A program made the position numbers and the translations under genes. From assembly GCF_002877365.1 (NCBI RefSeq), contig NZ_MCWZ01000268.1, positions 1 through 64,000 of the forward strand: a stretch of DNA of 64,000 nucleotides. The letters are read 5' to 3'. Positions 1-64,000 of this stretch are shown here, in pieces. This DNA comes from Vibrio sp. 10N.261.55.A7. GTDB taxonomy: Bacteria; Pseudomonadota; Gammaproteobacteria; Enterobacterales; Vibrionaceae. The notes under the pieces are model-generated. The model did not search any database, was not told the DNA's origin, and saw only the letters and a list, made by a program, of their open reading frames with translations. Each line of letters opens with the position of its first letter. Positions within the stretch are counted from its first letter, which is position 1.

Positions 1-115
1 TATTGATATTAAACGTTTTAGGTGTTTTTAAAAAAGACAAAAATCGATATATTTCGTCAATTACTTGTATTGTGATGATAGGATTGATGAATATTAAGGG
101 TGTGAGGAACAAATA

Positions 116-1651
116 TTGAGTCGTTTTTTTATCGTACAGCTGTTAACCATCGTGTTGCTGCTCTTTTATTCTGTTCCCAATTATCTCATGCCGATGTTCG
201 AGCCTGTTTGGTTGCAGCCTGCGATGGTTAAATTCCAGACACTTAGAAGCCAAGGGGTGGCAACGCTATTGGCTGAGCAATTGAATGCCCATTCAACGAA
301 TGAACAATCAACCCCAGTAAGTTTGGATAATTTCCCTTATTTAGTTGAGATGAAAAGATTCAACGACCTCAATCTGACTGGCGCTGAAGTGAGCCTACTG
401 AAAGAAGACGGTTTCATGGTCGACCCTGAATCGCTTAATTCTTATAAAATCGTGGATGCAGAACGAGTACTGGTCATCGGTAATCCTGATATTCCCAAGA
501 CATCGTCGATGTCGTACGCGCAACGAGAAATCATGGGGACGGTTTTTTTATTAACGCAGCGGTTTGAGCAGACACCGATGGATCAATGGAACGAATTGGC
601 CGAAGAGTTGACGGTTCATTTTCGTTACCCAATAGACATCCAATCATTCGATGAGATCGTCTTATCGAGTGAACAAAAGGAGCGACTTAAGCAAGGAGAA
701 CTCATGACAGAGCTGGTGCAAGGAGATCATGAGTATGGCTCAGGCATTGATCGCTTTTATCAACAATTGTCAAATGGGCGTGTTTTGGTTGGTGGCCCGA
801 TTGCACCCTTCATTTCAGATAAGTTAGCGATTGGAATAACCTCAGTTTTACTCGCGCTAGGTTTGTTCAATGCTTTGATGTTGATTTTGTGGCTGTTACC
901 TACCTGGCGCACTGCGAAATGTCTGGATCTTGCGACGAAACGGATCAGTGAGCAAATCTATACCAGTCGAATACCCATCTTATTTGCCAGTTTGCTCAAT
1001 CCCCAAGCACGAACCTTTAACAAAATGGCAGACAGAACTGAGCAGCTTTTTCATGACAACCAGCAGCTAATTTACACTTTTTCTAATGCTTTGAGTCAAC
1101 CCGTTGATGAAATTGAGCATCAATTAGATCTCTACAAAAAAGAGGTAGGGAATGAAGATAGGCTCGATCAAATGGAGCTTCTGCTTAACGATATGCGCGA
1201 TTTGACGTCATTGATTTTACTGATCGGGAAATTTAACCGAGAAAAAGATAATAGCCACCGCGTAACGATTGAACTGAGTGACTGGATTAATAGAAAAATA
1301 GCACACTGGCAGATTAGGCTTGATAGGGAAGTGACGCTTGTCGACCTCTCTGAGAAACAGTATTTTTCGAGCATGCAGACCTGTATCGACCCTTACTTCT
1401 TCGAGCAGGCCATTTTGAGCCTGTTGAGTATTGCAAAACCTTCGCCATACCCACTTGAGCTTTATGTGACGGCTAATCTCACACATACACAAATTAAGGT
1501 GTACCAATGTGAAGAGAGAGCCGACACTGACACGCTGAAGGGTATGAATGAGGAGTTTCTTTTTTTGCTTGCTCAACATTACAAAGGGCAAGTATTACAT
1601 GATCATTTGAATTGCTCAGTCATGTTGGAGGTGCCCAATGTTCTTTCGTAA
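116..1651 (+). CDS. Degenerate RstB-like sensor protein (pseudo-histidine kinase)
   Basis: A 511-residue inner-membrane sensor with one membrane segment at about residues 4-24, a periplasmic domain, a second membrane segment at about 236-262 and a HAMP-like linker ending in FNKMADRTEQL. It aligns by eye with the next gene along its whole length, but where that protein has the SHELRTP phosphorylation box this one reads SNALSQP, with Asn at about residue 324. The N, G1 and G2 ATP-binding boxes are also unrecognisable. Autophosphorylation is therefore unlikely; a role as a partner or ligand sensor for the downstream kinase is inference. The start is TTG with GAGGA just upstream. Its last 14 bases overlap the next start, which suggests translational coupling. 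There is no frameshift or internal stop, so it is a degenerate protein rather than a broken gene. Confidence 0.8.
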   Translation: MSRFFIVQLLTIVLLLFYSVPNYLMPMFEPVWLQPAMVKFQTLRSQGVATLLAEQLNAHSTNEQSTPVSLDNFPYLVEMKRFNDLNLTGAEVSLLKEDGFMVDPESLNSYKIVDAERVLVIGNPDIPKTSSMSYAQREIMGTVFLLTQRFEQTPMDQWNELAEELTVHFRYPIDIQSFDEIVLSSEQKERLKQGELMTELVQGDHEYGSGIDRFYQQLSNGRVLVGGPIAPFISDKLAIGITSVLLALGLFNALMLILWLLPTWRTAKCLDLATKRISEQIYTSRIPILFASLLNPQARTFNKMADRTEQLFHDNQQLIYTFSNALSQPVDEIEHQLDLYKKEVGNEDRLDQMELLLNDMRDLTSLILLIGKFNREKDNSHRVTIELSDWINRKIAHWQIRLDREVTLVDLSEKQYFSSMQTCIDPYFFEQAILSLLSIAKPSPYPLELYVTANLTHTQIKVYQCEERADTDTLKGMNEEFLFLLAQHYKGQVLHDHLNCSVMLEVPNVLS

Positions 1652-3257
1652 TCTATTGATTCAGCTCGTTCTGATTGTGTCGCTTTCTGCGTTTATCAGC
1701 TTTACTTTCCTTCTTCCCACCCTCAATTCACTTTGGCGATCTTATTCTGGGACTGCTCAAGAGATAGAAGCCTATCGATCTGCGGGCGTTGTTCATTTAT
1801 TGAAGGATTACCTAACCTCGATTGAAAAGGATAAACAGGCGGAAGCATTGGCTGGGCTGAAAAAACAATTCTACTCTTCGATGGTGCTGAAAGATAAAAC
1901 TCTGTTAGCTCTTACAGACCAGCAATCTCAACGATTAGCGAAAGGAGAATCACTTTATGATACAAGTTCATCGAAGCTTTACCACCAAATTGACGATGCG
2001 GGTACGACGTTAGTCATTGATGATCTCGATACTGCAGCCCCTATTCATCGAACGCCCCAAAAAGACGAGATCAGTGCTGTTTTTAATCTCATTACTCAAG
2101 ATTTAATGTCAGTAAAATCAACGCATTGGCCCGACAGAGTGTCAGAAATAAATGATTACTTTTCCGTCTCGATTGAAATGATGACGCTCAATGATGAGCG
2201 ATTTTCACAACGTCAACGTGATGCTCTAAGTCGTCATGAACTGGTGTCTGAATACCTAGACCCGATGGATCAGAGTGATATACCAGAATATATTTTTCAG
2301 AAAATGCCCAATAACGACAGTGTTATTGTGATTGGGCCGCTAAACAGTCTAATCGAAGAAATCATCAATGAACCATTATTGGTGCGTTTTGTCCTTCTTT
2401 TCGGGTTGTCGATATTCTTACCCTTGATCCTTTGGTTGCATCCATCGTGGACGACATCTTTTTCTTTGCTCAAAGCGACAAAACGTTTTGGTGATGGCAA
2501 CTTGTCTAGCCGTGCTGATATCGTAAAAGGCAGTAACCTAAATGGTCTAGCGACGACTTTTAACAAGATGGCGAAAAAAGTTGAAACACTGTATGAGAAC
2601 AATATATTGCTAAACAGTGCGGTATCCCATGAGTTGCGAACACCTCTGACGAGAATGGAATTCTCTATTGAATTGCTCAGATCACCATTGGCAAAAAATA
2701 AAGAGAAACAGATACACCGCATTGAAAATGCCATATCAGAACTGAGAGTCATGTCGGAAGAAATGGCGTTATACGCGCGTTTTGACCAAGAGCGACCTGA
2801 CTTTACGTTGGAGTCTACGGAGCTGACTTCTTGGTTTGATCGTATCAGTGAAGAGTGGGTGGGTGGTAAACCTGAAGTCGCTATTAGGGTAGACCATTTA
2901 TCGGGAGCGATTCATCTCCCTATCGAATCGTTCTACTTTCGAAGAATGATTGATAACGTGGTAAGAAACGCGAGTAAATACGCAGATAAAACCATTAATG
3001 TCTACACGCAGGTACTGAATGGGCAGTGCTGTATTACCGTTGAAAATGACGGTGTGACAATTGATGACGAATATAAAGAAAAAGTGTTTGAACCCTTTTT
3101 TCGATTGGATCACTCTCGTTCTAGGAACTCTGGCGGAACGGGATTAGGCCTGGCAATTGTGAAGCAAATTGTAATCTGGCATCATGGAAATGTATGGATT
3201 GAGGATGGTCCATCAGGGGGCGTAAGTGTTAAGATTACACTTCCCTTCAAAGTGTGA
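1638..3257 (+). CDS. RstB-like sensor histidine kinase
   Basis: A 539-residue membrane histidine kinase. It has an N-terminal membrane segment (about 5-27), a periplasmic sensor of some 220 residues, a second membrane segment (about 249-268), a HAMP region (KATKRFGDGNLSSRA) and a DHp box SHELRTPLTR with His at about 331. The ATPase domain has an N-box Asn near 444, ENDG for G1, and GGTGLGLAI near 499-507. The segment from LPLILWLHPSW to FNKMAKKVE resembles E. coli RstB closely, but the periplasmic part is about 100 residues longer than in RstB. The SD GGAGGT lies inside the end of the preceding gene. It should phosphorylate the response regulator encoded directly downstream. Confidence 0.88.
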   Translation: MFFRNLLIQLVLIVSLSAFISFTFLLPTLNSLWRSYSGTAQEIEAYRSAGVVHLLKDYLTSIEKDKQAEALAGLKKQFYSSMVLKDKTLLALTDQQSQRLAKGESLYDTSSSKLYHQIDDAGTTLVIDDLDTAAPIHRTPQKDEISAVFNLITQDLMSVKSTHWPDRVSEINDYFSVSIEMMTLNDERFSQRQRDALSRHELVSEYLDPMDQSDIPEYIFQKMPNNDSVIVIGPLNSLIEEIINEPLLVRFVLLFGLSIFLPLILWLHPSWTTSFSLLKATKRFGDGNLSSRADIVKGSNLNGLATTFNKMAKKVETLYENNILLNSAVSHELRTPLTRMEFSIELLRSPLAKNKEKQIHRIENAISELRVMSEEMALYARFDQERPDFTLESTELTSWFDRISEEWVGGKPEVAIRVDHLSGAIHLPIESFYFRRMIDNVVRNASKYADKTINVYTQVLNGQCCITVENDGVTIDDEYKEKVFEPFFRLDHSRSRNSGGTGLGLAIVKQIVIWHHGNVWIEDGPSGGVSVKITLPFKV

Positions 3258-3282
3258 TGTTATGGGCTAAGTGGAAGTATCA

Positions 3283-3981
3283 ATGAACCGTCAAAGTATT
3301 CTAGTTATTGAAGATGATATCGATATCGCAGAGTCGATATGTGACTACTTACAGCAAGAAGGCTTTAATGCGGTATATGAAGCGAATGGACTGCTGGCCG
3401 AGAAGAAAATATTGTCGGATCAACCTTCGCTAGTTTTACTCGATGTGATGCTACCAGGTAAAGACGGTATGAGCATTTGCCGCGATGTTCGTCCTTTTTA
3501 CAGTGGCTATATCCTGATGTTCACAGCCAAAGAAGATGACATTGACCAAATCGTTGGGTTAGAGGTTGGCGCAGACGACTACTTGATAAAGCCAGTGAAA
3601 CCTCGACTTCTGTTAGCCAAAATTAAGGCTTTCTTGCGCCGAAGCACATCCATTCCTGCTCAATCCACTCAGTCACTGATCCAGTTTGGATCGTTGTCGA
3701 TAGATTCGGTCAATCGCACCGTCACTCTAAGTGAAACAGACGTAAGCTTAACGAGTGCAGAGTTTGATTTGTTGGAAATTCTAGCCAAAAATGCAGGTCA
3801 GGTTCTATCAAGAACTCAGATTTCTATTGAATTGTTTGGTAGAGATTTTGACGGTTTAGAGAGAGGGATTGATAACAGAATTAGCCAGCTAAGGAAAAAA
3901 CTCCAAGATACCGATCATGTGAGTCCAAGGTTTAAAACCATTCGAAATAAAGGGTATGTACTGGCCCCAGGGGCCTGGTAA
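3283..3981 (+). CDS. RstA-like OmpR-family response regulator
   Basis: A 232-residue transcription factor. The receiver domain (about 1-118) carries the acidic pair E10/D11/D12, the phosphorylation site D54 in LLDVMLPGKDGMSICRD, and the conserved Lys in LIKPVKP. The C-terminal winged helix ends RNKGYVLAPGAW, very like E. coli RstA (RNKGYLFAPHAWE). The ATG at 3283 was chosen because GGAAG lies five bases upstream; an in-frame GTG at 3271 has no such site. It is the third gene of the operon with the two RstB-like sensors. Its targets are not shown by the sequence; the repeat upstream of the small ORF at 4567 is one candidate. Confidence 0.9.
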   Translation: MNRQSILVIEDDIDIAESICDYLQQEGFNAVYEANGLLAEKKILSDQPSLVLLDVMLPGKDGMSICRDVRPFYSGYILMFTAKEDDIDQIVGLEVGADDYLIKPVKPRLLLAKIKAFLRRSTSIPAQSTQSLIQFGSLSIDSVNRTVTLSETDVSLTSAEFDLLEILAKNAGQVLSRTQISIELFGRDFDGLERGIDNRISQLRKKLQDTDHVSPRFKTIRNKGYVLAPGAW

Positions 3982-4366
3982 GAGTTAGATAGAATCAATT
4001 GATTTTGCTGCGTGCATAGCTTTTCAATCAGCGAATTCTCTTGCTTGGGTGTTGACCAAGTCAATGAGGTGAGCGCTTCGGCCGCCGTTGTAAGCTCTGT
4101 ATCAAGGTTTAAGCTCGCTGCTTTCTCTGCTGTACTCGATGTCTCTGCTTTTAGGTCCAGCAGTTCTCTGGTCTCTTTTGACTCTTTTGTTATTTGTCGA
4201 GTCATCGCTTCTTCAAGCGCTTGTATTTTTCCCAACACTTCCGTGTGGTGCTTATCAGTGTTATCAGCCTGTCAGTAGCCATTTCACCGTTTTCTATCCA
4301 GCGAATTGGAAGTAGGTAAAAACCCTTATGAATAGCAAATCTTGCTGCAGCTATTGAAGAAGTGCA
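3915..4366 (-). pseudogene. Decayed reading frame of unknown family
   Basis: From the minus strand, 4238 to 3918 encodes a Glu/Ala/Lys-rich helical stretch (GKIQALEEAMTRQITKES, then a Ser/Thr/Leu-rich part). The same frame continues upstream only to a stop at 4274-4272. The next frame over is open from 4366 to about 4260 and reads FYLLPIRWIENGEMATD, so one frameshift near 4260-4275 would join the two. The 3' end runs 67 bases into the response regulator gene on the other strand. No family was recognised. It could be a gene remnant or chance open frames in AT-rich DNA. Confidence 0.3.
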
Positions 4367-4532
4367 TCAATACACGATTATTTTCATTTTTATATTTAAG
4401 AGAGTTAGCGTGGTGGTCGTAACGGTTTTGGGTCAAAAATGCGACAGCGAGAGAAAAAATTACAATGAATTAAGTCACTGTCATAAAAAGTTAATCTTAA
4501 TATGGTTGAGAAGTTTTCCGAAATTCATCATA

Positions 4533-4550
4533 TTGTAATGGTCTTGTAAT
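4533..4550 (+). promoter_or_regulatory. Direct repeat TTGTAAT, 11-bp period; candidate operator
   Basis: Two perfect copies of TTGTAAT start at 4533 and 4544, exactly 11 bp apart, ending 16 bp before the ATG of the small ORF at 4567. OmpR-family regulators typically bind tandem half-sites with this spacing. An isolated CTGTCATAAAA, which matches one half of a Pho box, lies at 4478-4488. Which regulator binds is unknown. Confidence 0.35.
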
Positions 4551-4566
4551 AAAACTCGGAGTGTCT

Positions 4567-4668
4567 ATGGAACATCAAGAAATGATTCAACCAACAAATT
4601 TAGGCGTTGTTAGCCGTACGTGTCTCTTTGCACTATTTTCTATCGCTGCCGTTCTGATTGCGATCTAA
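4567..4668 (+). CDS. Putative 33-residue single-span membrane peptide
   Basis: ATG at 4567 to TAA at 4666-4668 encodes 33 residues: a polar N-terminus (MEHQEMIQPTNLGVVSRT) followed by one hydrophobic helix (CLFALFSIAAVLIAI) that runs to the C-terminus. CGGAG sits seven bases before the ATG. A possible promoter is TTGAGA (4506-4511), 17 bp, CATATT. It is the only credible coding unit in the 1.3 kb between two two-component operons, and small membrane peptides are known to tune sensor kinases in enterics (for example SafA, MgrB). No homologue was recognised and expression is unproven. Confidence 0.5.
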   Translation: MEHQEMIQPTNLGVVSRTCLFALFSIAAVLIAI

Positions 4669-5253
4669 TTGCTCAAGTTTTCATTAGCAAAATCAACGTT
4701 GTAAAGAACGTGGTAAAGATAAGGAGAAGCCTATTATGAATGTTTGATCATTTTAGGTATCTTCTCTCCAAGTCTCCAAGTCTCCAAGTTTGTATTTCGT
4801 TTCGCTCATACACCTCCGTTTCCTCCTACTGATAATGCTTCTAACCAAATAGCTCGATATAAGAACCCGACAAAATGGTAAAAGATCAAGCCATTACAAT
4901 TATCTTCAAAGTAGATCCATCTTCTCAATTTCATTCGTGCTCAGAGTTTCTCATTTTTGTCCCGACAAATGCTTTTTGATGAAGTAACAGCCAGAAAAGC
5001 GATGGGTTAATGTTCACTAAGGTGCGAGTTCTCCTATATATCCTGGGTGTAAGTGCCTATTTCATATATGAAAAAAGGGCTTAGTTGAATCATTGATTTT
5101 ACTTTAGGCGGGTATAGTTCCATCATTAAAGTGAGCTGTTAGCTTGATGGTAAGTGGTAGGTTAGAGATGTGATCCGTATCTGTAACGCAATCAAACTTT
5201 ATAGAAATATCAATAAGTGATGAGCGGTCTAATCTATACACTACGTAAAACTT
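4669..5253. other. Intergenic stretch without recognised gene
   Basis: AT-rich DNA between the small peptide ORF and the GltR-like regulator. It holds a short tandem repeat, three copies of TCTCCAAG at 4765-4788. An unsupported 34-codon frame at 4875 lacks a ribosome binding site. Nothing else was recognised. Confidence 0.5.
4765..4788. repeat. Three tandem copies of an 8-bp unit (TCTCCAAG)
   Basis: Three perfect head-to-tail copies of TCTCCAAG. It lies outside any gene. Slippage-prone microsatellites of this size can vary in copy number between strains. Confidence 0.7.
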
Positions 5254-5273
5254 TTGTTGACCTTAGGTAACAA
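5254..5273. promoter_or_regulatory. Near-palindromic operator candidate before the GltR-like gene
   Basis: The 20 bases TTGTTGACCTTAGGTAACAA form an inverted repeat with one unpaired G, ending two bases before the ATG at 5276. A close relative occurs at 7491-7510 upstream of the sugar-binding protein gene. Placement over the ribosome binding site would suit autorepression. The binding protein is inferred, not shown. Confidence 0.4.
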
Positions 5274-5275
5274 AG

Positions 5276-6001
5276 ATGCGAACAAAAATGCATATCCTCG
5301 TCGTCGATGATGATTTGGAGATTCGCGAGTTATTAGAAGAATATTTAAATAAATCAGGGTTCTTGGTTTCTACTGTCGAAGATGGTGAAAGCCTGCATGC
5401 GTATATTGAGAATGAGGGATACCCTGATCTGATCTTGCTTGATGTAATGTTGCCTGGCGATGATGGCTTCTCTCTTTGCCAGCAGTTACGTCGAACCTCT
5501 ACGGTGCCCATTATTATGCTGACCGCGGTGTCGGATGAGACCGACCAAATTATTGGGTTGGAGATAGGTGCGGATGATTACATTGCCAAGCCGTTCAATC
5601 CAAGGCAGTTGATCGCCCGTATAAAAGCAGTGCTAAGACGAGTGCAGAGCAGTGAGCCTGCGTCTGAGGCCGTTTCAAAATCGATATCATTCGGTGACTG
5701 GGTGTTAGACACGTTAGCGCATCGAATTGAGAACATGGTGACTCAACAATCACACGATTTATCAGGCAGTGATTTTTCAATGTTGATGCTATTTCTCAGT
5801 CGCCCTAATGAAGTGCTTGATCGTGACACCATATCCATCGCCACGCGGGGGCGTGAGTCACTGCCTTTCGAGCGAGGTATTGATGTGCAGTTAAGTCGAT
5901 TGCGTAACCGTTTGGGAGACAGTGCCAAATACCCACACTACATTAAAACCATGAGAGGCAATGGTTACATTCTTGCTGTGCCTGTTCATCACGAAAGTTA
6001 A
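5276..6001 (+). CDS. gltR: OmpR-family response regulator, GltR-like
   Basis: A 241-residue regulator with a receiver domain (D11-D13 acidic pocket, D56 in LILLDVMLPGDDG, the conserved Lys in IAKPFNP) and a winged-helix DNA-binding domain ending IKTMRGNGYILAVP. It precedes a sensor kinase and then a four-gene GtsABCD-like sugar importer. That is the order found for GltR-GtrS and the glucose transporter in Pseudomonas, where the pair controls glucose uptake; the same role is inferred here. The ATG at 5276 has only a weak upstream site (TAGGT), and Met5 is an alternative start. Confidence 0.8.
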   Translation: MRTKMHILVVDDDLEIRELLEEYLNKSGFLVSTVEDGESLHAYIENEGYPDLILLDVMLPGDDGFSLCQQLRRTSTVPIIMLTAVSDETDQIIGLEIGADDYIAKPFNPRQLIARIKAVLRRVQSSEPASEAVSKSISFGDWVLDTLAHRIENMVTQQSHDLSGSDFSMLMLFLSRPNEVLDRDTISIATRGRESLPFERGIDVQLSRLRNRLGDSAKYPHYIKTMRGNGYILAVPVHHES

Positions 6002-6034
6002 AGGTGTCGCCTTTTTCGACAATTAGAGACAGTT

Positions 6035-7480
6035 ATGGGTTTAGAACAACGCGTAAAACCAAATTCACTTGTGGCGAGAACGTTGTTGCTGACGTTGTTA
6101 GCCGTCGTTATAGCGCAGGGTATTGCCACTTCTATTTGGTATTCTGAATCGAAACAGAAAGAGATAGAAGGGATACATTCTGCTTCTTCGAGTATGGCAA
6201 CGATGTTTGCCTCAACCGTGACCTTTTTCCAATCTCTTCCCTTTAATTATCGCCACATCGTGCTTGACCAGATACGAAATATGGGTGGAACGCGATTTTT
6301 TGTTTCGTTCAACAAAGAAAAACTGACGGTCGACCCCATCCCTAATACTCGCTTAAAGCTGACTTCTGTGAACGCGGTGACAGAGGTTCTTGAAAGTAAG
6401 CTCAATAAGGTGGCATCTGTTTCCGTTGATTTTTCGCGCCCAGAGCATTTAAGGTTGCTCAAAAATGACATCTACTTGAGTGATTTACCTAAGTCTTGGG
6501 CTCACCATACCCTAACGCTGGGTTCTATTAAGCCGCCTATTCTGGTGGTGCAGATTGAACTTGCGACGAATGAATGGCTCTACATTGCAGCCTTGCTTCC
6601 TGCCCCTTACGTCACACTGGATGATACGATTTTGGGTCGAGAGCAGATTATCTTCTTATTACTGTCTACCTTTATCTTGCTGTTATTGACTTATTTGCTT
6701 GTGAAGCGGCAGGTCAAACCCCTTAAAAGGTTGGCAAAAGCCGCTAACGAAATGAGCATGGACATCGATCAGCCACCGTTAAAAGAAGAAGGCGCGAGTG
6801 AACTGGTGACGGCGACTCGTGCGTTCAATCGCATGCAAAGTCGAATTCGTCGTTACGTATCCGATCGAGAGCACCTTTTTTCTGCCATATCCCATGATCT
6901 TAAAACACCGATTACTCGTCTTCGTTTACGCGCAGAACTACTTGAAAGTGATATGAAAAGAAATAAGTTCAATAAAGACTTGGATGAGTTGGAAATCATG
7001 GTGAAAGGCGCTCTGCAGTGCGTCAGAGATACCGACCTGCATGAAAATAACGCCCATATTGAAATAGCAGAAGTGATTCAGTCTGTGATTGAGGTGCATA
7101 ATCAACATGAAGAGAAAGTGACTTTCTATCCGATTGAGTTGAGGCCTATTGTGGCAAAACCGCTGGCGATTAAGCGTGTGCTGACCAATATCATTGATAA
7201 CGCCGTAAAGTATGGCCAAAGGGCTGAGGTAGTCACAATACAAACCGCAGAGTGGATAAAAATAGTGGTCACTGACCAAGGCAAAGGAATACCAGAAAAC
7301 AAGCTTGAAGCCGTATTTGAACCCTATTTCCGCATTGCAACAGATGACAGTGGGCATGGCCTTGGCCTAGGTATTTGTCGAAATATACTCCACGGACATG
7401 GCGGAGATCTCATAATTAGCAATGATGTAAAAGGCGGGTTAAAAGCACAAATCTATATACCACGAGGGTTAGAAGCTTAA
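6035..7480 (+). CDS. gtrS: Sensor histidine kinase, GtrS-like
   Basis: A 481-residue inner-membrane kinase. A membrane segment at about 14-31 is followed by a periplasmic sensor of about 170 residues and a second membrane segment near 205-224 (IIFLLLSTFILLLLTYLLV). Then come a HAMP domain, the H-box SAISHDLKTPITRL (His at about 287), the N-box IIDNAVKYG, G1 TDQGKGIP and G2 GHGLGLGICRN. All catalytic boxes are intact. It lies 33 bp behind its regulator and 153 bp before the sugar-binding protein gene. In Pseudomonas, GtrS senses 2-ketogluconate and 6-phosphogluconate; the ligand here is unknown, and the symbol is given on gene order and family only. Confidence 0.75.
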   Translation: MGLEQRVKPNSLVARTLLLTLLAVVIAQGIATSIWYSESKQKEIEGIHSASSSMATMFASTVTFFQSLPFNYRHIVLDQIRNMGGTRFFVSFNKEKLTVDPIPNTRLKLTSVNAVTEVLESKLNKVASVSVDFSRPEHLRLLKNDIYLSDLPKSWAHHTLTLGSIKPPILVVQIELATNEWLYIAALLPAPYVTLDDTILGREQIIFLLLSTFILLLLTYLLVKRQVKPLKRLAKAANEMSMDIDQPPLKEEGASELVTATRAFNRMQSRIRRYVSDREHLFSAISHDLKTPITRLRLRAELLESDMKRNKFNKDLDELEIMVKGALQCVRDTDLHENNAHIEIAEVIQSVIEVHNQHEEKVTFYPIELRPIVAKPLAIKRVLTNIIDNAVKYGQRAEVVTIQTAEWIKIVVTDQGKGIPENKLEAVFEPYFRIATDDSGHGLGLGICRNILHGHGGDLIISNDVKGGLKAQIYIPRGLEA

Positions 7481-7490
7481 TGTAACAAAC

Positions 7491-7510
7491 TTGTTACCTT
7501 GAGGTTACGG
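7491..7510. promoter_or_regulatory. Operator candidate matching the one at 5254
   Basis: TTGTTACCTTGAGGTTACGG has the same TTGTT-ACCTT-AGGT core as 5254-5273, with the internal G shifted. It is preceded by GTAACA-AACT-TGTTAC (7482-7497), a perfect 6-bp inverted repeat that shares its right arm. It lies about 125 bp before the sugar-binding protein start, a position suited to activation or repression by the GltR-like regulator. Confidence 0.4.
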
Positions 7511-7572
7511 TTTGTTTCAGAGTTTTTGAATGAGTTGGATAGACTCAATAGTGTTCGGGCATGAATGCTCGT

Positions 7573-7604
7573 TTACTTAAGTTAAGTAACACTCTTGAAG
7601 AGTG
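7573..7604. repeat. Two adjoining perfect inverted repeats in the gtsA upstream region
   Basis: TTACTTAA-G-TTAAGTAA (7573-7589) is directly followed by CACTCT-TGA-AGAGTG (7590-7604). Both are perfect and end 29 bp before the gtsA ATG. They could be operators or, if transcribed, mRNA hairpins in the leader. The 1-base spacer of the first favours a DNA site for a dimer; the 3-base loop of the second could form in RNA. Confidence 0.6.
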
Positions 7605-7633
7605 ACGTCTAATCCAATACATGGAAGATAAAA

Positions 7634-8881
7634 ATGAAAATTAATAAAACCCTACTTACTTTATCCCTCTTAGCTGCTACTCCTTTTTCTCAAGCTGGTG
7701 AAGTTGAAGTACTTCACTGGTGGACTGCGGGTGGTGAAGCAAAATCCGCTGCAGTTCTTAAAGAAATGCTAGAAGAGCAAGGCCACACCTGGAAAGATTT
7801 CGCCGTTGCTGGTGGTGGCGGTGAAAGTGCGATGACCGTACTTAAAACGCGTGCAGTATCAGGTAACCCACCTTCTGCCGCTCAAATTAAAGGCCACGAT
7901 ATTCAGGAGTGGGGCGGATTAGGCTTCTTAACGACATTAGACAATACGGCAAAAGCAGAGCAGTGGGATTCGATTCTTCCTTCGGTTGTCACTAAAGTCA
8001 TGAAGTTTGATGGCGAGTATGTGGCGGTTCCTGTCAACGTTCATCGTGTAAACTGGTTGTGGGCAAACCCAGAAGTACTGGAAAAATCAGGCGTTTCTGT
8101 ACCGACAACACTTGACGAGTTCTTCGTCGCGGCAGACAAAATCAAGGCAGCCGGTTTCATTCCTCTTGCACACGGTGGTCAACCTTGGCAGGACGCGACT
8201 GTTTTTGAAGCGGTGGCACTAGAAGTATTGGGCAGCGAAGACTACAACAAAGCATTTGTTGACCTTGATATGGATGTGTTGTCAGGCGACAAAATGACAC
8301 AGGTTTTCACGAAGTTTAAGAAAATGCGTGACTACATTGATTCGAATTCACCTGGCCGAGATTGGAATGTAGCCACATCGATGGTGATTAATGGTGAAGC
8401 CGCAATGCAAATCATGGGTGACTGGGCTAAGGGTGAATTTACGGCAGCAGGTAAAGTGCCAGGTAAAGATTACATCTGTGCGCCTGCTCCAGGGACGGAT
8501 GGCCAGTTCACATTTAACATCGATAGTTTTGCGTTCTTCGAACTCGGTGAAGGTCCAAATCAGAAAGCACAGCAAGATCTAGCAAAAACCATTCTGACCA
8601 AAGACTTCCAAGAAGTGTTCAACCTGAACAAGGGCTCAATTCCGGTTCGTTTAGATATGGACATGTCTAAGTTTGACCAGTGTGCTCTGGATTCTATGTC
8701 TACTTTCAAAGCCAGTGCCGACACGGGTGATCTAGTACCAAGTATGGCGCACGGCCTATCCACAACAAGCTACGCTCAAGGCGCGATCTATGACGTCGTC
8801 ACGAACTTCTTTAATGATCCAAAAGCGGATCCAAAAGAAGCGGCTGGCAAGCTAGCTAAAGCTGTGAAAGCAGCTATCTAA
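7634..8881 (+). CDS. gtsA: Sugar ABC transporter periplasmic binding protein, GtsA-like
   Basis: A 415-residue family 1 solute-binding protein. A signal peptide ([21 protein letters not shown]) is cleaved probably before GEVEVL. The mature start [20 protein letters not shown] and the stretch [19 protein letters not shown] are typical of the glucose/mannose-binding proteins of GtsABCD systems. It captures sugar in the periplasm for the permeases encoded downstream. GGAAG precedes the ATG. It is separated from the permease genes by 157 bp containing a stem-loop, which fits the common excess of binding protein over permease. The exact sugar is inferred from family and context. Confidence 0.85.
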
Positions 8882-8942
8882 CATTTCCGTAGCCTTACTG
8901 CTGAATCATTCAGTATGAAAGGCCTCAGTAATACCCCCAAGT

Positions 8943-8969
8943 GTGGATAGGTTGTGATGACCTATTCAC
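8943..8969 (+). promoter_or_regulatory. Intercistronic stem-loop between gtsA and gtsB
   Basis: GTGGATAGGT (8943-8952) pairs with ACCTATTCAC (8960-8969), nine Watson-Crick pairs and one G-U, around a 7-base loop. There is no immediate U-tract, so it is more likely a transcript-stabilising or pausing element than a terminator. It probably sets the gtsA to permease expression ratio. Confidence 0.55.
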
Positions 8970-9038
8970 GCTTCTTCAAAGCGCTTTTTGTCTGTGTAAA
9001 CAAGAGCGGTTTGGGTTGTTATATAACAAGGAAACGTT

Positions 9039-9962
9039 ATGGAGCATGTTTTGACTCAGTCAACTAAGAAGCCAGCAGTAAAGCCTAGCTTTGCCGATAG
9101 GCTGCAGAATTGGCTACCAAAGATTGTACTTGCCCCGACAATGCTCGTCACTGTGGTGTGCATATACGGTTACATTTTTTGGACAGCCACACTTTCATTC
9201 ACTAACTCTCGATTTTTACCCAGCTTCAACTTTGTTGGTTGGGCTCAGTATGAAAAATTAATGGAAAACGACCGCTGGATTACATCGATCACCAATCTTG
9301 GTCTCTTCGGTGTGTTATTCATGTTGGTTGCGATTTTACTTGGAGTCGGGCTGGCGATATTCCTTGATCAGAATATACGCAGTGAAGGCGCGATTCGAAC
9401 GATCTATCTCTACCCAATGGCCCTGTCATTTATTGTCACGGGTACCGCTTGGAAATGGATTTTGAACCCAGGCCTGGGTATCGAAAAAATGATGCACGAT
9501 TGGGGCTTTATCGATTTCAAATTTGATTGGCTCGTAAACTCTGAAATGTCGGTTTACACCTTAGTTATCGCAGCGGTTTGGCAATCGTCAGGCTTCGTGA
9601 TGGCGATGTTTCTAGCCGGTCTACGTGGCATTGATTCATCCATTATTAAAGCGGCGCAGATTGATGGTGCAGGGCTACCCTCTATCTACCTAAAAATTGT
9701 ATTGCCTTGCTTACGACCTGTGTTTTTCAGTGCGGTGATCATTACCTCGCACATTGCGATTAAGAGCTTTGATTTAGTCACGGCGATGACCGCAGGTGGC
9801 CCTGGTTATTCTTCAGATCTACCGGCGTTATTCATGTATGCGCACTCATTTACTCGTGGCCAGATAGGGTTAGGGGCGGCAAGTGCAATGATGATGCTTG
9901 CAGGTATTTTAGCGATTCTAGTGCCTTATCTCTATTCTGAACTTAGGGAGAAAAAATCATGA
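9039..9962 (+). CDS. gtsB: Sugar ABC transporter permease, GtsB-like
   Basis: A 307-residue membrane permease of the MalF/UgpA type with six predicted spans. The first is VLAPTMLVTVVCIYGYIFW at about 31-49. The cytoplasmic EAA-type loop reads AAQIDGAGLPSIYLKIVLPCLRP. It pairs with the next permease to form the channel for the sugar bound by the preceding gene's product. The TAA-linked spacing is operonic: its end overlaps the next start by four bases (ATGA). The start is ATG with AAGGAAACG upstream. Confidence 0.85.
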   Translation: MEHVLTQSTKKPAVKPSFADRLQNWLPKIVLAPTMLVTVVCIYGYIFWTATLSFTNSRFLPSFNFVGWAQYEKLMENDRWITSITNLGLFGVLFMLVAILLGVGLAIFLDQNIRSEGAIRTIYLYPMALSFIVTGTAWKWILNPGLGIEKMMHDWGFIDFKFDWLVNSEMSVYTLVIAAVWQSSGFVMAMFLAGLRGIDSSIIKAAQIDGAGLPSIYLKIVLPCLRPVFFSAVIITSHIAIKSFDLVTAMTAGGPGYSSDLPALFMYAHSFTRGQIGLGAASAMMMLAGILAILVPYLYSELREKKS

Positions 9963-10816
9963 GTAACCAACTCAATTTTGGTCGCCTGTTTATTTACTCG
10001 ACACTTATTTTCTTCTGTTTAGTTTACTTGATGCCACTGTTTGTCATGGTGATCACCTCATTCAAGACCTTGCCTGACATTAAGGCGGGTAACCTAATGA
10101 GTCTGCCAAAAGAATGGGTATTCGATGCCTGGTATAAAGCATGGGACAGCGCGTGTACAGGCGTGAAATGTGAAGGGGTGAAAGGCTATTTTTGGAATTC
10201 TTTTCAAATGGTTGTACCCGCAGTCGCGATTTCAACATTGCTTGGCGCGTTCAATGGTTACGTGGTGACAAAGTGGCAATTTAGAGGTTCAAACCTATTT
10301 TTTAGTCTGCTTCTATTCGGATGCTTCATTCCGTTTCAGGTCGTTCTACTTCCAATGGCTGCCGTGTTAGGCAAATTGGGCTTAGCCAACACCACAACAG
10401 GTTTAGTGTTTGTTCACGTGGTTTATGGCATGGCATTCACAACTTTATTCTTCAGAAACTTCTATATGAGTATTCCTGATGAATTGGTTAAAGCGGCGAA
10501 ACTTGATGGGGCTGGTTTCTTCACCATTTTCTTCAAGATTTTGTTACCGCTTTCTACGCCGATCATCATGGTCACGGTTATCTGGCAATTCACCGCAATC
10601 TGGAATGACTTCCTATTTGGTGTGGTCTATTCAGGCTCTGAAACTCAACCTATCACAGTGGCTTTGAATAACCTGGTGAATACCAGTACAGGCATTAAAG
10701 AATATAACGTTGATATGGCTGCGGCCATCATCGCAGCACTGCCGACATTAGTCGTGTATGTCTTAGCAGGAAAATACTTTGTTCGAGGCCTAACGGCGGG
10801 ATCGGTAAAAGGATAA
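9959..10816 (+). CDS. gtsC: Sugar ABC transporter permease, GtsC-like
   Basis: A 285-residue permease of the MalG/UgpE type. There are six predicted spans, the first at about 12-32. The EAA loop is AAKLDGAGFFTIFFKILLPLSTPI, and the C-terminus GLTAGSVKG is typical of the family. It starts on ATG overlapping the stop of gtsB, so the two subunits are translationally coupled and made in equal amount. It lies five bases from the ATPase gene. Confidence 0.85.
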   Translation: MSNQLNFGRLFIYSTLIFFCLVYLMPLFVMVITSFKTLPDIKAGNLMSLPKEWVFDAWYKAWDSACTGVKCEGVKGYFWNSFQMVVPAVAISTLLGAFNGYVVTKWQFRGSNLFFSLLLFGCFIPFQVVLLPMAAVLGKLGLANTTTGLVFVHVVYGMAFTTLFFRNFYMSIPDELVKAAKLDGAGFFTIFFKILLPLSTPIIMVTVIWQFTAIWNDFLFGVVYSGSETQPITVALNNLVNTSTGIKEYNVDMAAAIIAALPTLVVYVLAGKYFVRGLTAGSVKG

Positions 10817-10821
10817 TTATT

Positions 10822-11934
10822 ATGGCAACTTTAGAACTCAAGCAGATCCGCAAAACCTACCCAAAAGCGGACCAAGAAACACTAAAAGGCATCGATATCA
10901 GTATCGACTCGGGTGAATTCTTAATCTTAGTCGGGCCGTCAGGTTGTGGTAAATCGACACTGATGAACACCATCGCTGGCCTTGAAGGCATCAATGAAGG
11001 TGAAATTGTTATTGATGGAACAGACGTTGCGAGTGTCGAACCCAAAGATCGTGATATCGCAATGGTTTTTCAATCTTATGCGTTGTACCCAAATATGACC
11101 GTACGAGGCAATATTGCCTTTGGTTTGAAGATTCGAAAAATGCCGCAAGTTAAGATCGATGCAGAAGTGAATCGCGTGGCTGAGATGCTGCAAATCGAAC
11201 AGCTTCTTGACCGAAAACCGTCACAGTTATCAGGTGGACAGAGACAGCGTGTCGCGATGGGGCGTGCACTCGCTCGTCGACCTAAGTTGTACCTTTTTGA
11301 TGAACCGCTATCGAACCTTGATGCAAAACTGCGTGTTGAGATGCGTCACCAAATTAAACGCTTACACCAGAAACTCAACACGACCATCGTTTATGTTACT
11401 CACGATCAGATTGAGGCGATGACCCTTGCCGACCGTATTGCGGTAATGAAAGACGGTGAGTTGCAGCAGTTGGGTACGCCTAAAGAGATCTACAACAAAC
11501 CGAATAATATGTTTGTGGCTGGCTTCATGGGCTCACCGTCGATGAACTTTATCAAAACCGTGGTCGATTTGGATGATGAGAATCAGCCAATCATCCGTGT
11601 GACCGGGTCTAACGATCAGGCGCATCATATTAAGCTACCACAATCGATGCGTGAGCAAGATGGCAAAGAGGTGGTGATTGGTTTAAGGCCTGAGCATATC
11701 AGTGACTCACAAAGTGAAGATACAACGGCTTCAACGCTGTTGGATCTGAAACTCGAAGTTCTAGAGCCGACAGGGCCCGATACGATTGCGATGATCAAAG
11801 TGAATGATCAAGAAGTCGCTTGTCGCCTCTCTCCTGAATGCGAAGTGAGCGTGGGTCAAACTGCGCCGCTGCACTTTGACCTTTCAAAGGCGGTTTTCTT
11901 TGATGCGAATACCGAGCAACGCATCGATTTTTAA
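10822..11934 (+). CDS. gtsD: Sugar ABC transporter ATPase, GtsD/UgpC-like
   Basis: A 370-residue ATPase of the MalK/UgpC/MsmX group. It has Walker A GPSGCGKST (about 38-46), the Q-loop VFQSYALYPNMT, the signature LSGGQRQRVAMGRAL, Walker B LYLFDEPLSNLDAKL and the switch His in VYVTHDQIEAMT. A C-terminal TOBE/OB domain (about 240-370) contains GLRPEHI. It powers the GtsBC channel. It is the last gene of the importer operon; a strong terminator lies 260 bp downstream. Confidence 0.9.
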   Translation: MATLELKQIRKTYPKADQETLKGIDISIDSGEFLILVGPSGCGKSTLMNTIAGLEGINEGEIVIDGTDVASVEPKDRDIAMVFQSYALYPNMTVRGNIAFGLKIRKMPQVKIDAEVNRVAEMLQIEQLLDRKPSQLSGGQRQRVAMGRALARRPKLYLFDEPLSNLDAKLRVEMRHQIKRLHQKLNTTIVYVTHDQIEAMTLADRIAVMKDGELQQLGTPKEIYNKPNNMFVAGFMGSPSMNFIKTVVDLDDENQPIIRVTGSNDQAHHIKLPQSMREQDGKEVVIGLRPEHISDSQSEDTTASTLLDLKLEVLEPTGPDTIAMIKVNDQEVACRLSPECEVSVGQTAPLHFDLSKAVFFDANTEQRIDF

Positions 11935-12197
11935 AAGACATAACATTAAGTAGAGAGTTCGTTTTAGAGGTGCACCTTCAAATTGGTCGTGAGGTATTCC
12001 TCAGTATGTCATGGCTGAAATATTCGGGGGAGTTTTCAGGTATTTTATGCTTGGGGGAAGGTGCACTTCGCTTTAATCGTCGCGTTATTTAAAAGGACAA
12101 GAAAATCCTAATGATAAAAGCGTAAATAGCGTTAATACTATAGGGTGCCCATAAAAATAACGGTGTCTAACAAACACAGGGCAAAACACCTAAAACT

Positions 12198-12236
12198 AGG
12201 TGAAAGTTGGTTCTCCTTCCCAGCTTTCACCTTTTT
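12198..12236 (+). terminator. Strong rho-independent terminator
   Basis: AGGTGAAAGTTGG (12198-12210) pairs over 13 positions with CCAGCTTTCACCT (12220-12232), with one G-U pair, and is followed by a T-run. CACCT at 12187-12191 could instead pair with AGGTG of the left arm, an antiterminator-like geometry. It ends gtsABCD transcription or a short RNA that begins near 12147. Confidence 0.85.
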
Positions 12237-12340
12237 TGTGCCTATTCGTAACGTGCTTACTCATAACGTGTTTCCGTCAATGGTTTTGCTCATTGTTCAT
12301 TGTTGCTTGAGTCATTTCTGCCCCATCTTTACGAAAAGTA

Positions 12341-12369
12341 TGGGTCATTTTCCACCCACTTTTCCAATG
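12341..12369. promoter_or_regulatory. Candidate DctD upstream activating region
   Basis: TGGGT (12341-12345) and ACCCA (12354-12358) form an inverted repeat, and TTTCCA occurs twice, at 12349 and 12361. The block lies about 100 bp upstream of the sigma-54 promoter, where enhancer-binding proteins usually sit. TTTCCAATG recurs inside a palindrome upstream of dctB at 19494. Assignment to DctD is inference. Confidence 0.3.
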
Positions 12370-12454
12370 CTTGAGTTTCAAAAACCAATAGTTAGACGGT
12401 TGAATATTTGTTAATGCCTTGTAAATAAAGGCGTGTAAAGAAATTGTTATCAGT

Positions 12455-12470
12455 TGGCGCGCTAATTGCT
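12455..12470 (+). promoter_or_regulatory. Sigma-54 promoter of dctPQM
   Basis: TTGGCGCGCTAATTGCT matches the -24/-12 consensus TGGCACG-N4-TTGCT. The invariant GG at 12456-12457 and GC at 12468-12469 are exactly 10 bases apart. It lies 56 bp before the dctP ATG. Transcription from it needs an AAA+ activator such as DctD, encoded at 16163. Confidence 0.88.
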
Positions 12471-12525
12471 CTTTAGATAGGTATCAGCCCATAGATGGTG
12501 CTGTTTATAACTAAGGAGAATAATA

Positions 12526-13521
12526 ATGTTTAAACCTCTTACCCTACTGTCTGTCTCTGCTCTGGCACTGACCAGTTTTAATGCTGCCGCAAATTGTGAT
12601 CCAGGCGAAATCGTGGTCAAGTTCAGCCACGTGACGAATACAGACAAGCACCCGAAAGGGATTGCTGCATCCTTGCTAGAAGAGCGTGTAAACACGGAAA
12701 TGAATGGTAAAGCTTGTATGCAGGTTTTCCCTAACTCAACACTGTATGACGACAATAAAGTGCTGGAGGCGATGCTAAATGGCGATGTTCAACTTGCTGC
12801 GCCTTCTTTGTCTAAGTTTGAGAAATTCACGAAGAAATTCCGTATTTTTGACTTGCCGTTTTTGTTTGAAGACGTAGAAGCGGTTGACCGCTTCCAAAAC
12901 TCAGAATCGGGTGACAAGCTTAAGAATGCAATGCAACGACGTGGCCTTCAAGGTCTTGCTTTTTGGCATAACGGCATGAAGCAAATGTCGGCTAATAAAC
13001 CACTTATCTCACCTCAAGATGCGGATGGCCTGAAGTTTCGCGTACAGGCGTCAGACGTACTTGTTGCACAGTTTGAACAGCTAGGCGCAAACCCACAAAA
13101 GATGTCATTTAAAGAAGTGTATGGTGGTTTGCAAACCAAAGTTATCGATGGTCAAGAGAACACTTGGTCAAATATCTACGGTAAGAAATTCTTCGAAGTT
13201 CAAGACGGTGTGACGGAAACCAATCACGGTATTTTGGATTACCTTGTCGTGACATCAAACGATTTCTGGAAGGGCCTACCTGATGATGTCAGAGATCAAC
13301 TGGGCACGATCATCCAAGAAGTGACGGCGACACGTAATGCAAAATCGTCAGAAGTTAACCTTGCTAACCGTAACAATATCATCGAAGCCGGTGGTGAGGT
13401 TCGCACTCTAACGGCAGCACAGCGTCAAGAGTGGGTGACAGCGCTAAAACCAGTGTGGAATAAATTCGAAAAAGATATTGGCTCAGATCTCATTGAAGCC
13501 GCTATTGCTTCAAACAACTAA
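12526..13521 (+). CDS. dctP: TRAP transporter C4-dicarboxylate-binding protein DctP
   Basis: A 331-residue periplasmic solute-binding protein with a signal peptide (about 1-22, cleaved near NAAA-NC). It has the TRAP-family core DGLKFRVQASDVLVAQFEQL, whose Arg contacts the substrate carboxylate, and the dimer/ligand stretch GGLQTKVIDGQENTWSNIY. It binds succinate, fumarate or malate for DctQM. AAGGAG stands seven bases before the ATG. It lies behind a sigma-54 promoter and ahead of dctQ and dctM, with dctBD downstream on the other strand, so C4-dicarboxylates are the best substrate call. Confidence 0.92.
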   Translation: MFKPLTLLSVSALALTSFNAAANCDPGEIVVKFSHVTNTDKHPKGIAASLLEERVNTEMNGKACMQVFPNSTLYDDNKVLEAMLNGDVQLAAPSLSKFEKFTKKFRIFDLPFLFEDVEAVDRFQNSESGDKLKNAMQRRGLQGLAFWHNGMKQMSANKPLISPQDADGLKFRVQASDVLVAQFEQLGANPQKMSFKEVYGGLQTKVIDGQENTWSNIYGKKFFEVQDGVTETNHGILDYLVVTSNDFWKGLPDDVRDQLGTIIQEVTATRNAKSSEVNLANRNNIIEAGGEVRTLTAAQRQEWVTALKPVWNKFEKDIGSDLIEAAIASNN

Positions 13522-13526
13522 GCCAT

Positions 13527-13555
13527 TGCGCCTGCACGTGTTGTAGGCGCATTTT
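13527..13555 (+). promoter_or_regulatory. Stem-loop between dctP and dctQ
   Basis: TGCGCCTGCA (13527-13536) pairs with TTGTAGGCGCA (13541-13551), followed by TTTTC. It is a weak terminator or transcript-protecting hairpin three bases behind the dctP stop. It would leave dctP in excess over the membrane subunits. Confidence 0.6.
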
Positions 13556-13591
13556 CTTGCTGCTTTATTATTAGCAGTGAGTGTAAGTCCT

Positions 13592-13627
13592 AATCTCATG
13601 GAATAGAACAATCTCATGGAACAGACC
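13592..13627 (+). repeat. 18-bp tandem duplication covering the dctQ start
   Basis: AATCTCATGGAATAGAAC (13592-13609) is followed directly by AATCTCATGGAACAGACC (13610-13627), 16 of 18 bases identical. The second copy holds the dctQ ATG (13616). The first holds an in-frame ATG-GAA-TAG, a two-codon frame. Confidence 0.85.
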
Positions 13628-14335
13628 AATCTTGTAAAACCGACTCGGTTACAAAAAATAGGCAACGTGACAGATGCCATTGAAGAGACATTAATCGCCT
13701 TTTTCTTGGGGGCCATGACTCTCCTTACTTTTGCCAATGTCGTCTTTCGATATGCCTTTAATGACAACATTTTGTGGGCATTAGAGCTCACCGTCTTCAT
13801 GTTTGCTTGGATGGTCCTTGTGGGCGCGTCTTATGGCGTTAAAAAGCACTTTCATATTGGCGTCGATGTGGTCATCAATATGGCGCCTGAAAAACTGCGT
13901 AAGGCGTATGCTGTGATCGCGGTTGTTTCCTGCCTTGCTTTCTCAATTTTACTGCTCATCGGTTCATGGAATTACTGGTACCCGTTTGCCACGGAAAGAG
14001 CTTGGTACGAGACCGATGATATTCCAATGCCCGAAATGCTTCAGTTTTTATCTGATTGGCTAAATGAAGGCGAGAGATACGAGAAACTCCCAAGGTTTAT
14101 CCCTTATATGGCGTTACCGATAGGTATGGCATTGCTGACTTTTCGTTTCATTCAGATCGCTTACCAGATTTTCAACGGAAGCTTGGATCGTATGATCGCT
14201 GGGCATGAAGCCGAAGAAGATCTCGAAGCATTGAAAGCGGATGTTTTGGCGGGTTCTGATGAGATGGCCACCGCGCCACTTGATTCAAGTAATCAATCGA
14301 AATCTGATATTAAATCAAACGGAAAGGAAGACTGA
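13616..14335 (+). CDS. dctQ: TRAP transporter small membrane subunit DctQ
   Basis: A 239-residue membrane protein with four predicted spans, the first about 26-47, then ALELTVFMFAWMVLVGASYGV, AYAVIAVVSCLAFSILLLIGS and one near 160-180. The motif GVKKHFHIGVDVVI is typical of DctQ. The hydrophilic loop between spans 3 and 4 and the charged, Asp/Ser-rich C-terminal tail of about 50 residues are longer than in minimal DctQ proteins. It bridges the binding protein and DctM. No strong SD is visible before the ATG, and the start region is duplicated. Confidence 0.9.
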   Translation: MEQTNLVKPTRLQKIGNVTDAIEETLIAFFLGAMTLLTFANVVFRYAFNDNILWALELTVFMFAWMVLVGASYGVKKHFHIGVDVVINMAPEKLRKAYAVIAVVSCLAFSILLLIGSWNYWYPFATERAWYETDDIPMPEMLQFLSDWLNEGERYEKLPRFIPYMALPIGMALLTFRFIQIAYQIFNGSLDRMIAGHEAEEDLEALKADVLAGSDEMATAPLDSSNQSKSDIKSNGKED

Positions 14336-14338
14336 TCA

Positions 14339-15700
14339 ATGGCCATGTTATTTCTATTTTTAATGGTGATTGCGTTCATGTTGGTGGGTGTGCCAATCGC
14401 AATTTCTTTAGGCTTATCGAGCATCCTTTTCCTGTTGATGCACTCTGATGCTTCACTTGCGTCTGTGGCACAAACCTTATTCAACGCCTTTGCTGGGCAC
14501 TATACCTTGCTAGCAATACCGTTCTTCATTTTGGCTTCTAGTTTTATGTCGACAGGTGGCGTGGCGAAAAGGATCATTCGATTCGCTATCGCGATGGTGG
14601 GCTGGTTCCGTGGTGGTCTAGCCATGGCTTCGGTTGTTGCCTGTATGATGTTCGCGGCACTCTCTGGGTCATCACCTGCAACCGTTGTTGCAATTGGTAG
14701 TATTGTTATCGCTGGTATGGTGAAAAATGGCTACACCAAAGAGTTTGCAGCAGGGGTTATCTGTAATGCGGGTACGCTGGGTATTTTGATCCCACCATCG
14801 ATTGTTATGGTGGTGTACGCCGCGGCGACGGATGTTTCGGTCGGCCGAATGTTCCTCGGTGGTGTTATACCTGGACTGTTGGCGGGCGTCATGCTGATGA
14901 TCGCGATCTACATTACGGCTCGTATTAAGAAAATTCCGGCGCAACCTTTTGTGGGTTGGGGAGAAACTTTCGCCGCTGCAAAAGACGCGAGTTGGGGCTT
15001 ACTGTTGATCGTTATCATCCTTGGCGGGATATACGGTGGTATCTTTACGCCAACAGAAGCGGCTGCGGTCGCTGCGGTCTACGCCTTTTTCATTGCGAAC
15101 TTTATTTATAAAGACATGGGGCCGTTTGCTGACAAAAATAATACCAAACCCGTCCTAGTCAAAATCTTCCAGACGTTTGTTCATAAAGACACGAAGCATA
15201 CCCTTTATGACGCGGGTAAACTGACGATAATGCTATTGTTTATCATCGCCAACGCACTTATCTTAAAGCACGTTCTAACCGAAGAACGTATTCCACAAAT
15301 GATCACTGAGTCTATGCTATCTGCCGGTCTGGGCCCAATCGCTTTCTTGATTGTGGTTAACGTACTGCTCTTGATCGGCGGCCAGTTTATGGAGCCATCA
15401 GGTTTGTTAATCATTGTGGCACCACTGGTTTTCCCTATTGCGATTGCACTTGGTATTGACCCTATTCACCTAGGTATCATGATGGTGGTGAACATGGAGA
15501 TAGGGATGATCACCCCGCCTGTTGGGTTGAACTTATTTGTGACCGCTGGGGTGGCTAAAATGTCGATGATGAATGTCGTCAAAGCGGCGCTACCTTGGGT
15601 AGGGGTTATGTTCTTATTCCTTATTATTGTTACTTACGTTCCTTGGGTTTCAACCTGGCTACCAACAACGTTAATGGGGCCTGAAATCATAACCAAATAA
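14339..15700 (+). CDS. dctM: TRAP transporter large membrane subunit DctM
   Basis: A 453-residue permease with about 12 spans. Family motifs include LLAIPFFILASSFMSTGG, ALSGSSPATVVAIGSI, GTLGILIPPSIVMVVYAA, FTPTEAAAVAAVYA and GMITPPVGLNLFV. It forms the sodium-coupled channel for dicarboxylates with DctQ. It starts three bases behind dctQ with GGAAGG upstream and is followed by a terminator. Confidence 0.93.
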   Translation: MAMLFLFLMVIAFMLVGVPIAISLGLSSILFLLMHSDASLASVAQTLFNAFAGHYTLLAIPFFILASSFMSTGGVAKRIIRFAIAMVGWFRGGLAMASVVACMMFAALSGSSPATVVAIGSIVIAGMVKNGYTKEFAAGVICNAGTLGILIPPSIVMVVYAAATDVSVGRMFLGGVIPGLLAGVMLMIAIYITARIKKIPAQPFVGWGETFAAAKDASWGLLLIVIILGGIYGGIFTPTEAAAVAAVYAFFIANFIYKDMGPFADKNNTKPVLVKIFQTFVHKDTKHTLYDAGKLTIMLLFIIANALILKHVLTEERIPQMITESMLSAGLGPIAFLIVVNVLLLIGGQFMEPSGLLIIVAPLVFPIAIALGIDPIHLGIMMVVNMEIGMITPPVGLNLFVTAGVAKMSMMNVVKAALPWVGVMFLFLIIVTYVPWVSTWLPTTLMGPEIITK

Positions 15701-15719
15701 CGACGGGTAAACCCTTATG

Positions 15720-15748
15720 AGCCTCTACGAATTTAGTAGGGGCTTTTT
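15720..15748 (+). terminator. Terminator of dctPQM
   Basis: GCCTCTAC (15721-15728) pairs with GTAGGGGC (15736-15743), with one G-U, followed by TTTTTAT. Confidence 0.8.
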
Positions 15749-15829
15749 ATCATTTGAGCCGTCGGTTTTCTAGATAGGACTGTTCTATAGTTAACTTTAT
15801 GTGCTCTTGGGCAAACGACAGGTGAACCT

Positions 15830-16063
15830 ATGGAAATGCATCAACATTCGATAACGGAGCTGTTCAACCAGTTGGGGCTTGGTAGCTCTAAAATTGAAAT
15901 CCAAGACTTTATTGCGGAACATAATGGAATGACGGCTGGGCAGGTGATACATGAAGCGGCGTTTTGGTCGAAGTCTCAAGCAGACTTTCTTAAAGTAGCG
16001 GTAGAAGAGGACGCGGATTGGGCGGAAGTCGTTGGCCAACTAGACGCACTGCTGCATCACTGA
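15830..16063 (+). CDS. DUF2789 family protein
   Basis: A 77-residue acidic soluble protein. The pattern of an N-terminal MEMHQHSITELFNQLGL, a central HEAAFWSKSQADFLKVA and a C-terminal DADWAEVVGQLDALL fits the DUF2789 family, whose function is not known. It is an independent small gene between two terminators. The start is ATG with AGGTGAACC upstream. The link to dicarboxylate transport is only positional. Confidence 0.75.
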   Translation: MEMHQHSITELFNQLGLGSSKIEIQDFIAEHNGMTAGQVIHEAAFWSKSQADFLKVAVEEDADWAEVVGQLDALLHH

Positions 16064-16094
16064 TAAGTATCTAGCCCATGGCTAACCGATGTAG

Positions 16095-16134
16095 AAAGAG
16101 CAGCAACACGCTAAGGTGTTACTGCTCTTTTTTT
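16095..16134 (+). terminator. Terminator after the DUF2789 gene
   Basis: AAAGAGCAGCAACAC (16095-16109) pairs with GTGTTACTGCTCTTT with one mismatch, then a T-run. A short A-run on the left may let it serve dctD from the other side as well. Confidence 0.82.
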
Positions 16135-16162
16135 GTATCTCGCGAATGTCTAATTTCCGGAA

Positions 16163-17506
16163 TCAATCCGATTTGTACTCTTCTTTTGTCAGTTGATACC
16201 GCTGCATTTTGTCGTAAAGCGTTTTTCTGGGCAGCTCTAATTGAGCCATTGTTTCCTTGATGCTGCCATTCGTTTGAATCAAAGTTTGCTCTATCACACT
16301 TCTTTCGAACTCGCTTACCTGCTGGGACAATGATGAAGCGTCGCTGGTTTGAATATCATTTTCATTGAGTAACCCTAATTGCCCAAGCAATACGAACCTT
16401 TCTGCGGTGTTTCGTAACTCTCTAACGTTCCCCGGCCAATCATGGTTGATGATTTTACCGAGTTCTGCATTGGGGAGTGCGGTAGCGGCTTTGCCAAACC
16501 TCGCAGCGGCCACTAGAAGAAAATGGTGGAAGAGGGAAGGGATGTCTTCTTTTCGTTCACGTAGCGGCGGCAAGTCGAGAGTGACAACGTTCAGTCGATA
16601 GTATAAATCTTCTCGAAATGAGCCAAGTTTGGCCGCTTTTTTAAGATCGACTTTCGTCGCGGCAATCACTCTAATATTCAGTGAATGCAGCGTATTAGAC
16701 CCTACTCGTTCAAATTGGCGTTCTTGCAATACTCTTAAGAGCTTAATTTGAGCTTGCATCGGCATGGATTCAATTTCATCTAAGAACAAAGTACCGTTAT
16801 GAGCGTGCTCGAGTTTGCCTATCCGGTGGCTATCGGCGCCAGTAAACGCGCCTTTTTCATGCCCATAGAGTTCACTCTCGATGAGATTCTCAGGAACCGC
16901 GCCACAATTAATGGCGACAAAGTTTTCTTCTCTACGTCCGCTTTGTTCATGCAGTGAGCGGGCAACCAACTCTTTGCCTGTTCCCGTTTCTCCAAACAAC
17001 AGGATGTCTGCCTGAGTATCGGCGACGTGACTAATGGTGTCTCTCAGGTTTTTAATCGATGGCGTGTCCCCAATAATTCTAGGGCCTAGGATTTGGCTGG
17101 CTTTAAGAGAGCGCTTGAGTTCTTCATTTTCAATGGTGAGATTGCGTTTATCGATAGCTCGATTAACGGTTTCTATTAGCCTTGCGGTTGAGAATGGCTT
17201 TTCGATGAAGTCATAGGCGCCAGCTTGCATCGCAGACACCGCCATTGAAATATCCCCATGACCCGTAATTAGGATGACGGGAATGTCTGGGGTTTGTTTC
17301 AAAATTGTGGAAAGCAGGTTCTCTCCTGAAATACCCGGTAAACAAATATCGCTGATGATGACCTTTGGCGAGCCCGCGGATTTAATAGCAAGCAACGCTT
17401 CTTCGGCAGAGGCAAAAAAACTGGCACTAATATCTTCTAGTTCAAAGCTTTGCTCGATAGCAATGCGAATATCAATTTCATCGTCGATAAAAAATACATC
17501 ACTCAT
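16163..17506 (-). CDS. dctD: Sigma-54-dependent response regulator DctD
   Basis: A 447-residue activator. The receiver has D8/D9 and phosphorylation site D53 (IISDICLPG). The AAA+ domain carries Walker A GETGTGKE (172-179), the sigma-54 contact loop GAFTGA (219-224), LFLDEIE and the arginine-finger region [12 protein letters not shown]. The Fis-type helix-turn-helix is at about 405-440. Phosphorylated by DctB, it should open sigma-54 promoters, the obvious target being the one at 12455. Its ATG lies within the dctB stop region (8-base overlap ATGAGTGA). Confidence 0.92.
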
Positions 17507-19316
17507 CGCCGTTCCTTTCTGGTGTTGAGTTTATAGTGAGGGTTTGTGAGCGTGGGATCTTAATGGAAAAGCACGCGCCACCTAAATGCGAAGGCAGGTA
17601 ACTTAACTTTCCGTTCATCGCTTCGATAATCTGCTGCGAGATAGAAAGCCCCAATCCTAATCCATTTTTCTTAGTGGTAAAAAATGGGGCGAATAATTGG
17701 TCTGCTGTCTGGGCATCAATTCCAGGCCCATCATCATCAATAGTAATCGTCACGGACGACGCATCAAATGAGGCATTCATTGAGATGCTTTTTATAGCTT
17801 GTCCGTCCAACGCTTGTATCGCGTTGGTGAGCAGATTTACAAGCACTTGCTCCAACTGAATTCGATTGATACTAACCTCTGGAAGATTAGGTTGAGTCGA
17901 ACGTGAAAATTTGATCATATTGGCTTTTAACTGTGGCGACATCAGCTCCACTGCGGCACTTAAAACGGGCTCGACGGGTAATAAAGATTGATCGTCCAGT
18001 TCGGTTTTACGTGCATATGAGCGCAATTGATCGCTAATTTTCGCCATACGCTCTGTTAATAATGAAATCCGAGTGAGGTTGTCATCAACTCTGTCGAGCT
18101 TCTGCTTACTCAAGAATTGTTTCCCATTATCAGCAAAGCTACGAATTGCGGCTAACGGGTTATTGAGCTCATGGCTGATACTGGCTGACATCTCACCAAG
18201 AACCGCTAGCTTGGCTGCTTGAATGAGCTCCTCTTGAGTGTGTCTCAACGTGGTCTCGGTTCGAACACGTTCCGCGATTTCAGCATGCAGCTCAGCGGTT
18301 CGTGACATAACTTGAAACTCTAGTTTTTGCTTCGCTTCATTTTGTAATTGCTCAAGCTGTCGGTGCTTCAGTCGTCTGTTATGAATCAACAAAGTTGCAA
18401 GGTAAATCACGCTGAACACTAACGCCAGAATGATGATGAACCCTAGAACACTCCAAACAATCGCGCGTTGAGAGGTCAGTACACGGATGGTTAATGGCAG
18501 TTTAGACAGTGTATTTGATGAGTAGAGGTAACTGCCTAGCAAATCACTTTTATGAGGATTAGTAAGTTTGCCCTGATGAGCCGAGAGTAGGCCGCTAAAT
18601 CCTAATGAACGGATGTTTGTATCTAGATACTGGCGACTATTCTTGATTCGACTGCGTTGGGCATCGCTGAGAGTCGTTAGGCTCTTAAACAACCAATCAG
18701 GTTGGTTTGACATGAATACAACGTTGTCTTTGTCGGTGACAATAAAAAAGTTATCTTTGCCTCTCCAGCTCTCTTCTATGAGAGAAAGGTCCATTTTCAC
18801 GACGGTCACTCCAATGATTTCACCAGCGTGAGAAATGGGGTACGAATAGTAGTAGCCACGCAAGCCAGACGTAGACCCTAAGGCGAAATACTGGCTGGTG
18901 GAGCCTTGAATAGCATTGATGAAATACGGTCGCCAAGCGAAATTACGGCCAACAAATGAGCGCGAGATATTCCAGTTACTGGCCGCGATTGTCGTACCAT
19001 CTTTGTCTAGCAAATAGGTATCAGCCGCTTGAATGACCTTATTCACTTGCTCCAAATAGCGATTTGTCACCTCAATCTGTGCGCTATTGCTTGGCGCAAG
19101 AAGGGCGTCTTGTAGCTCTTTATCTTTGGATAACAATTGCGGTATATGGTTGTACTTGTCTAATTTTGATGTGATGTATTCTGAAAATCGTTCCAGTTGC
19201 GCATTATGTCCTTCGTAGACCACTTGGGTTCGTTGGTCCCAGACTATTTTACTACCAATGATGGCACAAATAATGAAGAGTGCGATGAAGGTGATATTTA
19301 TGTTTCGTATTCTCAA
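17499..19316 (-). CDS. dctB: C4-dicarboxylate sensor histidine kinase DctB
   Basis: A 605-residue membrane sensor. Membrane segments lie at about 7-24 and 285-310. Between them is a periplasmic double-PDC sensor with family motifs NWNISRSFVGRNFAWRPYF and GLRGYYYSYPISHAGEIIGV. A coiled coil follows, then the DHp box GEMSASISHELNNPLAAIRSF and an ATPase domain with NLLTNAIQAL, DDGPGID and GLGLGLSI. It detects succinate-type acids in the periplasm and phosphorylates DctD. It is co-transcribed with dctD. Confidence 0.92.
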   Translation of the reverse strand: MRIRNINITFIALFIICAIIGSKIVWDQRTQVVYEGHNAQLERFSEYITSKLDKYNHIPQLLSKDKELQDALLAPSNSAQIEVTNRYLEQVNKVIQAADTYLLDKDGTTIAASNWNISRSFVGRNFAWRPYFINAIQGSTSQYFALGSTSGLRGYYYSYPISHAGEIIGVTVVKMDLSLIEESWRGKDNFFIVTDKDNVVFMSNQPDWLFKSLTTLSDAQRSRIKNSRQYLDTNIRSLGFSGLLSAHQGKLTNPHKSDLLGSYLYSSNTLSKLPLTIRVLTSQRAIVWSVLGFIIILALVFSVIYLATLLIHNRRLKHRQLEQLQNEAKQKLEFQVMSRTAELHAEIAERVRTETTLRHTQEELIQAAKLAVLGEMSASISHELNNPLAAIRSFADNGKQFLSKQKLDRVDDNLTRISLLTERMAKISDQLRSYARKTELDDQSLLPVEPVLSAAVELMSPQLKANMIKFSRSTQPNLPEVSINRIQLEQVLVNLLTNAIQALDGQAIKSISMNASFDASSVTITIDDDGPGIDAQTADQLFAPFFTTKKNGLGLGLSISQQIIEAMNGKLSYLPSHLGGACFSIKIPRSQTLTINSTPERNGDE

Positions 19317-19493
19317 TGTTCATTCCCTATGATCACATTCTCTAGATTAATGGTTGATGTAAAAGTTGAGTGAAAATCGTAGTGAATATGTGGTGTGAAA
19401 CAGGAGGAAGATCTCTTTTTACCATTTTTACCAAAAAAACCGGCTATTTCTCTTGAAATCGAATCTAAAGCCCCCAAATTAACTCAAAGATGG

Positions 19494-19511
19494 ATTTCCA
19501 ATGGTGGAAAT
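19494..19511. promoter_or_regulatory. Perfect inverted repeat, candidate operator
   Basis: ATTTCCA and TGGAAAT flank a 4-base spacer, 178 bp before the dctB start. It shares TTTCCAATG with 12361-12369 upstream of dctP, so a common binding protein is possible. Confidence 0.35.
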
Positions 19512-19810
19512 TAAAGCAGTCAGTCAAGAAATTAGACTTATGCATCATCCTATCGCCGTGAAAATCTCGACAGTGTTGATTTCGCCCGTTAGAATGCTGC
19601 GTCTAAAATTTTGTCTTGAGACTAATAGGAGATACCTTCGCCTAGATTGATAACGAAGTTAGCTATGGTGCTATCTTGTTCGTTGATAAAGGTAAAGAAG
19701 ATATCGCTGATTAGTCCAATGCTAGGTTTTCCTGGTATTGATGCTCAATTTAACTAAGTACGGTCTATTTCCGTGCAAAGATGCAGCCACTGATAGAGAT
19801 TCTATGATGT

Positions 19811-19843
19811 TGGCTCACCTGCTCAGATTACTGAGCCATTTTT
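19811..19843 (+). promoter_or_regulatory. Hairpin with T-run in the tig leader (possible attenuator)
   Basis: TGGCTCA (19811-19817) pairs with TGAGCCA (19832-19838), followed by five T. It ends 14 bases before the tig ATG and just before the GAGG ribosome binding site. An inner CTCAG/CTGAG pairing is an alternative fold. Confidence 0.5.
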
Positions 19844-19857
19844 GAGGTTTAAAAATA

Positions 19858-21165
19858 ATGCAAGTTACTGTTGAAACGCTAGAAGGCCTAGAGCGCCGTC
19901 TTAATATTACTGTTCCTGCTGCGAACATCGAAGATGCTGTTACGGCTGAACTACGTAACATCGCTAAAAATCGTCGTTTCGATGGTTTCCGTAAAGGCAA
20001 AGTACCAATGAAAATGGTCGCTAAGATGTACGGCCAAGCGGTACGTCAAGATGTTCTTGGTGAAGTGATGCAGCGTCACTTTATCGAAGCTATCGTTAAA
20101 GAAAAAACGAATCCAGCAGGCGCACCAACATTTGCTCCAGTTGAAAATAAAGCGGGTGAAGATCTAGTTTTCACTGCAACTTTTGAAGTTTACCCTGAAG
20201 TTGAGCTTAAAGGCCTAGAAAGCATCTCTGTTGAAAAACCAGCAGTAGAAGTTAAAGATGGCGACGTAGAAGAGATGATCGATACTCTACGTAAGCAACA
20301 AGCGACTTGGACTGAAGTTGACACAGCTGCTGAAGAAGGTTCTCGCGCAACTATCGACTTCGTTGGTTCTATCGACGGCGAAGAGTTTGAAGGCGGTAAA
20401 GCTGAGAACTTCCCACTAGAAATGGGTGCTGGTCGTATGATTCCAGGTTTTGAAGACGGTATCACTGGTAAAACAGCGGGTATGGAATTCGAAATCGACG
20501 TAAACTTCCCAGAAGATTACCACGCTGAGAACCTAAAAGGTAAAGCCGCTAAGTTTGCTATCAAAGTAAACAAAGTTGAAGCTCGTGAACTACCAGAAAT
20601 CAACGATGAGTTCGTTTCTAAGTTTGGCGTAGCTGAAGGTGGCGTTGACGCACTTAAGACTGAAGTTCGCAAGAACATGGAACGTGAACTTAAGCAAGCT
20701 GTTAAAAACCGCATCAAAGAACAAGCAATCGACGGCCTTGTTGAGCAAAACGACATCGACGTACCAGTTGCACTTATTGACCAAGAGATCGTTACTCTAC
20801 GTCAACAAGCAGCTCAACGCTTTGGCGGTAACCCTGAAGCAGCTGAACAACTTCCACGTGAATTGTTCGAAGAGCAAGCTAAGCGTCGCGTAGTGGTTGG
20901 TCTTCTTCTTGGTGAAGTAATCAAGACTGAAGAGCTAAAAGCTGACGATGAGAAAGTGAAAGCAATCATCCAAGAAATGGCGACGGCTTACGAAGATCCA
21001 TCTGAAGTTGTTTCTTACTACGAGCAAAACGAGCAGATGATGAACAACATGCGTAACGTTGCTCTAGAAGAGCAAGCAATCGACGCAATCATTGCAAAAG
21101 CTCAGGTTACTGAAAAAGAAGTTGGCTTTAACGAGCTAATGAACCAACAGCAACCAGCTCAGTAA
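19858..21165 (+). CDS. tig: Trigger factor, ribosome-associated chaperone and prolyl isomerase
   Basis: A 435-residue protein, against about 432 in E. coli. The N-terminal ribosome-binding domain carries the signature [16 protein letters not shown] (about 40-55). The FKBP-type isomerase domain follows (about 150-240, [20 protein letters not shown]), then the helical substrate-binding C-domain. It binds nascent chains at the exit tunnel. It is followed by clpP and clpX in the usual gammaproteobacterial order. Confidence 0.97.
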
Positions 21166-21213
21166 GCATAATATTGCGTAGGTAGTTGACTTAGCGTGAA
21201 CTATTCTGCTAAC

Positions 21214-21247
21214 AATGGTCCGTATGATACTTGTCATCCGGACCATT
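21214..21247 (+). promoter_or_regulatory. Stem-loop between tig and clpP
   Basis: AATGGTCCG (21214-21222) pairs perfectly with CGGACCATT (21239-21247), followed by TATTTTA. It is a partial terminator or attenuator between tig and clpPX. Confidence 0.6.
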
Positions 21248-21267
21248 TATTTTAGGGACATAATAAT

Positions 21268-21894
21268 ATGAGCTTACAAGAACAAAATGCAATGTCACCG
21301 ATTCTAAACGCTTTGGTACCAATGGTAGTTGAACAAACTTCCCGCGGTGAGCGTTCTTATGATATTTATTCTCGCTTACTAAAAGAACGTATTATCTTTT
21401 TGACGGGTCAAGTTGAAGATCAAATGGCTAACCTTGTTGTTGCTCAACTGCTGTTTCTTGAATCTGAAAACCCTGATAAAGACATTTTCCTATACATTAA
21501 CTCTCCAGGCGGTAGCGTGACGGCGGGTATGTCGATCTACGACACAATGCAGTACATCAAGCCAAATGTAAGTACAGTATGTATGGGTCAAGCATGCTCA
21601 ATGGGCGCATTCCTACTCGCTGGTGGCGCACCAGGTAAGCGTCACGTGCTTCCAAACTCTCGCGTTATGATTCACCAGCCATTAGGCGGCTTCCAAGGCC
21701 AGGCTTCTGATATTCAAATTCATGCGCAAGAAATCCTAACGATTAAACAAAAGCTTAATAAGCTGCTTGCTGAGCATACCGGTCAACCTTTAGAAGTGGT
21801 TGAACGTGATACCGATCGCGACAATTTCATGTCAGCGGATCAGGCAGTAGAATACGGCTTAGTTGATTCTGTATTAACACGAAATGCTGAGTGA
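21268..21894 (+). CDS. clpP: ATP-dependent Clp protease proteolytic subunit
   Basis: A 208-residue serine protease with the catalytic triad Ser111 ([10 protein letters not shown]), His136 (MIHQPLGG) and Asp185 (DTDRDNF), numbered as in the E. coli precursor. A short N-terminal propeptide is expected to be cleaved. It forms a double heptamer that degrades proteins fed by ClpX or ClpA. AGGGA precedes the ATG. clpX follows after 81 bases. Confidence 0.97.
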
Positions 21895-21975
21895 TTTAAT
21901 CCGAATTGTTTCACGCATTTCGAGTAGATTTGATATACACTCAAACATAAAGAGTAAAGGCTAAGAGGTTAGCGA

Positions 21976-23256
21976 ATGACAGATAAAAGCAAAGAGAGTG
22001 GTAGCAGTAAACTGCTTTACTGTTCTTTCTGTGGCAAAAGCCAACACGAAGTTCGCAAGCTAATCGCAGGCCCTTCCGTTTACATCTGTGACGAATGTGT
22101 CGATTTATGTAACGACATTATCCGTGAAGAAATCAAGGATGTTCTTCCTAAGAAGCAATCTGAAGCGTTACCAACGCCGAAAGAAATTCGTGAACACCTA
22201 GATGATTATGTAATTGGCCAAGATTACGCGAAAAAAGTGTTAGCTGTAGCGGTATATAACCACTACAAGCGTTTACGTAATGGTGATACCACCAGTGAAG
22301 GTGTTGAGCTAGGTAAGAGTAATATCTTGCTTATCGGCCCTACGGGTAGTGGTAAAACATTGTTAGCCGAAACCCTAGCGCGCTTCCTAGATGTACCGTT
22401 TACGATGGCTGATGCGACCACTCTAACCGAGGCCGGTTATGTGGGTGAAGATGTAGAGAATATCATTCAAAAGCTACTGCAAAAGTGTGACTATGATGTT
22501 GCAAAAGCAGAGCGCGGTATTGTTTACATTGATGAGATCGATAAGATTTCTCGTAAGGCAGAGAATCCATCAATTACTCGTGATGTATCTGGTGAAGGTG
22601 TACAACAAGCGTTGCTAAAGCTTGTTGAAGGCACGGTGGCTTCTGTACCGCCACAAGGTGGACGTAAACACCCACAACAAGAATTCCTTCAAGTGGATAC
22701 TTCTAAGATCCTGTTTATTTGTGGCGGAGCATTCGCTGGATTAGATAAGGTTATAGAGCAGCGTGTAGAAACAGGCAGTGGTATTGGTTTTGGAGCGGAC
22801 GTTCGCTCTAAAGATGAAACTCGTACTGTCGGTGAGCTGTTTAAGAAAGTAGAGCCTGAAGATCTAGTGAAATATGGTCTGATTCCAGAGTTTATCGGAC
22901 GTCTTCCAGTGACGACGACTCTGACTGAGCTGGATGAAGAAGCGCTGATTCAAATTCTATGTGAGCCAAAGAACGCACTAACTAAACAATACGGTGCTTT
23001 GTTTGACCTTGAAAATGTAGAGTTAGAGTTCCGAGAAGATGCGCTAAGAGCCATTGCCAAGAAAGCGATGATTCGTAAGACTGGTGCTCGTGGTTTACGC
23101 TCTATTTTAGAGGGTGTTCTACTAGAAACAATGTACGAATTACCTTCGGTAACGGACGTAAGCAAAGTCGTTATCGATGAAACAGTGATTAATGGTGAAT
23201 CCGAGCCATTGCTTATCTATAGCAATACGGATAATCAAGCCGCTGGTGCTGACTAA
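21976..23256 (+). CDS. clpX: ATP-dependent unfoldase ClpX
   Basis: A 426-residue AAA+ unfoldase. It has the N-terminal zinc-binding domain (C16, C19, C38, C41), Walker A GPTGSGKT (about 121-128), Walker [11 protein letters not shown], pore and sensor motifs, and the ClpP-docking IGF loop [10 protein letters not shown]. It recognises ssrA-type and other degrons and feeds ClpP. The start is ATG behind AAGAGG. It is followed by a strong terminator. Confidence 0.97.
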
Positions 23257-23276
23257 ATTAAACTAGGCAATTGTTT

Positions 23277-23309
23277 TAAAAGGAGGTAATCATTTACCTC
23301 CTTTTTTTG
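23277..23309 (+). terminator. Terminator of clpPX
   Basis: AGGAGGTAA (23281-23289) and TTACCTCCT (23294-23302) form a perfect stem with loop TCAT, flanked by A-run and T-run. Confidence 0.92.
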
Positions 23310-23318
23310 TATCTGTTA

Positions 23319-23345
23319 TTGAATCCAAAATAATAATCCCCATAT
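23319..23345 (+). promoter_or_regulatory. Sigma-32-type heat-shock promoter of lon
   Basis: TTGAA (23319-23323), a 14-bp spacer, then CCCCATATA (23338-23346) match the heat-shock consensus CTTGAA-N13-15-CCCCATNT. It lies 47 bp before the lon ATG. lon is a classic heat-shock gene. Confidence 0.75.
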
Positions 23346-23392
23346 ATTCATAATCAGTCATACGTAAATATGAAAGCGGAAGAGAGAATAAT

Positions 23393-25738
23393 ATGAACTT
23401 GGAACGTTCCGAGCGTATCGAGATCCCCGTCCTGCCTCTACGTGATGTAGTGGTTTATCCTCATATGGTTATCCCTTTATTTGTTGGTCGAGAGAAGTCC
23501 ATTACTTGCTTAGAATCAGCAATGGACAACAACAAACAAGTATTGCTGGTTGCCCAAAAGCAAGCAGATACAGACGAGCCAGAGCAAGAAGACCTGTTCA
23601 CCGTTGGTACAGTTGCTACCATTTTGCAGCTATTGAAACTTCCTGACGGCACTGTGAAAGTTCTTGTTGAAGGTCAGCAGCGTGCAGAGATTACAGAGTT
23701 TAAAGAAAACGATTTCTTTTTAGCAGAAGCACAGTTTTTGCCAACGCCAGATCTTGATGAAAAAGAGCAGGAAGTCGTTGTTCGAAGCGCGATCAATCAA
23801 TTTGAAGGCTTTATCAAACTCAACAAAAAAATTCCACCTGAGGTTCTTACCTCTCTTAATGGAATCGAAGAAGCGGCGAGATTAGCGGATACCATCGCGG
23901 CTCACATGCCTCTTAAGCTCGAAGAGAAGCAGCAAGTTCTAGAAATTCTGGATGTCATTCAGCGCCTTGAATTCTTGATGGGACAAATGGAATCAGAAAT
24001 CGACATTCTTCAGGTTGAAAAGCGCATTCGCGGGCGTGTGAAGAAGCAGATGGAAAAATCTCAACGTGAGTACTACTTGAATGAGCAAATGAAGGCTATT
24101 CAAAAAGAACTCGGCGAGACTGAAGATGGTGTTGATGAGTTTGAAGTTCTAAAACAGAAAATTGAAGACTCAAAAATGCCTCAAGAGGCTAAAGAGAAAA
24201 CGGAGCAAGAACTTCAAAAGCTTAAGATGATGTCTCCAATGTCTGCAGAAGCAACGGTTGTTCGTAGCTACATTGATTGGATGGTTGGTGTTCCTTGGGC
24301 CAAACGCTCGAAGGTTAAGAAAAACCTCGCTAAAGCTGAAGAGACACTGAATGAGGATCACTACGGTCTAGAGCGCGTGAAAGAACGCATTTTAGAGTAC
24401 CTCGCCGTTCAAAACCGAATCAATAAACTCAAAGGCCCAATTCTTTGTTTAGTGGGGCCTCCAGGCGTTGGTAAAACCTCGTTAGGACGTTCAATTGCAG
24501 CGGCTACAGGGCGCAAATATACACGCATGGCGTTAGGTGGTGTCCGTGATGAAGCCGAGATTCGTGGGCATCGTCGTACTTACATTGGTTCATTGCCGGG
24601 CAAGTTAATCCAGAAAATGTCGAAAGTAGGGGTTAAGAACCCACTGTTCTTGCTTGATGAAATTGACAAAATGTCATCAGACATGCGTGGAGACCCGTCA
24701 TCTGCGCTACTGGAAGTACTCGATCCAGAACAGAATAACGCGTTCAACGACCACTATTTGGAAGTTGACTACGATCTGTCCGATGTCATGTTCGTTGCAA
24801 CGTCTAATTCGATGGATATTCCAGGGCCACTACTTGACCGTATGGAAGTGATTCGTTTGTCTGGCTATACCGAAGACGAAAAACTCAATATTGCTAAGAG
24901 TCACCTACTTGATAAACAAGTACAACGCAATGGACTGAAAGCAAATGAAATCACAATTGAAGACTCTGCAATCATCGGAATCATTCGTTACTATACTCGT
25001 GAAGCCGGTGTTCGTAGCCTTGAGCGTGAAATATCTAAGATTTGCCGTAAAGCAGTGAAGAATATCTTGCTTGATAAAGATCTTAAGTCAGTCGTTGTTT
25101 CAATGGATAACCTTAAAGAGTACTTGGGTGTCCAACGTCATGATTTCGGTAAAGCAGACGAAAGTAATCGCGTTGGTCAGGTGACCGGGCTAGCTTGGAC
25201 TCAGGTTGGTGGTGACTTACTCACGATTGAAACAGAGTCTATGCCAGGTAAAGGTAAACTGACACAGACGGGTTCTCTTGGGGATGTAATGCAAGAGTCT
25301 ATTCAAGCAGCGATGACGGTTGTTCGCTCACGTGCAGAGAAACTGGGTATCAACAATGACTTCTATGAGAAGCGTGATATTCATGTACACGTGCCAGAAG
25401 GTGCGACGCCAAAAGATGGACCAAGTGCAGGTATTGCAATGTGCACGGCACTCGTCTCTAGTCTAACGGGCAACCCGGTTAAAGCCGAAGTCGCAATGAC
25501 GGGTGAAATCACGCTTCGTGGTGAAGTTTTACCTATTGGTGGCCTGAAAGAGAAGCTGTTAGCAGCGCATCGAGGTGGCATAACTACGGTGCTGATTCCT
25601 AAAGATAATGAACGTGATTTGGAAGAAATTCCAGATAATGTGATTGCCGATCTGAAGGTGATTCCAGTGCAGTGGATCGATGATGTATTGAAAGTTGCAC
25701 TAGAGCGTGACCCTTCAGGAGTCGAAATCAGCGCTTAA
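23393..25738 (+). CDS. lon: ATP-dependent protease Lon
   Basis: A 781-residue protease with an N-terminal LAN domain (PVLPLRDVVVYPHMVIPLFV), central coiled coil, AAA+ domain (Walker A GPPGVGKTS, Walker B FLLDEIDKM) and a proteolytic domain with the Ser678/Lys721 dyad (PKDGPSAGIAMC, GGLKEKLLAA). It degrades misfolded and regulatory proteins. Hupβ and DNA-binding proteins are known partners, and hupB follows. The start is ATG with GAAGAGAG upstream. Confidence 0.97.
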   Translation: MNLERSERIEIPVLPLRDVVVYPHMVIPLFVGREKSITCLESAMDNNKQVLLVAQKQADTDEPEQEDLFTVGTVATILQLLKLPDGTVKVLVEGQQRAEITEFKENDFFLAEAQFLPTPDLDEKEQEVVVRSAINQFEGFIKLNKKIPPEVLTSLNGIEEAARLADTIAAHMPLKLEEKQQVLEILDVIQRLEFLMGQMESEIDILQVEKRIRGRVKKQMEKSQREYYLNEQMKAIQKELGETEDGVDEFEVLKQKIEDSKMPQEAKEKTEQELQKLKMMSPMSAEATVVRSYIDWMVGVPWAKRSKVKKNLAKAEETLNEDHYGLERVKERILEYLAVQNRINKLKGPILCLVGPPGVGKTSLGRSIAAATGRKYTRMALGGVRDEAEIRGHRRTYIGSLPGKLIQKMSKVGVKNPLFLLDEIDKMSSDMRGDPSSALLEVLDPEQNNAFNDHYLEVDYDLSDVMFVATSNSMDIPGPLLDRMEVIRLSGYTEDEKLNIAKSHLLDKQVQRNGLKANEITIEDSAIIGIIRYYTREAGVRSLEREISKICRKAVKNILLDKDLKSVVVSMDNLKEYLGVQRHDFGKADESNRVGQVTGLAWTQVGGDLLTIETESMPGKGKLTQTGSLGDVMQESIQAAMTVVRSRAEKLGINNDFYEKRDIHVHVPEGATPKDGPSAGIAMCTALVSSLTGNPVKAEVAMTGEITLRGEVLPIGGLKEKLLAAHRGGITTVLIPKDNERDLEEIPDNVIADLKVIPVQWIDDVLKVALERDPSGVEISA

Positions 25739-25772
25739 AATAGTGATGTGTAGCAAAAATAAGTAAAAGATT

Positions 25773-25811
25773 ACGCTGATTAGCCTAAAAAGGCTTGTCA
25801 GCGTTTTTTTT
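25773..25811 (+). terminator. Terminator of lon
   Basis: ACGCTGATTAGCC pairs with GGCTTGTCAGCGT around TAAAAA, followed by eight T. Confidence 0.9.
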
Positions 25812-25934
25812 GGACGCTAACGTTATCAACTAAGGCTTAAGCTAGATATATCAAGGCCTAAGCTATATTCAAAAACGTAAATGGAACGAAAGTTACCTAT
25901 ACAATAATAACAGGTAACACAAAGGGGAATCACA

Positions 25935-26207
25935 GTGAATAAGACACAACTAGTAGAACAGATTGCAGAAAACGCAGACCTATCTAAAGCATCAGCAGGT
26001 CGTGCACTAGATGCATTTATCGAAGCAGTAGGCGGTACGCTACAATCTGGCGATCAGGTTGCTTTAGTCGGTTTTGGTACATTCAGTGTTCGCACACGTG
26101 CTGCACGCACAGGCCGTAACCCTAAGACAGGTGAAGAGATTCAAATTGCAGAAGCAAAAGTACCAGCATTTAAAGCGGGTAAAGCACTTAAAGATGCTTG
26201 TAACTAA
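25935..26207 (+). CDS. hupB: DNA-binding protein HU-beta
   Basis: A 90-residue nucleoid protein. It has the HU fold with the signature [21 protein letters not shown] in the DNA-contacting arms and a C-terminal [13 protein letters not shown]. The start is GTG behind AAAGGGGAA. Position directly after lon is conserved in enteric bacteria and Vibrio. It bends and compacts DNA. Confidence 0.96.
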
Positions 26208-26279
26208 GATTTGCAATTAAGGCTTTTTTCGAGCCAACTTCTGTAAATTCAAAGATTGTATTTATAGACCACGATATTT

Positions 26280-26310
26280 ATGCGCATCCTACTGATGCGC
26301 ATTTCTTTTT
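26280..26310 (+). terminator. Terminator of hupB
   Basis: ATGCGCATC (26280-26288) and GATGCGCAT (26294-26302) form a perfect stem followed by TTCTTTTT. Confidence 0.82.
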
Positions 26311-26379
26311 CTGGTATCATCACGCAAATAATTTTTCATGTCGAAGTTCGGTACTTCGTCTTCAGAGAGCAATTAAATT

Positions 26380-28236
26380 ATGATGGAACGGTTTCGCGAA
26401 GGCGTGAATGGCCCTTTTGTTAAAATAGTCCTTGGGCTAATTATCCTTTCTTTTGTTTTCGCTGGTGTCGGTAGTTATATCGTAGGTGGGAACGCAAATT
26501 CAGCGGCGACAGTTGGTAATGCTGAAATTACTCGTGGTGACTTTGAACAAGCTTACCAAAATGAACGTAATAGAATGCAGGCGCAGCTAGGTGAATACTT
26601 TTCAAGTATGCTCGCTGACCCTGCTTATGTAGAGTCGTTCCGTAAATCTGTTCTAGATAGAATGGTTAACGATCTACTATTGGAGCAGCATGCTGAATCA
26701 CTAGGGCTTCGTGTGAGTGATGCACAAATCAGAACCATGATCTTGGAAATGCCACAGTTTCAAAATGAAGGCAAATTCGACCAAGAAATTTACCAGTCAT
26801 CGCTTCGTCGTGCGGGATTCTCTGCGGAAGGTTTTGTAGCTTACCTTCGTCGTGATCTGATTCGTAATCAACTTCTAAACGCTCTTCAAAGCAGTGACTT
26901 CTCATTGGAAGGCGAAGTTCAAGCGCAAAGTGAACTTGTCATGCAAAGTCGTGAAGTACGTACAGTAACACTGCCTGTCGCTGAAATGGCGGAAGGTATC
27001 GAGCTAACAGACGCTGAGATAGAAACTTTCTATCAGGAAAACTCGGTTCGTTACACTCGACCTGAACAAGTTAAGGTTGGTTATATTGAACTGTCTGCGG
27101 AGCAGCTTAAAGACTCAATTCAAATCTCTGAACAGGATATAAATCAGTATTATCAAGAAAACCTAGATAAGTACTCGACAGATGAGCAACGTAAAGTGAG
27201 CCATATCCTTGTCCAGGGCGACAAAGTAACAGCTGACGCTTTGTTGGCTGAGCTTCAGGCTGGTGCTGATTTTGCGAAACTCGCTGAAGAGCAATCACAA
27301 GACTTTGGTAGTGCTGAAGAAGGTGGCTCTTTAGGTTGGATAGAGCGCGATGTTATGGACCCGCAATTTGAAGAGGCTGCTTTTGGTTTAGTTAACATTG
27401 GCGACCTTTCTGGTGTTGTTCAATCAAACTTTGGTTACCACATCATCAAGCTTGATGACCTTAGAGACTCTGTGGCTCAGCCATTCGATGAAGTGAAAAC
27501 TGAGATAGCAACAGAACTTGCTGAACAAAAAGCGGTTGATGAGTTTTATGAACTTCAGAATGAACTCGAGCGAGTTGCATTTGAATATCCAGACTCTTTA
27601 GACGATGCAGCGGAAGCGGTAGGTCAGCCAATTCAAGTGACAGACTTTATTTCTGCTCAAGATGCTCCTGAGATTTTGAAATCAGCAGCAGTAATGCAAG
27701 CAATCCTTAGCCCTGAAGTGGCAGAAGATGGTTTGAACTCTGAGGCAATTGAAGTCGCCCCTGAACATATTATTGTTGTGCGCGTTGATGATATTCGTGA
27801 TGAGACCGTATTACCTCTTGAAGAAGTAGCAGAAGAGGTAACAACAGCTCTGAAACAAGTTAAAGGTGAGCAGTTAACTCTAGAGTTAGCCGACACAGTA
27901 TTAGAAGGCTTGAACAGCGGTAATGACACTGTTCTAGAAAGCAATAACTTACAGTTTAGTGCCCCTGAAACGATTGACCGTCGTAATCCTTTAGCTGATA
28001 CCGTGTTTGCTATGGCTAAGCCAAGTACTGGTGAATCCGTGTATGGTCAAGCAAAGGACTTTGAAGGCAACATAGTGATAGTGGCGTTAGATAAAGTTTA
28101 TGCCGAAATTGATTCTCAGTATGTATCACAGGTTGACGCTCAGCTTACTCAACTGAATACTCAACAAGATCTTTCTGGGATATTGAGTATTCTTAGAGCG
28201 AATACGGATATTGATTACTACATAGTTTCGCAATAG
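26380..28236 (+). CDS. ppiD: Periplasmic chaperone PpiD, membrane-anchored SurA-like protein
   Basis: A 618-residue protein anchored by an N-terminal membrane segment (about 15-34, VKIVLGLIILSFVFAGVGSYIVGG). A SurA-like N-terminal chaperone region follows, then one parvulin domain (about 270-365) with RKVSHILVQ and GGSLGWIERDVMDPQFEEAAF. It assists proteins emerging from the Sec translocon. E. coli PpiD has no measurable isomerase activity, and the same is likely here. The first of two adjoining ATG codons was used. Confidence 0.93.
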   Translation: MMERFREGVNGPFVKIVLGLIILSFVFAGVGSYIVGGNANSAATVGNAEITRGDFEQAYQNERNRMQAQLGEYFSSMLADPAYVESFRKSVLDRMVNDLLLEQHAESLGLRVSDAQIRTMILEMPQFQNEGKFDQEIYQSSLRRAGFSAEGFVAYLRRDLIRNQLLNALQSSDFSLEGEVQAQSELVMQSREVRTVTLPVAEMAEGIELTDAEIETFYQENSVRYTRPEQVKVGYIELSAEQLKDSIQISEQDINQYYQENLDKYSTDEQRKVSHILVQGDKVTADALLAELQAGADFAKLAEEQSQDFGSAEEGGSLGWIERDVMDPQFEEAAFGLVNIGDLSGVVQSNFGYHIIKLDDLRDSVAQPFDEVKTEIATELAEQKAVDEFYELQNELERVAFEYPDSLDDAAEAVGQPIQVTDFISAQDAPEILKSAAVMQAILSPEVAEDGLNSEAIEVAPEHIIVVRVDDIRDETVLPLEEVAEEVTTALKQVKGEQLTLELADTVLEGLNSGNDTVLESNNLQFSAPETIDRRNPLADTVFAMAKPSTGESVYGQAKDFEGNIVIVALDKVYAEIDSQYVSQVDAQLTQLNTQQDLSGILSILRANTDIDYYIVSQ

Positions 28237-28263
28237 ATATATGATGTAATTGATAATCTAGTT

Positions 28264-28298
28264 AAAACGGGCCGCATTAGCGGCTCGTTTTGTTTTTT
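28264..28298 (+). terminator. Terminator of ppiD
   Basis: AAACGGGCCGC pairs with GCGGCTCGTTT (one G-U) around ATTA, followed by TGTTTTTT. Confidence 0.85.
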
Positions 28299-28367
28299 GG
28301 AGGATAAGAAGACATGAGTAGCTTTCAATCAGTAGGGTGAACTCACTGACAACAAAAGGAGACTACT

Positions 28368-28658
28368 ATGTTCATTAAATCAATTTGTTTAGCTCTACTT
28401 CTCGTGCTATGTCCTATCACTCAAGCTCTCGCATCTAGCTCTGAAAAATATGAAGGTATAGAAATTACCGTTAATATTAACCAGGCGACAGCTGAGGAGT
28501 TAGCCGTACTTTTGACAGGAGTCGGGCTAAAAAAAGCTCAGGCAATCGTTGATTATCGTGAAGAGTTTGGTCAATTCAAAGAGTTGGATGAATTGGTAAA
28601 TGTAAAAGGAATAGGGAACTCTATCTTAGAAAAAAATCGAACAAGACTATTATTATAA
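28368..28658 (+). CDS. ComEA-like secreted helix-hairpin-helix protein
   Basis: A 96-residue protein with a signal peptide (about 1-22, ending in QALA) and two helix-hairpin-helix units typical of ComEA: VNINQATAEELAVLLTGVGLKKAQAIVDYR and FKELDELVNVKGIGNSILEKN. ComEA binds DNA in the periplasm and ratchets it in during natural transformation. This gene stands alone after ppiD, a position known in several gammaproteobacteria. Whether it is the main competence ComEA of this strain cannot be told here. Confidence 0.85.
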   Translation: MFIKSICLALLLVLCPITQALASSSEKYEGIEITVNINQATAEELAVLLTGVGLKKAQAIVDYREEFGQFKELDELVNVKGIGNSILEKNRTRLLL

Positions 28659-28663
28659 ATTCT

Positions 28664-28688
28664 ACGCTTACCTATATTAGGTAAGCGT
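28664..28688. promoter_or_regulatory. Stem-loop after the ComEA-like gene
   Basis: ACGCTTACCTA and TAGGTAAGCGT (11-bp perfect arms, loop TAT), without a clean T-run afterwards. Probable terminator or transcript 3' end. Confidence 0.65.
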
Positions 28689-28814
28689 GACCTCTTTTCT
28701 CTTTCTTTGTTAGAAACACCTAATCTAACTAGCGAAGCCCTTCCAATAGCTTTATAATTTGCCGCGATAATGCCAATGGAATAATTTGGCGCGAATACTA
28801 ACGTGGAGTTAAGC

Positions 28815-29495
28815 ATGCCCCTTGATACAGCAGTCATAACGGTAGATGGACCTAGTGGAGCCGGAAAAGGCACCCTATGTATGTTATTGGCGGAAAAATT
28901 AGGTTTTCAGTTGTTGGATTCCGGTGCTATCTATCGAGTGCTTGCATTAGCCGCTATTCATCATGGTTTAGATACTGAATCAGAAGATGTTCTTGTACCG
29001 CTTGCCACACACTTAGATGTGCAATTTATAGCGGAAGGAGATCTCGTTAAGGTTATTCTTGAAGGTGAGGACGTTTCCCATGAACTTCGTAAAGAAGAGA
29101 CGGGGATGGCTGCCTCTAAAGTCGCTGCACTACCAAGAGTACGAGAAGCGCTATTACGAAGGCAGCGTGCTTTCGCTGAAGGTCATGGTCTAGTTGCTGA
29201 TGGTAGAGATATGGGCACTGTGGTTTTTCCACAAGCGACAGCAAAAATATTCCTCGATGCTAGTGCCCAAGAGAGAGCGAATAGACGCCTTAAACAGTTG
29301 CAAGATAAAGGTTTAGATGTTAAATTTGGCGACCTTTTGAGCGAGATCCAAGAGCGAGATGATCGTGACCGCAACCGTGCTGTTGCTCCGTTACGTCCCG
29401 CAGATGATGCGCTCTTGCTTGATTCTACTTCAATGAATATCGATGAAGTTGTAGAGTCAGCAATGAAGTTTATAGAATCTAAATTGGCAGAGTAG
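28815..29495 (+). CDS. cmk: Cytidylate kinase
   Basis: A 226-residue kinase for CMP and dCMP. It has the P-loop [10 protein letters not shown] near the N-terminus, the CMP-binding region [25 protein letters not shown] and the lid [23 protein letters not shown] at 28815 was chosen because GGAG lies eight bases upstream and the length matches E. coli (227); a GTG at 28803 would add four residues. It precedes rpsA as in E. coli. Confidence 0.96.
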
Positions 29496-29604
29496 TCTAT
29501 ACTCTGTCAACTGAGAACGTTGGTCGCAAGGATGATGACTGGCGAATTTATCAACCCCATGCGGTAGGATACCCATGGACGTTTAATTAATTGAAGATTA
29601 AATA

Positions 29605-31275
29605 ATGACTGAATCTTTTGCTCAACTCTTTGAAGAGTTTCTAAACGAAACTGAATTCCAACAAGGCAGCATCGTTAAAGGTACTGTAGTAGCTATCGAG
29701 AACGGTTTCGTTCTTGTTGACGCTGGCCTTAAGTCTGAATCTGCTATCCCTGCTGAACAGTTCAAGAACGCTGCTGGCGAACTTGAAGTTGAAGTAGGTG
29801 CTGAAGTAGACGTTGCTCTAGACGCTGTTGAAGATGGTTTCGGTGAGACTCAACTTTCTCGCGAGAAAGCTAAGCGTCACGAAGCTTGGATCGTTCTTGA
29901 GAAAGCTTACGAAGAAGCTGAAACTGTTGTTGGTATCATCAACGGTAAAGTTAAAGGCGGTTTCACTGTTGAACTAAACGGTATCCGTGCTTTCCTTCCT
30001 GGCTCTCTTGTAGACGTACGTCCTATCCGTGACACTGCTCACCTAGAACACAAAGAGCTAGAGTTCAAAGTTATTAAACTTGACCAGAAGCGCAACAACG
30101 TTGTTGTTTCTCGCCGTGCTGTTATCGAATCTGAGAACAGTGTTGAGCGTGATGAGCTTCTTGAAACTCTACAAGAAGGCAGCGAAGTTAAAGGTATCGT
30201 TAAGAACCTTACTGACTACGGTGCATTCGTTGATCTTGGCGGTGTTGACGGTCTACTACATATCACAGATATGGCGTGGAAACGTGTTAAGCACCCATCA
30301 GAGATCGTTAACGTAGGTGACGAGATCCAAGTTAAAGTTCTTAAGTTTGACCGTGAGCGCACTCGTGTGTCACTAGGTCTTAAGCAACTTGGCGAAGATC
30401 CATGGGTAGCAATCGCTAAGCGTTACCCAGAAGGTCACAAGCTTTCTGGTCGTGTTACTAACCTAACTGACTACGGCTGCTTCGTTGAAATCGAAGAAGG
30501 CGTTGAAGGTCTAGTACACGTTTCTGAAATGGATTGGACTAACAAGAACATCCACCCTTCTAAAGTTGTTAATGTAGGCGACGAAGTTGAGGTTATGGTT
30601 CTTGAGATTGACGAAGAACGTCGTCGTATCTCTCTAGGTCTGAAACAGTGTAAAGCTAACCCATGGCAGTCATTCGCTGAAGCGCAAGCTAAAGGCGATA
30701 AAGTTACTGGTAAGATCAAGTCTATTACAGACTTCGGTATCTTCATCGGTCTTGACGGCGGCATCGATGGTCTAGTTCACCTATCTGATATTTCTTGGAA
30801 CGCAACTGGCGAAGACGCTGTTCGCGAATACAAGAAAGGCGACGAAATCTCTGCTGTAGTTCTAGCAGTAGACGCAGAGCGTGAGCGTATTTCTCTTGGC
30901 GTTAAGCAAATGGAAAACGACCCGTTCAATGCATACGTTGCTGATACTAAGAAAGGTACTCTAGTAACTGGTACAGTTACTGCAGTTGACGCTAAAGGCG
31001 CTACTGTTGAGCTTGTAGATGGCGTAGAAGGTTACATCCGCGCTTCTGAAGTTTCACGTGACCGTATCGAAGATGCTTCTCTAATCCTAAGCGTTGGTGA
31101 CAGCGTTGAAACTAAGTTCACTGGTGTAGACCGTAAGAACCGCGTAATCAACCTATCTATCAAAGCTAAAGATGAAGCTGAAGAGCAAGAAGCAATGGCT
31201 TCACTGAACAAGTCTGAAGACGGCGGGTTTGGTAATGCTATGGCTGACGCATTCAAAGCTGCGAAAGGCGAATAA
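29605..31275 (+). CDS. rpsA: 30S ribosomal protein S1
   Basis: A 556-residue RNA-binding protein with six S1 repeats; the later ones carry the pattern [20 protein letters not shown] (third) and [20 protein letters not shown] (fourth). It binds mRNA leaders on the small subunit. Codon use is strongly biased (CGT for Arg, GGT/GGC for Gly), as expected of high expression. No strong SD precedes the ATG, which is normal for rpsA because its leader folds for autoregulation. Confidence 0.98.
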
Positions 31276-31312
31276 TAGCATCTCGTTAAGAGAATATTAG
31301 CTATTAGATAAG

Positions 31313-31340
31313 AAAGGAGCCTAAAGGCTCCTTTTTTTTT
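31313..31340 (+). terminator. Terminator of rpsA
   Basis: AAAGGAGCC and GGCTCCTTT around TAAA, continuing into a run of T. Confidence 0.92.
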
Positions 31341-31397
31341 TGCTAAATTTCTCGATAGGTCTATAATTTCTAAAAAGAAAAGTGAACGAGGAAAACT

Positions 31398-31679
31398 ATG
31401 ACTAAGTCTGAATTGATTGAAAGACTCTGTTCTGAGCAAACACACTTGTCTGCGAAAGAAATAGAAGATGCTGTTAAAGATATATTAGAGCATATGGCTA
31501 CGACTCTTGAGAACGGAGATCGAATTGAGATCCGTGGCTTTGGTAGCTTTTCGTTGCACTTCCGTGAGCCACGTGTAGGTCGTAACCCTAAAACTGGCGA
31601 TAAAGTGGAGTTAGAAGGTAAATATGTTCCTCACTTCAAGCCTGGTAAAGAGCTACGCGAGCGAGTTAACATATCTTAA
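31398..31679 (+). CDS. ihfB: Integration host factor beta subunit
   Basis: A 93-residue DNA-bending protein of the HU/IHF family. The beta-specific features are [22 protein letters not shown] and the C-terminal [16 protein letters not shown]. With IhfA it makes sharp bends, including at sigma-54 promoters such as that of dctPQM. It lies behind rpsA as in E. coli. Confidence 0.97.
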
Positions 31680-31703
31680 TCAGCAAATTAGATGTTTGTT
31701 AAG

Positions 31704-31740
31704 AAACGGCTAACACTGATGTTCGCCGTTTTTTTTTTAC
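31704..31740 (+). terminator. Terminator of ihfB
   Basis: AACGGC and GCCGTT close a stem with inner pairing AACA/TGTT, followed by nine T. Confidence 0.85.
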
Positions 31741-31824
31741 AAAATAATATGAAGAATAGACATGGTTTGTAAGGTTGTTTTCCTGCATAATCGTACCTGC
31801 TATAAATATTGAGGGTAACAGATT

Positions 31825-32100
31825 ATGAAAATTCTAAAAATCGTTGTAGTTCTTGCACTCTTTCTTATTGCTTTAGCTTTAGGATCTCAAAACCAAGCGG
31901 TAGTGACCTTTAATTATTTGTTGGCACAAGGCGACTTTCACTTATCTACATTGTTAGGTGGCGTTTTTGTAGCGGGTTTTGCTTTAGCTTGGATAATTTT
32001 TGGCAGCCTTCATTTTAAGTCACAACTTCAAGTTAGAAAACTGACGAAGAAACTGAAGAAAGTGACGGTTGATACAGTCCCAGTTCAGCCAAAAGCCTAG
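31825..32100 (+). CDS. lapA: Lipopolysaccharide assembly protein A
   Basis: A 91-residue inner-membrane protein with two hydrophobic helices (about 4-20 and 44-67) and a basic C-terminus ([10 protein letters not shown]). The DUF1049 pattern SQNQAVVTFNYLLAQGDFHLSTLL fits LapA/YciS. It acts with LapB in the control of LPS synthesis. GAGGG precedes the ATG; lapB starts 19 bases downstream. Confidence 0.92.
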   Translation: MKILKIVVVLALFLIALALGSQNQAVVTFNYLLAQGDFHLSTLLGGVFVAGFALAWIIFGSLHFKSQLQVRKLTKKLKKVTVDTVPVQPKA

Positions 32101-32119
32101 ACACGGTAGACTCCTTTAG

Positions 32120-33289
32120 ATGTTAGAGATACTTTTCTTGTTATTACCAATTGCAGCTGCCTACGGGTGGTATATGGGTAATCGCAGTGCGCAGCAAGAC
32201 AAGCAGAAACAGTCAAACCAAATATCTCGTCAATACGTTACAGGTCTTAACCTACTTCTTTCTGATCAATCGGACAAAGCGGTTGATCACTTCATCGAAC
32301 TACTCCAAGTTGATGACAACACGATAGATACCCATTTAGCCTTAGGAAACCTCTTCCGTTCCAGAGGTGAGGTTGATCGTGCAATTCGCATTCATCAGAA
32401 CTTAATATCTCGTTCTGGATTGACGATAGATCAAAAAAATATAGCGCTTCAGCAGCTTGCGAAAGACTACATGGTATCTGGTTTCTTGGATCGAGCGGAA
32501 AAGATATTTGAACAACTGATTGAAGAGCCTGACCATCGAGAAGCTGCACTACAGCAACTTGTTTCTATTTACCAACAGACGAGAGAATGGGCGAAAGCGA
32601 TTCATTTAGCTGGTCTTTTGGTGAAACTCGGCAAACCTAGAATTAGCTCAACTATTGCGCACTATTGGTGTGAACTTGCGATTCAGGAAAAGCAAGACGG
32701 GAATGTGAGCAAGTCAATTCAATACTATCAAAGGGCATTGAGCGAAGATGCTAATTGTGTTCGGGCAAGTATTCTCCTTGGTAAACAGTATTTAGAATCT
32801 GAAGATTACCAGTTAACAGTTGAGCACCTAGAAAATGTCCTTGAACAAGACAGTGATTTTATTGGAGAGGTGTTGCCAATCTTAGCGGATTGCTACTATC
32901 ACCTTGGTAATGAACATGGTTTGGTTGAGTTCCTAAGGCGATGTATTTCCCAGAAAGCGGGTGTATCAGCTGAATTGATGCTCGCACAATTAGTGGCTAA
33001 ACACGAAGGTACGGCATCAGCTCAAGAATTACTTACACGCCAGTTGGTAAAGAACCCAACGATGAAGGGTTTTTATCGATTGATGGACTACCATTTAGCG
33101 AATGCTGAAGAAGGGAGTGCTAAGGAGAGCTTGAGTACCCTGCAAAAGTTAGTGGGTGAACAACTGAAACTCAAGCCTCATTACCGTTGCCGTAAGTGCG
33201 GTTTTTCCACACATTCTATGCATTGGCATTGTCCATCCTGTAAGGGGTGGGGTGTGATTAAGCCTATTAGAGGGCTAGACGGCGAATAA
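32120..33289 (+). CDS. lapB: Lipopolysaccharide assembly protein B
   Basis: A 389-residue protein with an N-terminal membrane anchor (about 1-18), a series of TPR helices through about residue 340, and a C-terminal rubredoxin-type metal site CRKCGFSTHSMHWHCPSC. In E. coli, LapB/YciM recruits LpxC to FtsH and so limits lipid A synthesis. Length equals that of E. coli (389). Confidence 0.95.
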   Translation: MLEILFLLLPIAAAYGWYMGNRSAQQDKQKQSNQISRQYVTGLNLLLSDQSDKAVDHFIELLQVDDNTIDTHLALGNLFRSRGEVDRAIRIHQNLISRSGLTIDQKNIALQQLAKDYMVSGFLDRAEKIFEQLIEEPDHREAALQQLVSIYQQTREWAKAIHLAGLLVKLGKPRISSTIAHYWCELAIQEKQDGNVSKSIQYYQRALSEDANCVRASILLGKQYLESEDYQLTVEHLENVLEQDSDFIGEVLPILADCYYHLGNEHGLVEFLRRCISQKAGVSAELMLAQLVAKHEGTASAQELLTRQLVKNPTMKGFYRLMDYHLANAEEGSAKESLSTLQKLVGEQLKLKPHYRCRKCGFSTHSMHWHCPSCKGWGVIKPIRGLDGE

Positions 33290-33316
33290 GCTAGTTTTAG
33301 ATAAAAAAATAGATAC

Positions 33317-33344
33317 AATAGCCTCGCAAATTAGCGAGGCTATT
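33317..33344. promoter_or_regulatory. Stem-loop after lapB
   Basis: AATAGCCTCGC (33317-33327) and GCGAGGCTATT (33334-33344) form a perfect 11-bp stem. T-richness after it is poor (TGAATC), so it may be a weak terminator or a processing hairpin before pyrF. Confidence 0.6.
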
Positions 33345-33401
33345 TGAATCTAAAGACTGTGATTTGTTATTTAGTTAATCTATCAATACTGAGGAAAAAA
33401 C

Positions 33402-34097
33402 ATGACCGACCAGAAAGTGATCGTTGCACTAGATTATGACAAGCAAGTAGATGCTTTGGCATTTGTCGATAGAATCGACCCTAGCTCTTGTCGTCTTAAA
33501 GTGGGTAAGGAGATGTTCACTTTGTTCGGACCGGATTTTGTGAAAGAGCTTCATAAGCGCGGGTTTTCAGTATTTCTAGACCTAAAGTTTCATGATATTC
33601 CCAATACATGCTCAAAGGCAGTTAGGGCTGCGGCTGAGCTTGGTGTGTGGATGGTAAATGTCCACGCTAGCGGAGGGGAGCGTATGATGACTGCCTCTCG
33701 CGAAATCTTGGAACCCTATGGTAAAGACAGACCATTACTCATCGGTGTTACGGTTTTAACCAGTATGGAGCAGAGCGATCTAGCTGGAATTGGTCTTGAC
33801 TTAGAGCCCCAAAAGCAAGTCATTCGTTTAGCGTCATTGACAAAAAATGCAGGCTTGGATGGTGTGGTATGCTCTGCACAAGAGGCTTCGATGCTGAAAG
33901 GGGATCTCGGTCAGGAATTCAAGCTTGTTACTCCAGGGATCCGACCTGTCGGCGCTTCTGTTGGTGACCAAAAACGCATTATGACACCAGTAGACGCTAT
34001 ACAAGCAGGATCAGATTACTTGGTGATTGGTCGCCCTATCACACAAGCTGCTGACCCTACGTTAGTATTGGCTGAAATTAATAACTCTCTCGCTTAA
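33402..34097 (+). CDS. pyrF: Orotidine 5'-phosphate decarboxylase
   Basis: A 231-residue enzyme for the last step of UMP synthesis. It has [14 protein letters not shown], the catalytic segment [13 protein letters not shown] and the phosphate-binding VTPGIRP and [10 protein letters not shown]. It lies behind lapB as in E. coli. GAGGAAAAAAC precedes the ATG. Confidence 0.97.
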
Positions 34098-34118
34098 GAT
34101 TAGCCTCAATACGGTTTC

Positions 34119-34147
34119 AAAAGGTCAGCAATACTGCTGACCTTTTT
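34119..34147. terminator. Bidirectional terminator between pyrF and miaE
   Basis: AAAAGGTCAGCA and TGCTGACCTTTTT around ATAC; U-tract on both strands between the convergent genes. Confidence 0.9.
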
Positions 34148-34152
34148 CTATT

Positions 34153-34911
34153 CTATGCAGGAGTGCCGCTGTGGAACTTGAAATCGGTATCTTTTGTAAG
34201 GATAAGATCTGCTTCTATTCCGCCAAAATACGAAATTCGTTTTGTGATGTCTTCGCCAGCAATATTTCGAGCCAGAGTTAAATAATCTTTGTAATGCCTT
34301 GCTTCTGAACGAAGAAGCGAGACATAAAAACTCTCCATTTTACTATCAAGGTGAGGAGCAAGCAGAGCAAAACGCTCGCAGGAACGCGCTTCAATGTACG
34401 CACCTATAATTAATTTATCGACGAGGGTTTGAGGTTCGTGAGTTGCCGCCTTACTTAGCATACCCTTAGCGTAGCGGCTTGCAGGAATCGGCTTATACTC
34501 TATTCCTCTGTCTGTCATGATTTCTAGGACTTGATAAAAGTGATGAAGCTCTTCCTTAATAAGTAATACCATCTTATCGATAAGATCTTGATTATATTCA
34601 GAGTCATCTCTTGGCGTGAGATTTTTGCTAATCTGACTTTTTCCTTTTAGAGTTTCAATTGTTCCTTGCTTCTTATAAGCAAATGCTTCAAACGGCTTAA
34701 ACCATTCTAAAAGGAGATCCGCACTATCTTTATCCACAGCGTACTTTCTCAGAAGGTACATAGCTGACTGGCCTGCCTTTAACTCACACAATAAATGGTC
34801 AATGAGGATATTACTCAAGTTTTCGGGGCGCTTGGCCTGTTCTATCCATTCTGAAGGGGTTGGGCAGTGTAAAAAATCAAGTATTGGTGTAAGAAGGTTC
34901 TGGGTATTCAT
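34153..34911 (-). CDS. miaE: tRNA-(ms2io6A37) hydroxylase
   Basis: A 252-residue diiron monooxygenase that hydroxylates 2-methylthio-N6-isopentenyladenosine at position 37 of tRNAs. The iron ligands are in the helices KEELHHFYQVLE, AYIEARSCERFALL and LRSEARHYKDYL. ATG at 34911 is preferred over an upstream GTG (34938) that lacks a ribosome binding site and would add nine residues. A terminator separates it from the preceding gene on the same strand. Confidence 0.92.
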   Translation of the reverse strand: MNTQNLLTPILDFLHCPTPSEWIEQAKRPENLSNILIDHLLCELKAGQSAMYLLRKYAVDKDSADLLLEWFKPFEAFAYKKQGTIETLKGKSQISKNLTPRDDSEYNQDLIDKMVLLIKEELHHFYQVLEIMTDRGIEYKPIPASRYAKGMLSKAATHEPQTLVDKLIIGAYIEARSCERFALLAPHLDSKMESFYVSLLRSEARHYKDYLTLARNIAGEDITKRISYFGGIEADLILTKDTDFKFHSGTPA

Positions 34912-34943
34912 AAGTGTCTTGTTAAATATCTGTATCACTAAAA

Positions 34944-34971
34944 TAAAAAAAGGCCGCTTAAGAGCGGCCTT
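34944..34971 (-). terminator. Terminator of the minus-strand gene at 34987
   Basis: On the minus strand AAGGCCGCT pairs with AGCGGCCTT around a 4-base loop, followed by seven T. Confidence 0.88.
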
Positions 34972-34986
34972 CGTGTTATGAGGGTA

Positions 34987-35751
34987 TTACCACTTTTTCT
35001 TTTCGCCAAAGAGTGCATCCATATCGTCTTCTTTCTCTTTCTCTTCGATATGTTGCAGATCTTCTGCACTTTTGTTTTGGCGTTTCAGCTCAAGTTCATC
35101 GAACATGGTTTGTAGCTTTTCGCGAGCTTGGTTTGAATACGCATCATTTTTGGAACTGAGCGCATCGATACCTTTTTTAAGTAACTGTATAGCCGTTCCT
35201 GGTTGACCACGTACAATAGCGTCATTGGCTCGCTTGATGACATTTTCTATATTAATGCGGATCTGGATAGACTCTAGTCGAGCATTTTCAGCGACATAAG
35301 CCTGGGTTTCAAAGCGCCCTTTATTGTGTTCGCTGCGAATGGTGTCACGAAGTCTCTTAACGAGCTTAAGCATTACGATAGCTTGCTTATCGCTATTGGG
35401 TACTTTAAAGCTAGTGCTATCTCCGCCTTGGTAGTTATCTCTAAGTTGAGCGATCTGTTGCTTCATGTTTTCAATTCTTTGAGCCAGTTGCTTATTCTTT
35501 GGGTCTAGCTCAAACATGTTACTCAGGGCATCGAGGATTCGATTGTTTAGGCAGACAAGCAACTCTTTACTGAAAGGCATGTGATGCGCATTGCCAATAA
35601 GATCTTCCGTAGCATCAATAATGGCGATGTAGCGTGAAGACTCTTGTTTTTTCGCTGTCTCTACCTTTACTTTGTATTGCAGCATGATGTTGTAACCAAG
35701 TACCAACACTAACAAGATAGCGACTAGAGCAATAATTAATCCAATATTCAT
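34987..35751 (-). CDS. Membrane-anchored coiled-coil protein of unknown function
   Basis: A 254-residue protein not assigned to a family. One N-terminal membrane helix (MNIGLIIALVAILLVLVLGYNIML) is followed by a long charged, mostly helical cytoplasmic part. That part includes EARLESIQIRINIENVIKRANDAI, a TPR-like helix pair (GQPGTAIQLLKKGIDALSSKNDAYS) and an acidic, lysine-rich tail ending DALFGEKKKW. ATG at 35751 is used; a TTG nine bases earlier is possible. It is a monocistronic gene divergent from cysB with its own terminator. It has no signal peptide cleavage site. Confidence 0.75.
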   Translation of the reverse strand: MNIGLIIALVAILLVLVLGYNIMLQYKVKVETAKKQESSRYIAIIDATEDLIGNAHHMPFSKELLVCLNNRILDALSNMFELDPKNKQLAQRIENMKQQIAQLRDNYQGGDSTSFKVPNSDKQAIVMLKLVKRLRDTIRSEHNKGRFETQAYVAENARLESIQIRINIENVIKRANDAIVRGQPGTAIQLLKKGIDALSSKNDAYSNQAREKLQTMFDELELKRQNKSAEDLQHIEEKEKEDDMDALFGEKKKW

Positions 35752-37030
<1,279 letters not shown>

Positions 37031-37084
37031 GCGCTTTCTAATTTAAAAGCTTCCCCTTACACTACTCAAACGTTAGGGGGAGCT

Positions 37085-38278
37085 ATGAATACCACTTTTG
37101 AAAGCTTAGATAAATCGCTAATTGCTCATTCCATTTTTTGGCGATTTGAACCATTTCATTCCAGTCTTGAGTCAGAATTTCCCTGGGAACGCACTCATCC
37201 TGCATTGACCTCTTGGCTCAATAGTCTATCCCCAGATGAGATTGAGACTTTTAAATCAGACCCTACCTTGCTCATTGAGCCCTTGTCTCTGTTTATCCCT
37301 GATCTTATCGATGTTATGGACTTAATTAGTCTGCCTGAAAGTGCACCCATTGCTAATGAAATGGATAGGAAGCTTTCTGTTGGTATACCAGGGCGAAAGC
37401 TTGAACAAATATGTTCAATGGGAGAGGCTTCTATCTCACTACATAAAGGAAGCGAGTGGTTAGAGTGGTGTTCTGGTAAAGGCTATCTAGGGCGTATATT
37501 GGCAGAGCGTACTCAGCAAAAAGTGACGAGTCTAGAGTATCAATCTGAACTGTGTGAATCAGGGCAGGAAAGTGCAAACAAACTCAATTTGCCTATGCAC
37601 TTTATTCAAGGGGATGCGCTAGCCCCACAAAGAATGCCATTTATGAATAGCAATCAACATGCCGTTGCTCTCCATGCATGTGGTGACTTGCATTCGAGTC
37701 TACTTTACAAAGTGACACAGGAAAGTTTGCCAGCAGTGACCATATCACCGTGTTGCTATCACCTTATATCGTCCGAAAAGTATCAAGCTATGTCTTCGGA
37801 AGGGCAAGCGTCAAAACTTTCGTTAGTTAAACGTGAGTTAAGGATCCCATTACAAGAGACCGTTACTGGTGGAGAACGTGTAAAGCGACATCGATTTTTG
37901 GAGATGTGCTACCGTTTAGGCTTCGATATTTTACTAAGAGAAGAGAATATCTCGACAGAGTATCTACCCATTCCAAGTGTTAAAAAATCTCAGCTTTCTA
38001 AAGGCTTTGAATTTTTCTGTCATTGGGCTTCCAGCGTAAAAGGCATAGAGCTATCCGATGTCGATTTTGATCATTATCTAGAAAAGGGAACGAATCGATT
38101 TTGGGTCATGGAGAGACTCAGCTTAGTACAGCAACTCTTTCGTCGCCCATTAGAGTTATGGTTGGTTCTTGATAAAGCGTTGTATCTTGATCAGCATGGT
38201 TATACGGTTTCTTTATCTCAATTTTGTTCGCGCCAAGTCACCCCTCGAAATATCTTACTGCATGCATATCGCAATTAA
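37085..38278 (+). CDS. SAM-dependent methyltransferase (Methyltransf_32-like)
   Basis: A 397-residue protein. The central region has the SAM-binding motif EWLEWCSGKGYLGRILAE (about 134-151), the acidic ribose contact SLEYQ and ALHACGDLHSSLL, then SPCCYHLI. This combination (HACGDL followed by PCCYH) marks the Methyltransf_32 family, which includes eukaryotic METTL25. The substrate is unknown. AGGGGGAGCT gives a strong ribosome binding site, part of which can pair with an upstream TTCCCC stretch. It lies 54 bases behind cysB. Confidence 0.72.
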   Translation: MNTTFESLDKSLIAHSIFWRFEPFHSSLESEFPWERTHPALTSWLNSLSPDEIETFKSDPTLLIEPLSLFIPDLIDVMDLISLPESAPIANEMDRKLSVGIPGRKLEQICSMGEASISLHKGSEWLEWCSGKGYLGRILAERTQQKVTSLEYQSELCESGQESANKLNLPMHFIQGDALAPQRMPFMNSNQHAVALHACGDLHSSLLYKVTQESLPAVTISPCCYHLISSEKYQAMSSEGQASKLSLVKRELRIPLQETVTGGERVKRHRFLEMCYRLGFDILLREENISTEYLPIPSVKKSQLSKGFEFFCHWASSVKGIELSDVDFDHYLEKGTNRFWVMERLSLVQQLFRRPLELWLVLDKALYLDQHGYTVSLSQFCSRQVTPRNILLHAYRN

Positions 38279-38437
38279 TCCGTCTTAATGTCTCTTTTTT
38301 GTTAAAGTAACGTTAACGCTTTCTTCCCTTTGTTTTAAGTAACTGGTACTAATATTGAGTGCGTATATAAAATGCACAATGATAATAATAACCAAACACA
38401 ACAATCCTCACTAAGTTGCTTAAATCAAGGAGTTAAG

Positions 38438-39403
38438 ATGAAAGCAGGTAAAATTCTAGCAACGGCTCTCTTTGCCAGCGCTGCATTACTCTCTTCAACA
38501 AGTATCATGGCCAAAACAGCCAAAGTTGCCGTTTCTCAAATAGTTGAACACCCTGCCTTAGATGCCGCGCGTCAAGGTTTGTTGGATGGTCTAAAAGCTA
38601 AGGGTTACGAAGAAGGCAAAAACTTAGAATTTGATTATAAAACAGCGCAGGGTAATCCGGCCATTGCAGTACAGATAGCACGTCAATTTGTTGGTGAAAG
38701 CCCTGACGTACTTGTTGGTATTGCTACGCCAACCGCACAAGCATTGGTATCAGCAACTCGAGATATCCCGGTTGTGTTTACTGCTGTAACGGACCCTGTT
38801 GGCGCAAAACTCGTTAAACAATTAGAGCAACCAGGAAAGAATGTCACTGGATTGTCTGATCTTTCTCCAGTTAGTCAGCACGTTGAATTAGTGAAAGAGT
38901 TGCTTCCAGATGCCAAATCGATTGGCGTGGTCTATAACCCAGGTGAGGCAAATGCAGTCACCTTAGTTGAATTGCTCAAGCAGAGCGCTCAGGAACAAGG
39001 GTTTGTTGTTGTCGAAGCAACGGCATTAAAAAGTGCTGACGTGAAGTCTGCCACTCAGGCTATCGCAGGAAAATCTGACGTTATTTATGCGCCAACAGAC
39101 AATACGGTTGCGAGTGCAATCGAGGGAATGATCATTGCTGCGAATCAAGCTAATATCCCTGTTTTGGGTGGGGCAACATCTTATGTCGATAAAGGGGCTA
39201 TCGCTAGCTTAGGCTTTGATTACTATCAAGTGGGTTACCAAACGGCAGACTACGTCGCTGCGATTTTGGAAGGTAAGAATCCTGGTGAGCTAGATGTAAA
39301 AGTTGCTCAAGGCTCAGACCTTGTTGTCAACTCTGCGGCGGCAAAGAAACTGGGCATTGCTATTCCTCAGTCAATTTTAGAGCGCGCAACAAGCGTAAAA
39401 TAA
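38438..39403 (+). CDS. ABC transporter substrate-binding protein (ABC_sub_bind, TrpX-like)
   Basis: A 321-residue periplasmic binding protein. A signal peptide (about 1-26, ending SIMA) precedes KTAKVAVSQIVEHPALDAARQG. The family pattern VVFTAVTDPVGAKLV, NVTGLSD and GVVYNPGEANAV fits the ABC_sub_bind proteins, some of which (TrpX) bind aromatic amino acids; the ligand here is unproven. ATG at 38438 has AAGGAG seven bases upstream. The upstream frame (from 38372, Asn/Gln-rich) has no such site and is treated as leader. Confidence 0.8.
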   Translation: MKAGKILATALFASAALLSSTSIMAKTAKVAVSQIVEHPALDAARQGLLDGLKAKGYEEGKNLEFDYKTAQGNPAIAVQIARQFVGESPDVLVGIATPTAQALVSATRDIPVVFTAVTDPVGAKLVKQLEQPGKNVTGLSDLSPVSQHVELVKELLPDAKSIGVVYNPGEANAVTLVELLKQSAQEQGFVVVEATALKSADVKSATQAIAGKSDVIYAPTDNTVASAIEGMIIAANQANIPVLGGATSYVDKGAIASLGFDYYQVGYQTADYVAAILEGKNPGELDVKVAQGSDLVVNSAAAKKLGIAIPQSILERATSVK

Positions 39404-39459
39404 CTCATTATAAAGCCAGTGATTAACGTTGCTGGCTTTATGGCAGAAAAGGAGTTGTG

Positions 39460-40419
39460 ATGTCTGCTTTTGCGTTTTTTGGGGCTTTAGAAATAGGGCT
39501 TGTCTACGGGTTAGTGGCTTTAGGCGTTTATTTAACCTTTAAGGTCTTAGATTTCCCAGATCTAAGTGTTGATGGCAGCTTTCCAATGGGGGCTGCTGTT
39601 GCCGCTACCGCGATTGTTGCCGGTGTAAACCCGTGGTTAGCGACAGCTATGGCTATTATGGCTGGTGCTATCACTGGTTGGGTGACGGCGTTTCTAGCCG
39701 TTCGATGTGGCATTCTTCATTTACTTGCTTCAATACTCACTATGATTGCGGCTTTCTCTATTAATATTCGTATCATGGGACGCCCGAACATGTCGCTTCT
39801 GGGTGAAGACACTATTCTGACGCCATTCGAATCCTTAGGTGATGCTATGTACTTAAGGCCAATTGCCGTTGGGATAATCGTACTCATATCCGCATGGGGA
39901 GTCGTGCGCTTACTCAATAGTGACTTTGGATTAGGGCTGAGGGCAACTGGGGTTAACGCTAGAATGGTGTCTGCACAAGGTGGCAGTACCTCGTTTTACA
40001 CCTATTTTGGGCTGGCGCTTTCTAATGGTTTTGTCGGTTTTTCAGGTGCATTATTTGCTCAAACCAATAGTTTTGCTGATGTAACCTCAGGGGTTGGAAC
40101 AATTGTCGTTGGCTTAGCTGCTGTGATTTTAGGGCAGACGTTGATACCAGGGAGGAAAATATGGGTAGCGGTAACAGCTGTTATTGTTGGCTCTGTTCTT
40201 TATCGACTGGCCGTCGCATTTGCATTGAGTAGTGGCATGTTTGGGCTGCAAGCATCCGATTTGAATTTAGTGACGGCCGTACTTGTTGCAGTTGCTCTCA
40301 TTGCACCGAAAATAAAAGGAAACTTCCAATCAAAAAAGTCCGTTAAACCTGTTAGGGCCTCTTCATCTGAACTGAAGGGTGAAGCTAAGCAGGTGAGTGA
40401 CTCAGGAGACGCGGTATGA
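39460..40419 (+). CDS. ABC transporter permease (BPD_transp_2 family)
   Basis: A 319-residue permease of the LivH/RbsC type with eight to nine hydrophobic spans. Motifs include YGLVALGVYLTFKVLDFPDLSVDGSF near the N-terminus and LGLRATGVNARMVSAQGG in the cytoplasmic loop. The C-terminal 35 residues are hydrophilic and basic. ATG at 39460 was taken because GGAG is five bases away; a GTG lies directly before it. It overlaps the ATPase gene by four bases. Confidence 0.83.
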   Translation: MSAFAFFGALEIGLVYGLVALGVYLTFKVLDFPDLSVDGSFPMGAAVAATAIVAGVNPWLATAMAIMAGAITGWVTAFLAVRCGILHLLASILTMIAAFSINIRIMGRPNMSLLGEDTILTPFESLGDAMYLRPIAVGIIVLISAWGVVRLLNSDFGLGLRATGVNARMVSAQGGSTSFYTYFGLALSNGFVGFSGALFAQTNSFADVTSGVGTIVVGLAAVILGQTLIPGRKIWVAVTAVIVGSVLYRLAVAFALSSGMFGLQASDLNLVTAVLVAVALIAPKIKGNFQSKKSVKPVRASSSELKGEAKQVSDSGDAV

Positions 40420-41210
40420 TTCGCTTAGAAGACATTCAGGTGACATTTAACCCTGGAACAATTTTAGAAAACCAAGCGTTAAAGAGCGTCAGTTTGGAAG
40501 TGCCAGAGCACCAATTTTTGACGGTAATTGGCTCAAATGGTGCAGGAAAATCAACACTGTTAGGTGCTGTTACTGGCGAAACCCCAATGATGGGGGGCAG
40601 CGTGATCATCGATGAACTTGATGTGACACGCCAAACGGTGGACCAACGCGCTAGGCAGTGTGCTCGTGTTTTTCAAGACCCTCTTGCAGGTACCTGTGCC
40701 GATCTTACGATTGAAGAGAATATGGCACTGGCGTTCATGAGAGGGAAGAAAAGAGGTTGGAGTCTGTCGCTCTCTTCCCAAAGACGTAAGCTATTTCAAG
40801 AAAGAATCAGTATTTTAGGCTTGGGCTTAGAAGACCGGTTAAGCGATAACATTGGTCTATTATCTGGGGGGCAGCGTCAAGCGGTGAGTCTTGTGATGGC
40901 CACACTGTCCGACAGTAAATTGCTACTGCTTGATGAGCATACCGCGGCGTTAGATCCTCGGATGGCTGCCTTTGTTATTGACCTAACTAAAACCATAATT
41001 AAAGAATTTAATCTGACTGTTATGATGGTAACTCACTCAATGAAAGATGCTCTCGCATGTGGTGACCGAACCGTCATGCTACACCAAGGAGAGATCGTGC
41101 TGGATGTATCGGGCAATCAACGCCTCAACATGGGAGTGCCGGATTTACTAGAAATGTTTAGTAAAGTGAGGGGAGAAGAGTTATCTGATGATAGCTTGTT
41201 ACTGAATTAG
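40416..41210 (+). CDS. ABC transporter ATP-binding protein
   Basis: A 264-residue ATPase with Walker A GSNGAGKST (about 39-47), Q-loop RVFQDPLAGTCADLT, signature LLSGGQRQAVSLVMA, Walker B LLLLDEHTAALDP and switch His in MMVTHSMKDAL. It has His in place of the more usual Pro after the catalytic Glu (DEHTAALD), which is common in this subfamily. It energises the preceding permease. A terminator follows. Confidence 0.87.
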   Translation: MIRLEDIQVTFNPGTILENQALKSVSLEVPEHQFLTVIGSNGAGKSTLLGAVTGETPMMGGSVIIDELDVTRQTVDQRARQCARVFQDPLAGTCADLTIEENMALAFMRGKKRGWSLSLSSQRRKLFQERISILGLGLEDRLSDNIGLLSGGQRQAVSLVMATLSDSKLLLLDEHTAALDPRMAAFVIDLTKTIIKEFNLTVMMVTHSMKDALACGDRTVMLHQGEIVLDVSGNQRLNMGVPDLLEMFSKVRGEELSDDSLLLN

Positions 41211-41248
41211 CAACTCACCACTGTGAACAACATGTGTCTATACTTTAC

Positions 41249-41283
41249 AAGCCCATTTGTTAATAATACTGAATGGGCTTTTT
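41249..41283 (+). terminator. Terminator of the ABC importer operon
   Basis: AAGCCCATT (41249-41257) and AATGGGCTT (41272-41280), followed by TTT. Confidence 0.82.
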
Positions 41284-41317
41284 CATGGTTTTTTCATAGA
41301 TAGGTAAAATCGTTTTA

Positions 41318-42778
41318 ATGAAACTTCAGCGACACTATAGTCTCAAATTCGTCTTCTTTGTACCTATGATTGTTTCGCTTGTATTGGCTAGTCTCGTCAT
41401 GAAAAGCCATTATGATGTGATAGATCGTGGGATTTCTACTGAATATGAGCGACTCAATGAATCATTAACCCGCTCGATTAAGATTCTAGCCGCGCTGGAT
41501 TATAGCTTTACTAACTATTATCAAACTGATGGTGTTCTGTTATTGGATCATAATAACCAAATAATTAATGGGTTATGCCATGTCTGGCCTATTGACTCCT
41601 TACTTCGAGCCCGCGGTAAATCAGACGTAATGACAGCCGTCGATATTGACTATCGACTGGTGGGGGATGCCTCTATATGTGACCCAAGTAGTCCACTCTT
41701 TCAGCGCGCTTCTAAGCAGGTCTCACTTGCTCCTGTCCTTTCCTTTTTGCATGACCTAGACGATTACTTATTGGGTATACATTATTTCGATACTGAAGGT
41801 TATGTTTTTTCTTCTCCAGACACTTTGGTGAAAGACGTAACAAAAGAGTATCTGGCCTCCTTGAAAAGCCGCCCTTATTGGAAGCAAACTGCTCGCAACC
41901 GAGATCGAGTGACAGTATCTGGTCCGATTAACTCTCTGCTGCTAGGAAAAACGGTGATGTCGATGACGGTTCCTGTCCATCTAGATGATGAATTTCAGGG
42001 AGTGATATCTTTAAATGTCGATATCGATGTGTTGCTCGATAAAGGTACTAGCCTTAGTAGTGAAATTCGAATAGTAAATAGAGAACTAGACGATGTGCCT
42101 AGCAATGCCATTCGGATAAAAGAAGTCGACTTTGAAGGTGTTGTGGCGAACCACGTATTTTTTTATGACCTTGATGTAAAAAAAGAGCTCTCATTCTTTT
42201 TTGAAATTGAAAAGTACACACTGCTCGTGATTTTTCTCACTTATATCTTTTTAGTTTTGGTGCTTTTCTACGTCAATATCAACATGGAACGCAGCCACTT
42301 TAAAGAGCTCGCCGATAAAGATGCAATGACAGGGCTTCTTAACCGCAGAGGATTAGAGGCCTTTCTAGCGAGAACGATGCACGACAAGATGTTCGCTTTA
42401 GCCATTTTTGATATTGATGACTTTAAGCTGGTAAATGATACGTACGGTCATGACGTCGGAGATAATGTTATCTGTTACATGGCCGATCAGCTTGAACTCA
42501 ATACACGAAACCATGATGCAGCAGCCCGCTTTGGAGGCGAAGAGTTTATCGTCTATATACAAGGGAATGATAAACAGCAGCTAATGAAAGCGCTTGAGAG
42601 AGTCAAACAAGCGATCTGTGAAGACTCACAAAAAGTCGTTAATAACGGTTTTACTGTTTCAGGAGGGGTTGAGATAGCTTCACCTAGCAGCAGTATAAAC
42701 TTTGATGTGCTCATAAAGTCTGCTGATGAAAAGTTATACCAAGCGAAAACATCCGGTAAAAATAAGCTCGTTTACTAA
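41318..42778 (+). CDS. Membrane diguanylate cyclase (GGDEF)
   Basis: A 486-residue enzyme that makes c-di-GMP. Membrane segments at about 9-28 and 300-322 flank a periplasmic sensor of roughly 270 residues of Cache/PDC character (YFDTEGYVFSSPD, MTVPVHLDDEFQGVISLNVDIDVLL). The cytoplasmic GGDEF domain begins DKDAMTGLLNRRG and has an intact active site RFGGEEF (about 405-411). The product-inhibition site RxxD (RNHD) sits five residues before it. Both point to an active, feedback-controlled cyclase. It ends seven bases from the convergent dusC. Confidence 0.9.
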   Translation: MKLQRHYSLKFVFFVPMIVSLVLASLVMKSHYDVIDRGISTEYERLNESLTRSIKILAALDYSFTNYYQTDGVLLLDHNNQIINGLCHVWPIDSLLRARGKSDVMTAVDIDYRLVGDASICDPSSPLFQRASKQVSLAPVLSFLHDLDDYLLGIHYFDTEGYVFSSPDTLVKDVTKEYLASLKSRPYWKQTARNRDRVTVSGPINSLLLGKTVMSMTVPVHLDDEFQGVISLNVDIDVLLDKGTSLSSEIRIVNRELDDVPSNAIRIKEVDFEGVVANHVFFYDLDVKKELSFFFEIEKYTLLVIFLTYIFLVLVLFYVNINMERSHFKELADKDAMTGLLNRRGLEAFLARTMHDKMFALAIFDIDDFKLVNDTYGHDVGDNVICYMADQLELNTRNHDAAARFGGEEFIVYIQGNDKQQLMKALERVKQAICEDSQKVVNNGFTVSGGVEIASPSSSINFDVLIKSADEKLYQAKTSGKNKLVY

Positions 42779-42785
42779 TCTGAGC

Positions 42786-43748
42786 TTAGTTATTTTGGGC
42801 GATTAGGCACTCTTGCTGGTAGTGTTTAATATGCTCGACAATAGGCTCGGCCGTTTTAAAGGTTCGAATTTCTTTGAATAGCGTATTGGCTTGTGGGTAT
42901 TGCTGCTTTAAGTAAGCAAACCACTGCTTGACGCGGTTAGGGTAATACATTCCTTTGTCTCCAGCCATCTCATAGCGGGAATAAGCAAGAAGTAAATCAA
43001 CAACTTCGTTCCACGGAAGAGGCTGGTGGTTGTATTTTATTACGTTGCCCAGGTTTGGAACATTGAAAGCTCCTCTGCACACCATTAATGAATCTATGCC
43101 TGTTGTTTGAATGCAGCGTTGCCCATCTTGGTAATTCCATATTTCACCATTGGCAATAATGGGTATGGAAGAGTTTTTGCGAATATCATTTATGTACTCC
43201 CACTTTATTTCACTTGCCTTGTAGCCGCCTGCTTTTGTTCTCGCGTGTACGGTTAACTCATCAGCGCCAGCAGTCTCAATCGACTCGACAATGTTGAAAC
43301 AATCATCTGGATTTTCCCAGCCCAGACGAATTTTAGCGGAAACAGGTATGTGTTGAGGAACGGCTTCTCGGCAAGCTTTGACAACATCATGAATCAGTTC
43401 AGGGTGTTGCAATAACGCGGCTCCACCTTTACTTTTGTTGACTAACCGAGCCGGGCAACCGAAATTCAAATCAATCCCTTTCGCGCCTAACTCAGCCGCC
43501 TTGATCGCGTTTTTAGCCATCCATTCAGGGTGCTGTCCAAGTAACTGGATGTGTATTGGCACCCCTGCTTTCGTCTTTGAATCAGTCAGAAGTTCAGGGC
43601 ACAAGCGATGGAATACGTGATCTGGGAGTTCTTGCTCACTGACACGAACAAATTCAGTGACACAAAGATCGTAATCATTGATATCAGTAAGAATTTCTCG
43701 CATTAGGTGATCTAACACGCCCTCCATTGGGCCAAGAATGACACGCAT
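42786..43748 (-). CDS. dusC: tRNA-dihydrouridine(16) synthase DusC
   Basis: A 320-residue flavoprotein that reduces U16 in tRNA. The N-terminus MRVILGPMEGVLDHLMREILTDINDYDLCVTEFVRV matches DusC rather than DusA or DusB. The catalytic Cys is in LNFGCPARLVNKSKGGAALL, and FMN contacts are in ELTVHARTK and PIIANGEIW. The C-terminal helical domain ends about residue 310. Confidence 0.93.
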   Translation of the reverse strand: MRVILGPMEGVLDHLMREILTDINDYDLCVTEFVRVSEQELPDHVFHRLCPELLTDSKTKAGVPIHIQLLGQHPEWMAKNAIKAAELGAKGIDLNFGCPARLVNKSKGGAALLQHPELIHDVVKACREAVPQHIPVSAKIRLGWENPDDCFNIVESIETAGADELTVHARTKAGGYKASEIKWEYINDIRKNSSIPIIANGEIWNYQDGQRCIQTTGIDSLMVCRGAFNVPNLGNVIKYNHQPLPWNEVVDLLLAYSRYEMAGDKGMYYPNRVKQWFAYLKQQYPQANTLFKEIRTFKTAEPIVEHIKHYQQECLIAQNN

Positions 43749-43876
43749 ACACGGTTGCCTTTAATAGTATGTAGGAAAATTTTTGATGCGAGATTGTAGA
43801 GATTCTCGATTAGATTGTCACTAAACGCTTGCTTCAGGCTATAATGGGCGCTGTTTTCTCTGACTTATGACATACC

Positions 43877-44491
43877 ATGACCTACGAGTTTTTAAATCTA
43901 GATACCTTGCCTTGTAACGAATCATCCGAGTACGTAGAGGGGGCAATTTTGGCTGCAAACTTTGCGGTAAAACCAATTGCACCAGAAAAATGGTTAGGGC
44001 AAGTTTTCACCGAAGTAACACCAGAGGCCGTAGGGAAAGTTACAGAACAGATTCATGTACAGTTCAATCGACTGCAGCGTAATGAATACGAATTGTTTGC
44101 CCTGTTAAATTTGGATGAAACGACAGAAAGTCTTTCTGATTTTGCAGAGGGTTTCATGATGGTCTGGCCAATTATTGAAGAGAACTGGGCCGACGTTCAG
44201 CCAAATGATGGTTCACTTCGTATGTTACAAGCATTACTGACGACGTTTATGCTAGCGATTGACCAAGAGCAGACACAACAGCAAATGAAAAATGCTGGAA
44301 TTGAAACACCTCCAGCCCTAGACGATCTTGTTGGCCAAATTGATCTCATGGTTGCTGAGGTTGCGTTGGCGGCAGATGAATTTTTAGCGGGTGGAAAAAG
44401 CCAAAGCGTCAACCCATATAAAGAAATCGGGCGTAACGATGACTGCCCTTGTGCCAGTGGTAAAAAGTTCAAACAATGCTGCGGTCAGTAA
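43877..44491 (+). CDS. UPF0149 (YgfB/YecA) family protein with SEC-C motif
   Basis: A 204-residue protein. The helical UPF0149-type domain spans about 15-165 (GAILAANFAVKPIAPEKWLG, GFMMVWPIIEENW), and the C-terminus is a zinc-binding SEC-C motif, GRNDDCPCASGKKFKQCC. SEC-C motifs occur on SecA and many small proteins and bind ribosomes or partner proteins. The function of this member is not known. It stands alone between dusC and lolA. Confidence 0.8.
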   Translation: MTYEFLNLDTLPCNESSEYVEGAILAANFAVKPIAPEKWLGQVFTEVTPEAVGKVTEQIHVQFNRLQRNEYELFALLNLDETTESLSDFAEGFMMVWPIIEENWADVQPNDGSLRMLQALLTTFMLAIDQEQTQQQMKNAGIETPPALDDLVGQIDLMVAEVALAADEFLAGGKSQSVNPYKEIGRNDDCPCASGKKFKQCCGQ

Positions 44492-44596
44492 ACTCTCATT
44501 ACTATAGGAAAAGAAACCTTTGCCTATAGTGAACATTAGCCAAATTTGTTGTCTCAATACTTTGTGTCATTGTTTGAAACAACTTGGAGTATTTTA

Positions 44597-45211
44597 ATGA
44601 AAAATTGGTGTCTTTTGCTTGTAGTTCAGTGTTCATTGCTGACGAGTTTCTCTGCCTTGGCAACACCCAAAGAAGAACTCAGTGATCGTCTTGCTCTCAA
44701 CGATGGTTTCAGTGCCGAATTTAGCCAGAAGATTGTGAGCCCTGATGGCGATATCGTTATGGAGGGAGAGGGCATTGTCGATATCGCACGCCCTAGTCAA
44801 TTCCGCTGGGAAACCACTTTTCCAGATGAAAATGCATTGATATCAGATGGTGAAACGCTTTGGTATTACAGCCCTTTTATTGAGCAAGTGAGCGTCTATT
44901 GGCAAGCACAAGCCGTGGAGCAAACTCCGTTCGTACTTCTTACTCGAAATGTTGAGAGTGACTGGGATAATTACACTGTTTCCCAACAAGAAGATCGCTT
45001 TACCTTGACACCAACGGCGGTAGATTCGAATCAAGGGCAATTTCAAATTGATATTGATACCAAAGGGGTTGTTAAAGGCTTTAATGTGATTGAGCAGGAT
45101 GGTCAGCGCGGTTTGTTTACTTTTAAAAATGTGAAATTGGAGCGTCCTGACTCAAACAAATTTACTTTTGTTATTCCGGAAGGTGTAGAGGTAGATGACC
45201 AAAGGAACTAA
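44597..45211 (+). CDS. lolA: Outer-membrane lipoprotein carrier protein LolA
   Basis: A 204-residue periplasmic chaperone that carries lipoproteins from LolCDE to LolB. Signal peptide about 1-23 (ending SALA). LolA motifs: [49 protein letters not shown] and the C-terminal [15 protein letters not shown] at 44597 has TTGGAG upstream; the frame extends 17 codons earlier without support. rarA follows after two bases. Confidence 0.95.
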
Positions 45212-45213
45212 TA

Positions 45214-46560
45214 ATGAGTAACTTAAGCCTAGATTTCTCCGGTGATGAGGATTTTCGCCCTTTAGCTGCTCGTATGAGGCCGGAAACGGTTGAGCAATAC
45301 ATCGGTCAACAGCATATTCTGGGTGTAGGTAAGCCTTTAAGGCGAGCTTTAGAAGCTGGACAGATTCATTCGATGATTCTTTGGGGGCCACCTGGTACCG
45401 GCAAAACGACCTTAGCGGAAGTGGCAGCAAATTATGCTGATGCGGAAGTGGAGCGAGTTTCAGCGGTGACTTCTGGTGTGAAAGATATTCGAGCGGCGAT
45501 CGAAAAAGCACGTGAAAACAAAATGGCAGGTAAGCGAACCATTTTGTTTGTTGATGAAGTCCATCGTTTTAACAAATCTCAGCAGGACGCTTTTTTACCT
45601 CATATTGAAGATGGCACGGTTACCTTTATTGGCGCAACGACTGAAAACCCGTCTTTTGAACTCAATAACGCACTTCTCTCTCGCGCACGAGTGTATAAAC
45701 TGACTTCGTTATCTGTTGAAGAGATTCAACTCGCGTTAACTCAAGCTTTAGAAGACAGCGAACGTGGGTTAGGGAAGATTAAAGCGACGTTTCATGATGG
45801 GGTTTTAGCACGTTTGGCAGAACTGGTTAATGGTGATGCTCGTATGTCACTTAACTATCTCGAACTTCTTTTTGACATGGCCGAAGAAGAGGACGATGTA
45901 AAGCAAATCTCTTTGCCTTTATTGGCGGAAGTTGCTGGTGAGAAAGTATCGCGATTCGATAACAAAGGCGACATTTGGTATGACTTGATCTCAGCGGTTC
46001 ATAAGTCTATTCGAGGCTCCAATCCTGATGGCGCGCTGTATTGGTCGGCAAGAATGATTGCCGCTGGCTGTGATCCTCTCTATATCGCTAGACGGTTGCT
46101 CGCAATCGCCTCAGAGGATATTGGTAACGCTGACCCTCGTGCGATGCAAGTAGCCATGTCCGCGTGGGACTGTTTTACAAGGATTGGGCCAGCAGAAGGT
46201 GAGCGTGCTATAGCGCAGGCTGTTGTGTATTTGGCCTGTGCTCCGAAGAGCAATGCGGTATACACTGCGTGGAAACAAGCACTAAGAGATGCAAAAGAGT
46301 ATCCGGAATATGAAGTGCCTGTTCACTTAAGAAATGCACCGACCAGTTTGATGAAAGATATGGGATATGGCGCGGAATACCGTTACGCCCATGATGAACA
46401 GGGCGCTTATGCTGCGGGCGAGGTATATCTCCCACCGGAAATGAGTCATGTACGTTACTACCAACCAACAAATAGAGGCTTGGAGACAAAAATTGGCGAA
46501 AAGTTAGATTACTTGGTTAGTTTAGACGCAAAAAGCCCACAAAAGCGCTATGAAAAGTGA
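45214..46560 (+). CDS. rarA: Replication-associated recombination protein RarA (MgsA)
   Basis: A 448-residue AAA+ clamp-loader-like ATPase with Walker [10 protein letters not shown] (about 51-59), Walker [21 protein letters not shown] and the sensor [10 protein letters not shown]. The C-terminal tetramerisation domain contains [21 protein letters not shown]. It acts at stalled replication forks. It is co-transcribed with lolA. Confidence 0.96.
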
Positions 46561-46649
46561 GTGTTTTTGGATACATTTGTTCGATTAAAATTTCTCTACG
46601 CATTGCACACCTTTAAGGTGAAGTTTCAATGCGTTTTTCACAACCATAA

Positions 46650-47972
<1,323 letters not shown>

Positions 47973-47991
47973 TGCTGTTATACAAGAATAG

Positions 47992-48023
47992 AAAAGCCGA
48001 CGATATCCATCGTCGGCTTTTTT
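47992..48023. terminator. Terminator between serS and ychJ
   Basis: AAAAGCCGACGAT and ATCGTCGGCTTTT around ATCC, followed by TTT; weak U-run also on the minus strand for the convergent gene. Confidence 0.9.
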
Positions 48024-48122
48024 GTATCTAGAGTTTTACTCTAAACAGTCCCGTCTTGATGAGGGCTTGCATATTGTGTACGCGGTATGGTGGTACCTAA
48101 TATGAACCGATCTACAGTAAGC

Positions 48123-48605
48123 TTAGTGGCAACATTTCTTGGATTTTTTACCACTGCCACAAGGACAAGGATCGTTTCTTCCTACCTTTGAAACGGTTGA
48201 GAATTCTTCGTCTTTGGATTCTTCTACAACGCCATCTATGTAAAACCAAAGGTCATCTTGTTTTACAAAGCGTGATTTTTCTTGCATGCAGTATTGTTGA
48301 TTATCATCAATAAAGTAAGCTTTGAATGATACGTATCCTTCATTCGTGTTCTCACCATTTTCAGTTCCGATAACTTCGAGTTTGCACCAATCTGAATGGA
48401 TTGATTCAACAATGCCTTCTCGCGATGCTTCTGCGTTACAACTCGGATGGTAAGTACTGATCACGAACTCAACCAGATTAAGTACGTATGCGCAATATCG
48501 AGCGCGCATAAGCTGCTCAGGTTGCTTCGCTAGGGCTGGGTTAGCGTGAATCGGTTGACAGCAGGATTGATACGGTACTGAATTACCACAAGGACAATGA
48601 GACAT
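48123..48605 (-). CDS. ychJ: YchJ family protein (UPF0225) with two SEC-C motifs
   Basis: A 160-residue protein with metal-binding SEC-C-type ends: N-terminal CPCGNSVPYQSCC and C-terminal GRNDPCPCGSGKKSKKCC. Between them is an NTF2-like fold with MRARYCAYV and SWC/WFYIDG positions. The cellular role is not established. It is the second SEC-C gene in 5 kb. Confidence 0.9.
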   Translation of the reverse strand: MSHCPCGNSVPYQSCCQPIHANPALAKQPEQLMRARYCAYVLNLVEFVISTYHPSCNAEASREGIVESIHSDWCKLEVIGTENGENTNEGYVSFKAYFIDDNQQYCMQEKSRFVKQDDLWFYIDGVVEESKDEEFSTVSKVGRNDPCPCGSGKKSKKCCH

Positions 48606-48749
48606 ATTGAATTCTATAAAGGCAGAACAAGGAAAGTGTCATTTTAGGTGGTGGAATAAGGGATGTAAATCACAACCATAAATTGCCTCGATTAGAAATG
48701 AGTTATGGTTGCAAGTCGCATGAATAGAAGCGGGTAAGAAACGAGTGAA

Positions 48750-49961
48750 TTAGCAAGCCGTTAATAGCTCTGCCGTCCACTTTACCGCTTCATCATAGCT
48801 TTGATTAATGGTGTCGTTAGTCAATTCCAATTGGTCCCCCAAAGAAGAGACAATGTCCCAATCCGCTTTCTCATACGCTTTGACAAGTGCTAATGTTTTG
48901 CCTAGGTTTCCAGCTTCGTGGCTGAGCGCTGCTTTAACATCTTCTTCGATAGGCATTTCGTTGACAAGATCTTCAAGTGATTGATCGAGCAAGCTATCAA
49001 GCAATGAAAACATTCCTGTTAGAAACGCGTTCCCTTCCGTTTCGCGTGTTTGGTACTGAGTATAAAGCAGTTCACAAAATCGAGCTCTTTGAATGGACAA
49101 ACCGTACAGATAGTCAGGCTTAGATTCTTGGGTAGAGGCAATGGCAACCAATGAGATGAACTTTCTTAAACGTGCTGACCCTAAATAAACAAGCGCTTGC
49201 TTAAATGACGCAATTTTAGTGTTGACAGTGGAAGATGAGTTCACAAACGTCAATAACTTATAGGAGAGGGACAAATCGGTACTAACAAGTTCTTCTATCG
49301 ATTTAAAGTCGATCTCTTCTTTAGCCACTTCTTTACACAATTGGATCAGAGTAATGAACGAGGGCTCAAGCGCTTTACGCTGAATAACTTCAGGCTTGCT
49401 AAAAAAGTACCCTTGGAAATAGTCAAAACCTGCCGCTTTAGCTTGTTGAAACTCTCCGTGAGTTTCGACCTTTTCTGCCAAAAATAGAATCTTACCTTTC
49501 GGTATTTTTTGAATGAATTGCTTTGATTTCTCTATAGAGACAATTCGAATATCAAACTTAATGATAGATACGTAGGGAAGAAACTGTTTCCAAGCCTTAC
49601 TGGGCACAAAGTCATCAAGTGCGATGACATAGCCTAGTTGAGCCATCTCTTTTACCGCTTCCAGAAGTTCAAGAGTAGGTTCGCAATCCTCAAGGATCTC
49701 CACCACTAAGTTATCGGCTGGGAAAAGGGTCGGAACTCTATTGATCAAGCTTTGATAAGGGAAGTTGACGAACCCTAGATGCTCACCCAGCGTCGACTGG
49801 TGAGTCGATAAAAAGTGATCCGATAATAGTCGACTGGTAGCCAAATCAGGGTCTATTTCTGGAAAGCTGTTATTCAGTCCATCTCTAAACAGCAATTCAT
49901 ACCCGATAGTCTTTTTATCTCGATCTAAGATAGGTTGACGAGCAATATAGGAGTATTTCAA
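48750..49961 (-). CDS. HDOD-EAL domain signalling protein (YuxH-like)
   Basis: A 403-residue soluble protein. The EAL-like domain (about 1-200) retains YELLFRDG, VEILED, ALDDFVP, IKFDIR and ETHGEFQQAKAAGFDYFQGYFFSKP. The HDOD domain follows (about 200-400, LLTFVNSSSTVNTKIASFKQALVYLGSARLRKFISL). This architecture is common in Vibrio, where an EAL-HDOD protein named CdgJ affects motility. Several key EAL positions look conserved, but the family is often catalytically poor, so phosphodiesterase activity is uncertain. Confidence 0.85.
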   Translation of the reverse strand: MKYSYIARQPILDRDKKTIGYELLFRDGLNNSFPEIDPDLATSRLLSDHFLSTHQSTLGEHLGFVNFPYQSLINRVPTLFPADNLVVEILEDCEPTLELLEAVKEMAQLGYVIALDDFVPSKAWKQFLPYVSIIKFDIRIVSIEKSKQFIQKIPKGKILFLAEKVETHGEFQQAKAAGFDYFQGYFFSKPEVIQRKALEPSFITLIQLCKEVAKEEIDFKSIEELVSTDLSLSYKLLTFVNSSSTVNTKIASFKQALVYLGSARLRKFISLVAIASTQESKPDYLYGLSIQRARFCELLYTQYQTRETEGNAFLTGMFSLLDSLLDQSLEDLVNEMPIEEDVKAALSHEAGNLGKTLALVKAYEKADWDIVSSLGDQLELTNDTINQSYDEAVKWTAELLTAC

Positions 49962-50040
49962 TAGTCTTCTCTTTCTTTATACAGTTAGCCATCAGTTAGC
50001 GATATCAGTATAAGTGATGGTTCATAGCCGGATTATCAAG

Positions 50041-50772
50041 TTAGTCACTAGTGAATGGCTTTGTTTTTAGCTCAAATCCATTATTATCATAGACTAAAAT
50101 CGACCCCTGAGTGTACCAGTCTCCCAATACAATGCGGGTACCGTCACCTGAATTTACATTTACCTGGTGAATGTTTGGTCGGTGGGTGTGTCCATGAATC
50201 ATTAGATTAACGTCATGTCGGTTCATCACTGAAACCACTTCATCGGGTGTCACGTCCATTATATCAAGCGACTTCGTTTCTTTATCTTCTTTGATATCGG
50301 ATTGAACTTTTGAGACGATTTTCTTTTTGATACTAAATGGGATTCTATTAAACACCCATTGTAACCAAGGCTGATGTACCTTCTTTCTATATTCGAGGTA
50401 TTTTACATCCCGAGTGCATAAGGTATCACCGTGCAAAACGACGGCCTTTCTTCCATAAAGCTCGATGACGGTTTCATCTTGAAGAAGTGTCATTCCGGTG
50501 TTTTTCGCAAAACGTTTTCCAACGAGGAAGTCTCTATTTCCTTGAGTGAAATAGCACTGAACACCAAGTTGCGTTAATCGCTGAAACTCTTGCTGAATGT
50601 GGAGAGAAAACTCGGTATTGTCATCATCACCAACCCAGAATTCGAATAGATCGCCAAGAACATAAAGACGCTTCGCATGAATAGCCTCATTTCTCATAAA
50701 ATCAACAAAGCACTGAGTGATGTCTGGTCGAGAGGGGGATAGGTGTAGATCGGAAATAAATAATGTCGTCAT
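50041..50772 (-). CDS. lpxH: UDP-2,3-diacylglucosamine diphosphatase
   Basis: A 243-residue metallophosphatase of lipid A synthesis that makes lipid X. Dimetal motifs: [42 protein letters not shown] and HGHTHRP. The start matches E. coli LpxH (MATLFIADLHL). There is no purine-rich ribosome binding site: the ATG follows directly a terminator U-tract behind ppiB. Confidence 0.95.
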
Positions 50773-50776
50773 AATG

Positions 50777-50807
50777 AAAAAAAGGAGAGCAACAGTCGTG
50801 CTCTCCT
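50777..50807 (-). terminator. Terminator-like hairpin between ppiB and lpxH
   Basis: On the minus strand AGGAGAGCA pairs with TGCTCTCCT around a 7-base loop, followed by seven T that end four bases before the lpxH ATG. It should reduce read-through into lpxH. Confidence 0.85.
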
Positions 50808-50814
50808 ATCTCTG

Positions 50815-51309
50815 TTACTCTTCGATGGTTGTGCCAGTAATGACAACGTCTTCAAGAGGAACGTCTTGGTGCATGCCCATTGTACCGGTGCTCACACCTT
50901 TAATTTGATTAACAACGTCCATACCATCAACGACTTCTGCGAATACACAGTAACCCCAGCCATCCATGCTTTCAGAACGGAAATCTAGGAAGTTGTTGTT
51001 GTTTACGTTGATGAAAAACTGTGAGCTAGCAGAATGTGGTTCCATAGTGCGAGCCATCGCTAGTGTGCCAATTTTGTTGCTTAGGCCATTGTTAGCTTCA
51101 TTCTTGATCGTAGCGCGAGTTGCTTTTTCACGTAAGCCAGACTCCATACCACCACCTTGAACCATGAAACCATCGATAACACGGTGGAAAAGTGTGTTGT
51201 CGTAAAATCCATCACGGCAGTATTGTAAAAAGTTAGCACTCGTTTCTGGTGCTTTTTCTTCATTGAGTTGGACTTTGATGTCCCCAAAATTAGTATGAAG
51301 AGTGATCAT
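50815..51309 (-). CDS. ppiB: Cytoplasmic peptidyl-prolyl cis-trans isomerase B
   Basis: A 164-residue cyclophilin, the same length as E. coli PpiB. Active-site motifs: [24 protein letters not shown] and [18 protein letters not shown] at 51309 is supported by AAAGGT upstream; the frame runs 20 codons further without support. It is encoded ahead of lpxH and divergent from cysS, as in E. coli. Confidence 0.95.
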
Positions 51310-51508
51310 GACTGTACCTTTATTCATGTTTTTGACATTAGGGCAAGATTCTATATCAACTGTGTTCATTTTAATACGTGGATTATCATAGAAACGTTCA
51401 AACTATGCTCGTTTATGCTGAGTTTTTCCGTTACATGGGATTACCTAAAAAGCCATGACTTGATATACTGAGCCACTATTTTATTTCACCTAATATTAGA
51501 TAGAGATC

Positions 51509-52897
51509 ATGCTAAAGATATATAACTCACTCACGAGACAGAAAGAGGAATTCAAACCAATCAATGCCGGAAAAGTGGGCATGTATGTCTGTGGGGTAAC
51601 CATATACGATCTCTGTCATATTGGTCATGGTCGTACATTTGTCTCTTTTGATGTGGTATCTCGCTACCTACGTTACCTTGGTTTTGATCTGAAATTTGTC
51701 CGTAATATTACTGATATTGACGATAAAATTATTAAACGAGCTGCTGAAAATGGAGAATCTTGTGATGCTCTAACAGAGCGACTGATTGGTGAAATGCACG
51801 ATGATTTTGATGCGTTAAATATGAAGCGCCCAGACGTTGAACCTCGTGCGACAGAATATATCCAAGAGATCATTGAGCTTGTCGAGAAACTGATTGAACG
51901 CGGATTCGCTTACGTGGCAAGTAATGGCGATGTGATGTTTGAAGTGAAAAAGTTTGATGAATATGGTCGACTTTCTCGTCAAGATCTTGAGCAGTTGCAA
52001 GCGGGCTCTCGCGTTACTCTTGAAGAAGCGAGTGTTAAACGTAGCGGTATGGATTTCGTTCTGTGGAAGATGTCTAAGCCAGGTGAACCAACGTGGGAAT
52101 CGCCATGGGGGCCTGGTCGTCCTGGTTGGCACATTGAATGTTCTGCGATGAACTCTTCGATTCTTGGAAATCATTTCGATATTCATGGTGGTGGCTCAGA
52201 TCTGCAGTTCCCACACCATGAAAATGAGATTGCCCAATCATGCTGTGCTCATGATACTCAGTACGTAAATACATGGATGCACAGCGGCATGGTGATGGTT
52301 GATAGAGAGAAAATGTCTAAGTCACTGGGCAATTTTTTCACCATTCGTGATGTCCTGACACACTACGATGCGGAAACGGTGCGTTATTTCTTAATGTCGG
52401 GTCACTACCGCAGTCAGCTGAACTACAGTGAAGAAAACCTGAATCAAGCTCGTGCCTCACTTGAACGTCTATATACTTCGCTTCGTGGACTTGACCTGTC
52501 TATACCTGCTGCAGGCGGCGAGCAGTACATTGCTCGATTCTCAGAAGCGATGAATGACGATTTCAATACTCCTGAAGCCTACTCGGTGCTATTCGAAATG
52601 GCTCGAGACATTAACCGCATCAAGACTGAAAATATTCAGAAAGCCAGTGAGTTGGGTAGCCTGATGCGTGAGTTGGCCGATGTGATTGGTATTTTGCATC
52701 AAGATCCGGAGTCTTTTCTGAAAGGTGACACTGGCGATAACGATGAGGTTGCTGAAATTGAAGCTCTAATCAAGCTGCGTAATGATTCACGTGCATCGAA
52801 AGACTGGGCGAATGCCGATATGGCGAGAGATAAGCTAAACGAATTAGGCATTGTTCTCGAAGATGGTGCTGACGGTACAACTTGGCGCCGCAAGTAA
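51509..52897 (+). CDS. cysS: Cysteinyl-tRNA synthetase
   Basis: A 462-residue class I synthetase. It has the HIGH motif in [20 protein letters not shown], zinc ligands including Cys28 and the HIECSAM segment, [11 protein letters not shown] and the KMSKS motif [21 protein letters not shown] gives a modest ribosome binding site. A terminator follows. Confidence 0.97.
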
Positions 52898-52906
52898 ATA
52901 TGTAAA

Positions 52907-52932
52907 TAGGGCTGATTCATTAGCCCTTTTTT
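52907..52932 (+). terminator. Terminator of cysS
   Basis: AGGGCT (52908-52913) and AGCCCT (52922-52927), followed by TTTTT. Confidence 0.8.
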
Positions 52933-52989
52933 CTGCCTCATTCTAAATTTTCAAAGCATCCAATTTACTAAGCAAGGTGGGTAACCTCT

Positions 52990-53568
52990 GTGGCTCAAAT
53001 GTACTTCTATTACTCGGCAATGAATGCGGGTAAATCAACAACGCTATTACAATCTTCATTTAATTATCAAGAGCGAGGAATGACCCCTTTAATCTTCACC
53101 GCCGCGCTTGACGATCGCTATGGTATAGGGAAGGTAAGTTCTCGAATCGGCTTGCAGGCAGAGGCTCAGCTGTTTCGTTCTGAAACTAATCTTTATAAAG
53201 AAATTACACATCTTAATGAGGTTGAGAAACGTCACTGTATTTTGATTGATGAGTGTCAGTTTCTTTCAAAAGAACAGGTTTATCAACTGACTGAAGTTGT
53301 AGACAAACTCAATATTCCAGTACTTTGCTACGGGCTTAGAACGGATTTTTTGGGCGAACTGTTTGAGGGTAGCAAATACTTACTTTCGTGGGCTGACAAA
53401 CTAGTCGAGCTGAAGACAATCTGCCATTGCGGCCGAAAAGCCAATATGGTGATAAGAACCGATGAAGCGGGCAATGCCATTGCTGAAGGTGACCAGGTAG
53501 CGATTGGCGGTAATGACCGTTATGTATCTGTGTGCCGTCTGCATTATAAAGAAGCGCTTGGTAAATAG
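52990..53568 (+). CDS. tdk: Thymidine kinase
   Basis: A 192-residue type II thymidine kinase. P-loop [14 protein letters not shown] near the N-terminus, LIDECQFLS, the substrate lasso and zinc Cys residues ([15 protein letters not shown]). The start is GTG (MAQMYFYYS matches E. coli MAQLYFYYS), with AAGGTGG nine bases upstream. Confidence 0.96.
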
Positions 53569-53591
53569 TTTTTGACTTATATTGCGGGCAA

Positions 53592-53622
53592 CAAAAAACG
53601 GAGCGATTGCTCCGTTTTTTGT
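53592..53622. terminator. Bidirectional terminator between tdk and infA
   Basis: AAAAAACGGAGC and GCTCCGTTTTTT around GATT; U-tracts on both strands. Confidence 0.92.
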
Positions 53623-53662
53623 TTGTATTCGACTAATTCGGAATGCGCTAGGCAGTCAGAGA

Positions 53663-53881
<219 letters not shown>

Positions 53882-53962
53882 TTAATCCTCTTTAGAAATT
53901 TGGCAATTTTTACGGCTTTTAAGCACCGAAAAAATGGGAATTATGTCAAGTTGGAGCGTATT

Positions 53963-54661
53963 CTACCCTTGCCAACGTTGATTTACTAGCCTTTGATGAC
54001 GATGAAATCGGACTTTATAGTTCATGGCTGGGCATTCATCTATTTGGTATCCCAAATAAAGCCACTGTTTTCCTTGCTTTGAGCAGTATTCGATTTGACT
54101 TAAAACAGCGAATGTTCCGAGAGAAAGCGGTACGTCAGGGTCATAAAAGGTATAGAAGGCACTGGCGCTATTGCTCATCACATCGGTTACCGCAATAGCG
54201 ATAAGCTTTTCTTCATCGTAGATATGAAGGTACTGAGTATTTAACCAAGCGCAGTTAGAAAAACGGGCGAATTCATCACGTTTTGGGGGGTACATGCTGC
54301 CTGATTGATGACGTTCATTAATATAGCGAGAGTATAGTGTGAACCACCCTTCATCCATTTCATCCTTTAGTGCCCATGTATAGTTTTGAGCTTTTGACTT
54401 TAAGCGTTTTTGACTTTTTGATAATCGAAAATCAGGAACAGACACTCTTAACGCGTTGCATGCATTACAATTATCACAGTGAGGCTTGTATATAGTGTCT
54501 CCGCTTCGACGAAATCCATTGGCTAATAGCACTTCATAACTTGAAGCAGAGTGCATTTGTGTATCAAGTGCAACAGCGACACGCTCTTCTCTATTCGTGA
54601 GATAGCTGCATGCGTGACTATCGGTTAAACCAATTCTGATCTGTTGAATATCAGAGCTCAT
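53963..54661 (-). CDS. bpt: Bacterial leucyl (aspartate/glutamate) transferase
   Basis: A 232-residue aminoacyl-tRNA-protein transferase of the Ate/Bpt family. It has CSYLTNREERVAV, the Cys cluster HCDNCNACNALRV, and LGTFAVLSQIEYCSKQGKQWLYLGYQIDECPAMNYK. In Vibrio, Bpt adds Leu to N-terminal Asp and Glu, producing N-degrons for ClpS-ClpAP. It starts 13 bases after aat, so the two tagging enzymes are co-expressed. Confidence 0.93.
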   Translation of the reverse strand: MSSDIQQIRIGLTDSHACSYLTNREERVAVALDTQMHSASSYEVLLANGFRRSGDTIYKPHCDNCNACNALRVSVPDFRLSKSQKRLKSKAQNYTWALKDEMDEGWFTLYSRYINERHQSGSMYPPKRDEFARFSNCAWLNTQYLHIYDEEKLIAIAVTDVMSNSASAFYTFYDPDVPLSLGTFAVLSQIEYCSKQGKQWLYLGYQIDECPAMNYKVRFHRHQRLVNQRWQG

Positions 54662-54674
54662 CTAAAGTCCTTCA

Positions 54675-55382
54675 CTAGGGTGACACTAGCCATTGAGTTT
54701 GGAAACAGGTGTTTTCTACGGATTGATGCTTTAATAATAGCAACGAATCTAGAAATTCGTCTCGCTGAAGCTCAACCGCTCCAAGTGATGCTAGGTGAGT
54801 ATTCATCACTTGGCAATCAATTAACTTACCACCATGTCTCTGAAAATGATGGCAAAAGTACCAAAGTGCGATTTTAGACGCATTGTCTTTTAAGCTAAAC
54901 ATAGATTCGCCGCAAAACAATTGTCCGATTTGAATACCGTACAATCCGCCAATTAACTCATCATCTTCCCAGACCTCAACAGAATGACATTTTCCCTGTC
55001 TGGCAAGTTCGACGTATGCATCCTGCATATCAGAATTTAGCCATGTTTCCTCTATTGGCCTAATTTCGCCACACATACGGATCACTTGATCAGTGGCGTG
55101 ATTAATCCCGACCTGGTACTGATGCTTTCGCTGAAACTTCTTTACGCTTCGTGAAGGGGAATAGGTCGTTGGGTCAAATACGGCTCTCGGGGCTGGGCTC
55201 CACCACAGAATGGGCTCTCCAGGGCCGTACCAAGGAAAGATACCTTGCTGATAAGCAGTATAAATACGATCTGCTGAGAGATCGCCTCCAAACGCTAGAA
55301 GTCCATTAGGTTCTGACATCGCTTCATGTGGAGAAGGAAATTCAAGTTTATCAGGTGACAGCTCAGGTAAATAGATAGCCAT
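54675..55382 (-). CDS. aat: Leucyl/phenylalanyl-tRNA-protein transferase
   Basis: A 235-residue enzyme that adds Leu or Phe to N-terminal Lys or Arg. Family signature: LLAFGGDLSADRIYTAYQQGIFPWYGPGEPILWWSPAPRAVF and CHSVEVWEDDELIGGLYGIQIGQLFCGESMFS. It is the first gene of the aat-bpt-infA run on the minus strand. It works with Bpt in the N-end rule pathway. Confidence 0.96.
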   Translation of the reverse strand: MAIYLPELSPDKLEFPSPHEAMSEPNGLLAFGGDLSADRIYTAYQQGIFPWYGPGEPILWWSPAPRAVFDPTTYSPSRSVKKFQRKHQYQVGINHATDQVIRMCGEIRPIEETWLNSDMQDAYVELARQGKCHSVEVWEDDELIGGLYGIQIGQLFCGESMFSLKDNASKIALWYFCHHFQRHGGKLIDCQVMNTHLASLGAVELQRDEFLDSLLLLKHQSVENTCFQTQWLVSP

Positions 55383-55649
55383 AAGGTGTTCTATAGTTTA
55401 AAAATCATCGTTTAATCATGGTATTCACTTTTACTTACTTTGTCAGTAATTGCTCGTTTCTAAACGTGTAAGGGTATTGTCAAGAGTACGGCGGTTAAAT
55501 GTTAAAATTGAACCGTAAATAATTTCTAACAATTGATGGATTAGATCTGGAGTTCAGCCCTTATTTTGGTTAGTCTGCCAGTACGAAAAAATTTCAACAT
55601 TGCTCAGATTTAATCGTCTTCGCAATGAAATCAAGGATAAATAAGTTTA

Positions 55650-56930
55650 ATGGAAAGCCTTACGTTACAACCGATAGATAAAATTAATGGTGTCGTGAAT
55701 TTACCGGGTTCAAAGAGTGTGTCTAACCGTGCTTTACTTCTTGCAGCCTTAGCAAAAGGAACAACACGTTTAACCAACCTACTCGATAGCGATGACATTC
55801 GGCATATGCTGAATGCTCTGACACAACTCGGTGTAAGCTATCAGTTGTCGGAAGATAAAACCGTCTGTGAAGTGGTTGGCCTTGGTGAAGCATTTAACGT
55901 AGAGCAAGCGCAAGAACTCTTTCTTGGGAATGCAGGTACAGCAATGCGCCCATTGGCTGCGGCTTTGTGCCTTGGAGCCGGGGAGTTTGTATTAACAGGC
56001 GAACCTAGAATGAAAGAGCGTCCGATTGGACACTTGGTCAACGCGCTTCGTCAAGCCGGTGCCAATATTGAGTACCTTGAAAATGAAGATTACCCACCAC
56101 TAAAAATTAATGCTACAGGCTTAAATGCTGGAACAGTTACCATTGACGGTTCTATTTCAAGCCAGTTTTTAACCGCTTTCTTAATGTCTGCGCCACTTGC
56201 GAAAGGCGATATTACGATCAATATAGAAGGTGATTTGGTCTCCAAGCCTTACATCGATATTACGCTTCACATTATGAAGCAGTTTGGTGTGGATGTGATT
56301 AACAATGACTACCAATCATTTGTCATTAAATCGGGTCAATCTTACATCGCTCCTGGTGATTTCCTTGTTGAAGGTGATGCTTCTTCTGCGTCGTATTTTC
56401 TTGCTGCTGCAGCAATTAAGGGCGGTGAAATTAAGGTGACAGGTATTGGTAAGAATAGCATTCAAGGTGACGTACAGTTTGCTGATGCGCTTGAGAAAAT
56501 GGGTGCAGAAATTGAGTGGGGTGACGACTATGTTATCTCTCGTTGTGGTGAGTTAGTTGGTATCGACATGGATTACAATCATATCCCTGATGCTGCGATG
56601 ACGATTGCCACTACAGCGCTCTTTGCTAAAGGGACCACGGCAATTCGCAACGTGTATAACTGGCGCGTAAAAGAGACTGACCGATTGGCTGCAATGGCAA
56701 CGGAATTACGCAAGGTTGGTGCTGAAGTGGAAGAGGGTGAAGATTACATTATTGTTAAGCCGACGCCTGAGTTGAAGCATGCCGCAATTGATACTTATGA
56801 TGATCACCGTATGGCTATGTGTTTCTCACTCGTTGCTTTGAGTAATACACCCGTTACCATAAATGATCCTAAGTGTACTTCAAAAACCTTCCCAGGCTAT
56901 TTCGAAAAGCTGGCTGAATTAAGTTCTTAA
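55650..56930 (+). CDS. aroA: 3-phosphoshikimate 1-carboxyvinyltransferase (EPSP synthase)
   Basis: A 426-residue enzyme of the shikimate pathway. Substrate-binding motifs: [64 protein letters not shown] and [14 protein letters not shown]. It is a class I glyphosate-sensitive type judging by [10 protein letters not shown]. The ATG lacks a strong SD. It converges on yciN with a shared terminator. Confidence 0.97.
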
Positions 56931-56959
56931 TCACAGCTATGAAGTATAAACACTGAACG

Positions 56960-56987
56960 AAAGCTTGCCATTTAGGCAAGCTTTTTA
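56960..56987. terminator. Terminator of aroA, overlapping the yciN end
   Basis: AAAGCTTGCC and GGCAAGCTTT around ATTTA, followed by TT; the right arm reaches the yciN stop codon. Confidence 0.85.
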
Positions 56988-57233
56988 GTCTAGCAGGGTA
57001 AACTCTTTTGATAGATGGAGTGCAAGGTATTTAAACATATTAAATACTGCGGTTGTGTTGGCGGTGGGAAGCCCGTCTTCATTCAGAAAGTACTCGCCTT
57101 TAAAGACTAAAACTTCGTCTTTTTCTTCTACTGAAGTGGCTCTCATTCCTTCAATGTAGTCTTTGTGGTCTTGAATCAATTGGTTGGCAATTAACAACAG
57201 CTCAAATTTTGCAATTGGCTTTTTAGTCGACAT
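56985..57233 (-). CDS. yciN: YciN family protein (DUF2498)
   Basis: An 82-residue soluble protein that matches E. coli YciN in its second half (VLVFKGEYFLNEDGLPTANTTAVFNMFKYLA). The function is not known. Position divergent from topA is the same as in E. coli. Confidence 0.9.
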   Translation of the reverse strand: MSTKKPIAKFELLLIANQLIQDHKDYIEGMRATSVEEKDEVLVFKGEYFLNEDGLPTANTTAVFNMFKYLALHLSKEFTLLD

Positions 57234-57577
57234 GGTTCGTTCTTTCGCTAAATCAAAGTTAGGCCTAGTTTATGTCAGAAAAAAGGAAATTCAATCAGAA
57301 TTGTGACTTTGCATTTTGTGATTTACGACTAAGTTTTATGTGAAGTACTAGAAACACAATCACTTGCACGTTTAGTATGGGCTAACTTATTGAGACATGA
57401 GTCTTTTCTTTCCAGTTGAGTAACTCGCGATTTTGTTGAATTGTCGACCAGTTGAATTTATTTTTTAAAAAAAGATATTGATCTTCTTGTAATCTCGCTC
57501 GATAGTAAAAAAAGAACACGCATTTGAGTATGTCATGCGATAAATTCGCTCAGCGATAAAGGACATTTGAGTCAATT
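57234..57577. other. Divergent promoter region between yciN and topA
   Basis: No gene. A possible topA promoter is TTGATC (57478-57483), 17 bp, GATAGT (57501-57506). topA is supercoiling-regulated in E. coli through several promoters in the equivalent region. Confidence 0.45.
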
Positions 57578-60220
57578 ATGGGTAAATCACTCGTTATAGT
57601 GGAATCACCAGCCAAGGCAAAAACAATCAATAAATACCTTGGTAAAGATTTCATCGTTAAATCTAGCGTCGGTCATGTCCGAGATCTTCCGACGGCAGGT
57701 CAAAGCACCGGCAAGAAAGCTGCAGCTATTTCTACCAAGGGTATGAGTGTAGAAGAAAAAGCACGCATAAAAAAAGAGAAAGATCGTAAAGCTCTTATCA
57801 AAAAGATGGGCATCAACCCATATAACGATTGGGAAGCGAATTACCAGGTTCTGCCCGGTAAAGAGAAGGTTGTTGCAGAATTACAAAAACTCGCCAAAGA
57901 CGCAGATTATGTTTATCTCGCGACCGATTTGGACCGCGAGGGAGAAGCTATCGCATGGCACCTTCGTGAGATTATCGGTGGCGATGAAGAGCGATACAAG
58001 CGCGTAGTTTTTAATGAAATTACCAAAAATGCCATCCAGCAAGCCTTTGAAAAACCGGGCGAGTTGAACATGGATGGTGTTAATGCTCAGCAAGCACGTC
58101 GATTTATGGATCGCGTAGTGGGCTTCATGGTGTCTCCACTACTTTGGAAAAAAGTTGCACGTGGACTATCTGCTGGCCGCGTTCAGTCTGTTGCGGTTAA
58201 GCTATTGGTTGAGCGTGAGCGCGAAATTAAAGCGTTCATTCCTGAAGAGTTCTGGGACATTCATGCCGATACTCTGACCTCTACTAAGACGAACTTCCGC
58301 TTACAAGTCGCTCAAAAAGATGGCGTGGCCTTCAAGCCAACCAATGAAAAAGATGCGCTTGCAGCAGTTAACACGTTAGAAAAAGCCGCTTATGAAGTGT
58401 GCAAGCGTGAAGATCGACCAACATCAAGTAAGCCATCGGCCCCTTATATCACGTCTACTCTTCAGCAAGCGGCAAGTACTCGCTTAGGCTATGGCGTTAA
58501 AAAGACAATGATGCTTGCTCAAAGGCTCTATGAGGGCGGTTACATCACTTACATGCGTACAGACTCCACGAACTTAAGTTCAGAGGCTGTAGAGTCTGTG
58601 AGAGAGTTTATCAATAGTGAGTATGGCGCAAGCTACTTACCGGAAAGCCCTTTACGCTACGGAAGTAAAGAAGGTGCTCAAGAGGCGCACGAAGCGATCC
58701 GACCTTCTAGTGTTGAAGTTAAAACTGAAGATCTGCAGGGTATGGAACCTGACGCTCAGAAAGTGTACACGCTGATCTGGAATCAATTCGTTGCCTGTCA
58801 AATGACCAAAGCGAAATACGATTCCACAACGGTGAGCGTGAAAGCCGACGAGTATACGCTGAAAGCGAAAGGTCGAATCCTTAAATTTGATGGTTGGACG
58901 CGTGTTCAGCGCCCATTGGGTAAAAATGAAGATCAGATTTTGCCAGCGGTTCAGGTTGGCGATGCATTGACGCTTGAAGCGCTCGATCCGAAACAGCACT
59001 TTACTAAGCCACCGGCTCGATTTACAGAGGCAGCCTTGGTTAAGGAGCTTGAGAAGCGCGGTATTGGCCGCCCATCGACCTACGCTTCAATTATCTCAAC
59101 GATTCAAGATCGTGGATACGTTAAAGTTGACCAGAGACGTTTCTATGCTGAGAAAATGGGAGAGATTGTCACTGATCGTCTAGACAACAGTTTTGATGAT
59201 TTGATGAACTTCGATTTCACCGCTCGAATGGAAGCGAAATTAGACCAAATTGCAGAAGGCAATACGGGTTGGAAAGGAGTGCTAGACAACTTCTTTACTG
59301 ATTTCACCGGGGATTTAGAAACCGCTGATCTCGATGAAACTGAAGGTGGCATGAAGCCAAACAATATCGTTGAAACAGATATTGAGTGTCCAACTTGTTC
59401 TCGTCCTATGGGAATACGTACTGCTTCAACTGGTGTATTCTTGGGCTGTTCTGGTTATGCGCTTCCACCGAAAGAACGTTGTAAAACGACCATAAACCTC
59501 GGTGATGAGGAAGGCATTATCAACGTACTTGAAGAAGACGTTGAAACTGAAGCTCTGCGAGCAAAGAAACGTTGTCCAATTTGTGAAACCGCAATGGATG
59601 CGTACCTGATTGACGAAAAGCGCAAAATGCATGTTTGTGGTAATAACCCTAACTGTGATGGTTATGTCGTTGAGTTTGGTGAATTCAAAGTGAAAGGCTA
59701 CGACGGCCCACTTGTTGAGTGTGATAAATGTGGTTCTGATATGGTGCTTAAAAATGGCCGTTTTGGTAAGTACATGGATTGCACTAGCGAAACATGTAAG
59801 AACACTCGTAAGATTTTGAGAAATGGTGAGGTCGCGCCACCGAAAGAAGATCCAGTCCATTTACCAGAGTTACCGTGTGAAAATTCGGATGCATACTTTG
59901 TCTTGAGAGATGGCGCTTCAGGTCTATTTATGGCGGCGAGTAACTTCCCTAAATCAAGGGAGACACGTGCTCCGTTAGTTGCTGAGTTGGCTCGCTTTAA
60001 GGATCGTTTATCGCCTAAGTTTACTTATCTTGCCGATGCGCCAGTGAAGGACCCTGATGGTCGTGATACGGTGGTGAGATTTAGCCGTAAGTCGAAAGAG
60101 AACTATATCCGCTCAGAAATTGATGGCAAGCCTTCCGGTTGGACAGGTCTTTATATCGATGGAAAATGGGAGATTACGGACAAGCGTAAGAAACCCAAAA
60201 AAGAAGATAAGAAAAAATAA
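57578..60220 (+). CDS. topA: DNA topoisomerase I
   Basis: An 880-residue type IA topoisomerase that relaxes negative supercoils. It has the Toprim domain ([29 protein letters not shown]), the catalytic Tyr at about 325 in [10 protein letters not shown], and a C-terminal region with several Cys4 zinc ribbons ([27 protein letters not shown]) followed by a basic tail. Length compares with 865 in E. coli. Compared with that protein it has an additional lysine-rich insertion near residues 50-75 ([20 protein letters not shown]), which is also common in the family. Confidence 0.97.
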
Positions 60221-60226
60221 ACTAGG

Positions 60227-60256
60227 AAGCAGCTCAATAATGAGCTGCTTTTTTTT
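60227..60256 (+). terminator. Terminator of topA
   Basis: AAGCAGCTCA (60227-60236) and TGAGCTGCTT (60241-60250), followed by a T-run. Confidence 0.92.
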
Positions 60257-60828
60257 GTCTTAAGTATGACCAACCCTGAATAGCTTTGACCAAGATTTTG
60301 CGATTTCACAGAATAAGACAAGCGCCATGCACTCTAAGTGTAACAAATTGTCTATATGGTTATTCGGATAGATAGTAGCGGTATAAGACCGATTTAAATC
60401 GAGTATTCAAAAAAAACTAACATTCTATGCACGATCCTAAAGATGACACATCTGGAGCAACATCGGCTTATCTTATTGAAAACTCATGCGCGTCGTGAAT
60501 TGATGGTGAATAATTATTCTTGGTGATTATCTTAATTAAACGATGGCTATATTTGAATCTGGCGTTGGCCAATTATAAGTTATTGATTTACGTTTAGCCC
60601 AGATAGAGCAAGGGCTCTATGGTTATAGAGGTCTTGTGTTGTAAATGTTATTAACTTGTTTTTTATTCAGCAATATCTGTGAGCTAGGCAAGAATGTATG
60701 TAGGAAAACAGCGTTCAATTAACGTAATTGCATATTTAAAATTGTAATTATTTTAGAAGCAGTTAACGTGTATAAGCTTGCTTTGTATAAAAAATATGAA
60801 TTAAGTTGGCTTTAGTTAAACGGATAAC
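60257..60828. other. Long upstream region of glgC
   Basis: About 570 AT-rich bases with no credible gene. A perfect 7-bp hairpin ATAGAGC-AAGG-GCTCTAT stands at 60603-60620. The length suggests extensive control or a long leader for glycogen synthesis. No riboswitch consensus was recognised. Confidence 0.5.
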
Positions 60829-60863
60829 AACACCGCCCCCCAAATTCTAACAATTGCGGTGTT
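60829..60863 (+). promoter_or_regulatory. Hairpin in the glgC leader
   Basis: AACACCGC (60829-60836) pairs perfectly with GCGGTGTT (60856-60863), followed by an A/T-rich run and the GGAG ribosome binding site at 60888. A run of C lies in the loop. Confidence 0.55.
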
Positions 60864-60896
60864 GACAAAAAAATAAAATAATTAATGGAGAAAAAA

Positions 60897-62114
60897 ATGG
60901 CTGGTGTATTAGGAATGATCCTTGCTGGTGGTGAGGGTTCCCGCCTTAGACCTCTAACGGAATCTCGCAGTAAACCTTCGGTTCCATTTGGAGGCAGTTA
61001 TCGCTTGATCGACTTCGCTTTAAATAATTTTGTAAACGCTGATTTAATGCGTATTTATGTCTTGACGCAATTCAAGTCCCAGTCTCTTTTTCACCATATG
61101 AAAAAAGGGTGGAATATTAGCGGCATTACCGACCGTTTTATCGATCCTATTCCAGCTCAGATGAGAACGGGTAAGCGTTGGTATGAGGGAACGGCAGATG
61201 CGATTTATCAAAATCTAAGATTTATGGAGCTCGCAGAACCCGATCAAGTGTGCATCTTTGGTTCTGACCACATCTATAAAATGGACATTAAGCAGATGCT
61301 TGATTTTCATAAAGAGAAAGAAGCCTCATTGACCGTCTCGGCTTTACGTATGCCATTATCAGAAGCCTCTGAATTTGGTGTTATTGAAGTTGATGCTGAA
61401 GGTCGTATGGTTGGCTTTGAAGAGAAACCTGCAAATCCAAAATCAATTCCGGGTGATCCAGAGCACGCGTTAGTGTCAATGGGCAACTATATCTTTGAAG
61501 CTAAGAATCTTTACTCGGAATTGATAGAAGATGCTGACAAAGAAGGTTCTTCACACGATTTTGGCAAGGATATCATTCCAAACATGTACCCACGCGGTGA
61601 CGTATTTGTTTATGACTTCAGCACTAACAAGATTACTGGCGAAAAAGAAGAAGTGTACTGGCGCGATGTAGGAACGATTGATGCTTACTGGCAGGCACAT
61701 ATGGACCTACTTAAGAAAGATGCGCCTTTTTCTTTATACAATCGCAAGTGGCCTCTTCACACATTCTATCCGGCTTTACCACCCGCTACGTTTACTGACT
61801 CAGTTAACGGCCGCGTGCAGATTATCGACAGCCTTGTATGTAACGGGAGTTATGTTCGTGGTTCGAGAATTGAGAAGTCAGTTCTAGGCTTTAGAAGTAA
61901 CATCGCATCGGCCTGTGATATCAGTGAAAGTATCTTGCTAGGTGACGTTAAGATTGGCGAAGGCTGTGTTTTACGTCGAGTTATAGTTGATAAAGATGCA
62001 GACATTGCACCAGGTACACAGATTGGTGTTAACCTTAAAGAAGATAAAAAACGCTTCCATGTGTCGGAAGATGGTGTAGTGGTTATTGCTAAAGGTGCAA
62101 AAGTTGGCTACTAA
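60897..62114 (+). CDS. glgC: Glucose-1-phosphate adenylyltransferase
   Basis: A 405-residue enzyme that makes ADP-glucose, the first committed step of glycogen synthesis. Motifs: LAGGEGSRLRPLTESRSKPSVPFGGSYRLIDF (nucleotide and allosteric sites), YEGTADAI, FGSDHIYKMD, VGFEEKP and YWRDVGTIDAYW, then the left-handed beta-helix C-domain. ATG at 60897 was preferred to 60885 because GGAG lies six bases before it and the product then starts MAGVLGMILAGG as in Vibrio homologues. It overlaps glgA. Confidence 0.95.
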   Translation: MAGVLGMILAGGEGSRLRPLTESRSKPSVPFGGSYRLIDFALNNFVNADLMRIYVLTQFKSQSLFHHMKKGWNISGITDRFIDPIPAQMRTGKRWYEGTADAIYQNLRFMELAEPDQVCIFGSDHIYKMDIKQMLDFHKEKEASLTVSALRMPLSEASEFGVIEVDAEGRMVGFEEKPANPKSIPGDPEHALVSMGNYIFEAKNLYSELIEDADKEGSSHDFGKDIIPNMYPRGDVFVYDFSTNKITGEKEEVYWRDVGTIDAYWQAHMDLLKKDAPFSLYNRKWPLHTFYPALPPATFTDSVNGRVQIIDSLVCNGSYVRGSRIEKSVLGFRSNIASACDISESILLGDVKIGEGCVLRRVIVDKDADIAPGTQIGVNLKEDKKRFHVSEDGVVVIAKGAKVGY

Positions 62115-63558
62115 GAAACTTTCTATTTTATTTGTAGCATCTGAAGTTGAAGGATTGATCAAAAGTGGTGGCTTAGCGGATGTCGCTAAGGCACTGCCTG
62201 AGGCGCTACAGAACTTAAAGCAAGATGTTAAACTGGCGATCCCTGCTTATAGCCAGATTCCTAATATTGCGGAAGCGAACGTTCTATTGAGCACTAAGCT
62301 CGAAAGTTGGCCTCACACTGAGTATCAAGTTGTTGAAACAGCGGTCGGCGGCGTTCCAGTTTATGCGATACGCTGTGATAAATATTTTGATCGCAAAGAG
62401 ATGTATGCGGAAAATAATCAAGCGTATGCGGACAATGGCGAACGGTTTGCTTTTTTTAGCGCTGCTAGCCTAGATATGCTGCCTAAGTTGGGCTTTAAGC
62501 CTGATATTGTTCATGCTAATGACTGGCATACTGGCCTTGTGCCATATTTTCTGACAGTTCGCCATCAACGTGATGAGTTTTATCATTCGATTCGCAGTGT
62601 TATTTCCATCCACAATGCTGTTTTCAAAGGTGTCTTTAGCTACGACGAACTGCAATCGGTTCCCGAATTTGTAACTCGACATGTGCCTGAAGCTGCGGTG
62701 AGTGAAACTCATATTACGATGCTTAAGGCCGGTGTAATGTGTGCGGACAAAATAAATGCAGTCAGCCCAACTTACGCAGAAGAGCTTAAGACGGAGCTTG
62801 GCAGTCATGGTATGGCCCATGAGTTTTTATCGCGTCAAGATGATCTCGTTGGCATTTTGAATGGTTGTGACTATTCATCGTGGAGCCCAGAAACAGATGA
62901 ATATTTGCCAAAGAAGTACAGAGCGACCAAACAGAGTATGGTTCGTGGTAAAAAAGCGAGTCGGCAAGCACTGCAAGAAGAGTTGGGGCTACCTGTTCAA
63001 GATATTGCCGTGTATGGAATGGTTTGTCGCCTAACCAGTCAAAAAGGTATCCATTACCTAATTCCGATATTAAGTGAGTTTTTGAAGCATGACGTTCAAC
63101 TCGTTATCGTTGGTACGGGTGACCCTGTGTTATCGAGTCAGCTTAAAGACATTGCAGCGCGATACAGCAGTAAGTTTGTGTTTATTGAAGCCTATAACAA
63201 TCGACTGGCTCACTGGGTTGAGGCAGCCTCTGATTTCTTTATTATGCCATCAGAGTTTGAACCATGCGGATTAAACCAAATCTACAGTATGGCTTATGGC
63301 ACGCTTCCTATTGTTCGTGGTGTTGGTGGACTAAAAGACAGTGTTACGGACTACGATGATGACAATGAGCACGGTACGGGCTTTGTGTTCACTGAACCAA
63401 CCGCTAATGCATTGCTAAACACGCTGTTGCGTTCGTTACTGCTCCATGCTCAGAATCTTACTGAGATTCGTCGATTGCAAGTTGAAGCGATGAAGAAGAA
63501 TTTCAGTTGGGATGACGCGGCAAAACACTACTTAGAGATGTATAATAGTGTGCAATAG
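62104..63558 (+). CDS. glgA: Glycogen synthase (ADP-glucose)
   Basis: A 484-residue GT5 glycosyltransferase that extends alpha-1,4-glucan. N-terminal ADP-glucose motif LIKSGGLADVAKALP (about 17-31), HANDWHTGLVPYFL, and the C-terminal MPSEFEPCGLNQIYSMAYGTLPIVRGVGGLKDSV. The start is probably TTG at 62104, inside the glgC end (TTGGCTACTAA), with AAAGGTG upstream. GTG at 62095 or TTG at 62086 are alternatives. The overlap implies translational coupling. Confidence 0.93.
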   Translation: MATKKLSILFVASEVEGLIKSGGLADVAKALPEALQNLKQDVKLAIPAYSQIPNIAEANVLLSTKLESWPHTEYQVVETAVGGVPVYAIRCDKYFDRKEMYAENNQAYADNGERFAFFSAASLDMLPKLGFKPDIVHANDWHTGLVPYFLTVRHQRDEFYHSIRSVISIHNAVFKGVFSYDELQSVPEFVTRHVPEAAVSETHITMLKAGVMCADKINAVSPTYAEELKTELGSHGMAHEFLSRQDDLVGILNGCDYSSWSPETDEYLPKKYRATKQSMVRGKKASRQALQEELGLPVQDIAVYGMVCRLTSQKGIHYLIPILSEFLKHDVQLVIVGTGDPVLSSQLKDIAARYSSKFVFIEAYNNRLAHWVEAASDFFIMPSEFEPCGLNQIYSMAYGTLPIVRGVGGLKDSVTDYDDDNEHGTGFVFTEPTANALLNTLLRSLLLHAQNLTEIRRLQVEAMKKNFSWDDAAKHYLEMYNSVQ

Positions 63559-63610
63559 GTAGTTTTCTTAGATTATGGTAATTGACGATTTGTCGTTCCA
63601 TTTAGCGTTT

Positions 63611-63638
63611 AAAAAGCACCGTAAGGTGCTTTTTTTAT
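63611..63638 (+). terminator. Terminator of glgCA
   Basis: AAAAAGCACC and GGTGCTTTTT around GTAA, continuing into T. Confidence 0.93.
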
Positions 63639-63829
63639 GTGGTCAGATCTGCAAAAGTTTTCTTTAATGTTCTTCTAGTGCTTTCATTTATAATGACTAT
63701 TTAGTGAGATAAAGAACCGTTGGCTATTCATTTCACTTTTCTTTGACAGGCTATGAATAACATTTCTTTATTTATATGGTAGGCTTCTACTTTCAACCCG
63801 TTGGTACAGTACTAAGGTTTTATCTCGTT

Positions 63830-64000
63830 ATGTCTCAGGCTCTACTTTTCCATAAAACATACGAACACCCCACAAGTAATGAGTGGGTGGTCTTTGTGCA
63901 TGGGGCGGGGGGAAGTTCATCGATTTGGTTTAAGCAGATAAAAGCTTACAAAGAGCATTTTAATATATTGCTTCTAGACCTGCGTGGACATGGTAAGTCC
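63830..64000 (+). CDS. Alpha/beta hydrolase, 5' part only
   Basis: 57 codons are present before the window ends. The start MSQALLFHKTYEHPTSNEWVVFVHGAGGSSSIWFKQ holds the oxyanion-hole HGAGG strand-turn, and LLLDLRGHGKS is the second hallmark of alpha/beta hydrolases. The catalytic Ser, Asp and His lie beyond the window. The substrate cannot be told. A possible promoter is TTGACA at 63743-63748. Confidence 0.8.
   Translation, partial: MSQALLFHKTYEHPTSNEWVVFVHGAGGSSSIWFKQIKAYKEHFNILLLDLRGHGKS

Follow-up and report, generated by a model that had tools for sequence, protein, structure and literature searches.

A Histidine Pseudokinase Maintained next to Its Kinase Paralog in a Vibrio Two-Component Operon

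The first gene of the analyzed window (a 64,000-nucleotide stretch of a Vibrio contig) codes for a sensor histidine kinase (HK) paralog that has lost its catalytic residues and lies directly upstream of a kinase retaining them. On balance, we regard its product (ORF1) as a maintained pseudokinase that would serve as a second, non-catalytic sensor subunit, pairing with the adjacent kinase and shifting its activity. As the pair recurs in two distantly related genomes, the dead copy probably contributes to the function of the sensor and is not simply a gene in decay.

Structure of the Operon and Loss of the Kinase Motifs

ORF1 (116..1651, forward strand; 511 aa) starts with TTG, has no internal stop, and is preceded by a GAGG (104..107, +) that is its likely ribosome-binding site. 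The start of the window is the end of the contig, which begins 115 bases upstream of ORF1. The protein has the layout of a sensor kinase: a first transmembrane segment (TM1), a periplasmic region of ∼205 aa, a second transmembrane segment (TM2), a HAMP-like region, a DHp-like region, and a shortened ATPase-like part, with borders that were read from the alignment with the kinase, the structure models being of low confidence. The periplasmic sensor region (residues 32–236; 209..823, +) has 55–57% identity to the orthologs described below, and the HAMP-like and DHp-like regions (residues 263–378; 902..1249, +) are under the strongest constraint in the protein. The ATPase-like remnant (residues 379–511; 1250..1648, +) lacks the N, G1, F, and G2 boxes, is ∼20 residues shorter than in the kinase, and is only 35–43% identical to the orthologs.

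Asn324 of ORF1 (codon AAT, 1085..1087, +) aligns with the phospho-accepting His331 of the kinase (CAT, 2628–2630), the local motifs being SNALSQP and SHELRTP. The next position, a Glu in the kinase that we take to be the catalytic acid, is Ala in ORF1, and the Thr four residues after the His is replaced by Gln. No His is found at the aligned DHp site. Two other His residues lie in this helix region, H313 and H335, 11 residues before and after the site, and both are replaced in the two orthologs (Tyr/Tyr and Ser/Lys, respectively), which have Lys at the His site itself. A Pfam search at E ≤ 1 detects no family in ORF1, and its closest NCBIfam model is RstB (NF007898; 93.7 bits, E = 1.4e-26, residues 139–439), below the cut-off of 478 bits. 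With neither the phospho-accepting His nor the N, G1, and G2 boxes, ORF1 lacks the features of a functional kinase. No single frameshift conceals an ATPase domain, because stops crowd the other two frames of 1151–1650. The intact frame of 511 codons, the Asn at the His site, and the missing boxes were all described in the initial annotation, made from the sequence alone, and are borne out here. The same annotation stated that the two adjacent proteins align over their full length. This is accurate for the architecture but not for the similarity: BLASTP aligns residues 3–420 of ORF1 with the kinase across 436 columns at 27% identity (E = 1e-32), and the ATPase third aligns weakly, with 18–22% identity in the three genomes that have the pair.

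The mean pLDDT of the structure models is 62.9 for ORF1 and 56.5 for its HAMP-DHp-CA part, both of low confidence. The best Foldseek matches of the two models in PDB include HK cores (CpxA 4biu, EnvZ 4cti, and RetS 6dk7), with best E values of 1.9e-5 (ORF1) and 3.9e-7 (HAMP-DHp-CA), but for the top PDB match the TM-score to the query is only 0.24 and 0.37, with an rmsd above 10. In our reading of the model, the ATPase remnant would fold in the order helix-strand-strand-helix-strand-strand, which is that of the usual fold minus the ATP lid. A PDB sequence search with a two-row pseudokinase profile gave no matches. HK architecture, lost catalytic residues, and a gene under selection (see following) together place ORF1 among histidine pseudokinases of the DivL/RocA kind, the structural matches being weak.

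The partner kinase (1638..3257, +; 539 aa) is RstB-like and has HisKA and HATPase_c domains above the Pfam cut-offs (E = 1.1e-9 and 6.7e-23). It has the features of a functional kinase, that is, the His and the N and G2 boxes, with a changed G1 box (3045..3062, +) that reads NDGVTI instead of DxGxG. Its gene starts within that of ORF1, and the 14-base overlap noted initially (1638..1651, +, stop included) is identical in its 14 letters at all three loci. A GGAGG inside the pseudokinase gene (1627–1631, +) is the likely Shine-Dalgarno sequence of the kinase. The third gene codes for a response regulator of the RstA/OmpR type (3271..3981, +), whose likely start is the ATG at 3283, because the orthologous regulator of Aliivibrio sp. 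NORP241 begins there; it has 83% identity to both orthologs. The identification of the system as RstB/RstA, also made initially, stands as far as the closest models are concerned and fails at the cut-offs: the kinase scores 267.8 bits with NF007898 (E = 2.1e-79; cut-off 478), and the regulator 236.2 bits with RstA (NF007977; cut-off 330). RstB/RstA is thus a loose label, because all three proteins score below the cut-offs and the same genome contains another RstB-like kinase (545 aa, canonical motifs; locus L004, G000:C305).

Downstream of the regulator, ∼1 kb (4239–5262) contains no ORF of 80 aa except the end of one at 4278, and by eye one can recognize a 33-codon frame with a hydrophobic end (4567–4668). 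It is followed by a second, ordinary OmpR/EnvZ-like pair (5276–7480) and, directly after, by an apparent set of sugar-type ABC transporter genes (7634–11934, by eye). An Rfam search of positions 1–12000 gave no matches.

Distribution, Phylogeny, and Selection

The pseudokinase has a patchy distribution. In a profile search of 329 genomes of the family, using ORF1 and the first ortholog and scoring the best four candidates per genome, only the window's genome and the Aliivibrio sp. MAG NORP241 had hits with E = 0. Ordinary single kinases come next (best E about 1e-48), and the five more genomes that pass E = 1e-20 all have kinases with the His. Of the 329 genomes, these two were also the ones in which a profile of the partner kinase reached E = 0, followed by full-length matches to single kinases in G022 (∼1e-82) and G104 (∼1e-81). 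Among 394 genomes sampled from the order (best three candidates per genome), 16 matched, one of them with a third ortholog (G329, from another family; E = 3.6e-251); the His check in this sample covered the matches other than 11 weak partial ones (about 3e-22 to 9e-21, the best at 2e-23). Only one of the 11 genomes of the family of G329 has the ortholog.

The orthologs of NORP241 and G329 have 53% and 56% identity to ORF1 and intact frames. The initial annotation had proposed a search for the same three-gene order elsewhere. The order pseudokinase-kinase-regulator is found in all three genomes, together with the TTG start, the GAGG before it, the 14-base overlap, and the likely Shine-Dalgarno sequence of the kinase, and neither ortholog is truncated. 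The genes downstream of the three-gene unit differ among the three genomes. This and the patchy distribution (2/329 and 1/11 genomes) suggest transfer or repeated loss.

No further pseudokinase was found in the families of the single-kinase relatives, either in a set of 24 genomes, where the sole match is the kinase of G447, or in a sample of 150 genomes, where each of the three matching kinases retains the His. Similarly, no pseudokinase-like ORF adjoins the single kinases of G022, G104, G333, G447, G536, and G743, some of these views being short; at locus L082 only about 1.2 kb of contig precedes the kinase. A single-sequence scan of the genome contigs gave 18 pattern matches and no relatives, and a tblastn search of plasmids gave only partial, distant HK matches in six records.

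The phylogenetic tree included 60 proteins (50 loci, L003–L053 minus the duplicate L035, and ten further rows), of which 57 have the His, the exceptions being the three pseudokinases. The pseudokinases form one clade and their partner kinases another (each 100/100), the two clades are sisters (95/87), and five single-kinase relatives branch beside the pair (90/86). The stem of the pseudokinases is twice as long as that of the partner kinases (2.49 vs. 1.28), and the tree program flags meeting long branches that include both clades. When the partner kinases are removed, the pseudokinases join the five single-kinase relatives (99/97), with the long-branch flag again. The branching order differs between the pseudokinase and kinase triplets. 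A recent local duplication is rejected, given the 27% identity of the two proteins and sister clades that are older than the three lineages.

Rates of evolution were compared for NORP241 versus G329, whose dS (about 1.3) is the lowest of the three pairs; in the other two pseudokinase pairs, those with the window gene, the distance is too large and the dS values (infinite and 2.78) are unreliable. The dN/dS check of the His-lacking copy, another proposal of the initial annotation, shows purifying selection: for the whole protein it is 0.16 (bootstrap 0.11–0.22), against 0.10 for the kinase. By region, it is 0.07 (0.03–0.14) in HAMP and DHp (kinase 0.05), 0.15 in the sensor and transmembrane part (kinase 0.12), and 0.28 (0.10–0.49) in the ATPase remnant (kinase 0.10), where dN is 0.36 and 0.16, respectively. 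In no region did any of 1,000 bootstraps reach a dN/dS of 1. As far as a comparison limited to three genomes can show, selection acts on the sensor and, most strongly, on the signaling and dimerization part, and less on the dead ATPase part. In simulations of neutral evolution the frame stayed open in 1/500 runs at 0.1 substitutions per site and in 0/500 at 0.2 and above.

These data leave very little room for a decaying duplicate kept by chance, which we consider highly improbable. Decay would account for the shortening of the ATPase part and for its evolving faster than that of the kinase. However, there are three intact orthologs in two families, with a conserved start and overlap, and dN/dS is well under 1 in every region. 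A dS of about 1.3 for the closest pair of loci likewise argues against very recent transfers. Simple decay is thus rejected by the intact orthologs and by purifying selection, and the proposal of a retained pseudokinase in the initial annotation is well supported by both and by the shared operon.

A Putative Second Sensor Subunit

If ORF1 works with its neighbor, the retained parts suggest how. The pseudokinase keeps the membrane anchor, the periplasmic sensor, and the HAMP/DHp module, without the phospho-acceptor, the catalytic acid, and the ATP site. It would be translated just before the kinase, the 14-base overlap coupling the two, and mixed dimers of pseudokinase and kinase would form through the transmembrane segments, HAMP, and DHp. 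A ligand of the pseudokinase's own might then tip the kinase between its autokinase and phosphatase states. We favor a brake in the resting state: assuming that a CpxA-like kinase autophosphorylates in trans, as CpxA and EnvZ do, a mixed dimer, one His and one ATPase short, would be unable to charge itself. Such a braked dimer may still dephosphorylate the regulator, and a ligand or a switch of partners would release the brake. RetS is described as restraining GacS in this manner, through a DHp-DHp heterodimer (PMC12148439).

The pseudokinase–kinase heterodimer, which the initial annotation had proposed, is suggested indirectly by the constraint on HAMP and DHp, by one face of DHp helix 1, by the co-occurrence of the two genes, and by their overlap. 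The pseudokinase might instead prefer itself, because its identity with the kinase in DHp is low (20–26%). Two published cases also speak against pairing, as far as their descriptions go: the cytoplasmic domain of RocA homodimerizes, its transmembrane part being the one that binds CsrS (PMC6635533), and a truncated ChrS pseudokinase evolved in the laboratory gave no significant heterodimer signal in a two-hybrid assay (PMC9491836). An assay of this type also missed RocA-CovS, as a false negative (PMC7028121).

The faces of DHp helix 1 were compared among the three genomes. Counting from the His site, the three kinases share the same residue at offsets 0, 3, 6, 7, 8, 11, 14, and 15, and all eight vary in the three pseudokinases, six of them because the window's protein alone differs. 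Conversely, the pseudokinases keep offsets 1, 2, 4, 5, 9, 10, 12, 13, 16, and 17, eight of which are also kept by the kinases. In helix 2, 17 of the 18 residues from 360 to 377 are invariant among pseudokinases. Positions H+2, H+5, and H+9 presumably point into the core of the bundle, and H+7 and H+11 are, we assume, those where the regulator docks. With three sequences per group, the pattern is suggestive of one helix 1 face being kept and the other released, as for a dimer subunit that is done with phosphate. It also bears on another possibility, that a homodimer of the pseudokinase senses the phosphorylated regulator by binding it and acts back on a kinase. This has a model in DivL, a His-less HK fold described as binding DivK∼P (PMC5361649), and it would fit the conservation of DHp observed here. 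However, the helix 1 positions kept by the kinases, including the two presumed docking positions, vary in the three pseudokinases, and we find this alternative unlikely.

About as unlikely, or slightly more so, is that the pseudokinase acts by itself, as a membrane scaffold or assistant (for example, of a neighboring outer membrane protein), the kinase being a mere transcriptional neighbor. In two of the three loci, those of the other genomes, a divergent outer membrane β-barrel gene (OMP_b-brl, PF13505) adjoins the operon (L065, 7170–7745; L080, 9526–10119), and 133 of 191 aligned residues are identical between the two proteins. This gene, which gives the stand-alone role its appeal, is likely a regulated target or an input of the system. 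No homolog was found in the window's genome, a weak negative as the contig starts 115 bases upstream of ORF1. The gene overlap, the co-occurrence with the kinase, and the constraint on HAMP and DHp all point to the kinase as the partner of ORF1.

The main rival to a braking subunit is an activating one, with a kinase that has little or no activity on its own and fires only with the help of the pseudokinase. We give it a real but clearly smaller chance. The G1 boxes of the three partner kinases read NDGVT, NDGSL, and NDGTS. The D and second G of DxGxG are thus gone, whereas all 54 further kinases in the comparison have DxGxG. The live copies thus look as if they depended on their partner. On the other hand, their remaining motifs are intact, and active kinases, VanS among them, can have a G1 box of the NxGxxI type, so that the altered box does not make the partner kinases inactive. 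The sign of the effect is not readable from the sequence. Activation has precedents, by the published accounts, in FasB-FasC (PMC12675982) and in RocA, which raises CovR phosphorylation via CovS (PMC7028121).

The same box invites a bolder reading, which we hold only tentatively: an obligate asymmetric receptor with two sensors, in which one copy would be a dedicated DHp/sensor subunit and the other, without a canonical G1 box, would depend on it. If so, an old single duplication would have produced a receptor with two periplasmic inputs, one catalytic site, and a stoichiometry set by gene overlap. Whichever way the subunit acts, an altered ATP box in live partners, found only alongside the dead copy, is an unexpected and testable sign of co-adaptation.

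Comparison with Known Systems

Among bacterial sensor kinases, pseudokinases are recognized as a class but have received little study. The share of HKs with a residue other than His at the His site is given as about 1% (PMC5361649), and pseudokinase partners of sensor kinases are already known (RocA, FasC, and DivL). RocA of group A Streptococcus resembles ORF1 in being a membrane-bound HK-like protein without kinase function that acts via CovS/CsrS (PMC7028121, PMC6635533). By its description, however, it is an orphan regulator with six transmembrane segments and a dispensable His (H246), whereas ORF1 lacks the His, has two transmembrane segments, and overlaps the gene of its kinase. The FasB-FasC-FasA system has the same composition of two HK-like genes and a regulator, and FasC is a proposed pseudokinase with a two-hybrid heterodimer signal (PMC12675982); as reported there, FasC keeps a phosphorylated His (H246), and FasB and FasC have six transmembrane segments each. 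In Pseudomonas aeruginosa, RetS is an HK that inhibits another, GacS, through a DHp-DHp heterodimer that blocks autophosphorylation (PMC12148439), but it is described as a hybrid kinase (PMC12189002) and not as a His-less paralog overlapping the gene of its partner.

DivL of Caulobacter, a His-less pseudokinase of HK fold that controls the true kinase CckA (PMC5361649), differs, according to that source, in having Tyr at the site, in binding DivK∼P, and in coupling two pathways. The ChrS pseudokinase of evolved Corynebacterium glutamicum is a dead HK that raises output via its live paralog HrrS (PMC9491836); as presented in that work, it arose from a frameshift in the laboratory, and the partners come from two separate systems. 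RstB/RstA provides the closest curated models for all three proteins, below the cut-offs, and the single-kinase relatives inspected differ in having no pseudokinase neighbor.

Among the best literature matches, mostly outside subscription journals, no report was found of a His-less paralog encoded in one operon with its live twin and one regulator, the two paralogous genes overlapping. Hence, with pseudokinase partners already known, the pair described here represents a new form of a known theme. With dead and live copies in a single overlapping operon, a single regulator, and genes short enough for transfer into a laboratory strain, it would offer a compact system for studying the integration of two inputs by a kinase dimer and the consequences of losing one catalytic half.
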